This document shows positions 1-28,650 of a stretch of DNA of 28,650 bases, in pieces. The translations under genes were made by a program, and so were the position numbers. Each line of letters begins with the position of its first letter. The stretch's first letter is position 1. The notes below the pieces were generated by a model, which had not been told where the DNA came from, searched no databases, and saw nothing but the letters and a program-made list of their open reading frames with translations. This stretch comes from a virus. The stretch spans positions 1 through 28,650 of IMG/VR virus record IMGVR_UViG_3300048010_000208; one strand, given 5' to 3'.

Positions 1-1
1 T

Positions 2-124
2 GCAAAAATGACGATCAAAAAAGATCAACCTTCTCGAAGAAAATCCTTTCGTGCTCGTCATAAATGCGATACAAATCCACCTAGCAAACTAACCGCACGT
101 TATTGGTCGTGCAAAAAATGGTAA
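2..124 (+). CDS. Small basic Cys/Trp protein, open at left edge
   Basis: The frame is open to the left edge. The first visible ATG is at position 8, giving 38 residues, but with only seven bases upstream I cannot see a ribosome site, so the gene may start earlier. The protein is rich in Lys and Arg and carries SFRARHKCD in the middle and ARYWSCKKW at the end, with two Cys and two Trp placed as in a small metal-binding or disulphide fold. I associate this pattern with short proteins in marine phage genomes but cannot name a function. It is the first of five consecutive tiny basic genes just upstream of the capsid module, so a virion or packaging role is possible. Confidence 0.6.
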   Translation, partial: AKMTIKKDQPSRRKSFRARHKCDTNPPSKLTARYWSCKKW

Positions 125-134
125 GGAAATAATT

Positions 135-602
135 ATGGCAACATTAGCAGAAAGACGACGAGCGGCTGAACAAGCGCGCAAAAAACGTGCGGCGGCGGCA
201 GAAGCTAGACGTAAAAAAACTCAATCAGAGCGCATGGCAAAACGGAAAAAACCTGAGCCAGAAGAATCTGAGTACAGAAAAAAGCTTCGTATGCGTAAAG
301 AAGCTTACGAAAAAGAAATGAAGCGTCGCAAGACTGCAAGCACAAACGCCAGATCTACAACAAAAAAATCAACCCCAAAGTTAGCGGCTAAGCCAGCTCC
401 TAAGCCAGCTCCTAAGCCAGCTCCTAAAGCTACGTCTAAGCCAACAGCTAAGAAGGCAAAGTTTGGAGTTGGTTCAGCAAAAACAATTACCCACAATGGC
501 AGGGAGATGGCTAATGTAACGGCAGAACAGCTAAAGAAAACAGGTCTTAGCTTGCGTCAATATATGAATAAGTGGAACAAAACAGGTAAGCGTCCTACTT
601 AA
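135..602 (+). CDS. Lys/Ala/Pro-rich basic protein (histone H1-like composition)
   Basis: A 155-residue protein. Residues 1-70 are almost only Ala, Arg, Lys and Glu and should form a long charged helix. Residues about 75-110 are a disordered Lys/Pro/Ala tract with PAPK repeated three times. The last 35 residues look folded (NVTAEQLKKTGLSLRQYMNKW). An AAGGAA ribosome site lies 6 bases before the ATG. The composition recalls histone H1 or bacterial H1-like DNA-binding proteins, so binding nucleic acid or compacting the phage genome is a reasonable guess. It is not an identified homologue. Position before the head genes suggests late expression and perhaps packaging in the virion. Confidence 0.75.
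   Translation: MATLAERRRAAEQARKKRAAAAEARRKKTQSERMAKRKKPEPEESEYRKKLRMRKEAYEKEMKRRKTASTNARSTTKKSTPKLAAKPAPKPAPKPAPKATSKPTAKKAKFGVGSAKTITHNGREMANVTAEQLKKTGLSLRQYMNKWNKTGKRPT
390..425 (+). repeat. Three perfect tandem 12-bp repeats coding PAPK
   Basis: AAGCCAGCTCCT occurs three times head to tail and encodes the PAPK tract of the Lys-rich protein. Being in frame, copy-number change would lengthen or shorten the disordered linker without a frameshift. Confidence 0.9.
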
Positions 603-611
603 GGAGTATGT

Positions 612-737
612 ATGAAAACTTGCTCTAGCTGTGCAACAAAAACAAAGTGCAAAAAAGCTGGGAAGTGCATGAAAAAAAGCAGATCTAAGCCTGTGCGAGG
701 ATCTCGTGTTGCAACAAACCGGAAAAACAAACGGTAG
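612..737 (+). CDS. 41-residue four-Cys basic mini-protein
   Basis: ATG at 612 is preceded 5 bases upstream by AAGGAG (601-606). An ATG at 608 is in another frame and stops after six codons. The product starts MKTCSSCATKTKCKKAGKC, giving a Cys pattern CxxC-x6-C-x5-C that could bind one zinc ion, followed by a highly basic tail rich in Lys, Arg and Ser. No other acidic or hydrophobic stretch is present. It is the third of the five tiny basic genes. Function unknown; a nucleic-acid-binding zinc knuckle is an inference from composition only. Confidence 0.65.
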   Translation: MKTCSSCATKTKCKKAGKCMKKSRSKPVRGSRVATNRKNKR

Positions 738-742
738 TTGTT

Positions 743-913
743 ATGCCAGCTAAAAAGAAAGCTACTAAAAAGAAAGGTGCGACGCCTAAGAATAAGGCTT
801 TGTACAATCGTGTAGTAGCGGAGGCCAAGCGCAAGTACAAGGTTTGGCCTTCTGCTTATGCAAGCGGATGGGTTGTCCGTGAGTATAAGAAACGTGGTGG
901 AACTTATGCCTAA
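743..913 (+). CDS. Small basic protein with SAYASGW motif
   Basis: A 56-residue protein starting five bases after the previous stop. The N-terminus is a Lys/Ala run; the conserved-looking core is ALYNRVVAEAKRKYKVWP followed by SAYASGWVVREYKKRGG. I recognise WPSAYASG...YKxRGG as a motif found in small proteins of marine phages and large DNA viruses, without a known function. The 3' end overlaps the start of the next gene by 8 bases, so the two are probably translated together. The pairing with the following WVDVKTGKPCGR protein is worth noting because both motifs belong to the same kind of virus-specific short families. Confidence 0.75.
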   Translation: MPAKKKATKKKGATPKNKALYNRVVAEAKRKYKVWPSAYASGWVVREYKKRGGTYA

Positions 914-1196
914 ACAAAACCAAGTTCGTAACCGGGTGACTAAAAAGAAACCTACTGGCGGATTAACTAAATGGTTTAAAGAGGGCTGGGTTGACGTTAA
1001 AACCGGCAAGCCTTGCGGTCGCAAGTCTGCAAAGAAAAGTAAGCGCCCTTACCCTTCTTGCAGGCCAAAAGCAGTAGCGGCTAAGATGACTGCGGCAGAA
1101 AAACGATCATCAGCAAAACGTAAAACTGGCCCAGCAAAAATTAAACATGCAGTAACGGCTTCTGGACGTAGAAGAAAAACTACAAGAAATGCCTGA
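906..1196 (+). CDS. Small basic protein, DUF5872-like
   Basis: A 96-residue protein. I chose the ATG at 906; the frame is open back to an ATG at 858, but that longer form would lie inside the preceding gene. The core GGLTKWFKEGWVDVKTGKPC, then GRKSAKKSKRPYPSCRPK, matches my memory of the DUF5872-type family of phages and giant viruses (a Trp-rich patch, PCGR, and YPxCxP with two Cys). The C-terminal half is a Lys/Arg/Ala tail. No enzyme motif is visible. Family assignment is from recall and was not searched. It closes the basic cluster and is followed by a possible promoter. Confidence 0.75.
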   Translation: MPKQNQVRNRVTKKKPTGGLTKWFKEGWVDVKTGKPCGRKSAKKSKRPYPSCRPKAVAAKMTAAEKRSSAKRKTGPAKIKHAVTASGRRRKTTRNA

Positions 1197-1221
1197 CATT
1201 TTTTAAAAATCGTGATACAAG
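1193..1221 (+). promoter_or_regulatory. Possible sigma70 extended -10 promoter before the head module
   Basis: CTGACA (1193-1198), a 17-base spacer, then TACAAG (1216-1221), with TG at 1213-1214 in the extended -10 position. It lies in one of the few gaps in the late region, 29 bases before the next start codon. The -10 box is weak, so this is tentative. Confidence 0.35.
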
Positions 1222-1249
1222 GCACAAATTAACCAAAAGAGAATGAGAT

Positions 1250-1504
1250 ATGACGCCTGAGCTTGAGGAGTATTTTGATAACTACAATACGCTTTTTAAT
1301 CATGTAGGTTATAAGCAACTTGTAGAAGAGCTAGCTAACAACGCAAAACAGCTGGCAGACATTCAAACTATCAAAGATCAGGAAGAATTTTTTTATCGCA
1401 AAGGGCAGGTTGCCGCTTTAGCCACAGTAGTCAACTTAGAATCGACGATTACTGCGGCGCGAGACCAAGCCGAGGCGGAAGCTCAGGATGAGCTAGATGT
1501 ATAA
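1250..1504 (+). CDS. Conserved phage head-region protein of unknown function
   Basis: An acidic, helical 84-residue protein (ELEEYFDNYNTLFNHVGYKQ, later FYRKGQVAALATVVNLE) with an acidic tail. The pattern is familiar to me from podophage genomes just upstream of the FmdB-like protein and scaffold, always of unknown role. A GAGAATGAG purine stretch precedes the start. The last 8 bases overlap the next gene, so translation is likely coupled. Location suggests a function in head assembly or packaging, perhaps a terminase small-subunit-like helper, but no such domain can be demonstrated from the sequence. Confidence 0.75.
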   Translation: MTPELEEYFDNYNTLFNHVGYKQLVEELANNAKQLADIQTIKDQEEFFYRKGQVAALATVVNLESTITAARDQAEAEAQDELDV

Positions 1505-1724
1505 AATATATGATTTCCGCTGTGATTGCGGTCGTATATTTGAAAAGATGGTACGCAGTGGAGAGACAATCAGTAGGTGCGATTGTGGCTTGACTGCTAC
1601 TAAAATGCTGTCAGCGCCTAAGTGCGTACTCGATGGGCATTCAGGAGATTTCCCTGGGCGTCACATGAAGTGGGTGCGAGAACATGAAAAGGCTGGCAGA
1701 AAATCCAATCTCCATAATGATTAA
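1497..1724 (+). CDS. FmdB-like zinc-ribbon protein
   Basis: A 75-residue protein opening with YDFRCDCGRIFEKMV and then RCDCG at 27-31. This is the layout of the FmdB-type regulatory zinc ribbon: a Cys knuckle, the Phe-Glu turn, and a second Cys knuckle. Here both knuckles are CxC rather than the common CxxC, which is unusual but still gives four ligands (Cys 9, 11, 28, 30). The C-terminal half, LDGHSGDFPGRHMKWVREHE, is a conserved-looking phage extension. Its place between the preceding head-region gene and the scaffold points to an assembly or late-regulation role; that is inference. Confidence 0.75.
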   Translation: MYKIYDFRCDCGRIFEKMVRSGETISRCDCGLTATKMLSAPKCVLDGHSGDFPGRHMKWVREHEKAGRKSNLHND

Positions 1725-1741
1725 GGTCACGGAGTTTAATA

Positions 1742-2560
1742 ATGTCTAGAGCGACAATGCTTGATCTGCCCCCTGAAGAGGACAATGTAGATCAGATTGA
1801 AAACGAAGAGCCAGAGGCTCAGCTTCAAGCAGAGGAATCTGTAGAAGAAGTTGAACAACCTGTAGTAGAGGAAGTCGACAGCGATATACCCGAAAAGTAC
1901 AAAGGTAAATCTTTGAGGGATGTCGTTCAAATGCACCAAGAAGCAGAAAAGGTGATGAGTCGGCATTCTTCTGAAGTTGGCGAGCTTCGTAAGGTGGTGG
2001 ATGAGTACATAGCGACTCAAACACCGTCAGCACCTCAACAGAACAATGTTGAGCCTGATAGTGATATTGACTATTTTACAGATCCTCAAGCGGCAGTTAA
2101 TCGTGCTATTGAGAATCACCCTAAGATTAGAGAGGCTGAGGAATATTCTACAAACTACAAAAGGCAAACTGCTATTGCGGAGCTAAATAATAAGCACCCT
2201 GATATGCAAGATATATTGTCTGATGAAAAGTTTGCAGATTGGATCAAGTCTTCAAAGATTAGGACTCAGTTGTTTGTACAGGCTGACCAAGAGTACAACG
2301 CTGACGCGGCTGACGAGCTGTTCTCTCTCTGGAAAGAACGTAAGACAGTGGCACAGCAAACCGCAAATGTTGAAAAGCAAGTGCGGAAACAGCAACTCAA
2401 GGCGGCTAATACAGGCAACACGAGAGGCAGTGGTGAGGGGACGAGTAGAAAGACATATCGCAGGGCCGACATTATTAAACTTATGAAAACGGACCCCGAG
2501 CGTTATCAAGCATTATCATCAGATATTTTGCAAGCTTACGCGGAGGGTCGAGTCAAATAA
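1742..2560 (+). CDS. Capsid scaffolding protein
   Basis: A 272-residue, strongly acidic, helical protein directly before the major capsid gene. Residues 1-50 are a Glu-rich disordered segment. SDIPEKYKGKSLRDVVQMHQ (47-66) followed by EAEKVMSRHSSEVGEL is the hallmark start of podophage scaffold/assembly proteins, predicted to be coiled coil. The C-terminal 60 residues turn basic and helical (KTYRRADIIKLMKTDPERYQ), as in scaffolds whose C-terminus binds the coat protein. It would guide procapsid assembly and then leave. There is no protease signature, so it is probably not a protease-scaffold fusion. GGAG lies upstream of the start. Confidence 0.88.
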   Translation: MSRATMLDLPPEEDNVDQIENEEPEAQLQAEESVEEVEQPVVEEVDSDIPEKYKGKSLRDVVQMHQEAEKVMSRHSSEVGELRKVVDEYIATQTPSAPQQNNVEPDSDIDYFTDPQAAVNRAIENHPKIREAEEYSTNYKRQTAIAELNNKHPDMQDILSDEKFADWIKSSKIRTQLFVQADQEYNADAADELFSLWKERKTVAQQTANVEKQVRKQQLKAANTGNTRGSGEGTSRKTYRRADIIKLMKTDPERYQALSSDILQAYAEGRVK

Positions 2561-2577
2561 TCTAAAGGAGATTTGAC

Positions 2578-3603
2578 ATGGCTACTGCAACTTACAACCA
2601 ATCGGTGCTTGGCACTGGCGCGGCTCACGCGTCAGGCAACACCGCAAAAACTGAAGCGGCTACTTTTATTCCAGAAATCTGGAGTGATGAGATTATTGCC
2701 GCTTACCAAAAGAACCTGAAGATGGCTCCTCTTGTCAAGAAGATCGCAATGTCTGGCAAGAAAGGCGACAAGCTTCACATCCCTAAGCCTGTCCGTGGTG
2801 ACGCTAGCGCTAAAGCGGCTGATACTGCGGTAACAATTATCGCAAACACCGAAAGCGAATTGACTGTTGATATTGATCGTCACTTCGAATACTCACGTTT
2901 GATTGAAGATATTGTTGAAGTACAAGCGCTTTCTAGCCTTCGTCAGTTCTACACTGAAGATGCTGGTTATGCACTTGCCACTAAGATCGACAACGATCTT
3001 CACTCATGTGGTACTGGCTTCGGTGACGGTGGCGCAGTTGTATTTGGTGCGGCTCCAACCGACTATCAGCACAGCGGCTGTTTCTTCAACAACAGCGGCA
3101 CAACGACTCAGTACACCGACGATACATTGGTTGGCACTATTACAGATGGTGTATTCGAAGACGGTTTTACTGATCGATTCTTCCGTGACATGATTCAAAA
3201 AATGGATGACAACAATGTTCCAATGGAGAATCGTGTACTTGTCATTCCACCCTCAACTCGTAACGAGATCATGGGCATCGACCGTTATGTATCTGCTGAC
3301 TTTGTATCAGGTCAGTCAGTACAGTCTGGCCTTATCGGTAACTTGTACGGTGTAGATATTTATGTATCTGCCAACTGTGCAACTATCGAGACTGCGGTTC
3401 AGAACAGCGCGGCATCTGTCGACACTCGTGCGGCATTGCTTTTCCACCGCGATGCGATTGTTCTTGCAGAGCAAATGTCTGTGCGTTCGCAAACTCAGTA
3501 CAAGCAGGAATACCTCTCAACTCTGTACACGGCTGACTGCCTGTACGGTGTCGAAGTGTACCGTCCTGAAGCTGGTTTCGTACTCGCAGTACCATCTGCA
3601 TAA
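2578..3603 (+). CDS. Major capsid protein (HK97 fold)
   Basis: A 341-residue protein, start set by AAAGGAG 8 bases before ATG. The sequence TFIPEIWSDEIIAAYQKNLK, then KKGDKLHIPKP and DRHFEYSRLIEDI near the N-terminus, is typical of the podophage/N4gp56-like coat family with the HK97 fold: N-arm, E-loop and spine helix. Late in the chain, ALLFHRDAIVLAEQM and YGVEVYRPEAGFVL fit the P-domain and last strand. The gene follows the scaffold by 17 bases and is followed by a strong terminator. Codon use is visibly richer in C-ending codons than its neighbours, as expected for a highly expressed gene. Confidence 0.93.
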   Translation: MATATYNQSVLGTGAAHASGNTAKTEAATFIPEIWSDEIIAAYQKNLKMAPLVKKIAMSGKKGDKLHIPKPVRGDASAKAADTAVTIIANTESELTVDIDRHFEYSRLIEDIVEVQALSSLRQFYTEDAGYALATKIDNDLHSCGTGFGDGGAVVFGAAPTDYQHSGCFFNNSGTTTQYTDDTLVGTITDGVFEDGFTDRFFRDMIQKMDDNNVPMENRVLVIPPSTRNEIMGIDRYVSADFVSGQSVQSGLIGNLYGVDIYVSANCATIETAVQNSAASVDTRAALLFHRDAIVLAEQMSVRSQTQYKQEYLSTLYTADCLYGVEVYRPEAGFVLAVPSA

Positions 3604-3612
3604 TGAAACTCC

Positions 3613-3640
3613 GGGGGTCAGCAATGGCCCCCTTTCTTTT
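3613..3640 (+). terminator. Rho-independent terminator after the capsid gene
   Basis: GGGGGTCA pairs with TGGCCCCC (one G-T wobble) around a GCAA tetraloop of the GNRA type, followed by TTTCTTTT. It starts 9 bases after the capsid stop, and downstream structural genes continue on the same strand, so it probably sets a step-down in expression instead of a full stop. Confidence 0.9.
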
Positions 3641-3660
3641 CTGACTCAAGGAGAACTCCT

Positions 3661-3954
3661 ATGTCACGCTTAGCACGAGATGTTAACTCTTCAGCTATCC
3701 AATGCCTTCGGCCTGGCACAACTCAAACGGTCGCTGTCTCTAGTTCTGCTAGCTCTTCCTCTGCTGTTACTCAGCGTGTAGCACGCATTGTTGCCACTGT
3801 AGACGTACACATTAGCGTCTCAGGCACAGCTACCACTAGCGACTATTACATTCCCTCTAACACTGTAGAGTTTATCCACACTTATTCAGGAGACACCATT
3901 AGCTTTATCACTGGCGGAAGTTCAGGCACAGCTTACGTATCGGAGATGGACTAA
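3661..3954 (+). CDS. Small virion protein, possible capsid decoration
   Basis: A 97-residue protein with a Ser/Thr/Val-rich, beta-strand-like sequence and the C-terminal stretch YYIPSNTVEFIHTYSGDTIS ending in GGSSGTAYVSEMD, a pattern I recall from small structural proteins next to podophage capsid genes. It has AAGGAGA as ribosome site, right after the capsid terminator. Its last base is the first base of the next start codon (TAATG). The immunoglobulin-like or jelly-roll composition and location suggest a head decoration or minor virion protein; no direct evidence of which. Confidence 0.6.
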   Translation: MSRLARDVNSSAIQCLRPGTTQTVAVSSSASSSSAVTQRVARIVATVDVHISVSGTATTSDYYIPSNTVEFIHTYSGDTISFITGGSSGTAYVSEMD

Positions 3955-6900
3955 TGTTTTTTGGCTCTAGGCTTAACAGACTGGCTACGTCTATTAGGCG
4001 AGGAATATCTAAATACTCTGTTGGTTCTGACAACCCCGGTCTTGTCTTTGACTTCATTGATAACTTTTATCAGAAGGACAAGAACCAGACTGTCAACTTT
4101 GATGGAGCCATAAACCACGCCCGTGCTGGCAATGCCACTATGACGGACGGCTATGGGCCTGAGCTTGTTACCAATGGTGGGTTCGACAGTGATTCGGACT
4201 GGACTAAGGGTACAGGCTGGAGTATTTCTGGTGGTGTTGCTGTTGCTGAAGGTTCTACTAGTGACGGTCGTTACTTAGAGCAAGACATTAACTTGGTTAG
4301 TGGCAAAACATACTCTTACGAAATAAACGTAAGCGGAAGCCTAACGGGATCAAACTATTTGTCCTTTAGGTTTGGCGGTACAAGTGATGACTTCACTATT
4401 ACAAGCGGCTCTGGCCTAATTAGAGGAAACGTAACTGCGTCAGGCAGTGGTAACTTACGCATTAGATCAGAGGCTTCTTCTACAGACATTACCATAGACA
4501 ACGTATCAGTACGCGAGATGCCTGTACTCAAGTGGGCGCCGCATAATCTGCTGACGTACTCTGAGGATTTTAGTAATTCTTATTGGACGAGTCCTGATGT
4601 TGGGCTTTCGACTACCGCAGATCAGATAGCCGCACCGAACGGCACCTTGACTGCGGATAAAATTACAAACGACACGTCGTCGGATAAACACGCATTTCAG
4701 CAGTCTTGGGGTAGCGATGTAGTTGCTGACACACGTTTTGTTTTTAGTTTCTACGCAAAAGACATAGACGCTAGATATTGTTATGTTGGTTTACGTGGGG
4801 CTGTTAACCACCATGTTTTTGCTGAATTTGATTTAACAGGGGAAACAGTCAGCAGGACTTCAAGTCTTGGTACATGGACTATTAACAGCACTTCTATAAT
4901 GGATGTTGGTTCTGGGTGGTACAAATGCACTCTAGATTTTAACGCTGGTTCAATTATTTCTTCTAGTTTTTACTGGCTTGGTATATCCGATGGTTCTGCA
5001 AATGTAGCTGGAAGTGGAAACCTCGTTTATACAGGAGCAGGAGAAGAGCTTTACATCTGGGGCGCACACATTTACCGCTCTGACTTAGGCGGCATGGTAG
5101 ACAACCCTGATCGTGGAGACTCATACGTCCCTACAGCGGTGCGTCTTACAGGATCTAACCTAGTTCAGAATGGAGATTTTGCGACGGACTCTGACTGGAC
5201 TAAGGGCGCAGGTTGGAGTATCTCTGGTGGTATTGCTAGTGTTGATTCGGTGGCTAATTCTAATCCCGCACTAACTCAAAACATAGGCGCAACTAATGAT
5301 TTCTATGCGGTAACGCTCGACGTTATCTCTACTAATGGAACAGGAGTGCTAGAGGTTTATCACATAAACTTAGGCGCAAGCATATCGTTTGATATTTCAA
5401 GCACTGGTACTAAAACAGTTTATTTAAATGGAGGAACACACGCATCAAACGGGCAAATTAGCTTGAGAGCGCGTGGTGGATTTATAGGCTCCATAGATAA
5501 CGTAAGCGTCCTTAGATCGGCTGTTAAACCTAATGCCGCACGTTACCTCCCTAGAGTAGGCCACCACGTCTACAACGGCTCCGCATGGGTTAACGAGGGC
5601 GTACTGGCTGAGTCTGAGGCTAGGGTTAATTTGGTTGAACATTCAACGCCAGATACCAACTGGACGCTTAATCGTGTAACAATGACAGAAAACAACGCTG
5701 TTTCTCCCGATGGGACTGAAAACGCCACTCGAATAAATGAGACGACAGCTACCAACAGTCACTATATATACGGCAATACGACAAATGTTACTTCAGGACT
5801 AAACTATACGCTTTCAGCATATGTAAAAGCAGATACGAGCACAGCTTGTCAGCTCTTGTTCAGCTCTACGGGATTCGGCAGTTCCCATTATGCTAATTTT
5901 GATTTATCTACAGGCACTGTTGGCTATGAGGCGGCAAACGCAACAGCAACTATTCAAGACGTAGGTAACGGATGGTATCGGTGTGCAATAACGTCAACCG
6001 CAACGGCAACAGCATCTTCTTTTGTTGGTTTTATTGTTTTTGTAGATAACGATGCGTCGTCTTCTTCCAGAATACCATCATACGCTGGCGACACTGCACA
6101 GCAAATGTACGTCTATGGCGCTCAAGTCGAAGAGGCATCCACACCTTCATCGCTAATTCCAACGTCTGGCTCTAGCGTCACAAGAGCGGCTGAGACATTC
6201 ACTATCCCATCAGCTAACCTACCGTGGCCTACGCCGCAGTACATTGGCTCTGAGTTGGTGACTAATGGGACGTTTGATACGGACTTGTCTGGGTGGACAG
6301 CGGGTGCGTCTTGGTCTTGGAGCGATGGCAAGGCTCGTGATAACGCAACAGCGTCATCTCCCTCTTCTGACTTATCGCAAACTATTAGTGTGACTTCAGG
6401 AAAAGTGTACGCAATAAGTTTTGATATTTCTGGTTTATCTGGAGGGACTCCAACAGCTTTTTGGGGCGGTTCTACTTTAGTACAAATTACAGCAGACGGT
6501 AGCTATGAAGAGTATGTAGTCGCTACCGCTAGTAGCCACGACTTTCTTATTAAAGGAAGCCAAGCTCTTTATTACGTAGACAACATCAGCGTCCGCGAGA
6601 TCAACCCCCTGTCTGTCTCTATCGGCATGGAAGGCAGGGTTACTTTTGCGAATACATGGACTTCAGGAACGAAACAAGTAGCTAGATTTTTTAGGTGGCA
6701 AATAGATAACGACAATAAACTTGTATTAAAAGCAGATTCAACAGATGCGTCAGGAGAAAGGCTTACTTCAACGCATGAAGTTAACAATGTAGCTGACTTT
6801 GCTACGTTTAATGACTTTGTATACGAAGGTGTTTTGCAAAGTGTAAATGTTGCGCTTCGTGTTGGATCAACTTTTTTTCAGGTAGCCGCTAATGGACAAA

Positions 6901-7130
6901 CTGGGGCAGAAAACGCAACGCTTACATCATTAGTTGACTTATCTGCTACCGACTTGGATCTCGTTGACGACGACTACATGGGAACCATCAGCACCTTCCG
7001 TGTATGGGACAAAGACTTAGGTGACGACGGGCTTGTAGAGGCAACCAATCCATCGCTAGAGCCATCCCTGAGCCTAACCTTTGAAGGCACTGGCACTAAC
7101 TCATTCGTAGTGAACAACTGGAGCGAATAA
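3954..7130 (+). CDS. Large modular carbohydrate-binding virion protein
   Basis: A 1058-residue protein built from repeated modules. Type A units, each opening with NGxFD...W and closing with IDNVSV or VDNISV, lie at about 70-190, 402-520 and 767-882 and resemble CBM_4_9/galactose-binding-like beta-sandwiches. Type B units (NLLTYSEDF or NLVEHSTPD at the front, DVGxGWYxC in the middle, YIWGAxxE near the end) lie at about 198-395 and 559-745. A concanavalin A-like domain occupies about 885-1058. The order is A-B-A-B-A-lectin. The N-terminal 65 residues differ and may attach it to the virion. It probably binds surface sugars. It could be a head fibre, given its place next to the capsid genes, or a tail receptor-binding protein. 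Confidence 0.75.
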   Translation: MFFGSRLNRLATSIRRGISKYSVGSDNPGLVFDFIDNFYQKDKNQTVNFDGAINHARAGNATMTDGYGPELVTNGGFDSDSDWTKGTGWSISGGVAVAEGSTSDGRYLEQDINLVSGKTYSYEINVSGSLTGSNYLSFRFGGTSDDFTITSGSGLIRGNVTASGSGNLRIRSEASSTDITIDNVSVREMPVLKWAPHNLLTYSEDFSNSYWTSPDVGLSTTADQIAAPNGTLTADKITNDTSSDKHAFQQSWGSDVVADTRFVFSFYAKDIDARYCYVGLRGAVNHHVFAEFDLTGETVSRTSSLGTWTINSTSIMDVGSGWYKCTLDFNAGSIISSSFYWLGISDGSANVAGSGNLVYTGAGEELYIWGAHIYRSDLGGMVDNPDRGDSYVPTAVRLTGSNLVQNGDFATDSDWTKGAGWSISGGIASVDSVANSNPALTQNIGATNDFYAVTLDVISTNGTGVLEVYHINLGASISFDISSTGTKTVYLNGGTHASNGQISLRARGGFIGSIDNVSVLRSAVKPNAARYLPRVGHHVYNGSAWVNEGVLAESEARVNLVEHSTPDTNWTLNRVTMTENNAVSPDGTENATRINETTATNSHYIYGNTTNVTSGLNYTLSAYVKADTSTACQLLFSSTGFGSSHYANFDLSTGTVGYEAANATATIQDVGNGWYRCAITSTATATASSFVGFIVFVDNDASSSSRIPSYAGDTAQQMYVYGAQVEEASTPSSLIPTSGSSVTRAAETFTIPSANLPWPTPQYIGSELVTNGTFDTDLSGWTAGASWSWSDGKARDNATASSPSSDLSQTISVTSGKVYAISFDISGLSGGTPTAFWGGSTLVQITADGSYEEYVVATASSHDFLIKGSQALYYVDNISVREINPLSVSIGMEGRVTFANTWTSGTKQVARFFRWQIDNDNKLVLKADSTDASGERLTSTHEVNNVADFATFNDFVYEGVLQSVNVALRVGSTFFQVAANGQTGAENATLTSLVDLSATDLDLVDDDYMGTISTFRVWDKDLGDDGLVEATNPSLEPSLSLTFEGTGTNSFVVNNWSE
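4191..4241 (+). repeat. Copy 1 of a diverged duplication (copy 2 at 5187-5237)
   Basis: I count 44 of 51 identical bases between 4191-4241 and 5187-5237, both coding the SDWTKGxGWSISGG core of type A modules. The DNA-level match is closer than the rest of the modules, consistent with recent duplication or recombination. Confidence 0.8.
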
Positions 7131-8674
7131 TGGGTACGAAAGTTAACAGTAACTACGAAGATTTAATCTCATTTGTTAGAGCTAGTGGTGGCGGACGTGC
7201 GACTGCGTTGCGCCCTGTTAGCTATGGGGACAATAACCTGCCTTCGGCATCTTTTGAAGTAATAGGCACTGGCACATGGGACGATATTGAGTTTATTGAC
7301 ACAGTAGGCAGTCAGGTAAGGCCGGGAGTCACATCTCAAACATCGTTAACCAACGGCACAACATACGCTTTATTTATAAATATTACTGACATTACAGGCG
7401 CTACTCAGGTACGCATTGATGGATTAGACGGTACAGACCGTTTGATAGGCGAAGGCGACCATAGAATTTCTTTTACTAGCAACGGCGGCACACCAAGGAT
7501 AAGGCTTGAAGATACTTCTACTTCTGTCAATGACGGGTTTACGGTGCAAAGCGCAATAACAGCTAAAGAAGTCACCTTCGATCAACCAGACGGCACCCTA
7601 ACGCTGTTCCCTCACCCAGAGAATGTCCCTAGAGTGGAATGGGACGCAGACAGAAACAGGCTTGGACTGCTAGTGGAGGAGGCTAGGACTAATCTGTTTA
7701 CAGAAAGTGAGGAGTTAAGTTCAAAAGGTCACAGCATGAACATAGACGATAACGTCGCTATTGCTCCTGACCGAACTCAAACCGCTTCTTTTTGTAAGCC
7801 TACCACTGCATCCACTGAGCACTACATTGACGATGCAAATGTAACAGCAGGAACAGACTACGCTATTTCTTGTTTTGCAAAGCAAGGTCCCGGCGACTAC
7901 CTTCTATCTTTTAGAGGATCAGGTATAGGCGCTAATCCCCCGCGGTTTAATTTAGCAACAGGCACCATTGACAATGAAGGCGCATCATCGGCTTGGTCTA
8001 ATACAAAAATAGAAGATGTAGGCAACGGTTGGTACAGATGTAGTTCGATTGGAAACCCAAGTAGTACTACGCCACTACGGTTTCAAATATCTAGATCTGA
8101 CGGCGCACATAGTTTTGCTGGTGACGGAACGTCTGGGCTTTACATTTGGGGTTGCCAGATAGAGCAAGCCAGCTTCCCCACCAGTTACATAAAGACTACA
8201 GGAAGCACTGCAACACGCTCTGCTGATGTGGCTAGTATCCCTGTGGCTGACTTTGGGTTTAACACTGCGGTAGGTTCTGTAGTTGCTGAGTACACACCAA
8301 CAAAAGTAAATGGCGATGTAAGAGGCGTTTTTGAAATAGCCGCAAGCACTACATCCAACAGAGCCTATCACTCAGCTAGTGAAGGAAATCACTGGCTAGT
8401 CAGGTCTGAAGGCGATACTCCAGCGGCCATAGATATTGGAACTGTTTCTGAAAACGCAAACAAAGTAGCGGCTGTATACAAAAAAGACGACTTTGCTGTC
8501 TCTGTGAATGGTGCTTCTGTTGGCACAGATACATCAGGAAACGTGCCTATATCAATAATAGAAATGAACATAGGTGCTTTACAAAATGGCTTCCACCTAA
8601 ACGGCCACATCAAGTCCATCAAGTATTTCCCCAGACGACTCACGAACGCCCAGCTCGTTGACTTAACATCATAG
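7130..8674 (+). CDS. Second modular carbohydrate-binding virion protein
   Basis: A 514-residue protein starting on the last base of the previous stop (TAATG). After a distinct N-terminus, residues about 45-150 resemble a weak type A unit. About 185-355 are a type B unit (ARTNLFTESEELSSKGHSMN, then DVGNGWYRC, YIWGCQIEQASFPTSYI). The remaining 150 residues look like a LamG/concanavalin A-like sandwich (VVAEYTP, AVSVNGASVGTD, SIKYFPRRLTNAQLVDL), ending in the motif common in phage lectin-like domains. It is a paralogue of the upstream protein. It probably forms part of the same adhesion structure, perhaps as an alternative or co-assembled fibre subunit. Confidence 0.75.
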   Translation: MGTKVNSNYEDLISFVRASGGGRATALRPVSYGDNNLPSASFEVIGTGTWDDIEFIDTVGSQVRPGVTSQTSLTNGTTYALFINITDITGATQVRIDGLDGTDRLIGEGDHRISFTSNGGTPRIRLEDTSTSVNDGFTVQSAITAKEVTFDQPDGTLTLFPHPENVPRVEWDADRNRLGLLVEEARTNLFTESEELSSKGHSMNIDDNVAIAPDRTQTASFCKPTTASTEHYIDDANVTAGTDYAISCFAKQGPGDYLLSFRGSGIGANPPRFNLATGTIDNEGASSAWSNTKIEDVGNGWYRCSSIGNPSSTTPLRFQISRSDGAHSFAGDGTSGLYIWGCQIEQASFPTSYIKTTGSTATRSADVASIPVADFGFNTAVGSVVAEYTPTKVNGDVRGVFEIAASTTSNRAYHSASEGNHWLVRSEGDTPAAIDIGTVSENANKVAAVYKKDDFAVSVNGASVGTDTSGNVPISIIEMNIGALQNGFHLNGHIKSIKYFPRRLTNAQLVDLTS

Positions 8675-8683
8675 GAATTAGAC

Positions 8684-9079
8684 ATGACAGAAGAAGAAGT
8701 AATCATCGAAGCACCAAAGCGTGACTTCTATCTACGACTATCAGCTGAGTCAGATATGCCGACTGTATTGTCTGCGTTCTACCGACAGGACTACGTAACT
8801 AACGTGGACGAGGAAGGCGTAGAAACGCAGGTAGAGGACGGTGATCCCTACATGGTGACTCATAGCCATGACTACGCTATCGACGTCGTAGGGACGCTAC
8901 ACGAGCCTACAGGCACTATGCTGACTGACGACGAGGGTAACGAGTACCCTGAGATGGCACCAATGGCAGGCTGGCACGTTAACATCAGACTCGTGGGCGA
9001 TGCAGTACGTGAGACTGTAGAGGCGCTGGACGAGACACACGGGGTTACACCTGAGACACCTATGAGAGTTTGGTTATGA
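8684..9079 (+). CDS. Conserved hypothetical protein in tail-fibre module
   Basis: A 131-residue acidic protein (DFYLRLSAESDMPTVLSAFY near the start, MAGWHVNIRLVG late). No known domain is recognised; predicted content is mixed strand and helix. It shares a 4-base ATGA overlap with the following tail-fibre gene and sits among adhesion genes, so it may be a fibre assembly protein or chaperone. That role is inferred from position only. The sequence type is familiar from other podophages, always without function. Confidence 0.65.
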   Translation: MTEEEVIIEAPKRDFYLRLSAESDMPTVLSAFYRQDYVTNVDEEGVETQVEDGDPYMVTHSHDYAIDVVGTLHEPTGTMLTDDEGNEYPEMAPMAGWHVNIRLVGDAVRETVEALDETHGVTPETPMRVWL

Positions 9080-9642
9080 GTAATTACACTAAGTCGACAG
9101 ACTTTGCTGTTAAAGATACGTTAAACAGTGGCGATGCCGGTAAAGTAATTCGTGGCTCTGAGTTTGAAACTGAATTTGACGAAATTGCTACAGCTATTGG
9201 AACAAAGGCTGACACCGCAGGGCCAACATTCACAGGCACAGTAACGATTCCCGTCATTAACCTGGGGGGTACAACTGTTACCTCTACTGCGGCAGAGCTT
9301 AATTTGCTTGATGGTGTTACGGCATCTACAGCGGAACTCAATCTGCTTGACGGAGTAACTGCTACTACTGCTGAGCTTAATATTCTTGATGGAGTTACAT
9401 CGACAGCCTCTGAGCTTAATCTTGTTGATGGCTCTAGTGCTGGAGTTGTAGTTAACGACAAAGCTGTAGTGTATAGCGATGCTGGTCAGGTTAAAGCAAC
9501 TACGCTGTCTATTGGTGATTGGGTAATTAAAGTTGATACTAACGAGCTAGTGTTTGAGTACAACAGTACGGAAGTATTTAAGGTAGGTACTAACGGCGCT
9601 ATTACTTCTGCCGATAATGTCACAGCCTTTGGGACTATCTAA
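9076..9642 (+). CDS. Tail-fibre-like protein with ELNLLDGVT repeats
   Basis: A 188-residue protein. I chose ATG at 9076, in an ATGA overlap with the preceding stop, over a TTG two codons earlier. The N-terminus (STDFAVKDTLNSGDAGKVIR then GSEFETEFDEIATAIGTKAD) is the usual podophage fibre opening. Four 13-residue repeats with AELNLLDGV follow at residues 69-120, a repeat common in phage fibre shafts that trimerise. The end, WVIKVDTNELVFEYNSTEVF, is a short beta domain typical of fibres. It probably forms a fibre shaft or connector in the tail or head-fibre complex. Confidence 0.78.
   Translation: MSNYTKSTDFAVKDTLNSGDAGKVIRGSEFETEFDEIATAIGTKADTAGPTFTGTVTIPVINLGGTTVTSTAAELNLLDGVTASTAELNLLDGVTATTAELNILDGVTSTASELNLVDGSSAGVVVNDKAVVYSDAGQVKATTLSIGDWVIKVDTNELVFEYNSTEVFKVGTNGAITSADNVTAFGTI
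9280..9435 (+). repeat. Four in-frame 39-bp repeats in fibre gene
   Basis: Each unit codes 13 residues around AELN-[LI]-[LV]-DG. DNA similarity between units is visible but imperfect, mostly at third positions, so the array is old or under protein-level selection. Confidence 0.85.
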
Positions 9643-10229
9643 TGGCCTTACAAAGTAGCGGTGCAATTAGTCTTGATGATATCCACGTAGAAGCAGGAGG
9701 TACTACAGGTACGCTTGCGTCTATTAATGACTCTGACATTAGAGGTTTAATCAATAAGACTGCTGATACTACTATGGCCTTTAACGAGTGGTACGACGCT
9801 AGTGCTGGTACAGTTATTACTGTTACCCAAGGCATTAAGAGTTTAGCGCAAGCAACCTATTATGGTTTCGAGGACGGTACACCTACAGGTTCAGTATCTC
9901 CAACCACTGTAAATGGAAATACTATAACAGGCATGACTATAAAGTCTGTTTATCGAACATCTTCAAGTTCTGGTACGTCTTTTACAATTGACGTTAGTTA
10001 TGGGATTTCCAACGCAATAGGCGCAGACGAGTTTACAAGTTTTTCATTTATAGCAAACGGTACGCTTACAACTCTTTCAACGTCAGAAGCTAGTACATCA
10101 ACGATAGGCGGAGGTTTTATACGTAGATGGGCATGGTCAGCTTCTAATGGTTTAGACAGTACTGAAATAGCTAACATAAATGCTGAATGGGATGGCTCAG
10201 GCGATGTAGAGGTAACCTTTAGACCATGA
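9642..10229 (+). CDS. Tail-fibre-like structural protein
   Basis: A 195-residue protein overlapping the previous gene by one base (TAATG). The N-terminus, SSGAISLDDIHVEAGG followed by DSDIRGLINKTADTTMAFNE and WYDAS, is a pattern I recognise from small podophage tail-fibre or virion proteins. The rest is Thr/Ser-rich beta sequence, with a pair of similar strands (GTSFTIDVSYG, GDVEVTFRP) suggesting a beta-sandwich head. It is likely part of the adhesion complex. Its C-terminus overlaps the next start by 4 bases. Confidence 0.7.
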   Translation: MALQSSGAISLDDIHVEAGGTTGTLASINDSDIRGLINKTADTTMAFNEWYDASAGTVITVTQGIKSLAQATYYGFEDGTPTGSVSPTTVNGNTITGMTIKSVYRTSSSSGTSFTIDVSYGISNAIGADEFTSFSFIANGTLTTLSTSEASTSTIGGGFIRRWAWSASNGLDSTEIANINAEWDGSGDVEVTFRP

Positions 10230-10453
10230 GAACACTTATATACGACACTCCTTTAGCAGATGCTATACACCTTGAAGGCACAATAGAATCTGAAGCTATT
10301 ACGCAAGATACACCCGTACCGTTTCGAGTGCCCATTATACGCGTTGATGGTGTCATTAATATGGATGCAACCGTAGCGTTAGTACATGAAATGGAAGATC
10401 GGATAGATCAAGAGATAGCTGAGGGTTTAATAATTGGTCGAGTACCTGTCTAA
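10226..10453 (+). CDS. Small hypothetical protein
   Basis: A 75-residue acidic protein starting in the ATGA overlap with the fibre gene and ending with TAATG at the next gene. Sequence features: a beta-like front (FRVPIIRVDGVINMDATVAL) and a short C-terminal helix (HEMEDRIDQEIAEGL). No family recognised. It sits at the junction of the fibre and membrane cassettes, so it could belong to either. Confidence 0.6.
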   Translation: MRTLIYDTPLADAIHLEGTIESEAITQDTPVPFRVPIIRVDGVINMDATVALVHEMEDRIDQEIAEGLIIGRVPV

Positions 10454-10920
10454 TGATCGACCCTGTAACCGCTATTGCTGGGGCAACCAAAGCCTTTGCT
10501 ATGGTGCAGGGGATGGTTCAGGCTGGGCGATCAGTAGAAGACACTATGGGGCAGATTGCTTCTTGGTACGGACATGCTAGTGATGTTCTATATCAAGAGC
10601 AGAAAGCAACAAAAGTATCACCGTTTAGAAAAGTAGTTTTTAGCAAGAGTGTAGAAGCAGAAGCAGTAAAAGCATTTGCACGAAAGAAAAAGATACAAGA
10701 GCAACAGAAAGAGATCATGTTAATGATTCGATACGCTTACGGGGATGATGGCTTGCGAGAGTTCCGCGAGTTAAAAAGAAGGATAGTACAAGAAAGACAG
10801 GATACTATTTACAGACAGCAAGAACTAAAAGAAAACATGCTTTTAAGTTTGTTCGCTGTGGTATTTTCAGTAATTACTTTTGGTTTGGTTTCGGTAGTGG
10901 TAAAGGAAATTAAAGGATGA
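10453..10920 (+). CDS. Helical protein with C-terminal membrane anchor, lysis cassette candidate
   Basis: A 155-residue protein. The N-terminus (MIDPVTAIAGATKAFAMVQG) is Ala/Gly helical. The middle, about 60-125, is a long charged coiled-coil-like helix rich in Lys, Glu and Gln. Residues about 129-149 (LSLFAVVFSVITFGLVSVVV) are a clear membrane segment near the C-terminus with a short basic tail. The family is familiar from marine phages but has no known role. Together with the two following membrane proteins it may act in lysis, for example as a holin regulator or spanin-like component. I see no lipobox, so a classical outer-membrane spanin is not supported. Confidence 0.6.
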   Translation: MIDPVTAIAGATKAFAMVQGMVQAGRSVEDTMGQIASWYGHASDVLYQEQKATKVSPFRKVVFSKSVEAEAVKAFARKKKIQEQQKEIMLMIRYAYGDDGLREFRELKRRIVQERQDTIYRQQELKENMLLSLFAVVFSVITFGLVSVVVKEIKG

Positions 10921-11102
10921 GCAGAGCAGAAGAGTTATTAGCGAGACTTGAAGGGCACGAAAAGGAGTGCCTTGTTCGCTATGAAATGATTCAACGACAA
11001 CTTGATACAGCAACAAAAGACATTGCTAGTAACCGTCAGGCTGTCTATGCCCTATATCCTTTTATCCTTGGTGCCCTGGTATTTGTTGAGTACATACGAT
11101 GA
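10917..11102 (+). CDS. Small coiled-coil plus membrane protein, XhlA/holin-like
   Basis: A 61-residue protein overlapping its neighbours by 4 bases on each side. Residues 1-42 are charged helix with a heptad-like pattern. Residues about 43-59 (YALYPFILGALVFVEYI) are one membrane span near the C-terminus. Size and layout resemble haemolysin XhlA-type proteins that accompany holins. There is no sequence-level proof of that family. It is probably part of the lysis cassette with the next gene. Confidence 0.55.
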   Translation: MSRAEELLARLEGHEKECLVRYEMIQRQLDTATKDIASNRQAVYALYPFILGALVFVEYIR

Positions 11103-11443
11103 TGCAAGCTCTCATTGGCCCTGTAGCGGATCTTATTGGCGGACACCTCAAGCGTAAGGCTGAGGAAAAGAAAGCCGTCCATGAAGCCAAGATGGTTTCT
11201 ATACAGCAAGATGGCAACTGGGAAAATATCCATGCTAACAATGCAAGTAGTTCATGGAAGGATGAGTGGTTTACGATTTTGTTTTCGGTGCCATGCGTCT
11301 TGGCATTTTTCCCTGAGATGGTTCCTGTAGTCATGTCAGGGTTTGAAGCGTTAGATGCTATGCCTGAGTGGTACAAAGGTTTTCTGGGCGCGGCAGTAGC
11401 GGCGTCCTTTGGCCTGCGTGGCCTGGCTAACTGGAGAAAGTAA
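11099..11443 (+). CDS. Putative holin, two membrane segments
   Basis: A 114-residue protein. It has an amphipathic Lys-rich N-terminus, then SSWKDEWFTILFSVPCVLAF (51-70), beginning a first membrane segment, and WYKGFLGAAVAASFGLRGLA (91-110), a second. The KDEW...FF pattern followed by MPEWYK...GLRGL is familiar from marine podophage proteins usually labelled holin. Two start codons (11099 and 11102) follow each other, an arrangement seen in some holins with dual starts. A dual-start function here is speculative. No endolysin gene is adjacent. Confidence 0.65.
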   Translation: MMQALIGPVADLIGGHLKRKAEEKKAVHEAKMVSIQQDGNWENIHANNASSSWKDEWFTILFSVPCVLAFFPEMVPVVMSGFEALDAMPEWYKGFLGAAVAASFGLRGLANWRK

Positions 11444-13227
11444 TGTCTGAAGAAGGAATGCTAACAAGTGCAGAGCCTACTCAAACCTTTACTTTTGTTA
11501 GGGGAATTGAAACAGGAAGAGGTTCCCAAGATTACCTTTATGGTCAAGAAGGCGAGGTTGAACAGCTTACAACTGACCAACTAAAAGATTACTTTGAGGG
11601 CGATAATGTAAACAGACTCCAAGAGCAGTTTGGTACGTTTGATAATTACCTTTCGTATATGACTGAGCGTGAGCAGTTATTACAAAGCGGTGACCTTACA
11701 GTGGGTAACTGGTCAGAAGCTGACGCTGGTTTTACTGAAGACCAAGAAATGATTCTTGAGGGAGACGCTGACCTTACTATTGATGCAAGCGATCCTACTC
11801 AAAACCTTCAAAACATTCGAAGACAACAAACAGGAGCGCAGTCAGGCGCTTATCAAAACTGGCTTAACTCTGACGCAAATCAACAGCTACTGCAAAAGTA
11901 CGGTGTTGGTACAGATATTTACTCTGACTCAGGTGACCGTTTTAGATGGAACGGTACTGCCTACGTCAAAGTAGAAGATGCTAGCGAGGGTGCTGGCCAA
12001 TATGCTTTGGCTGGAATGGCGGCACTTGCCGGATCTTACTTAGGCCCAGGATTAACTAGCGCATTAGGTGGACCTGCCGCAGGAACAGGAGGCTTTTTAG
12101 GTATTCCGGGTGCGGCTAGTGGAGCCGCTGGCGGAGCATCTGGGCTTACAGCAGGCGGTGTTGCTTCAGCCGCCGCTGGTAATGCTTTGTCAAATGCGGT
12201 TATTCAAGGCGTTACTACGGGCAGTGTAGACATTGGCGCTTTAGGTGAAGCGGCTATATCTGGCGGGCTTGGATATATTGGCGATGCTTTAAAAGCTAGC
12301 GCACTTCAAATGGCTCAGGAGGGAGCGTTAGGAGAAGTGGCCGCAGGTTTAGCAAGTGAGCTTGATCGACAAATCTGGAATATGTCAGAAACCTTAAATG
12401 TGCCTTATGACACTGTTTACCAAATGGGAACAGACATTGCTAATGGTGTTCTTTCAGGTGAAGACATACAAGATATTGCTAGGAATGCACTTCAAACATA
12501 TACCACTAACGAGCTACAAGATTTTGTAGTTTCAAACTATGGTGATTTACTAGGAAACACAGAAGTGCAAAACGCCTTTCGAGAAGGTGAAACCAGCATT
12601 CCTGTTGCGGCTTTAAATCCACTTATTGAAACAGCGGTAGGTGGCGCGTTTGGTGAAGACGTAAATGCAGAGGATATTCTTGGCTCAATTTATGAGGGTC
12701 TTACATATAGTGATCCGGACTCTTTAAACGAAGACATGACCTTAAGCTTTCTTGATCCCAGATTAGATTTAGAAGGAACTCCTTTTGATTTGGATTTAAG
12801 CGGTCTTAGCAATATTCTTCCTGAAGAAGTCCGAGAGTTTGGAAGAGAATTTGAAGACACAGCAAGAGAATTTGGTAGAGCTATAGACGAAAACGTGTAT
12901 CAACCTTTAAGACCCGGCTTAAGAGCTATAGATCAAGCCGTTGTTCAGCCAATTGGCCAAGCTCTTTCTGATGCCGAAACAGCAGTTAGACGGGCAATAC
13001 CAGATACAAGTTTATCCGAAGGTCCAGATATAGACCTGCCTGATGGTCCAGACATTAATTTGCCAGATGCGCCATCAAGAAAAAAAGGTCAGTTTTCTGG
13101 TGCGTTTAAACCCCTAACTTATTCTATTGGCTATACGCCCGTGCAATTACAACAACAAATTAAACCAGATTACGCAAGAGAATTTGACGGAATGCTTACG
13201 CGATTAATGCAAGGAAGAACGGCATGA
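11443..13227 (+). CDS. Large Gly/Ala-rich virion-type protein
   Basis: A 594-residue protein. Residues 1-180 are mixed and acidic. About 185-285 are a Gly/Ala-rich, hydrophobic tract (GMAALAGSYLGPGLTSALGG) that could enter a membrane or line a channel. About 290-430 are helical. About 440-560 are acidic and low complexity, with near-repeats of GPDIDLPDGPDINLPD. The basic C-terminus (KKGQFSGAFKPLTYSIGY) looks like a docking tail. It lies directly before the adaptor and nozzle genes, so it is probably a virion protein, possibly ejected into the host envelope. No family can be named with confidence. It overlaps the next gene by 4 bases. Confidence 0.6.
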   Translation: MSEEGMLTSAEPTQTFTFVRGIETGRGSQDYLYGQEGEVEQLTTDQLKDYFEGDNVNRLQEQFGTFDNYLSYMTEREQLLQSGDLTVGNWSEADAGFTEDQEMILEGDADLTIDASDPTQNLQNIRRQQTGAQSGAYQNWLNSDANQQLLQKYGVGTDIYSDSGDRFRWNGTAYVKVEDASEGAGQYALAGMAALAGSYLGPGLTSALGGPAAGTGGFLGIPGAASGAAGGASGLTAGGVASAAAGNALSNAVIQGVTTGSVDIGALGEAAISGGLGYIGDALKASALQMAQEGALGEVAAGLASELDRQIWNMSETLNVPYDTVYQMGTDIANGVLSGEDIQDIARNALQTYTTNELQDFVVSNYGDLLGNTEVQNAFREGETSIPVAALNPLIETAVGGAFGEDVNAEDILGSIYEGLTYSDPDSLNEDMTLSFLDPRLDLEGTPFDLDLSGLSNILPEEVREFGREFEDTAREFGRAIDENVYQPLRPGLRAIDQAVVQPIGQALSDAETAVRRAIPDTSLSEGPDIDLPDGPDINLPDAPSRKKGQFSGAFKPLTYSIGYTPVQLQQQIKPDYAREFDGMLTRLMQGRTA

Positions 13228-13871
13228 CATATCTCAACATAATGAACAACGTATTGCGTCGTCTTAGAGAAGAAGAGGTTACTAGCGTATCTGAAAATAC
13301 ATACGCGAAGATGGTTGGTGACTTTATTAACGATGCTAAACGATTGGTAGAAGAGGCCGCTGATTGGTCTGCACTTAGAGACACAATTGTTATTAGCACT
13401 ACGGCAAGCGACAACCAATACTCACTGACTAACTCAAGTGACAATGTAAAGGTAATGTCGGCGCTTAACGATACTGAAAATTGTTACCTCTCGTATCAAA
13501 CAAAAGACTGGTTTAATAAACATCTTTATCTTAGCAATGCTGTTGAAGGATCTCCTCAGTACTACACTTTTGATGGATTGGATGTTAATGGTAATACGCA
13601 ATTTCTTGTTATCCCTAAACCGAATGCCGTTTACTCTCTTAGATTTGACGTTGTAAAAAGGCAGGCAGATTTAACAAACAATGCTGATGAGCTTCTTGTT
13701 CCGCAAACTCCTGTAATTCATCTTGCAGTAGCTTTGCTTGCACGAGAGCGTGGCGAAACAGGCGGCACTTCAACGGCTGAGTACTTTGCTATTGCAGACA
13801 AATATCTATCTGATGCTATTGCTATTGATGCGGCAAAGCATCCAGAAGAGATGATCTTTAGGACTATCTAA
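13224..13871 (+). CDS. Tail adaptor protein (head-tail connector, T7 gp11/P22 gp4-like role)
   Basis: A 215-residue protein. The opening TYLNIMNNVLRRLREEEVTS then YAKMVGDFINDAKRLVEEA and DWSALR is a pattern I recognise from podophage adaptor proteins. It is a helical N-terminal bundle followed by a beta insertion (YLSYQTKDWF, FLVIPKPNAVYSLRFDVVKR) and a final helical pair (IHLAVALLARERGETGG). It would form the ring between portal and tail nozzle. The order adaptor then nozzle is conserved in such phages and holds here, with only one base between the two genes. Confidence 0.8.
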   Translation: MTYLNIMNNVLRRLREEEVTSVSENTYAKMVGDFINDAKRLVEEAADWSALRDTIVISTTASDNQYSLTNSSDNVKVMSALNDTENCYLSYQTKDWFNKHLYLSNAVEGSPQYYTFDGLDVNGNTQFLVIPKPNAVYSLRFDVVKRQADLTNNADELLVPQTPVIHLAVALLARERGETGGTSTAEYFAIADKYLSDAIAIDAAKHPEEMIFRTI

Positions 13872-13872
13872 T

Positions 13873-15600
13873 ATGGCACAAGAACTACGCAGTATTAATC
13901 TTGTAGCACCAGCGTTTAAGGGAATTAACACTGAGGATTCCCCTATTGCTCAAGACCCTTCGTTTGCGGAAATAGCGGATAACGCTGTTATTGACAAGAG
14001 AGGACGTATTGCGGCGCGCAAAGGCCACACTGTTCTTACTACAGATAAAACGGCATTAGGCTCTGAAGCTATTCGAGATGTTCACGAGTATAGAAACGCC
14101 TCTGGTGCTACCACTGTTTTGTCTGTAGGCAACAACAAGGTAATGACAGGAACGAGCACCCTTACAGATATATCGTCTTCTATTAGTATCAGCGCAAGCA
14201 ATTGGAAGATCGTAAACTTTAATGACAAAGCTTATTTTTTCCAGCGTGGCACACAGCCTTTGGTATATGACGGCACGGTTAGTCCCGCCACCCTTACTCA
14301 GCTAACAGGCATTACTTCGGCCCAATATGGTAATGAAGTTATATCTTCTTATGGTCGCCTTTGGACTGCAGACACAACTAGCAATAAGTCTACGGTTTAC
14401 TGGTCTGATCTATTAATTGGCAATGACTGGTCTGGTGGTACTAGCGGTAGCATTAACATAGCTAAGGTGTGGCCTGACGGTTACGACGAGATCGTTGCTT
14501 TAGCCGCACACAACGGCCTTCTTATTATTTTTGGACAGCACAGCATTGTTGTTTACCAAGGCGCTGAAGCACCAGCAACAATGGCCTTAGTTGATACTGT
14601 AGCAGGTGTTGGGTGTGTAGATAGAGACACTATCCAACACACGGGCACTGATGTGTTGTTTTTGTCACATACTGGATTGCGTAGCTTTGGCAGAACAATA
14701 CAAGAAAAGTCTATGCCAATTAGTGCAATGTCTAAAACCATCACCAAAGACATTATTGAACTAATACAAGATGAGAGCACCTCTTACCGAACAGTTTATA
14801 GTCCAGAAGAAAGTTTTTATTTACTTACTTTTGTTAGCCAAAACACAACATATTGTTTTGATTTAAGGGGCAGTTTAGAAGATGGATCTTTAAGAGCAAC
14901 ACGCTGGCCTAACTCTGTATTTACAGCGTATGAGCGGCTAGAAAACGGCAAGTTATATATAGGATCTACTGATGGTATTAGCGAATACAAAGGTTACTTA
15001 GATAACGGATCGCCTTTCCGATTTAAATACTACAGTCCAAGTTTGACGTTTGGTGATCCCTCGCGTCTTAAGTTTATTAAAAAAATAAACCCTACAATTA
15101 TCACCTCTAACAACACAGATATTTTTATTAAGTTTGCTTACGACTTTAATACAAGCTACAGAAATACAACTTTTACTGTGCAAGGCGCGCCTGTAGCAGA
15201 GTTTGGCGCTTCTGAGTACGTTTCTCTTTCTGAGCTTTCTGGCTTTACTATAACGTCTACTCTAACGAATGGGGTTTATGTTGTTGATAAATTCTTAGGT
15301 CACTTTTCTACTGCCCCTACAACCGGATCTGGTGGTGGAGCTTTGTTAAATGGTGATAGTTATTCTAATACTGTAGACGGAAAAACGTACGTTTACATTA
15401 CAAATGCTTTTGTAGACATAGATACACTAACCGTGTCTGCATCTAAAGAGTTTACAGGAGGTGCTTCTACCACGCGTAAAGCACTAAACGCAGGTGGAAG
15501 TGGCTCTACCGTTGTTGTTGGCCTTGAGGCTGACGTCAATGGAAGCGCATTGTCACTACAGGAAATTAATATATTAGCCTTGGTAGGCAAAACCGTTTAA
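13873..15600 (+). CDS. Tail nozzle protein (T7 gp12/P22 gp10-like role)
   Basis: A 575-residue protein. The N-terminus APAFKGINTEDSPIAQDPSF and ADNAVIDKRGRIAARKGHTV is the signature of the podophage tail-tube/stabilisation family. A repeating beta pattern with YDGT, YWSD and LLIIFGQHSIVVYQG fits its beta-propeller body. The C-terminal region (FGDPSRLKFIKKINPTI onward) is a separate beta domain with a Gly/Ser-rich insert near 475-500. It forms the short tail through which DNA exits. It lacks a clear ribosome site, and its start is one base after the adaptor stop, so translation is probably coupled. Confidence 0.85.
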   Translation: MAQELRSINLVAPAFKGINTEDSPIAQDPSFAEIADNAVIDKRGRIAARKGHTVLTTDKTALGSEAIRDVHEYRNASGATTVLSVGNNKVMTGTSTLTDISSSISISASNWKIVNFNDKAYFFQRGTQPLVYDGTVSPATLTQLTGITSAQYGNEVISSYGRLWTADTTSNKSTVYWSDLLIGNDWSGGTSGSINIAKVWPDGYDEIVALAAHNGLLIIFGQHSIVVYQGAEAPATMALVDTVAGVGCVDRDTIQHTGTDVLFLSHTGLRSFGRTIQEKSMPISAMSKTITKDIIELIQDESTSYRTVYSPEESFYLLTFVSQNTTYCFDLRGSLEDGSLRATRWPNSVFTAYERLENGKLYIGSTDGISEYKGYLDNGSPFRFKYYSPSLTFGDPSRLKFIKKINPTIITSNNTDIFIKFAYDFNTSYRNTTFTVQGAPVAEFGASEYVSLSELSGFTITSTLTNGVYVVDKFLGHFSTAPTTGSGGGALLNGDSYSNTVDGKTYVYITNAFVDIDTLTVSASKEFTGGASTTRKALNAGGSGSTVVVGLEADVNGSALSLQEINILALVGKTV

Positions 15601-15615
15601 CACTGGAGATTTACA

Positions 15616-16431
15616 ATGATTGACGCAATATTAGATTATTTTGGCATAAGCGGCCCGGAGGCTATTGGCGGTGCCGGTGCTTTAGGTCTCCTTGGTTCTG
15701 CTTATAATCGTCTTGGCAGAGTGGGCGAGGCCGGCTTGATGCTTGGACAAGACCTTGCTCAGCGGCAAATGGGGCAGGCGGCGTTTAGGCCATATACTGT
15801 AACCACCGCTACTGGCGGTCAGTTTGGCATGACGCAAGACCCTACAACAGGCGCTATGACGTACCGGATGGGCGTTTCTCCAGAAGAGCAAGCATTCCAA
15901 CAACGAATGTTTGGTGGAGCTGGCCAGTTTTTTGATCAAGCGGCTCAAGATCCTGCTGTTCGTGAGCAAGAGATTTACGATCAAATTCAAGCGGCTACTG
16001 CTCCACAACAAATGGCAGAGCGACTTGGTCTTGAAGAAAGGCTAGCGGCCCAAGGTCGCCTTGGCGTACAAACAGCGCAGTTTGGGGGCACTCCAGAACA
16101 ACTGGCTATGGAAAGAGCGCAACAACAAACAATGGCTCAAGCGCGTCTTGGTGCGGCACAACAGGCTAGACAAGAACAGGCTGGCTTAGCGGCTCTTGGC
16201 CAGCAGTATTTAGGCGCCGGATATATTCCTCAAGCTCAAATGCTATCCGCATTACAACCAGGGCAAACTGCCGCGGCGGCACAGCAACAAGCGCAACTTT
16301 ATGGTACAGGTTTATTTGGCGAAGCTACTGCATCAGGCATTGATGCATTGTTAGGTTCTGCATTAGGTCAAGCTAATTTATTTGGTGCCGCTGGCACTGG
16401 GTTGTTAGGTGGCTTGTTTGGGAGAGATTAA
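15616..16431 (+). CDS. Internal virion/ejection protein, Gln/Ala-rich
   Basis: A 271-residue protein with GGAG 8 bases before ATG. Hydrophobic Gly/Ala segments lie at both ends (IGGAGALGLLGSAYNRLG, ANLFGAAGTGLLGGLFGRD). A Gln/Ala-rich helical middle (about 120-210) contains many AQQ and RAQQQ runs. This is the composition of small podophage internal proteins, such as T7 gp14, that insert in the outer membrane during DNA ejection. No sequence homology is claimed. It is the first of three consecutive genes after the nozzle, matching the usual small-medium-large order of ejection proteins. Confidence 0.68.
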   Translation: MIDAILDYFGISGPEAIGGAGALGLLGSAYNRLGRVGEAGLMLGQDLAQRQMGQAAFRPYTVTTATGGQFGMTQDPTTGAMTYRMGVSPEEQAFQQRMFGGAGQFFDQAAQDPAVREQEIYDQIQAATAPQQMAERLGLEERLAAQGRLGVQTAQFGGTPEQLAMERAQQQTMAQARLGAAQQARQEQAGLAALGQQYLGAGYIPQAQMLSALQPGQTAAAAQQQAQLYGTGLFGEATASGIDALLGSALGQANLFGAAGTGLLGGLFGRD

Positions 16432-16433
16432 TC

Positions 16434-17762
16434 ATGGCTACATTTGGAAGAAACTTTGTTCAAAACGCAACTCAACCTGCATATCTTGAAGGGTTATTTC
16501 AAGTAGGACAGCAGATTGGCGGTGCTCCTCGCCGTGAAAGAAAAAAGCAAGAAGTTAAAATGGCTCAGCAAGGGTTGTTTAGTGCAATGCAAAATGCACA
16601 AACAGCGGCAATGGCTGGCAATGTTGATGAGCTAAAAGATATTAGCACTGGGCTTCAAGATCTTTTGACTACAGTTGAAGATCCTACAGTTAGAGATTCT
16701 ATTGGCCAAGGAATGGGTCAGATATCTCAACTAATGGTTGCCGCACAACCTAAATACAATACAAACCAAGCTCGCGCATTAAATGGTTTAAGAGATAAAA
16801 GAAGTGATCTTGAGTCTGAAATTGAAACATTAAATTCCCAATTTGATGCAGACGAAGGAAACTTTGAAATAGCAGAAAAAATTACTCAAGCTGAAAATCA
16901 GCTCTCAACATTGAGCGGTCAGATTGAAAAGTTAAGTAGTAACGCCGACGTTTTAATTGAGGCGAACACAATAGATTTTAATACTAGGCTTGCTTCTGTT
17001 GCGAACGAAATTGAGTTGCAAGAAAAAACAGATTTATATTACGCACTTCAAATGCGAGGTTTGCCTAAAGACGGCGAAAGATATGCAAGCGCACTTAAAG
17101 CCGCCGAAAAAGCAGGTGCAACAGGCGCTGTCGCTCTTGATGATGCATACAGATTAGAACAAGAAGAAGCTAATCTTCGGGTTCAGGAGTTACGAGATAC
17201 AGTTGGACCTCTTTCAGATTCAGAAATAACAGAAGCTAAAAGACTTGGCGTAGATTACAAATCTTTTAGCCCTTCCATGACAAGACAAAGAATGGCATCT
17301 CTAACAAGCTCAATGTTAGAGGCGAAAGGCAATGCAAACATACAAGCAAATATTGCTCCCGGTGCGGTAGCCGGAAAAGCATATGCAAAACTATATTTGG
17401 ATGAAATAAAAAATAAAGGTGCAACTGAGCCTGGCTTTGGAATTATCAAGCTTCCTTTTTATGACGATCTTGAAGATAGAATTGATGGCATGACTCCCGA
17501 GGAACGTAATGAAATTTTTGATCTTATTCCAGAAGGTGCTACTTACGATCAAATAATGACTACTGTTCAAGATGCTTTATCAAAATTGTTCCCCGATGAG
17601 TTCAAGGACTTTAAAGAAATAGTTCCTGAGTTTGATAGACAGGTTGGTTTTGATGCGCTTGTAAGACAAATAGCTTCAGACAATCCTACTCTTAGCAGAC
17701 AACAAATAGAGGCGGCGGCTAGAAACGAAATTGCAAAAATGTCAAAGGCTATTAAAGAATAG
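16434..17762 (+). CDS. Internal virion/ejection protein, helical
   Basis: A 442-residue, predominantly helical protein. Coiled-coil-like stretches occur around 115-165 (DLESEIETLNSQFDADEGNF) and 190-250. The N-terminal QNATQPAYLEGLFQVGQQIG is an amphipathic Gly-containing segment similar in kind to ejection proteins. No enzyme motif is seen. It starts two bases after the previous stop. Predicted to be the medium core protein (the T7 gp15 position), forming part of the tube that carries DNA across the periplasm; this assignment rests on order, size and composition. Confidence 0.65.
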   Translation: MATFGRNFVQNATQPAYLEGLFQVGQQIGGAPRRERKKQEVKMAQQGLFSAMQNAQTAAMAGNVDELKDISTGLQDLLTTVEDPTVRDSIGQGMGQISQLMVAAQPKYNTNQARALNGLRDKRSDLESEIETLNSQFDADEGNFEIAEKITQAENQLSTLSGQIEKLSSNADVLIEANTIDFNTRLASVANEIELQEKTDLYYALQMRGLPKDGERYASALKAAEKAGATGAVALDDAYRLEQEEANLRVQELRDTVGPLSDSEITEAKRLGVDYKSFSPSMTRQRMASLTSSMLEAKGNANIQANIAPGAVAGKAYAKLYLDEIKNKGATEPGFGIIKLPFYDDLEDRIDGMTPEERNEIFDLIPEGATYDQIMTTVQDALSKLFPDEFKDFKEIVPEFDRQVGFDALVRQIASDNPTLSRQQIEAAARNEIAKMSKAIKE

Positions 17763-17776
17763 CTCGGAGATAGCAA

Positions 17777-20596
17777 ATGATTATTTCTGATCGAGCAAAA
17801 ACACTTGCCAAAGGTGTAGTTGATACTAAGACAACTGAAGCTGTTGATGTTGCCGCGCCTGTAGATATCGTTATTAGCGATAAAGCTAAGTATCAAGCTT
17901 TAACACAGGCATTGATTCCTGAGATTGAAGAAAGCTCAACGATGGAAAAGGTTATTGGCCTTGCCACTGAAGCAGGCGAAGGACTTACCTTTGGGTTTTT
18001 GGGGGAAATGGTTGCCGCCGCTAAAGCCGCAACAACAGAGGAATCATACAACGAAGCAAAAGAAGCTTACGAAGAAGCAAGACGAGAGTTCAAAGAGCGA
18101 AACCCTTACCTTGCTCAGTACGCTGTGCCACTTGAAATTGCCGCCAGTCTTCCTACGGGCGCTGGTCTTTTAAGGTTAATGGCACGAGCAGGCGTTAAGT
18201 CTGGTGCAAAGATAGGCGCAACTGAAGCTGGGCTATATGGCTTTGGTTCGGGAGAATCATTTGAAGAGCGGGTTCAAAATGCCGCAGTCATGTCTCTTGC
18301 TGGCTTTACTGTAGGTAAAGTTGTTCAGTCTGCTATTACGCCAAAGTCGGCAGGTGGATTAAAAACAGAAAGAGATGTTGCGGCTGATGCACTGCTTGAT
18401 ATGGATGACGTTGCTTTATCTCGGTCTATTGAACAAGCGCAGTTAAACAAACAGTTTACTGAAGTTGCTCGTAACTATGATGTAAAGCCTTTGCGGGAAG
18501 CTCAAACTGCTGGTGAACTTTTTGAGGGCGTAAAAAAAGTATTCACTGATTTTTATGACGAAAACGTCCGAGGTGTATCTGATAATCTTTGGGCCAGAGT
18601 TAGCCCTGAGATAGGCGCATTACTTCAACGCGCAAACCAAATGGCGATGCGAAGATCTGCTTTAGACTTTGGGGATTTGACTGAAAGACTTGTTCCGGTT
18701 ATTAAAATAATCAATGAAAGCGCGCAGGCGCGTGGCGCATTACTTGATTACGCGGCAGGAGAAATGATTCCAGCCGCACAAAAATATAATATTAATAAAA
18801 TAAAAAGAAAAATTGGCAACGAAGTTAAAATCAAAAACATTGATAACGCTCTTCGTAAACGCGCAATTAACAATCTTATGCGTGAATTATCTGAAGACTT
18901 AAATGCTGACCATCAAAAAGTTCTTAGAGAGTATCTTGATAAAAGTTACGAACTAAACACCAAACTAAACAAAAGTGTATTTGGTGCTTCATTTGATGAT
19001 GCTATTACTTATCTGCATACAAGATTAAATCCTCAGCTACGAGCAGAAAAACGTAAAGCAGAAAAGCTAACCAATGAAGGCATGGAAGATTTTTTTGAGG
19101 ATACAGCTTTCAAGGCTCGTACTCGTGGGTCTTATCTAAGAGGCGATAAGAATGCGCCAAATCCTTTTGATTATGACAACCCTATTGTTTCAGACATTAT
19201 GCGGTTGCAGAAAATGCAACAGCTCTCTGAAATATCTAAAGTTTATACAATAAATCCTAACTGGTTTTCGGCGCAAAAAGGTGCTGAGAAAGGACTTTCA
19301 AAGAATGTCCCATTAAGCCCAAAAGAGTTTATGGATTTAATGGAGTTTCAATTTCAAAGTAAAGGTATCAGTAAAGAAGGGTCTGCTTACGCAAGAAAGC
19401 AAATATCAGACATGATTATGGGTGAGCAAAAAGCTCCTCATCCGTTAATTCAAGCCATGCAATCTCTTGCCTATGCATCAACACTTGCTGGCCCAATGTC
19501 TGCAATTCTTAACCTTGCTGACGTGCCTTTGCTTGGCGCTAAGTATGGAGGCAGGGCCGCACTTGAGGGTGCGAAGTCAGCCGCTGGTGATTTAAAAGTA
19601 TTTAGACGGCCACCGAATGTTGACCTTGAAGGAATGGGATTTAACACCCAAGTGTATGGCGAATTCATTAATGAAATAAATAACCTGTCTGGTAGGCAGT
19701 CTAACTGGATGACAAAGACCGCAGAAAAAAGCAGGAAGATTGCTGATTTTGCAATGAAAGGGTCTGGCTTTGCGGCAATGGATAGGGTTGGCAAAAGAGG
19801 TGTTATGCGCGGTGTTCTTAAAAGCGCTGTTGATGATGCTAAAGCCAATAGGCTTGCTGATAACTGGGAGTTTTATTTCAACAATGTTGAGCTTGAAGCT
19901 ATCTCAGAACAGCTTTTAAAGCACGGAACTGACTTCACAAAGTACACAGGCAAAGGTAAAGATCTTGTTGAAGAGCTAATGTTTGCCGGGCTTGGTCAAC
20001 AACAACTAATTAGTTCGGCAGGTCGACCATCTGGATGGGCAAGAAATCCAAACCTTCGTCCACTCTGGGCGTTGCGTGGCTTTGTAATCAAACAACAGGC
20101 GCTTGCTTTGCGAGAAACCATTGGCAATATCAAAAAAGGAAAGCCGGAAGAAGCGGCAAAATTCCTTGGACGATATGCACTTTATGGTGCTGGTGGTTAT
20201 GCGGTAATCAATGAAGGTCGGCAAATGATCTTTGGTGATGGAGAGGCGTCTGCCGGAGGTTTGGTTAGAGGTTATGGAGACGCATGGGTTAGCTTGCTAA
20301 CAGCTAACACCATTGGTCTTAATGACTATCAATATGGCAAGCTTCAAGAAGAAGGTCTTATTCCAACTCTTGTGAAGGGAAGTATTCCTATTGTTGTTTC
20401 TCGACCAGCAGAAATCCTGTCAACTGCCGTTGAAGTAATTGATGGAGATCGCCCAGCTCAGGCGTTTGTTACAGAAGCTTCGCCAGGCATTAAACAAATT
20501 TTGCGTTTTACTAGAAATGTAGCTGAAGCTACTGACCAAGTAGTAATTAGTGATGCCGCAAAAGAAATGCTAAGAAAAGTTAACCCCGAGCCTTAG
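17777..20596 (+). CDS. Large internal virion/ejection protein
   Basis: A 939-residue, largely helical protein, the third of the ejection-type genes (the T7 gp16 position). I see no lytic transglycosylase motif. The motif [VI]ISDxAK appears three times: residues 2-8 (IISDRAK), 32-38 (VISDKAK) and 923-929 (VISDAAK), so both ends carry it. Ala-rich amphipathic helices fill about 45-180. A long basic, Asn/Lys-rich helical part follows (about 330-450), and a Gly-rich hydrophobic patch near 805-830 (FLGRYALYGAGGYAVINEG) could contact membrane. Start supported by GGAGA upstream. Its stop codon overlaps that of the convergent NinG gene. Confidence 0.7.
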   Translation: MIISDRAKTLAKGVVDTKTTEAVDVAAPVDIVISDKAKYQALTQALIPEIEESSTMEKVIGLATEAGEGLTFGFLGEMVAAAKAATTEESYNEAKEAYEEARREFKERNPYLAQYAVPLEIAASLPTGAGLLRLMARAGVKSGAKIGATEAGLYGFGSGESFEERVQNAAVMSLAGFTVGKVVQSAITPKSAGGLKTERDVAADALLDMDDVALSRSIEQAQLNKQFTEVARNYDVKPLREAQTAGELFEGVKKVFTDFYDENVRGVSDNLWARVSPEIGALLQRANQMAMRRSALDFGDLTERLVPVIKIINESAQARGALLDYAAGEMIPAAQKYNINKIKRKIGNEVKIKNIDNALRKRAINNLMRELSEDLNADHQKVLREYLDKSYELNTKLNKSVFGASFDDAITYLHTRLNPQLRAEKRKAEKLTNEGMEDFFEDTAFKARTRGSYLRGDKNAPNPFDYDNPIVSDIMRLQKMQQLSEISKVYTINPNWFSAQKGAEKGLSKNVPLSPKEFMDLMEFQFQSKGISKEGSAYARKQISDMIMGEQKAPHPLIQAMQSLAYASTLAGPMSAILNLADVPLLGAKYGGRAALEGAKSAAGDLKVFRRPPNVDLEGMGFNTQVYGEFINEINNLSGRQSNWMTKTAEKSRKIADFAMKGSGFAAMDRVGKRGVMRGVLKSAVDDAKANRLADNWEFYFNNVELEAISEQLLKHGTDFTKYTGKGKDLVEELMFAGLGQQQLISSAGRPSGWARNPNLRPLWALRGFVIKQQALALRETIGNIKKGKPEEAAKFLGRYALYGAGGYAVINEGRQMIFGDGEASAGGLVRGYGDAWVSLLTANTIGLNDYQYGKLQEEGLIPTLVKGSIPIVVSRPAEILSTAVEVIDGDRPAQAFVTEASPGIKQILRFTRNVAEATDQVVISDAAKEMLRKVNPEP

Positions 20597-21018
20597 TCCC
20601 AACTCACAAACTCTAGCCAACCTTTCACCCCTGCCGCCCTGTCGTTCTCCATACGGGTGGCTTCTGCCTTGTAATGCTTGGCTATCTCTTTAACTTCCTT
20701 GTGCGCTCGCTTAGCTAAGTCAATGTTCTCAGCCTTTTCTCTAATTAACTCAAGAGCACCTTCGCCGTAGGTATCAATGTAATGACGCACAAAGTAATCT
20801 GGGCTACTACCAAATCGTTGATGACATCCGTAACAGTGAGCAAAAGCGTTCAAGCCATCGTAACGTAAAGCCTTCTTAGCTCGACTAAAGTAGTGCGAAC
20901 AATGAAGCCCCACACTATTTTCTTCGTATTGCTTGCCACACCCTTGGCATTTAAATTCATTACGCATACGAACGCATCTACTAAACCAGTGATCTGCCGC
21001 TGTTCTTTTTAGTTTCAT
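20593..21018 (-). CDS. ninG: NinG-like recombination protein
   Basis: A 141-residue protein. KCQGCGK (Cys 24, 27), LHCSHYFSRAKKALRYDGLN (38-57) and HCYGCHQRF (Cys 62, 65), then DYFVRHYIDTYGEGALELI, match the lambda NinG (Rap) layout: a zinc-bound HNH-related core followed by a helix that reads out the conserved Tyr-Gly. NinG of lambda promotes branch resolution during recombination. This is shorter than lambda NinG and lacks its long N-terminal part. ATGA overlap with the upstream NinB-like gene supports a two-gene recombination unit. The stop overlaps the convergent late gene. Confidence 0.82.
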   Translation of the reverse strand: MKLKRTAADHWFSRCVRMRNEFKCQGCGKQYEENSVGLHCSHYFSRAKKALRYDGLNAFAHCYGCHQRFGSSPDYFVRHYIDTYGEGALELIREKAENIDLAKRAHKEVKEIAKHYKAEATRMENDRAAGVKGWLEFVSWD

Positions 21019-21440
21019 TGCAATTGATCCTTTAGTTGTTGAGGGAATGGTACATATACCTGCTTATGCTCTGAGAGCCACCTAATTAGCACCTCAGCGG
21101 CTTCCGATAGTTGGATAGGGGTTAGCTTAGTTGTCGATGACTTGCCGTGCATGGCCTTTATAACGGGCTTGTACAGGGTCTCTTTAACTAATACTTCTGT
21201 AAAGGGTATCTCAAAGCTATCACTGAACGGGTGTCGCACGTAATGCCCTGCATCATTTAGTTCGGTAGCTACCTGTCTAAACCACAGGTGCATTGCATTG
21301 TTCTGTCTGTCGCTACGCGTAGTGTCCTTAATGTAGTACAGGATTGTTTTGCCTTCCTGCCATTGATCGAGAACAAAGTTAATGAAGAAGTTAACCTTAT
21401 CTTTGCTGTCTACTATCCAGCGGTGTGATGGTTCTGTCAT
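21015..21440 (-). CDS. ninB: NinB-like recombination mediator
   Basis: A 141-residue protein with AAGGAG upstream. The stretch TRSDRQNNAMHLWFRQVATE resembles the lambda NinB (Orf) RSxDQNxxLW motif, and KLTPIQLSEAAEVLIRWLSE with VPFPQ at the end resembles the C-terminal helix and tail of that family. NinB/Orf binds single-stranded DNA and SSB and loads recombinases, substituting for RecFOR. Similarity is by motif only. Adjacent NinG and the ERF and SSB-like genes upstream in the genome make this role likely. Confidence 0.75.
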   Translation of the reverse strand: MTEPSHRWIVDSKDKVNFFINFVLDQWQEGKTILYYIKDTTRSDRQNNAMHLWFRQVATELNDAGHYVRHPFSDSFEIPFTEVLVKETLYKPVIKAMHGKSSTTKLTPIQLSEAAEVLIRWLSEHKQVYVPFPQQLKDQLQ

Positions 21441-21456
21441 TTTATCTCCTTTTTAG

Positions 21457-21483
21457 TTTGCCCAGTTTGCCCAGTTTGCCCAG
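21457..21483 (-). repeat. Left iteron array, 3 x 9 bp
   Basis: TTTGCCCAG three times head to tail on the plus strand (CTGGGCAAA on the minus strand), all perfect. It starts 17 bases from the NinB start codon and 7 bases from its ribosome site. Confidence 0.93.
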
Positions 21484-21564
21484 CTGGCCTCTAATGCCCT
21501 AGTTTTACCCCCCTATTTGTCGCACTAAGCCCGCTTCCGGCGACGCGACGGGCACGCTAAACGT

Positions 21565-21628
21565 GGGCATTAGGGGCATTCTGGAGGTTTTGGGGCATTC
21601 TGGGCATTCTGGGCATTCTGGGCATTCT
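21565..21628 (+). repeat. Right iteron array, up to six GGGCATTct units
   Basis: GGGCATTCT is repeated four times without gap at 21593-21628. One more perfect copy is at 21574-21582 and a variant GGGCATTAG at 21565-21573. The array ends 2 bases before the stop codon of the ATPase gene. Confidence 0.93.
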
Positions 21629-21630
21629 GA

Positions 21631-22770
21631 TTACATTGGTATCCAGCGATAGTATTTTTTGCCGTGTGCGCCTCTGCGCTCTAACTTAAGGTTGTTACCC
21701 TTGAGTAACTCCATACAGGTGCGAAGCATCTTCTTTGTCACACCGTTTGGATTGATCTCGTTATCGTTAAGCATGTCAAACAAGTCTGCCTGTGAGTAAA
21801 GCTTGTGAGCTTTCATCGAACTGCTAAGGAATATGTACTCGTCTTCGTATTTAGCGATGGCTTTGCCAATCTTAATCTGCGCAGACTGTTTAGCTTTCAT
21901 GTCGCTGATGTCATCGGGACTCATAAATTCAACAGAGTCTACGGATTCTTCGTAGCCCACTGTCTCGCTTGTTTGCTTGTACTTGAACCCACCCTCGAAA
22001 CTGATCTGGCTTCTATCTTTTTCATTGATTACTAACAACTCTTGGTGGAATGCAAACTTATCATTGAGAGGATCAAGTCCAAACATGTTGTCGACATCAG
22101 CCTTGAGATCTCCAACACCTTCAAAAATGAGTCGTCCATCCATGCTTCGATGCTTGTTGCAATGCCCCAGCAATACGACTGTGCCGCCTGCCGCCGCAAA
22201 TTCTCTAAAGACATGAAGCACGTCACGCATTTCACCCTTGTTCATAACACCTACAAACTTCTTAAGCGTGTCACAGATAACGATCTTGCCGTCTGCTTCA
22301 CCCTCTTCCCGGATAGCATTAAGCAATTCGAGCGCCTGATTGGTGTTCCTAAGGTATGGATCGTTGCTGTTTGCCAGCGTAACCATTGTCATGCCGTGGC
22401 GCTTACCTAGTTTAGCTTTCTGCAAAGCGCCTCTTGCTCCATCATCTTCATTAAAGTAGATGACATCGGAGCCTTTGATCAGATTGTTGCGGATAGATTG
22501 GAATAAGTTGCCCAAAATCCATACGGTCTTACCAGCTCCTGACGGGGCGTATACAAGCGTTACGGTTCCAGTGGTAATCATGCCGGGGATAACGTCTCTT
22601 TCTTTAGCTAGACGCTCCTCAAGCTCTTCTATGCGGTCATTGAGTGCCGCACTGCGTAATCTATCTAAAGCAGATCTCCCATTCTGCCCTGTCATTATTG
22701 GTTTTAACATTGATGTTGGTGCTGTTATTTGGTTCTGCTCATCGCAGTATATTGACCACTCATCAGTCAT
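21631..22770 (-). CDS. RepA/DnaB-type replicative ATPase (AAA_25-like helicase)
   Basis: A 379-residue protein with AGGAG upstream. Walker A is APSGAGKT (75-82). Walker B is KIVICD (162-167), preceded by a Glu/Asp-rich turn (YFNEDDGARG, 105-114). LLGHCNKH (200-207) fits the conserved His/Asn-Lys motif of RepA-like hexameric helicases. The N-terminal 60 residues form a charged helix. The C-terminal 60 residues (YSQADLFDMLNDNEINPNGV then KYYRWIPM) look like a winged-helix DNA-binding domain. It probably unwinds DNA at the phage origin, whose candidate lies immediately downstream. No separate primase gene is visible. Confidence 0.82.
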   Translation of the reverse strand: MTDEWSIYCDEQNQITAPTSMLKPIMTGQNGRSALDRLRSAALNDRIEELEERLAKERDVIPGMITTGTVTLVYAPSGAGKTVWILGNLFQSIRNNLIKGSDVIYFNEDDGARGALQKAKLGKRHGMTMVTLANSNDPYLRNTNQALELLNAIREEGEADGKIVICDTLKKFVGVMNKGEMRDVLHVFREFAAAGGTVVLLGHCNKHRSMDGRLIFEGVGDLKADVDNMFGLDPLNDKFAFHQELLVINEKDRSQISFEGGFKYKQTSETVGYEESVDSVEFMSPDDISDMKAKQSAQIKIGKAIAKYEDEYIFLSSSMKAHKLYSQADLFDMLNDNEINPNGVTKKMLRTCMELLKGNNLKLERRGAHGKKYYRWIPM

Positions 22771-22836
22771 TTAGCATCTCCTCTGTTTTGGTTGGAAAAG
22801 GCTTTAACTGTGACCGAACTGACCAATCTTGTCAAT

Positions 22837-22851
22837 AACCTTTAAAAGGTT
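22837..22851. promoter_or_regulatory. Operator-like palindrome
   Basis: AACCTT-taa-AAGGTT, a perfect 6-bp inverted repeat in the divergent intergenic region just upstream of the ERF promoter. It would suit a small dimeric repressor; no repressor is identified in the window. A TTGACA on the minus strand (22835-22830) is next to it, but I find no good -10 for it. Confidence 0.4.
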
Positions 22852-22853
22852 TG

Positions 22854-22873
22854 CAACTCTTTACAACTCTTTC
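22854..22873 (+). repeat. Two 10-bp direct repeats overlapping the -35 box
   Basis: CAACTCTTTA then CAACTCTTTC. The second copy begins within the -35 hexamer. A 10-bp period places both on the same face of the helix, as expected of a protein-binding site. Confidence 0.6.
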
Positions 22874-22888
22874 GAAGTTCGATATTAT
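22860..22888 (+). promoter_or_regulatory. Sigma70-type promoter for the ERF operon
   Basis: TTTACA (22860-22865), exactly 17 bases, then TATTAT (22883-22888), 28 bases before the ERF start codon, with AAGGAG as ribosome site. A good match to the host vegetative consensus, consistent with early expression. Confidence 0.7.
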
Positions 22889-22916
22889 GCTCTGACCTAC
22901 CAAAAAGGAGACCAAT

Positions 22917-23309
22917 ATGAGCAAGTTAATTGAAGCCTTGTTAGAAGTTCAAAAAGAGTTAGACCACGCCAAGGCGGATGCAGTAAACCCTCACTTTAAA
23001 AGTAGCTACGTTAAGTTTGAGGATCTTTGGGACTATGCCAAAGAAGCCCTGAACAGTCGGGACATATTAATTCAGCAGTTAAGCCACGAGTGTGAAGTCG
23101 GAGCTTGCATTGAGACTGTGCTGTATGGGCACGGCGATTCACTATCAACTGGCAAGATGATTGTCCGTGCAGATAAACCAACGGCGCAGGCATTCGGCAG
23201 TGCAATTACTTATGCTAAGCGTTACAGCCTATCAATGGCATTGGGTATTGGTGCTGATAAAGATGATGATGCCAACAACGCCACCACTGGATCAAAGCGG
23301 GCATGGTAA
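22917..23309 (+). CDS. erf: ERF-family single-strand annealing protein
   Basis: A 130-residue protein. NPHFKSSYVKFEDLWDYAKE (24-43) and AQAFGSAITYAKRYSLSMAL (90-109), then GIGADKDDDAN, are the two signature blocks of the ERF family (P22 Erf). These proteins form rings that anneal complementary single strands in phage recombination and genome circularisation. The protein is short compared with P22 Erf and lacks the extended C-terminal domain, as in many podophage versions. The last 7 bases overlap the next gene. Driven by the promoter directly upstream, divergent from the ATPase gene. Confidence 0.88.
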   Translation: MSKLIEALLEVQKELDHAKADAVNPHFKSSYVKFEDLWDYAKEALNSRDILIQQLSHECEVGACIETVLYGHGDSLSTGKMIVRADKPTAQAFGSAITYAKRYSLSMALGIGADKDDDANNATTGSKRAW

Positions 23310-23542
23310 CTGGTGAAGAGGAATTCCTTGCGTACATGAAAGTAATACGCGAAGAGTTCGATTTTATTTCTCAAGTCAAAAGCGCAGTGGCTAACGAAGA
23401 GTGGGAGACACTGCGTTGCATCGTAGAAGAGACGCCGAATGAGATAAAGGAGGCTTTGAATCTAGCGCAGTCTAAGGGCGGTGTATTTACCACCCGTGAA
23501 AATCAAGCAATGAAAATCAATCCATTAAGGAGAACGCAATGA
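23303..23542 (+). CDS. Small acidic protein between ERF and SSB-like genes
   Basis: A 79-residue acidic helical protein (EEEFLAYMKVIREEFDFISQ, then SAVANEEWETLRCIVEE and LNLAQSKGGVFTTRE). It starts in the last codons of ERF; the ribosome site is weak, so coupling is likely, and a later ATG at 23335 cannot be excluded. I recall a similar short protein next to ERF in other phages, without known activity. Position between two single-strand DNA proteins suggests a partner or regulator of annealing. Confidence 0.7.
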   Translation: MVTGEEEFLAYMKVIREEFDFISQVKSAVANEEWETLRCIVEETPNEIKEALNLAQSKGGVFTTRENQAMKINPLRRTQ

Positions 23543-23835
23543 GTGAAGAAAAGAAATTTGTAAACGGCATGATCGTCAAGCTACCACCAGATACAGCGCC
23601 AGACTTTGTAAAACTAAAACTGTCGTTTAAGTTGGATGAGTTTGGCTCATGGATAGGCGCACAAAAAGCTGAAGACCCATCGCTTGAGTGGATTAATGTC
23701 GAGATCAAAGAGGGTCGATCTGGTAAATGGTATGCTGAGCGTGATACGTTTAAGCCATCGCCACAGCAACCAGCTCGCCAGCCAGCGCGCAGTGGCCCGC
23801 CAAAGTCAGTACCAAACGACGACATCCCTTGGTAA
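23539..23835 (+). CDS. Probable noncanonical single-stranded DNA-binding protein
   Basis: A 98-residue protein with AAGGAG upstream. The body is beta-rich (FVNGMIVKLPPDTAPDFVKL, then EWINVEIKEGRSGKWYAERD), plausible for a small OB-like domain though it does not match bacterial SSB. A Pro/Gln/Ala linker (about 77-92) leads to the tail NDDIPW, which copies the acidic DDDIPF tip through which SSB recruits partner proteins. Gene order ERF, small acidic protein, this protein supports a role coating DNA during annealing. It is the last gene before a terminator. Function inferred from tail and context. Confidence 0.7.
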   Translation: MSEEKKFVNGMIVKLPPDTAPDFVKLKLSFKLDEFGSWIGAQKAEDPSLEWINVEIKEGRSGKWYAERDTFKPSPQQPARQPARSGPPKSVPNDDIPW

Positions 23836-23874
23836 CTTCCAGTGTGGGGTTATGGTTCCTTTCCTCACACCCTT

Positions 23875-23899
23875 GCCCCGTTAAACGCGGGGCTTTTTT
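23875..23899 (+). terminator. Rho-independent terminator of the ERF operon
   Basis: GCCCCG pairs with CGGGGC around a 7-base loop, followed directly by six T. A weaker hairpin (GTGTGGGG with CCTCACAC) lies 11 bases upstream. Confidence 0.9.
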
Positions 23900-23912
23900 A
23901 TAGGAGAAAGTA

Positions 23913-24086
23913 ATGACTGAATACGTTTACTACCGTGAACTGTTCGAGATCTTTAAGGCGTACACTACGCCAAAGCTTATCCGCGTACTGGAGTCTCAGG
24001 GTATCGAGTATCTAACCGATGCCAAGGGCAAGCCTTTTACTACGCGCTCTGCCATCGAAGGTGCCCTCGTCAAGTCCGAGTCTTAA
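23913..24086 (+). CDS. DUF4224-like small DNA-binding protein
   Basis: A 57-residue protein. TTPKLIRVLESQGIEYLTDA then KGKPFTTRSAIEGAL fits the DUF4224/excisionase-like pattern: a recognition helix, then a conserved Gly-Ile, a short hairpin and a Gly-Lys-Pro-Phe turn. Such proteins are small winged-helix-like regulators. Ribosome site AGGAGA 6 bases before ATG. The gene sits between two strong terminators with only 13 bases after the first, so it is expressed by read-through of the ERF operon or from a promoter I cannot see. It could be a repressor or activator of the early region. Confidence 0.68.
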   Translation: MTEYVYYRELFEIFKAYTTPKLIRVLESQGIEYLTDAKGKPFTTRSAIEGALVKSES

Positions 24087-24111
24087 CTCGCACCATCGAG
24101 CGGCTTCGGGT

Positions 24112-24140
24112 CCCTCCGTGCCTGCGGAGGGGTTCGTTTT
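24112..24140 (+). terminator. Rho-independent terminator after the DUF4224-like gene
   Basis: CCCTCCG pairs with CGGAGGG around a TGCCTG loop (7 bp), followed by GTTCGTTTT. It closes the plus-strand early operon. Confidence 0.85.
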
Positions 24141-24288
24141 AGTTGGATAGGGGTGGTGCCTTCGGGCTGTCCAGTGCCAACACCTTGCGGGCATCGTGCC
24201 ACCGGAGGAAAGGGGGTGCGGCGTTTTTGCCCATTGGTACGCCGCAAACCAACTACCGGGGAAGAGAACTACCCCTGGACTAGGGCAT
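24141..24288 (+). ncRNA. Candidate structured RNA in gene-free convergent region
   Basis: A GC-rich stretch with no credible gene. AGTTGG (24141-24146) pairs with CCAACT (24249-24254). Inside are GGTGG/CCACC (24152-24156/24199-24203), GCC-TTCG-GGC (24158-24167), and GCGGCGT/ACGCCGC (24218-24224/24239-24245); downstream GGGG/CCCC (24258-24261/24272-24275). These helices can coexist as a closed multi-stem fold apart from a small conflict at the TTCG hairpin. Strand is uncertain, since inverted repeats fold either way; plus is chosen because G-T pairs favour it. It could instead be a complex terminator or a protein-binding region. Confidence 0.35.
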
Positions 24289-24292
24289 ACTA

Positions 24293-24499
24293 TCATTCTC
24301 TAGAGCTATATTGCCATTCGGTAGCATCATCAAACCCATAGGTGTAATGGATGCTTGAGTTAATGTTAGACCGACCCTCAATAGCATCATTCCAGCCAGC
24401 TCGGTAGTCTGACTTAATCAGGCTGATGTAATCCTGCATATGCCATCCGCATGGATCGGTGTCAATTATAGGTACAGCCTTCAACGGATCTAGTGCCAT
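24293..24499 (-). CDS. Small hypothetical early protein
   Basis: A 68-residue protein; DYRAGWNDAIEGRSN and YTYGFDDATEW form the short motif pair (two YxxGxxDA-type helices) seen in many tiny phage proteins of unknown function. It overlaps the upstream gene by 10 bases. It is the last gene of the minus-strand early cluster, ending at the gene-free convergent region. Confidence 0.65.
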   Translation of the reverse strand: MALDPLKAVPIIDTDPCGWHMQDYISLIKSDYRAGWNDAIEGRSNINSSIHYTYGFDDATEWQYSSRE

Positions 24500-24804
24500 G
24501 TCCTTTGCCCCCCATCAGTCTTGATAATATCCCAAACAACATCTTCATCATTGATGATGCTGTGACCCTTCCAGTCACATAGAAAAATATGAAGGTCGAC
24601 TATTTCTCGGGATGCCATTTGACCCCAAGCTTCGCTGTGTTCGATTTCTGATTCAGCTAAAAAGCTTGCTTCAATTTCATCGGCATCTACAAACAAATGC
24701 AGAATACCTTCTGCCTCGTTGTAGTCTTCAATGATAGCTCCCATGTAATCGTCAGCATCTTCTTCGATACTACCGCGTACGAGAATGTTGATTTTTCCTA
24801 GCAT
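24490..24804 (-). CDS. Acidic hypothetical early protein
   Basis: A 104-residue acidic protein (ILVRGSIEEDADDYMGAIIE onward). I start it at ATG 24804, where GAGGTG lies 7 bases upstream; the ATG at 24819 overlaps that ribosome site. The protein appears beta-rich in the front and helical later, with 20 or more Asp/Glu residues. It overlaps the upstream gene by 35 bases, which is long for this cluster. No family recognised; acidic early phage proteins often bind host enzymes or mimic DNA, but nothing here shows that directly. Confidence 0.65.
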   Translation of the reverse strand: MLGKINILVRGSIEEDADDYMGAIIEDYNEAEGILHLFVDADEIEASFLAESEIEHSEAWGQMASREIVDLHIFLCDWKGHSIINDEDVVWDIIKTDGGQRTWH

Positions 24805-24973
24805 TGTTAAACACCTCATTTAGCTTTGATGTAGGTATACCATCTGAGTGACCGTTGCCCAAGGCTTCAAAGACAAACTGTTGCATATCCTCAAAGGTAG
24901 GGTCACGGCTTTGCACTCGGCATACATTGAAGTAAACCCGGAGCAATGACTCCGGGTAATAACGATCAGGCAC
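24770..24973 (-). CDS. Small hypothetical early protein (GTG start)
   Basis: A 67-residue protein with a GTG start preceded by GGAGAG. RYYPESLLRVYFNVCRVQSR then DPTFEDMQQFVFEAL and IPTSKLNEVFNNARK is a helical pattern. It overlaps the genes on both sides (8 and 35 bases). Unknown function. Confidence 0.6.
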   Translation of the reverse strand: MPDRYYPESLLRVYFNVCRVQSRDPTFEDMQQFVFEALGNGHSDGIPTSKLNEVFNNARKNQHSRTR

Positions 24974-25181
24974 AATTTCTCTCCGGTTCTTTCTCTATAA
25001 CACCAAGAGTCACCTTAATATCCATATCATGTAGCCGTTTAACGCAGTCAGCCAAGTGATCTCTTGCAATATCAAGATTATGAAGTGCCTCCCAATCACA
25101 ATTATTAATATAGATATCGAGCGCATCGTGGTATGCACGATACTTCATGGCGTAAGCCTCAACAGCTAATTTAATATCCAT
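24966..25181 (-). CDS. Small helical hypothetical protein
   Basis: A 71-residue protein made mostly of helix (AVEAYAMKYRAYHDALDIYI, then LHNLDIARDHLADCVKRLHD). Its ATG sits in a TAATG overlap with the previous gene. Two antiparallel helices are likely. No family recognised; part of the tightly coupled cluster. Confidence 0.62.
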   Translation of the reverse strand: MDIKLAVEAYAMKYRAYHDALDIYINNCDWEALHNLDIARDHLADCVKRLHDMDIKVTLGVIEKEPERNCA

Positions 25182-25543
25182 TAGAACGCCTCCTTGCTTT
25201 CTATCTTTCCTAGCTCTTCACGTAGGTAATGAATAGATGAATTGATGTCCAGCATGGTCATGCCAGTGCCATCGGTTAGTTTTGATTGCGGTATGTTATC
25301 CAGCTCTGCATACGCAATACGCAAATGCTCAATAGCTTTCTTCATCTTGTCCCGTCCGTCGATGTGTACGACCTTTTCGTCTTTGATGATGTCAGGAAAC
25401 AAACTCTTGGCTACCACACGGACAGCTTGTGGGTAGACATTCTCGGGCCTGTACAGATCAAGCACGTTGTCGATAAGAATCTTGATCTCTGACTCCAACA
25501 ACTCAGGGCAGATCTGTTCGAAATAAGTTTTAGTTAAGTTCAT
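25181..25543 (-). CDS. Hypothetical helical protein
   Basis: A 120-residue protein. The front (YFEQICPELLESEIKILIDN) and the back (AIEHLRIAYAELDNIPQSKL, then INSSIHYLREELG) look helical with a central loop. No enzyme motif. TAATG overlaps on both ends show coupling to the upstream zinc-finger-like gene and the downstream helical gene. Function unknown. Confidence 0.65.
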   Translation of the reverse strand: MNLTKTYFEQICPELLESEIKILIDNVLDLYRPENVYPQAVRVVAKSLFPDIIKDEKVVHIDGRDKMKKAIEHLRIAYAELDNIPQSKLTDGTGMTMLDINSSIHYLREELGKIESKEAF

Positions 25544-25725
25544 TAGTAAGTCTCCGGTTCGATTGGCTCATCAGCCATGTAGTTAGAATTAGTTAGTACC
25601 TCTGGTCGGTACATTGAAAGCTTTGCTTCTTCGCATTTGTCGCACACTTTGCACAGTGGAATGCCTCTTGCATCATGTTCCCACCACGAGTCTTCGCCTT
25701 CGTGCATGCAATAACGTAAGTCCAT
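25543..25725 (-). CDS. Small Cys-containing protein, typical ArdC neighbour
   Basis: A 60-residue protein. WWEHDARGIPLCKVCDKCEE then AKLSMYRPEVLT is a pattern I recognise from short proteins in phages and plasmids, often near ArdC-type genes. Three Cys (C-x2-C-x2-C) plus an upstream Cys6/His could bind zinc. The ATG has AAAAGGAG upstream, directly after hairpin element A. Role unknown, possibly a host-takeover or antidefence accessory. Confidence 0.68.
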   Translation of the reverse strand: MDLRYCMHEGEDSWWEHDARGIPLCKVCDKCEEAKLSMYRPEVLTNSNYMADEPIEPETY

Positions 25726-25759
25726 TGTTTTCTCCTTTTGGTAATCGCAAGTAAGTGAG

Positions 25760-25799
25760 GGATTTCCGCAACCCCCGCCAAAGCCGGGGTGCGGAATCC
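25760..25799 (-). promoter_or_regulatory. Intergenic hairpin element A
   Basis: GGATT-t-CCGCA-a-CCCC on the plus strand pairs with GGGG-TGCGG-AATCC around CGCCAAAGCC (two one-base bulges). It lies between the ArdC stop and the next ribosome site. It has no T-run, so it is not a classical terminator. It shares layout, loop and bulge with element B. See findings. Confidence 0.6.
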
Positions 25800-25806
25800 T
25801 GAACGG

Positions 25807-26640
25807 TTATGCCGCTTCGCTGTCATACTTTCGCATGAGTTCAAATTGTGACATGCAATACTCGAATGCTTTCTGTGCATCTTTTGCCGCTGTCGTAATG
25901 TAACGAGGGTTAGACTTGATAGCCTTCTGCCATGACTTCATGTAGCTGGCATGTTGGCTGATGTCATAGGTCACACCGAGCTGAGCGCACAGGAAGATAG
26001 ATCCTAGCTCTGCAACTAACTCTTCTTTTGCATAGTCTTCGTGACCAAATGCACCAGTCAGATCACGATCAAGTCGTTTGCTGTGACCAGTAGAGTGAAT
26101 GCACTCGTGGTAAAAAGTAGATTGGTATGCATCGTCAGACTCAAATTGCCCTGGCATAGGCATTCGGATTTGGTCAGCTGAAGGTGAGTAACACGGATTG
26201 TGATGTTCTGCGTTACTTACTTTGACTTGCAGTGCATCGGCAATCTCGTTTGGATTTTCTAGCCTACTCTCCCGCAATGGCACCTCGGGTAACTCGATAC
26301 CTGTTTGGTCAATATTGAATAGGTTGTACACCTTTGCAAAAGCAAACTCCTTATCAGGATCTTTTTTATCTTTAGCCTTGTTGAAGAAGATTGCAGGCGT
26401 TGCCTTCTGACCTTTGACACTACCGCCAAGTTGTTGCACTTGGTTCCATGTCAGCCAGTAAGGCTTGGTGTAACCATACTTCCAGCTGGCAATCATAGTC
26501 ATCAGCTGATTAGTGCCATTGTATGGGCGCTTGGTTACCCAGTTTTGGTGGAGGCAAGACTGTGACTCCCATGTCTTGCGCCATGTAGTCTCGTCTGCCA
26601 TAGCAGACTCAACGAGTTCAACGATTCGATCGTATTTCAT
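25807..26640 (-). CDS. ardC: ArdC-like antirestriction protein with zincin domain
   Basis: A 277-residue protein. I start it at ATG 26640, with AAAGGGAA upstream; a longer frame to 26745 runs through a hairpin leader and lacks a ribosome site. Residues 1-125 are the ArdC N-terminal single-strand DNA-binding domain (RPYNGTNQLMTM, PYWLTWNQVQQLGG, KGQKATPAIFFNK). Residues about 130-277 are the zinc metallopeptidase-like domain with HECIH (178-182) as the HExxH ligands and EELVAELGS (206-214) supplying the third. ArdC proteins protect incoming DNA from type I restriction. Expected to act right after entry. Confidence 0.88.
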   Translation of the reverse strand: MKYDRIVELVESAMADETTWRKTWESQSCLHQNWVTKRPYNGTNQLMTMIASWKYGYTKPYWLTWNQVQQLGGSVKGQKATPAIFFNKAKDKKDPDKEFAFAKVYNLFNIDQTGIELPEVPLRESRLENPNEIADALQVKVSNAEHHNPCYSPSADQIRMPMPGQFESDDAYQSTFYHECIHSTGHSKRLDRDLTGAFGHEDYAKEELVAELGSIFLCAQLGVTYDISQHASYMKSWQKAIKSNPRYITTAAKDAQKAFEYCMSQFELMRKYDSEAA

Positions 26641-26669
26641 AACAGTTCCCTTTTGATATTTTGGTAGGT

Positions 26670-26730
26670 GCAACGATTCTATCCACCGGGACGTTGCCAA
26701 CCGGCTGTGAAGCAGAGGCGGAATTGCCTC
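26670..26730 (-). promoter_or_regulatory. Hairpin leader upstream of ArdC (element C)
   Basis: Two hairpins in the 117-base leader: GCAACG/CGTTGC (26670-26675/26692-26697), and GAGGC/GCCTC with loop GGAATT (26715-26719/26726-26730). They are transcribed ahead of the ArdC ribosome site. No T-run follows. Confidence 0.45.
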
Positions 26731-26740
26731 GATTGGATAC

Positions 26741-26770
26741 TTCAAAGTCTATCAAAGTTAATCAATGTTA
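26741..26770. repeat. Three 10-bp phased repeats upstream of ArdC
   Basis: TTCAAAGTCT, ATCAAAGTTA, ATCAATGTTA in succession, at the 3' end of the preceding gene and start of the ArdC leader. The 10-bp period suggests a protein-binding site on one face of the helix. Distance to the ArdC start is about 100 bases. Confidence 0.5.
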
Positions 26771-26973
26771 CCTAAACTTTCTGTCATCATTGACTCTTTT
26801 ATGATAGAAATAACTTCATGTTTATTAAGGCCAAACTCAAATGCCCACATCGTAAACCCTGTCCAATGAGGTTCATCTTTGCTGTAGACATAATGCTCTA
26901 GATTCATCAGCACAGTCTCGCCAACCATCCCTTTGGTGTACCACTTAGGGTCTAAGCTTCGTAAGTTATTCAT
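26758..26973 (-). CDS. Small hypothetical early protein
   Basis: A 71-residue protein with a very strong AAGGAGG ribosome site. NLRSLDPKWYTKGMVGETVL then HYVYSKDEPHWTGFTMWAFE; aromatic-rich centre and helical tail. No family recognised. The last codons overlap the phased repeats before the ArdC leader. Confidence 0.65.
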   Translation of the reverse strand: MNNLRSLDPKWYTKGMVGETVLMNLEHYVYSKDEPHWTGFTMWAFEFGLNKHEVISIIKESMMTESLGNID

Positions 26974-26983
26974 TGCTACCTCC

Positions 26984-27184
26984 TTAAAAGTGCATGTAAT
27001 TTAAACGCCATTCCCAATCTCGGTACTCAGCTTTGGAAGCTTCAAAGTCTTCTATAGCTGTAAGCACCATACCTTTAACGTCTTTCTCTGGGCCACCATC
27101 AAGAGGGTAAGCTCGTGTAAAGCCAAACTCTTTATCAGGTGTTGTTCGATACTCGACAGATATCCAATGTCTTTTTTCTCTCAT
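26984..27184 (-). CDS. Small hypothetical early protein
   Basis: A 66-residue protein (HWISVEYRTTPDKEFGFTRA, then KGMVLTAIEDFEASKAEYRD). The beta-strand front and helical back resemble a small ferredoxin-like or DNA-mimic fold, but no family is recognised. The ribosome site AAAAGGGA lies just after hairpin element B. The next gene starts 10 bases after its stop. Confidence 0.62.
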   Translation of the reverse strand: MREKRHWISVEYRTTPDKEFGFTRAYPLDGGPEKDVKGMVLTAIEDFEASKAEYRDWEWRLNYMHF

Positions 27185-27217
27185 AACTAATCCCTTTTAG
27201 TAATTAATAAAGCGAGG

Positions 27218-27254
27218 GTTCTTTGCGCCCCGCACAAACCGGGGGCGCAAGAAC
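27218..27254 (-). promoter_or_regulatory. Intergenic hairpin element B
   Basis: GTTCTT-t-GCGCCCC on the plus strand pairs with GGGGCGC-AAGAAC around GCACAAACCG, a 13-bp stem with one bulge. It has the same layout as element A, with the same position of the T bulge and a related loop, but most stem pairs differ. No T-run follows. Confidence 0.6.
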
Positions 27255-27261
27255 GTGAGCG

Positions 27262-27507
27262 TTATCGCTCGTTAATGTAATGAAGATTATCTTCAGGCCC
27301 ATCGTAGTAAGTTTCTTTATAGCGTTTATTACTAACCTTGGTGTTATCCCAAAGTAACGCCCAACCTGCCATCGTGTCGTAGAAATCAAGTAAGTCAGTC
27401 ATAACCTTTTCAACTTGCACCAAGTCTTCATCGTTAAAGAACTCAATCAACGCCAGGGTTTTATCGTCGTCATCAAAGATTCGATAACATCTATGTCCAT
27501 CACTCAT
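27262..27507 (-). CDS. Small hypothetical early protein
   Basis: An 81-residue protein. I start it at ATG 27507, where GAGGAG lies 10 bases upstream and the gene overlaps the previous stop by 8 bases; the frame stays open further upstream but that part would sit inside another gene. CYRIFDDDDKTLALIEFFND then LVQVEKVMTDLLDFYDTM suggests a small alpha/beta acidic protein. No family recognised. Confidence 0.62.
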   Translation of the reverse strand: MSDGHRCYRIFDDDDKTLALIEFFNDEDLVQVEKVMTDLLDFYDTMAGWALLWDNTKVSNKRYKETYYDGPEDNLHYINER

Positions 27508-27925
27508 CGTATGGGTACTCCTCGTCTGCTTCGTCATCGCTAGGTGATTCATCGCCAAGACTGTAACCTTCGCTATAAAAATCAGCATCGTATTCCTTCT
27601 CAAGCGTTTGACGTATACGTCTTTCGCAAATGCTAGTTGCCCACTCAACTGCATCGCCCTCACTTTTTGCTAACACCTTGACAGTCATCTCAACATTGCT
27701 GGTTACTTGAACACAGTAAACGCGTTGCTCAAGAGCATTTTTAATTTCACAGATCCTATCTTCTGAATAGCTTAATGTTGACCGCAGTTTTTTAAGCTCC
27801 TCTTTATCATCAGCACCAAGATAATGATCTATCTCGTGATGATTAAGGTGGTGAAGTAGCCGACTGCGATAGTCGACTAGCTGGTGAAACAGACCTTCAA
27901 GGTCATTGATTAACTGATCTTTCAT
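27500..27925 (-). CDS. Acidic coiled-coil-like protein
   Basis: A 141-residue protein. Residues 1-65 form a long helix with heptad character (LEGLFHQLVDYRSRLLHHLN, then KKLRSTLSYSEDRICEIKNA). The middle looks like a small alpha/beta unit (VYCVQVTSNVEMTVKVLAKS followed by WATSICERRI). The last 25 residues are nearly all Asp, Glu, Ser and Tyr. The acidic tail could mimic DNA. Starts in an ATGA overlap with the preceding gene. Confidence 0.65.
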   Translation of the reverse strand: MKDQLINDLEGLFHQLVDYRSRLLHHLNHHEIDHYLGADDKEELKKLRSTLSYSEDRICEIKNALEQRVYCVQVTSNVEMTVKVLAKSEGDAVEWATSICERRIRQTLEKEYDADFYSEGYSLGDESPSDDEADEEYPYDE

Positions 27926-28110
27926 GCTACATCCTCCGTTGGTACTACATCTATTTGTACTGCTTCCAAATCTAATAGGCGTGGCCTGTCATCTAACAGA
28001 TCGCCTTCGCGCCATCCGATAACTGCATGGGCTCGCGCCAAGCATTCATCGTCAGCTTCCACCATCACAATGTGACGTGTTGTTTCAATTAACGTGACTA
28101 TGTATTCCAT
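27922..28110 (-). CDS. Small hypothetical early protein
   Basis: A 62-residue protein. I chose ATG 28110 because AAGGAG (28118-28123) is 7 bases upstream of it but only one base from the ATG at 28116. YIVTLIETTRHIVMVEADDE then LARAHAVIGW resembles the beta-alpha front of the middle part of the following gene (VQVTSNVEMTVKVLAKSEGD), so the two may be related. No known family. Confidence 0.62.
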   Translation of the reverse strand: MEYIVTLIETTRHIVMVEADDECLARAHAVIGWREGDLLDDRPRLLDLEAVQIDVVPTEDVA

Positions 28111-28147
28111 CGTCATTCTCCTTTAGGTAAAAGTTAGATTGTTGCGG

Positions 28148-28198
28148 GGCAACACCGTCGACCATCGCCGCAGGCGATATAATCGGGAGCGGTGTGCC
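28148..28198 (-). promoter_or_regulatory. Intergenic hairpin element D
   Basis: GGCAACACCG (28148-28157) pairs with CGGTGTGCC (28190-28198) with one bulged base. Nested inside is ATCGCC-GCA-GGCGAT (28164-28178). It lies between two early genes, just before a ribosome site, like elements A and B. No T-run follows. Confidence 0.5.
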
Positions 28199-28208
28199 AC
28201 GCCAATCG

Positions 28209-28382
28209 TTACTGATAAAACGTTCTTTCAAGACCATCGATAACGTAAAGCCCAATCATCGCTGTGATTGACGCCAACGCCGCCGTACCCCACATAAAGC
28301 TTAGTAACGCCATCAACGCCACCAAACTGTGAACTGCTGTTGCAATGACTAACGCCACCATAATTACATGTACTTTCAACAT
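28209..28382 (-). CDS. Small two-segment membrane protein
   Basis: A 57-residue protein. I start it at ATG 28382 with AAAGGAAA upstream; a TTG seven codons earlier is less likely. VIMVALVIATAVHSLVALMA (residues about 6-25) and a second hydrophobic stretch (about 31-50, WGTAALASITAMIGLYVI) should form two membrane helices. Placed just after a terminator, among early genes, it may alter the host membrane, for instance in superinfection exclusion; this is speculation. Confidence 0.65.
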   Translation of the reverse strand: MLKVHVIMVALVIATAVHSLVALMALLSFMWGTAALASITAMIGLYVIDGLERTFYQ

Positions 28383-28401
28383 TTCTTGATTTCCTTTTGA
28401 C

Positions 28402-28424
28402 AAAGAAAAAGGGGCCGAAGCCCC
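28402..28424 (-). terminator. Rho-independent terminator on the minus strand
   Basis: Read on the minus strand, GGGGC-TTCG-GCCCC, a perfect 5-bp stem with a very stable TTCG loop, followed by TTTTTCTTT. It sits 6 bases after the stop of the right-edge gene and 20 bases before the next gene, so it limits transcription of the cluster from that side. Confidence 0.9.
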
Positions 28425-28429
28425 ATCGT

Positions 28430-28650
28430 TTACTTACCTGCGTTAGCTACTTCGTGAAGGTACTCGCGTCTCTTCTCGATACGCTCCAACTCAGCGGCTA
28501 CTGAATCCTGCACGTTCATGCTAAGCATCTTCTTGCCAGACTTAGTCGTGCGTTCCCAGATCGCCACCTCGATGCGTTTGCCTTCGAAGAGGATCTCACC
28601 TTTGAAGTGAGGGGCTTTGTCTGATCGTTCGAGGCCACGTTCGTTACGGA
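28430..28650 (-). CDS. Conserved phage protein, C-terminal part (partial)
   Basis: The last 72 residues of a gene cut by the right edge. RSDKAPHFKGEILFEGKRIE followed by VAIWERTTKSGKKMLSM is a small beta-barrel-like pattern resembling DUF736-type and single-strand-DNA-binding-like phage proteins (strand, Gly turn, WERT, GKxMLS). It ends in a charged helix (LERIEKRREYLHE). Family membership is tentative. The terminator follows its stop directly. Confidence 0.6.
   Translation of the reverse strand, partial: RNERGLERSDKAPHFKGEILFEGKRIEVAIWERTTKSGKKMLSMNVQDSVAAELERIEKRREYLHEVANAGK

Follow-up and report, generated by a model that had tools for sequence, protein, structure and literature searches.

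In this marine virus genome, an AAA_25 ATPase gene and a NinB/Orf-like gene are separated by a gap filled with two rows of a 9-letter DNA word that face each other; what is their function? The gap, at positions 21441-21630 of the window (the whole 28,650-base virus record), separates the stop codon of the minus-strand ATPase gene from the ribosome-binding site and start codon of the NinB-like gene. We consider it quite likely that the gap is the replication origin, that the AAA_25 ATPase is its initiator, acting through a winged helix, and that this domain and the arrays are swapped together as a cassette.

The facing arrays of a 9-bp unit had been noticed in a first-pass annotation and both were recovered: three exact copies of CTGGGCAAA on the minus strand (21457-21465, 21466-21474 and 21475-21483 in plus-strand coordinates) point at the NinB-like start, and opposite to them lie three exact copies of CTGGGCATT on the plus strand (21600-21608, 21609-21617 and 21618-21626). 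The arrays had been described too short, since degenerate units continue inward in steps of 9 bp. The NinB-side array (21457..21501, minus strand) contains five units in 9-bp phase, the three exact ones (21457-21483) followed toward the centre by two degenerate ones (21484-21501; units at 21484-21492 and 21493-21501). The ATPase-side array (21563..21629, plus strand) contains the three exact copies, a degenerate fourth unit, TGGGGCATT (21591-21599), and three more degenerate units toward the centre (21581-21589, 21572-21580 and 21563-21571), with a 1-bp slip at 21590 and a partial unit at 21627-21629. The original count of at least four CTGGGCATT was slightly generous, as only three are exact and the fourth is degenerate. 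Together about 12 units at 9-bp pitch, five facing seven and some of them degenerate, flank a GC-rich core. The common core CTGGGCA was found as annotated, with all six copies of the window inside the gap, and so was the perfect 9-bp inverted repeat, CTAATGCCC (21491-21499) and GGGCATTAG (21565-21573). None of 5,000 dinucleotide shuffles of the gap held any 9-bp-period triplet of a 7-mer, let alone facing ones; the facing arrays are real and not due to chance.

Relatives were gathered by scanning viral contigs, resulting in a set of 100 non-redundant ATPase-plus-downstream pairs, in which arms were detected as CCC or GGG at 9-bp spacing. Both facing arms are located downstream of the ATPase in 98 of the 100, so that the conservation proposed earlier as a check is present, though the sequence of the unit varies. 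It does so in both arms together: AATGCCCAG, AATCCCCAG/AATACCCAG, TTTTCCCCG, TTGGCCCCG and TTTGCCCAC were found. The arms begin at most 40 bp from the ATPase stop in 89 of these 98 genomes; in the other nine, coding sequence has been inserted and the distance exceeds 200 bp. The array stays downstream of the ATPase despite a different next gene (e.g. in L009, L166 and L198) and is also kept there where a gene precedes it (L013-L018, L097, L328, L335). The bare triple pattern occurs in 42 viral contigs, 39 of which have this ATPase adjoining; in the other three the ATPase is absent from the stretch available, and one of these, L177, resembles a collagen-like coding repeat.

Two observations on the relatives can be added. 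Between the ATPase stop and the arrays, L013, L014, L015, L017, L018, L020, L097, L328 and L335 have a small gene whose start resembles TAAGGAGA; its identity differs between genomes, and it can be gained or lost in cassette swaps. The 58-kb contig IMGVR_UViG_3300046167_000364 (L087 and L095) carries two differing ATPase-array-NinB modules, equally oriented and approximately 36 kb from each other, which looks like a fusion of two related phage genomes, either natural or made by assembly.

The gap had been annotated as lying beside a replicative ATPase, and the neighbour (21631..22770, minus strand, 379 aa; the proposed initiator ATPase/helicase) indeed matches the RecA-like, Walker-type Pfam family AAA_25 (E 1.8e-10, residues 44-208). 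This match and the invariant motifs confirm a RecA-like core with Walker motifs; the Walker A sequence APSGAGKT is invariant among relatives. The sequence match to the RSF1010 RepA helicase (1g8y) is marginal (E 0.85) and the full-length AF2 model is poor in the ATPase domain (mean pLDDT 58), thus the helicase activity of the ATPase stays putative. The AF2 model was used for the C-terminus only. There, residues 300-379 (21634..21873, minus strand) are predicted to form a winged-helix domain of about 80 residues with H-H-H-wing topology and a pLDDT of about 81-90 over most of the domain; the winged-helix feature with its three helices and beta wing is present in the model with a pLDDT of 87. 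This is a common fold, and VIA-align gave Z values of 8-9 to winged-helix regulators with ArsR/PadR-type domains. Structure searches with the wing domain matched many common winged helices with no replication protein prominent, which excludes nothing, and a comparison of the C-terminal profile with PDB sequences returned nothing meaningful.

The first-pass annotation had left the binding protein open. The comparison of relatives points to the ATPase itself, because its residue 350 (codon 21721..21723, minus strand), located in the recognition helix (residues 346-356), co-varies with position 4 of the array unit. Residue 350 is Arg in 85 of 85 genomes with G at position 4 of the regular units and Leu in 13 of 13 genomes with C, A or T, never G, at this position; a handful of Arg350 genomes have one degenerate inner unit that lacks the position-4 G. 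The only ATPase columns fully tied to position 4 are 324, 331 and 350, all within the winged helix. At residue 343, which directly precedes the helix, genomes with Gly (in a few cases Ala or Ser) have T at unit position 3 almost without exception, and genomes with Glu or Asp have T, G or A there.

As a control for ancestry, a tree was built from the ATPase minus the winged helix. On that tree the Arg/Leu state changes seven times with the base switching along in all seven cases (sign test p 0.016), and the poorly resolved NinB tree likewise needs seven changes, showing that the residue-base pair moves independently of both neighbours. The partial matrix correlation between unit and winged helix given the ATPase body was 0.46 (0 of 2,000 permutations), that between unit and body given the winged helix was 0.00; with NinB replacing the body the values were 0.58 and 0.00. 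Recombination seems to have spread a single allele of the Leu-type winged helix, hence the seven switches are seven transfers and not seven inventions, and these transfers always bring both partners, the winged helix and the arrays.

Linkage helps to hold neighbours together and is a caveat on this co-variation. The arrays and the adjoining end of the winged-helix coding sequence might simply have been exchanged together without any contact between protein and DNA, since most genomes have them side by side and often recombine in this region. We regard this as highly unlikely: no mismatched pair occurs in 98 genomes over seven transfers, while the neighbouring body and NinB are uncoupled (partial correlation 0.00), and the association persists past an inserted gene that places the arrays approximately 440 bp off in L328 and L335. 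In addition, Arg with G and Leu with a relaxed base is a chemically sensible combination, and the position is degenerate in Leu genomes only. From these sequence comparisons we strongly infer that the neighbouring ATPase is the reader of the arrays and that its winged helix physically binds them; the arrays are very probably its binding sites.

Near-identical genome pairs reveal how the two partners are exchanged. Differences in such pairs are limited to the winged helix and the arrays, where identity is 47-80% against mostly 90-100% in the flanks, and the divergent stretch extends from about -300 to +120 around the ATPase stop. L094 and L095 are mostly 97-100% identical, but the last approximately 300 bases of the ATPase gene are 65-80% and the arrays 48-65% identical. 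The pairs L051/L015, L026/L017, L019/L050 and L337/L319 have flanks that are mostly 90-100% identical and clearly lower values inside, and identity is lowest where one of the two genomes has an inserted gene. L300 and L166, which have different unit types (TTGGCCCGG and AATGCCCAG), are 47-77% identical inside and mostly 90-100% in the flanks. Since the divergence in near-identical pairs is confined to the winged helix and the arrays, these appear to have moved as a specificity cassette, in which recognition domain and arrays are replaced as a unit by recombination. The NinB-like gene (21015..21440, minus strand; phrog_72, E 2.9e-7), encoding a recombination mediator and starting right after the array, is a flank of this cassette and is mostly 90-100% identical across several cassette swaps.

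Facing copies can also pair in RNA, and the gap might act between ATPase and NinB as a long hairpin, with 7-bp stems split by AA/AA loops, that serves transcript processing, attenuation or translational switching. Each arm is an inverted copy of the other, and the RNA of the gap folds at -80 kcal/mol with a z of -4.9 compared to shuffles; this good folding is a consequence of the facing copies. Pairing between the arms is not conserved: at position 4 it occurs in 100% of facing unit pairs in Arg350 genomes but in only 46% in Leu350 genomes, and at positions 1-2 in 25-33% whatever the type; the 100% pairing of positions 5-7 is given by construction, as CCC/GGG was used to find the units. The unit tracks the protein residue and not the partner arm, and there is neither an Rfam match nor an intrinsic terminator inside the element. 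An RNA function is thus very unlikely; what is kept appears to be the site read by the winged helix and not the stem, with the hairpin being secondary. The low agreement at the outer positions also contradicts the A/T switch at the last two bases of the unit that had been annotated: the arms agree at just 25-33% of these positions in all types, and some relatives (L048, L070) have the reverse arrangement. Judged by this variation among relatives, unit positions 1-2 seem to be a non-specific spacer, mostly A or T.

Binding of the arrays by the ATPase would not by itself tell what the binding does. The winged helix might occupy the arrays as an operator or roadblock and regulate its own operon (NinB, NinG) instead of replication: winged helices are frequent in repressors, the arrays lie within the operon itself, after the ATPase stop and ahead of the following ribosome-binding site, and the co-variation speaks to binding, not to its effect. 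Against this, a consensus scan found no promoter inside the element, and the numbers of promoters and terminators, none of either being inside the element, equal those in shuffles. Furthermore, the array keeps its place downstream of the ATPase with differing next genes or an inserted gene, and two inward-facing multi-unit arrays, with the ATPase as reader, are larger than the usual operator. A purely regulatory role is therefore unlikely, but autoregulation could coexist with origin function.

The genes around the ATPase bear on a further explanation, that the gap is a partition (centromere) site at which the ATPase drives segregation in the manner of ParA. Repeats beside an ATPase with a DNA-binding domain are the layout of par loci, too. 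However, the Walker A motif of the ATPase (APSGAGKT) is of the classical kind and the family match is to AAA_25, not to a ParA family; the ORFs searched included no recognisable ParB-like or lysogeny gene; and recombination genes are found all around the ATPase. Besides the NinB-like gene these are a NinG/Rap-like junction nuclease gene (20593..21018, minus strand; phrog_5034, E 3.7e-26) and the gene for an ERF-family single-strand annealing protein (22917..23309, plus strand; Pfam ERF, E 1.7e-19), the first in the divergent operon. We consider a partition function extremely unlikely.

Thus, the gap is probably the replication origin. The candidate origin proposed from iterons next to a replicative ATPase stands as the best explanation, with arrays that are conserved and co-evolve with the winged helix, although GC skew does not support it. 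In the mechanism we propose, the C-terminal winged helix would bind each 9-bp unit with its core GGGC/GCCC, and the G at unit position 4, which belongs to the GCCC motif, would be read by R350 of the recognition helix. Copies of the ATPase would load on the two inward-facing arrays, so that rings arrive from both sides of the GC-rich core. Loading around or beside the core could then separate the strands, which host enzymes would replicate; the parts of this scheme that we infer are ring loading, helicase action and bidirectionality. A family-A DNA polymerase was not detected in any of ten relatives, each 33-36 kb long and possibly incomplete, and this fits a phage relying on host enzymes.

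Of the features of an iteron origin, regular direct repeats (5 + 7 units of 9 bp) and their conservation beside the ATPase (98/100) are present, whereas an AT-rich unwinding region is not. Such a melting region between iterons is a usual rather than a universal origin feature. No AT-rich region was found in the element beside or between the repeats, and the most AT-rich 40-bp windows nearby (70-73%) are located outside of it at approximately 21.0 and 22.9 kb. The core (21502..21562) is GC-rich and bounded by GTTTTA-CCCCCC (21502-21513) and CTAAAC (21557-21562). A DnaA-box cluster was not found in the window, which has a single box at 3872, far from the element. The GC-skew check that had been suggested gave no origin support: whole-sequence skew mostly tracks the gene strand and has its cumulative maximum near 20.5 kb, third-codon skew has no clear pattern, and GC skew is uninformative for the origin here. 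The missing DnaA-box cluster, the GC-rich core and the uninformative skew are points against an origin.

The cores of the relatives are GC-rich as well, mostly with TTTA and a run of 5-6 bp of G or C on both borders, and with a variable hairpin. Whether the bordering run on one side is G or C does not depend on the other side, both in the window (21502-21562) and in relatives; the variants next to TTTA are GGGGGC..GCCCCC, CCCCCC..GCCCCC and GGGGGC..GGGGGG, inversion of the core being considered. Candidate purposes of these runs are a hairpin, a four-stranded G structure or a strand-neutral site.

The closest known arrangement is found in SaPI Rep-ori and the SCCmec Cch2 system, in which an initiator ATPase uses a C-terminal DNA-binding domain for an iteron origin located directly downstream of its own gene. 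SaPI Rep recognises these iterons with its C-terminus, apparently as two hexamers (PMC7581432). The placement in the phage is similar, with arms at most 40 bp from the ATPase stop in 89/98 genomes, but the helicases are different (DUF927 or D5/Primase_Cterm in SaPI/Cch, AAA_25 only by Pfam in the phage ATPase). Furthermore, SaPI iterons flank an AT-rich region and the phage core is GC-rich. The best reading of this analogy is that the phage element works like SaPI Rep/ori without being a member of this group, C-terminal binding being predicted.

Phage P4 likewise combines helicase and origin-binding winged helix in one protein, alpha, with two sets of short repeats in cis (ori1 and crr). P4 alpha differs in that it includes a primase, in that its helicase belongs to another class, and in that its two sites are far apart. 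The nearest phage case for iterons and binding protein differing together is the lambdoid O/ori system (lambda, P22 gp18 and phage L), in which each protein apparently binds the iterons of its own phage (PMC8022706). Lambdoid O is not an ATPase and its iterons lie within the O gene, whereas here ATPase and binding domain are fused and the facing arrays are outside of the gene. RSF1010 RepA and lactococcal F13 GP46 share the RecA-like P-loop ATPase; RepA, however, is loaded at an origin melted by the separate RepC, and the phage ATPase has its own winged helix. F13 GP46, an AAA_25-like phage protein, is a 5'-3' helicase (PMC8965321).

RecA/AAA_25-class replicative ATPases elsewhere depend on a separate initiator or loader. 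A more far-reaching proposal is that in these phages an ATPase of this class is fused to a winged helix that reads the origin, and self-loads onto the inward-pointing arrays in the form of two facing rings, with a cassette of approximately 0.4 kb setting origin identity and an R350/L350 code setting specificity; we put this forward tentatively, as possible though somewhat less than an even chance. It may reveal a way for a DnaB/RepA-class ATPase to be recruited to DNA when no separate initiator is present. The main interest is the specificity cassette and the residue-to-base code, in which R350 would read the position-4 G and L350 would not: if true, phages would change origin identity by swapping recognition domain and arrays, using a natural code.

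Searching approximately 50,000 phage records detected no relative of the ATPase at E 1e-5. With E values up to 5, only weak matches in phages and plasmids appeared, and two of the phage matches, judged by annotation only, have no comparable gap after the ATPase gene. The comparison yields a candidate initiator, its sites, a specificity residue and natural swap pairs as ready-made controls, and would allow direct tests of origin recognition and of origin exclusivity when phages co-infect. A search of a genome collection found a partial copy only, on a short contig of a gammaproteobacterial MAG, so that a gammaproteobacterial host is putative.

Elsewhere in the genome, whose plus strand bears head and tail genes, two long proteins of 1058 and 514 aa encoded at 3954-8674 (plus strand) contain recurring similar stretches and are probably tail or receptor-binding proteins. 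An ArdC-like anti-restriction protein with an ArdcN and a zincin-like metallopeptidase domain (25807-26745, minus strand) is likely encoded by a counter-defence gene. A 39-bp tandem repeat (9301-9398; 2.5 copies, 74% match) lies within a 190-aa ORF.
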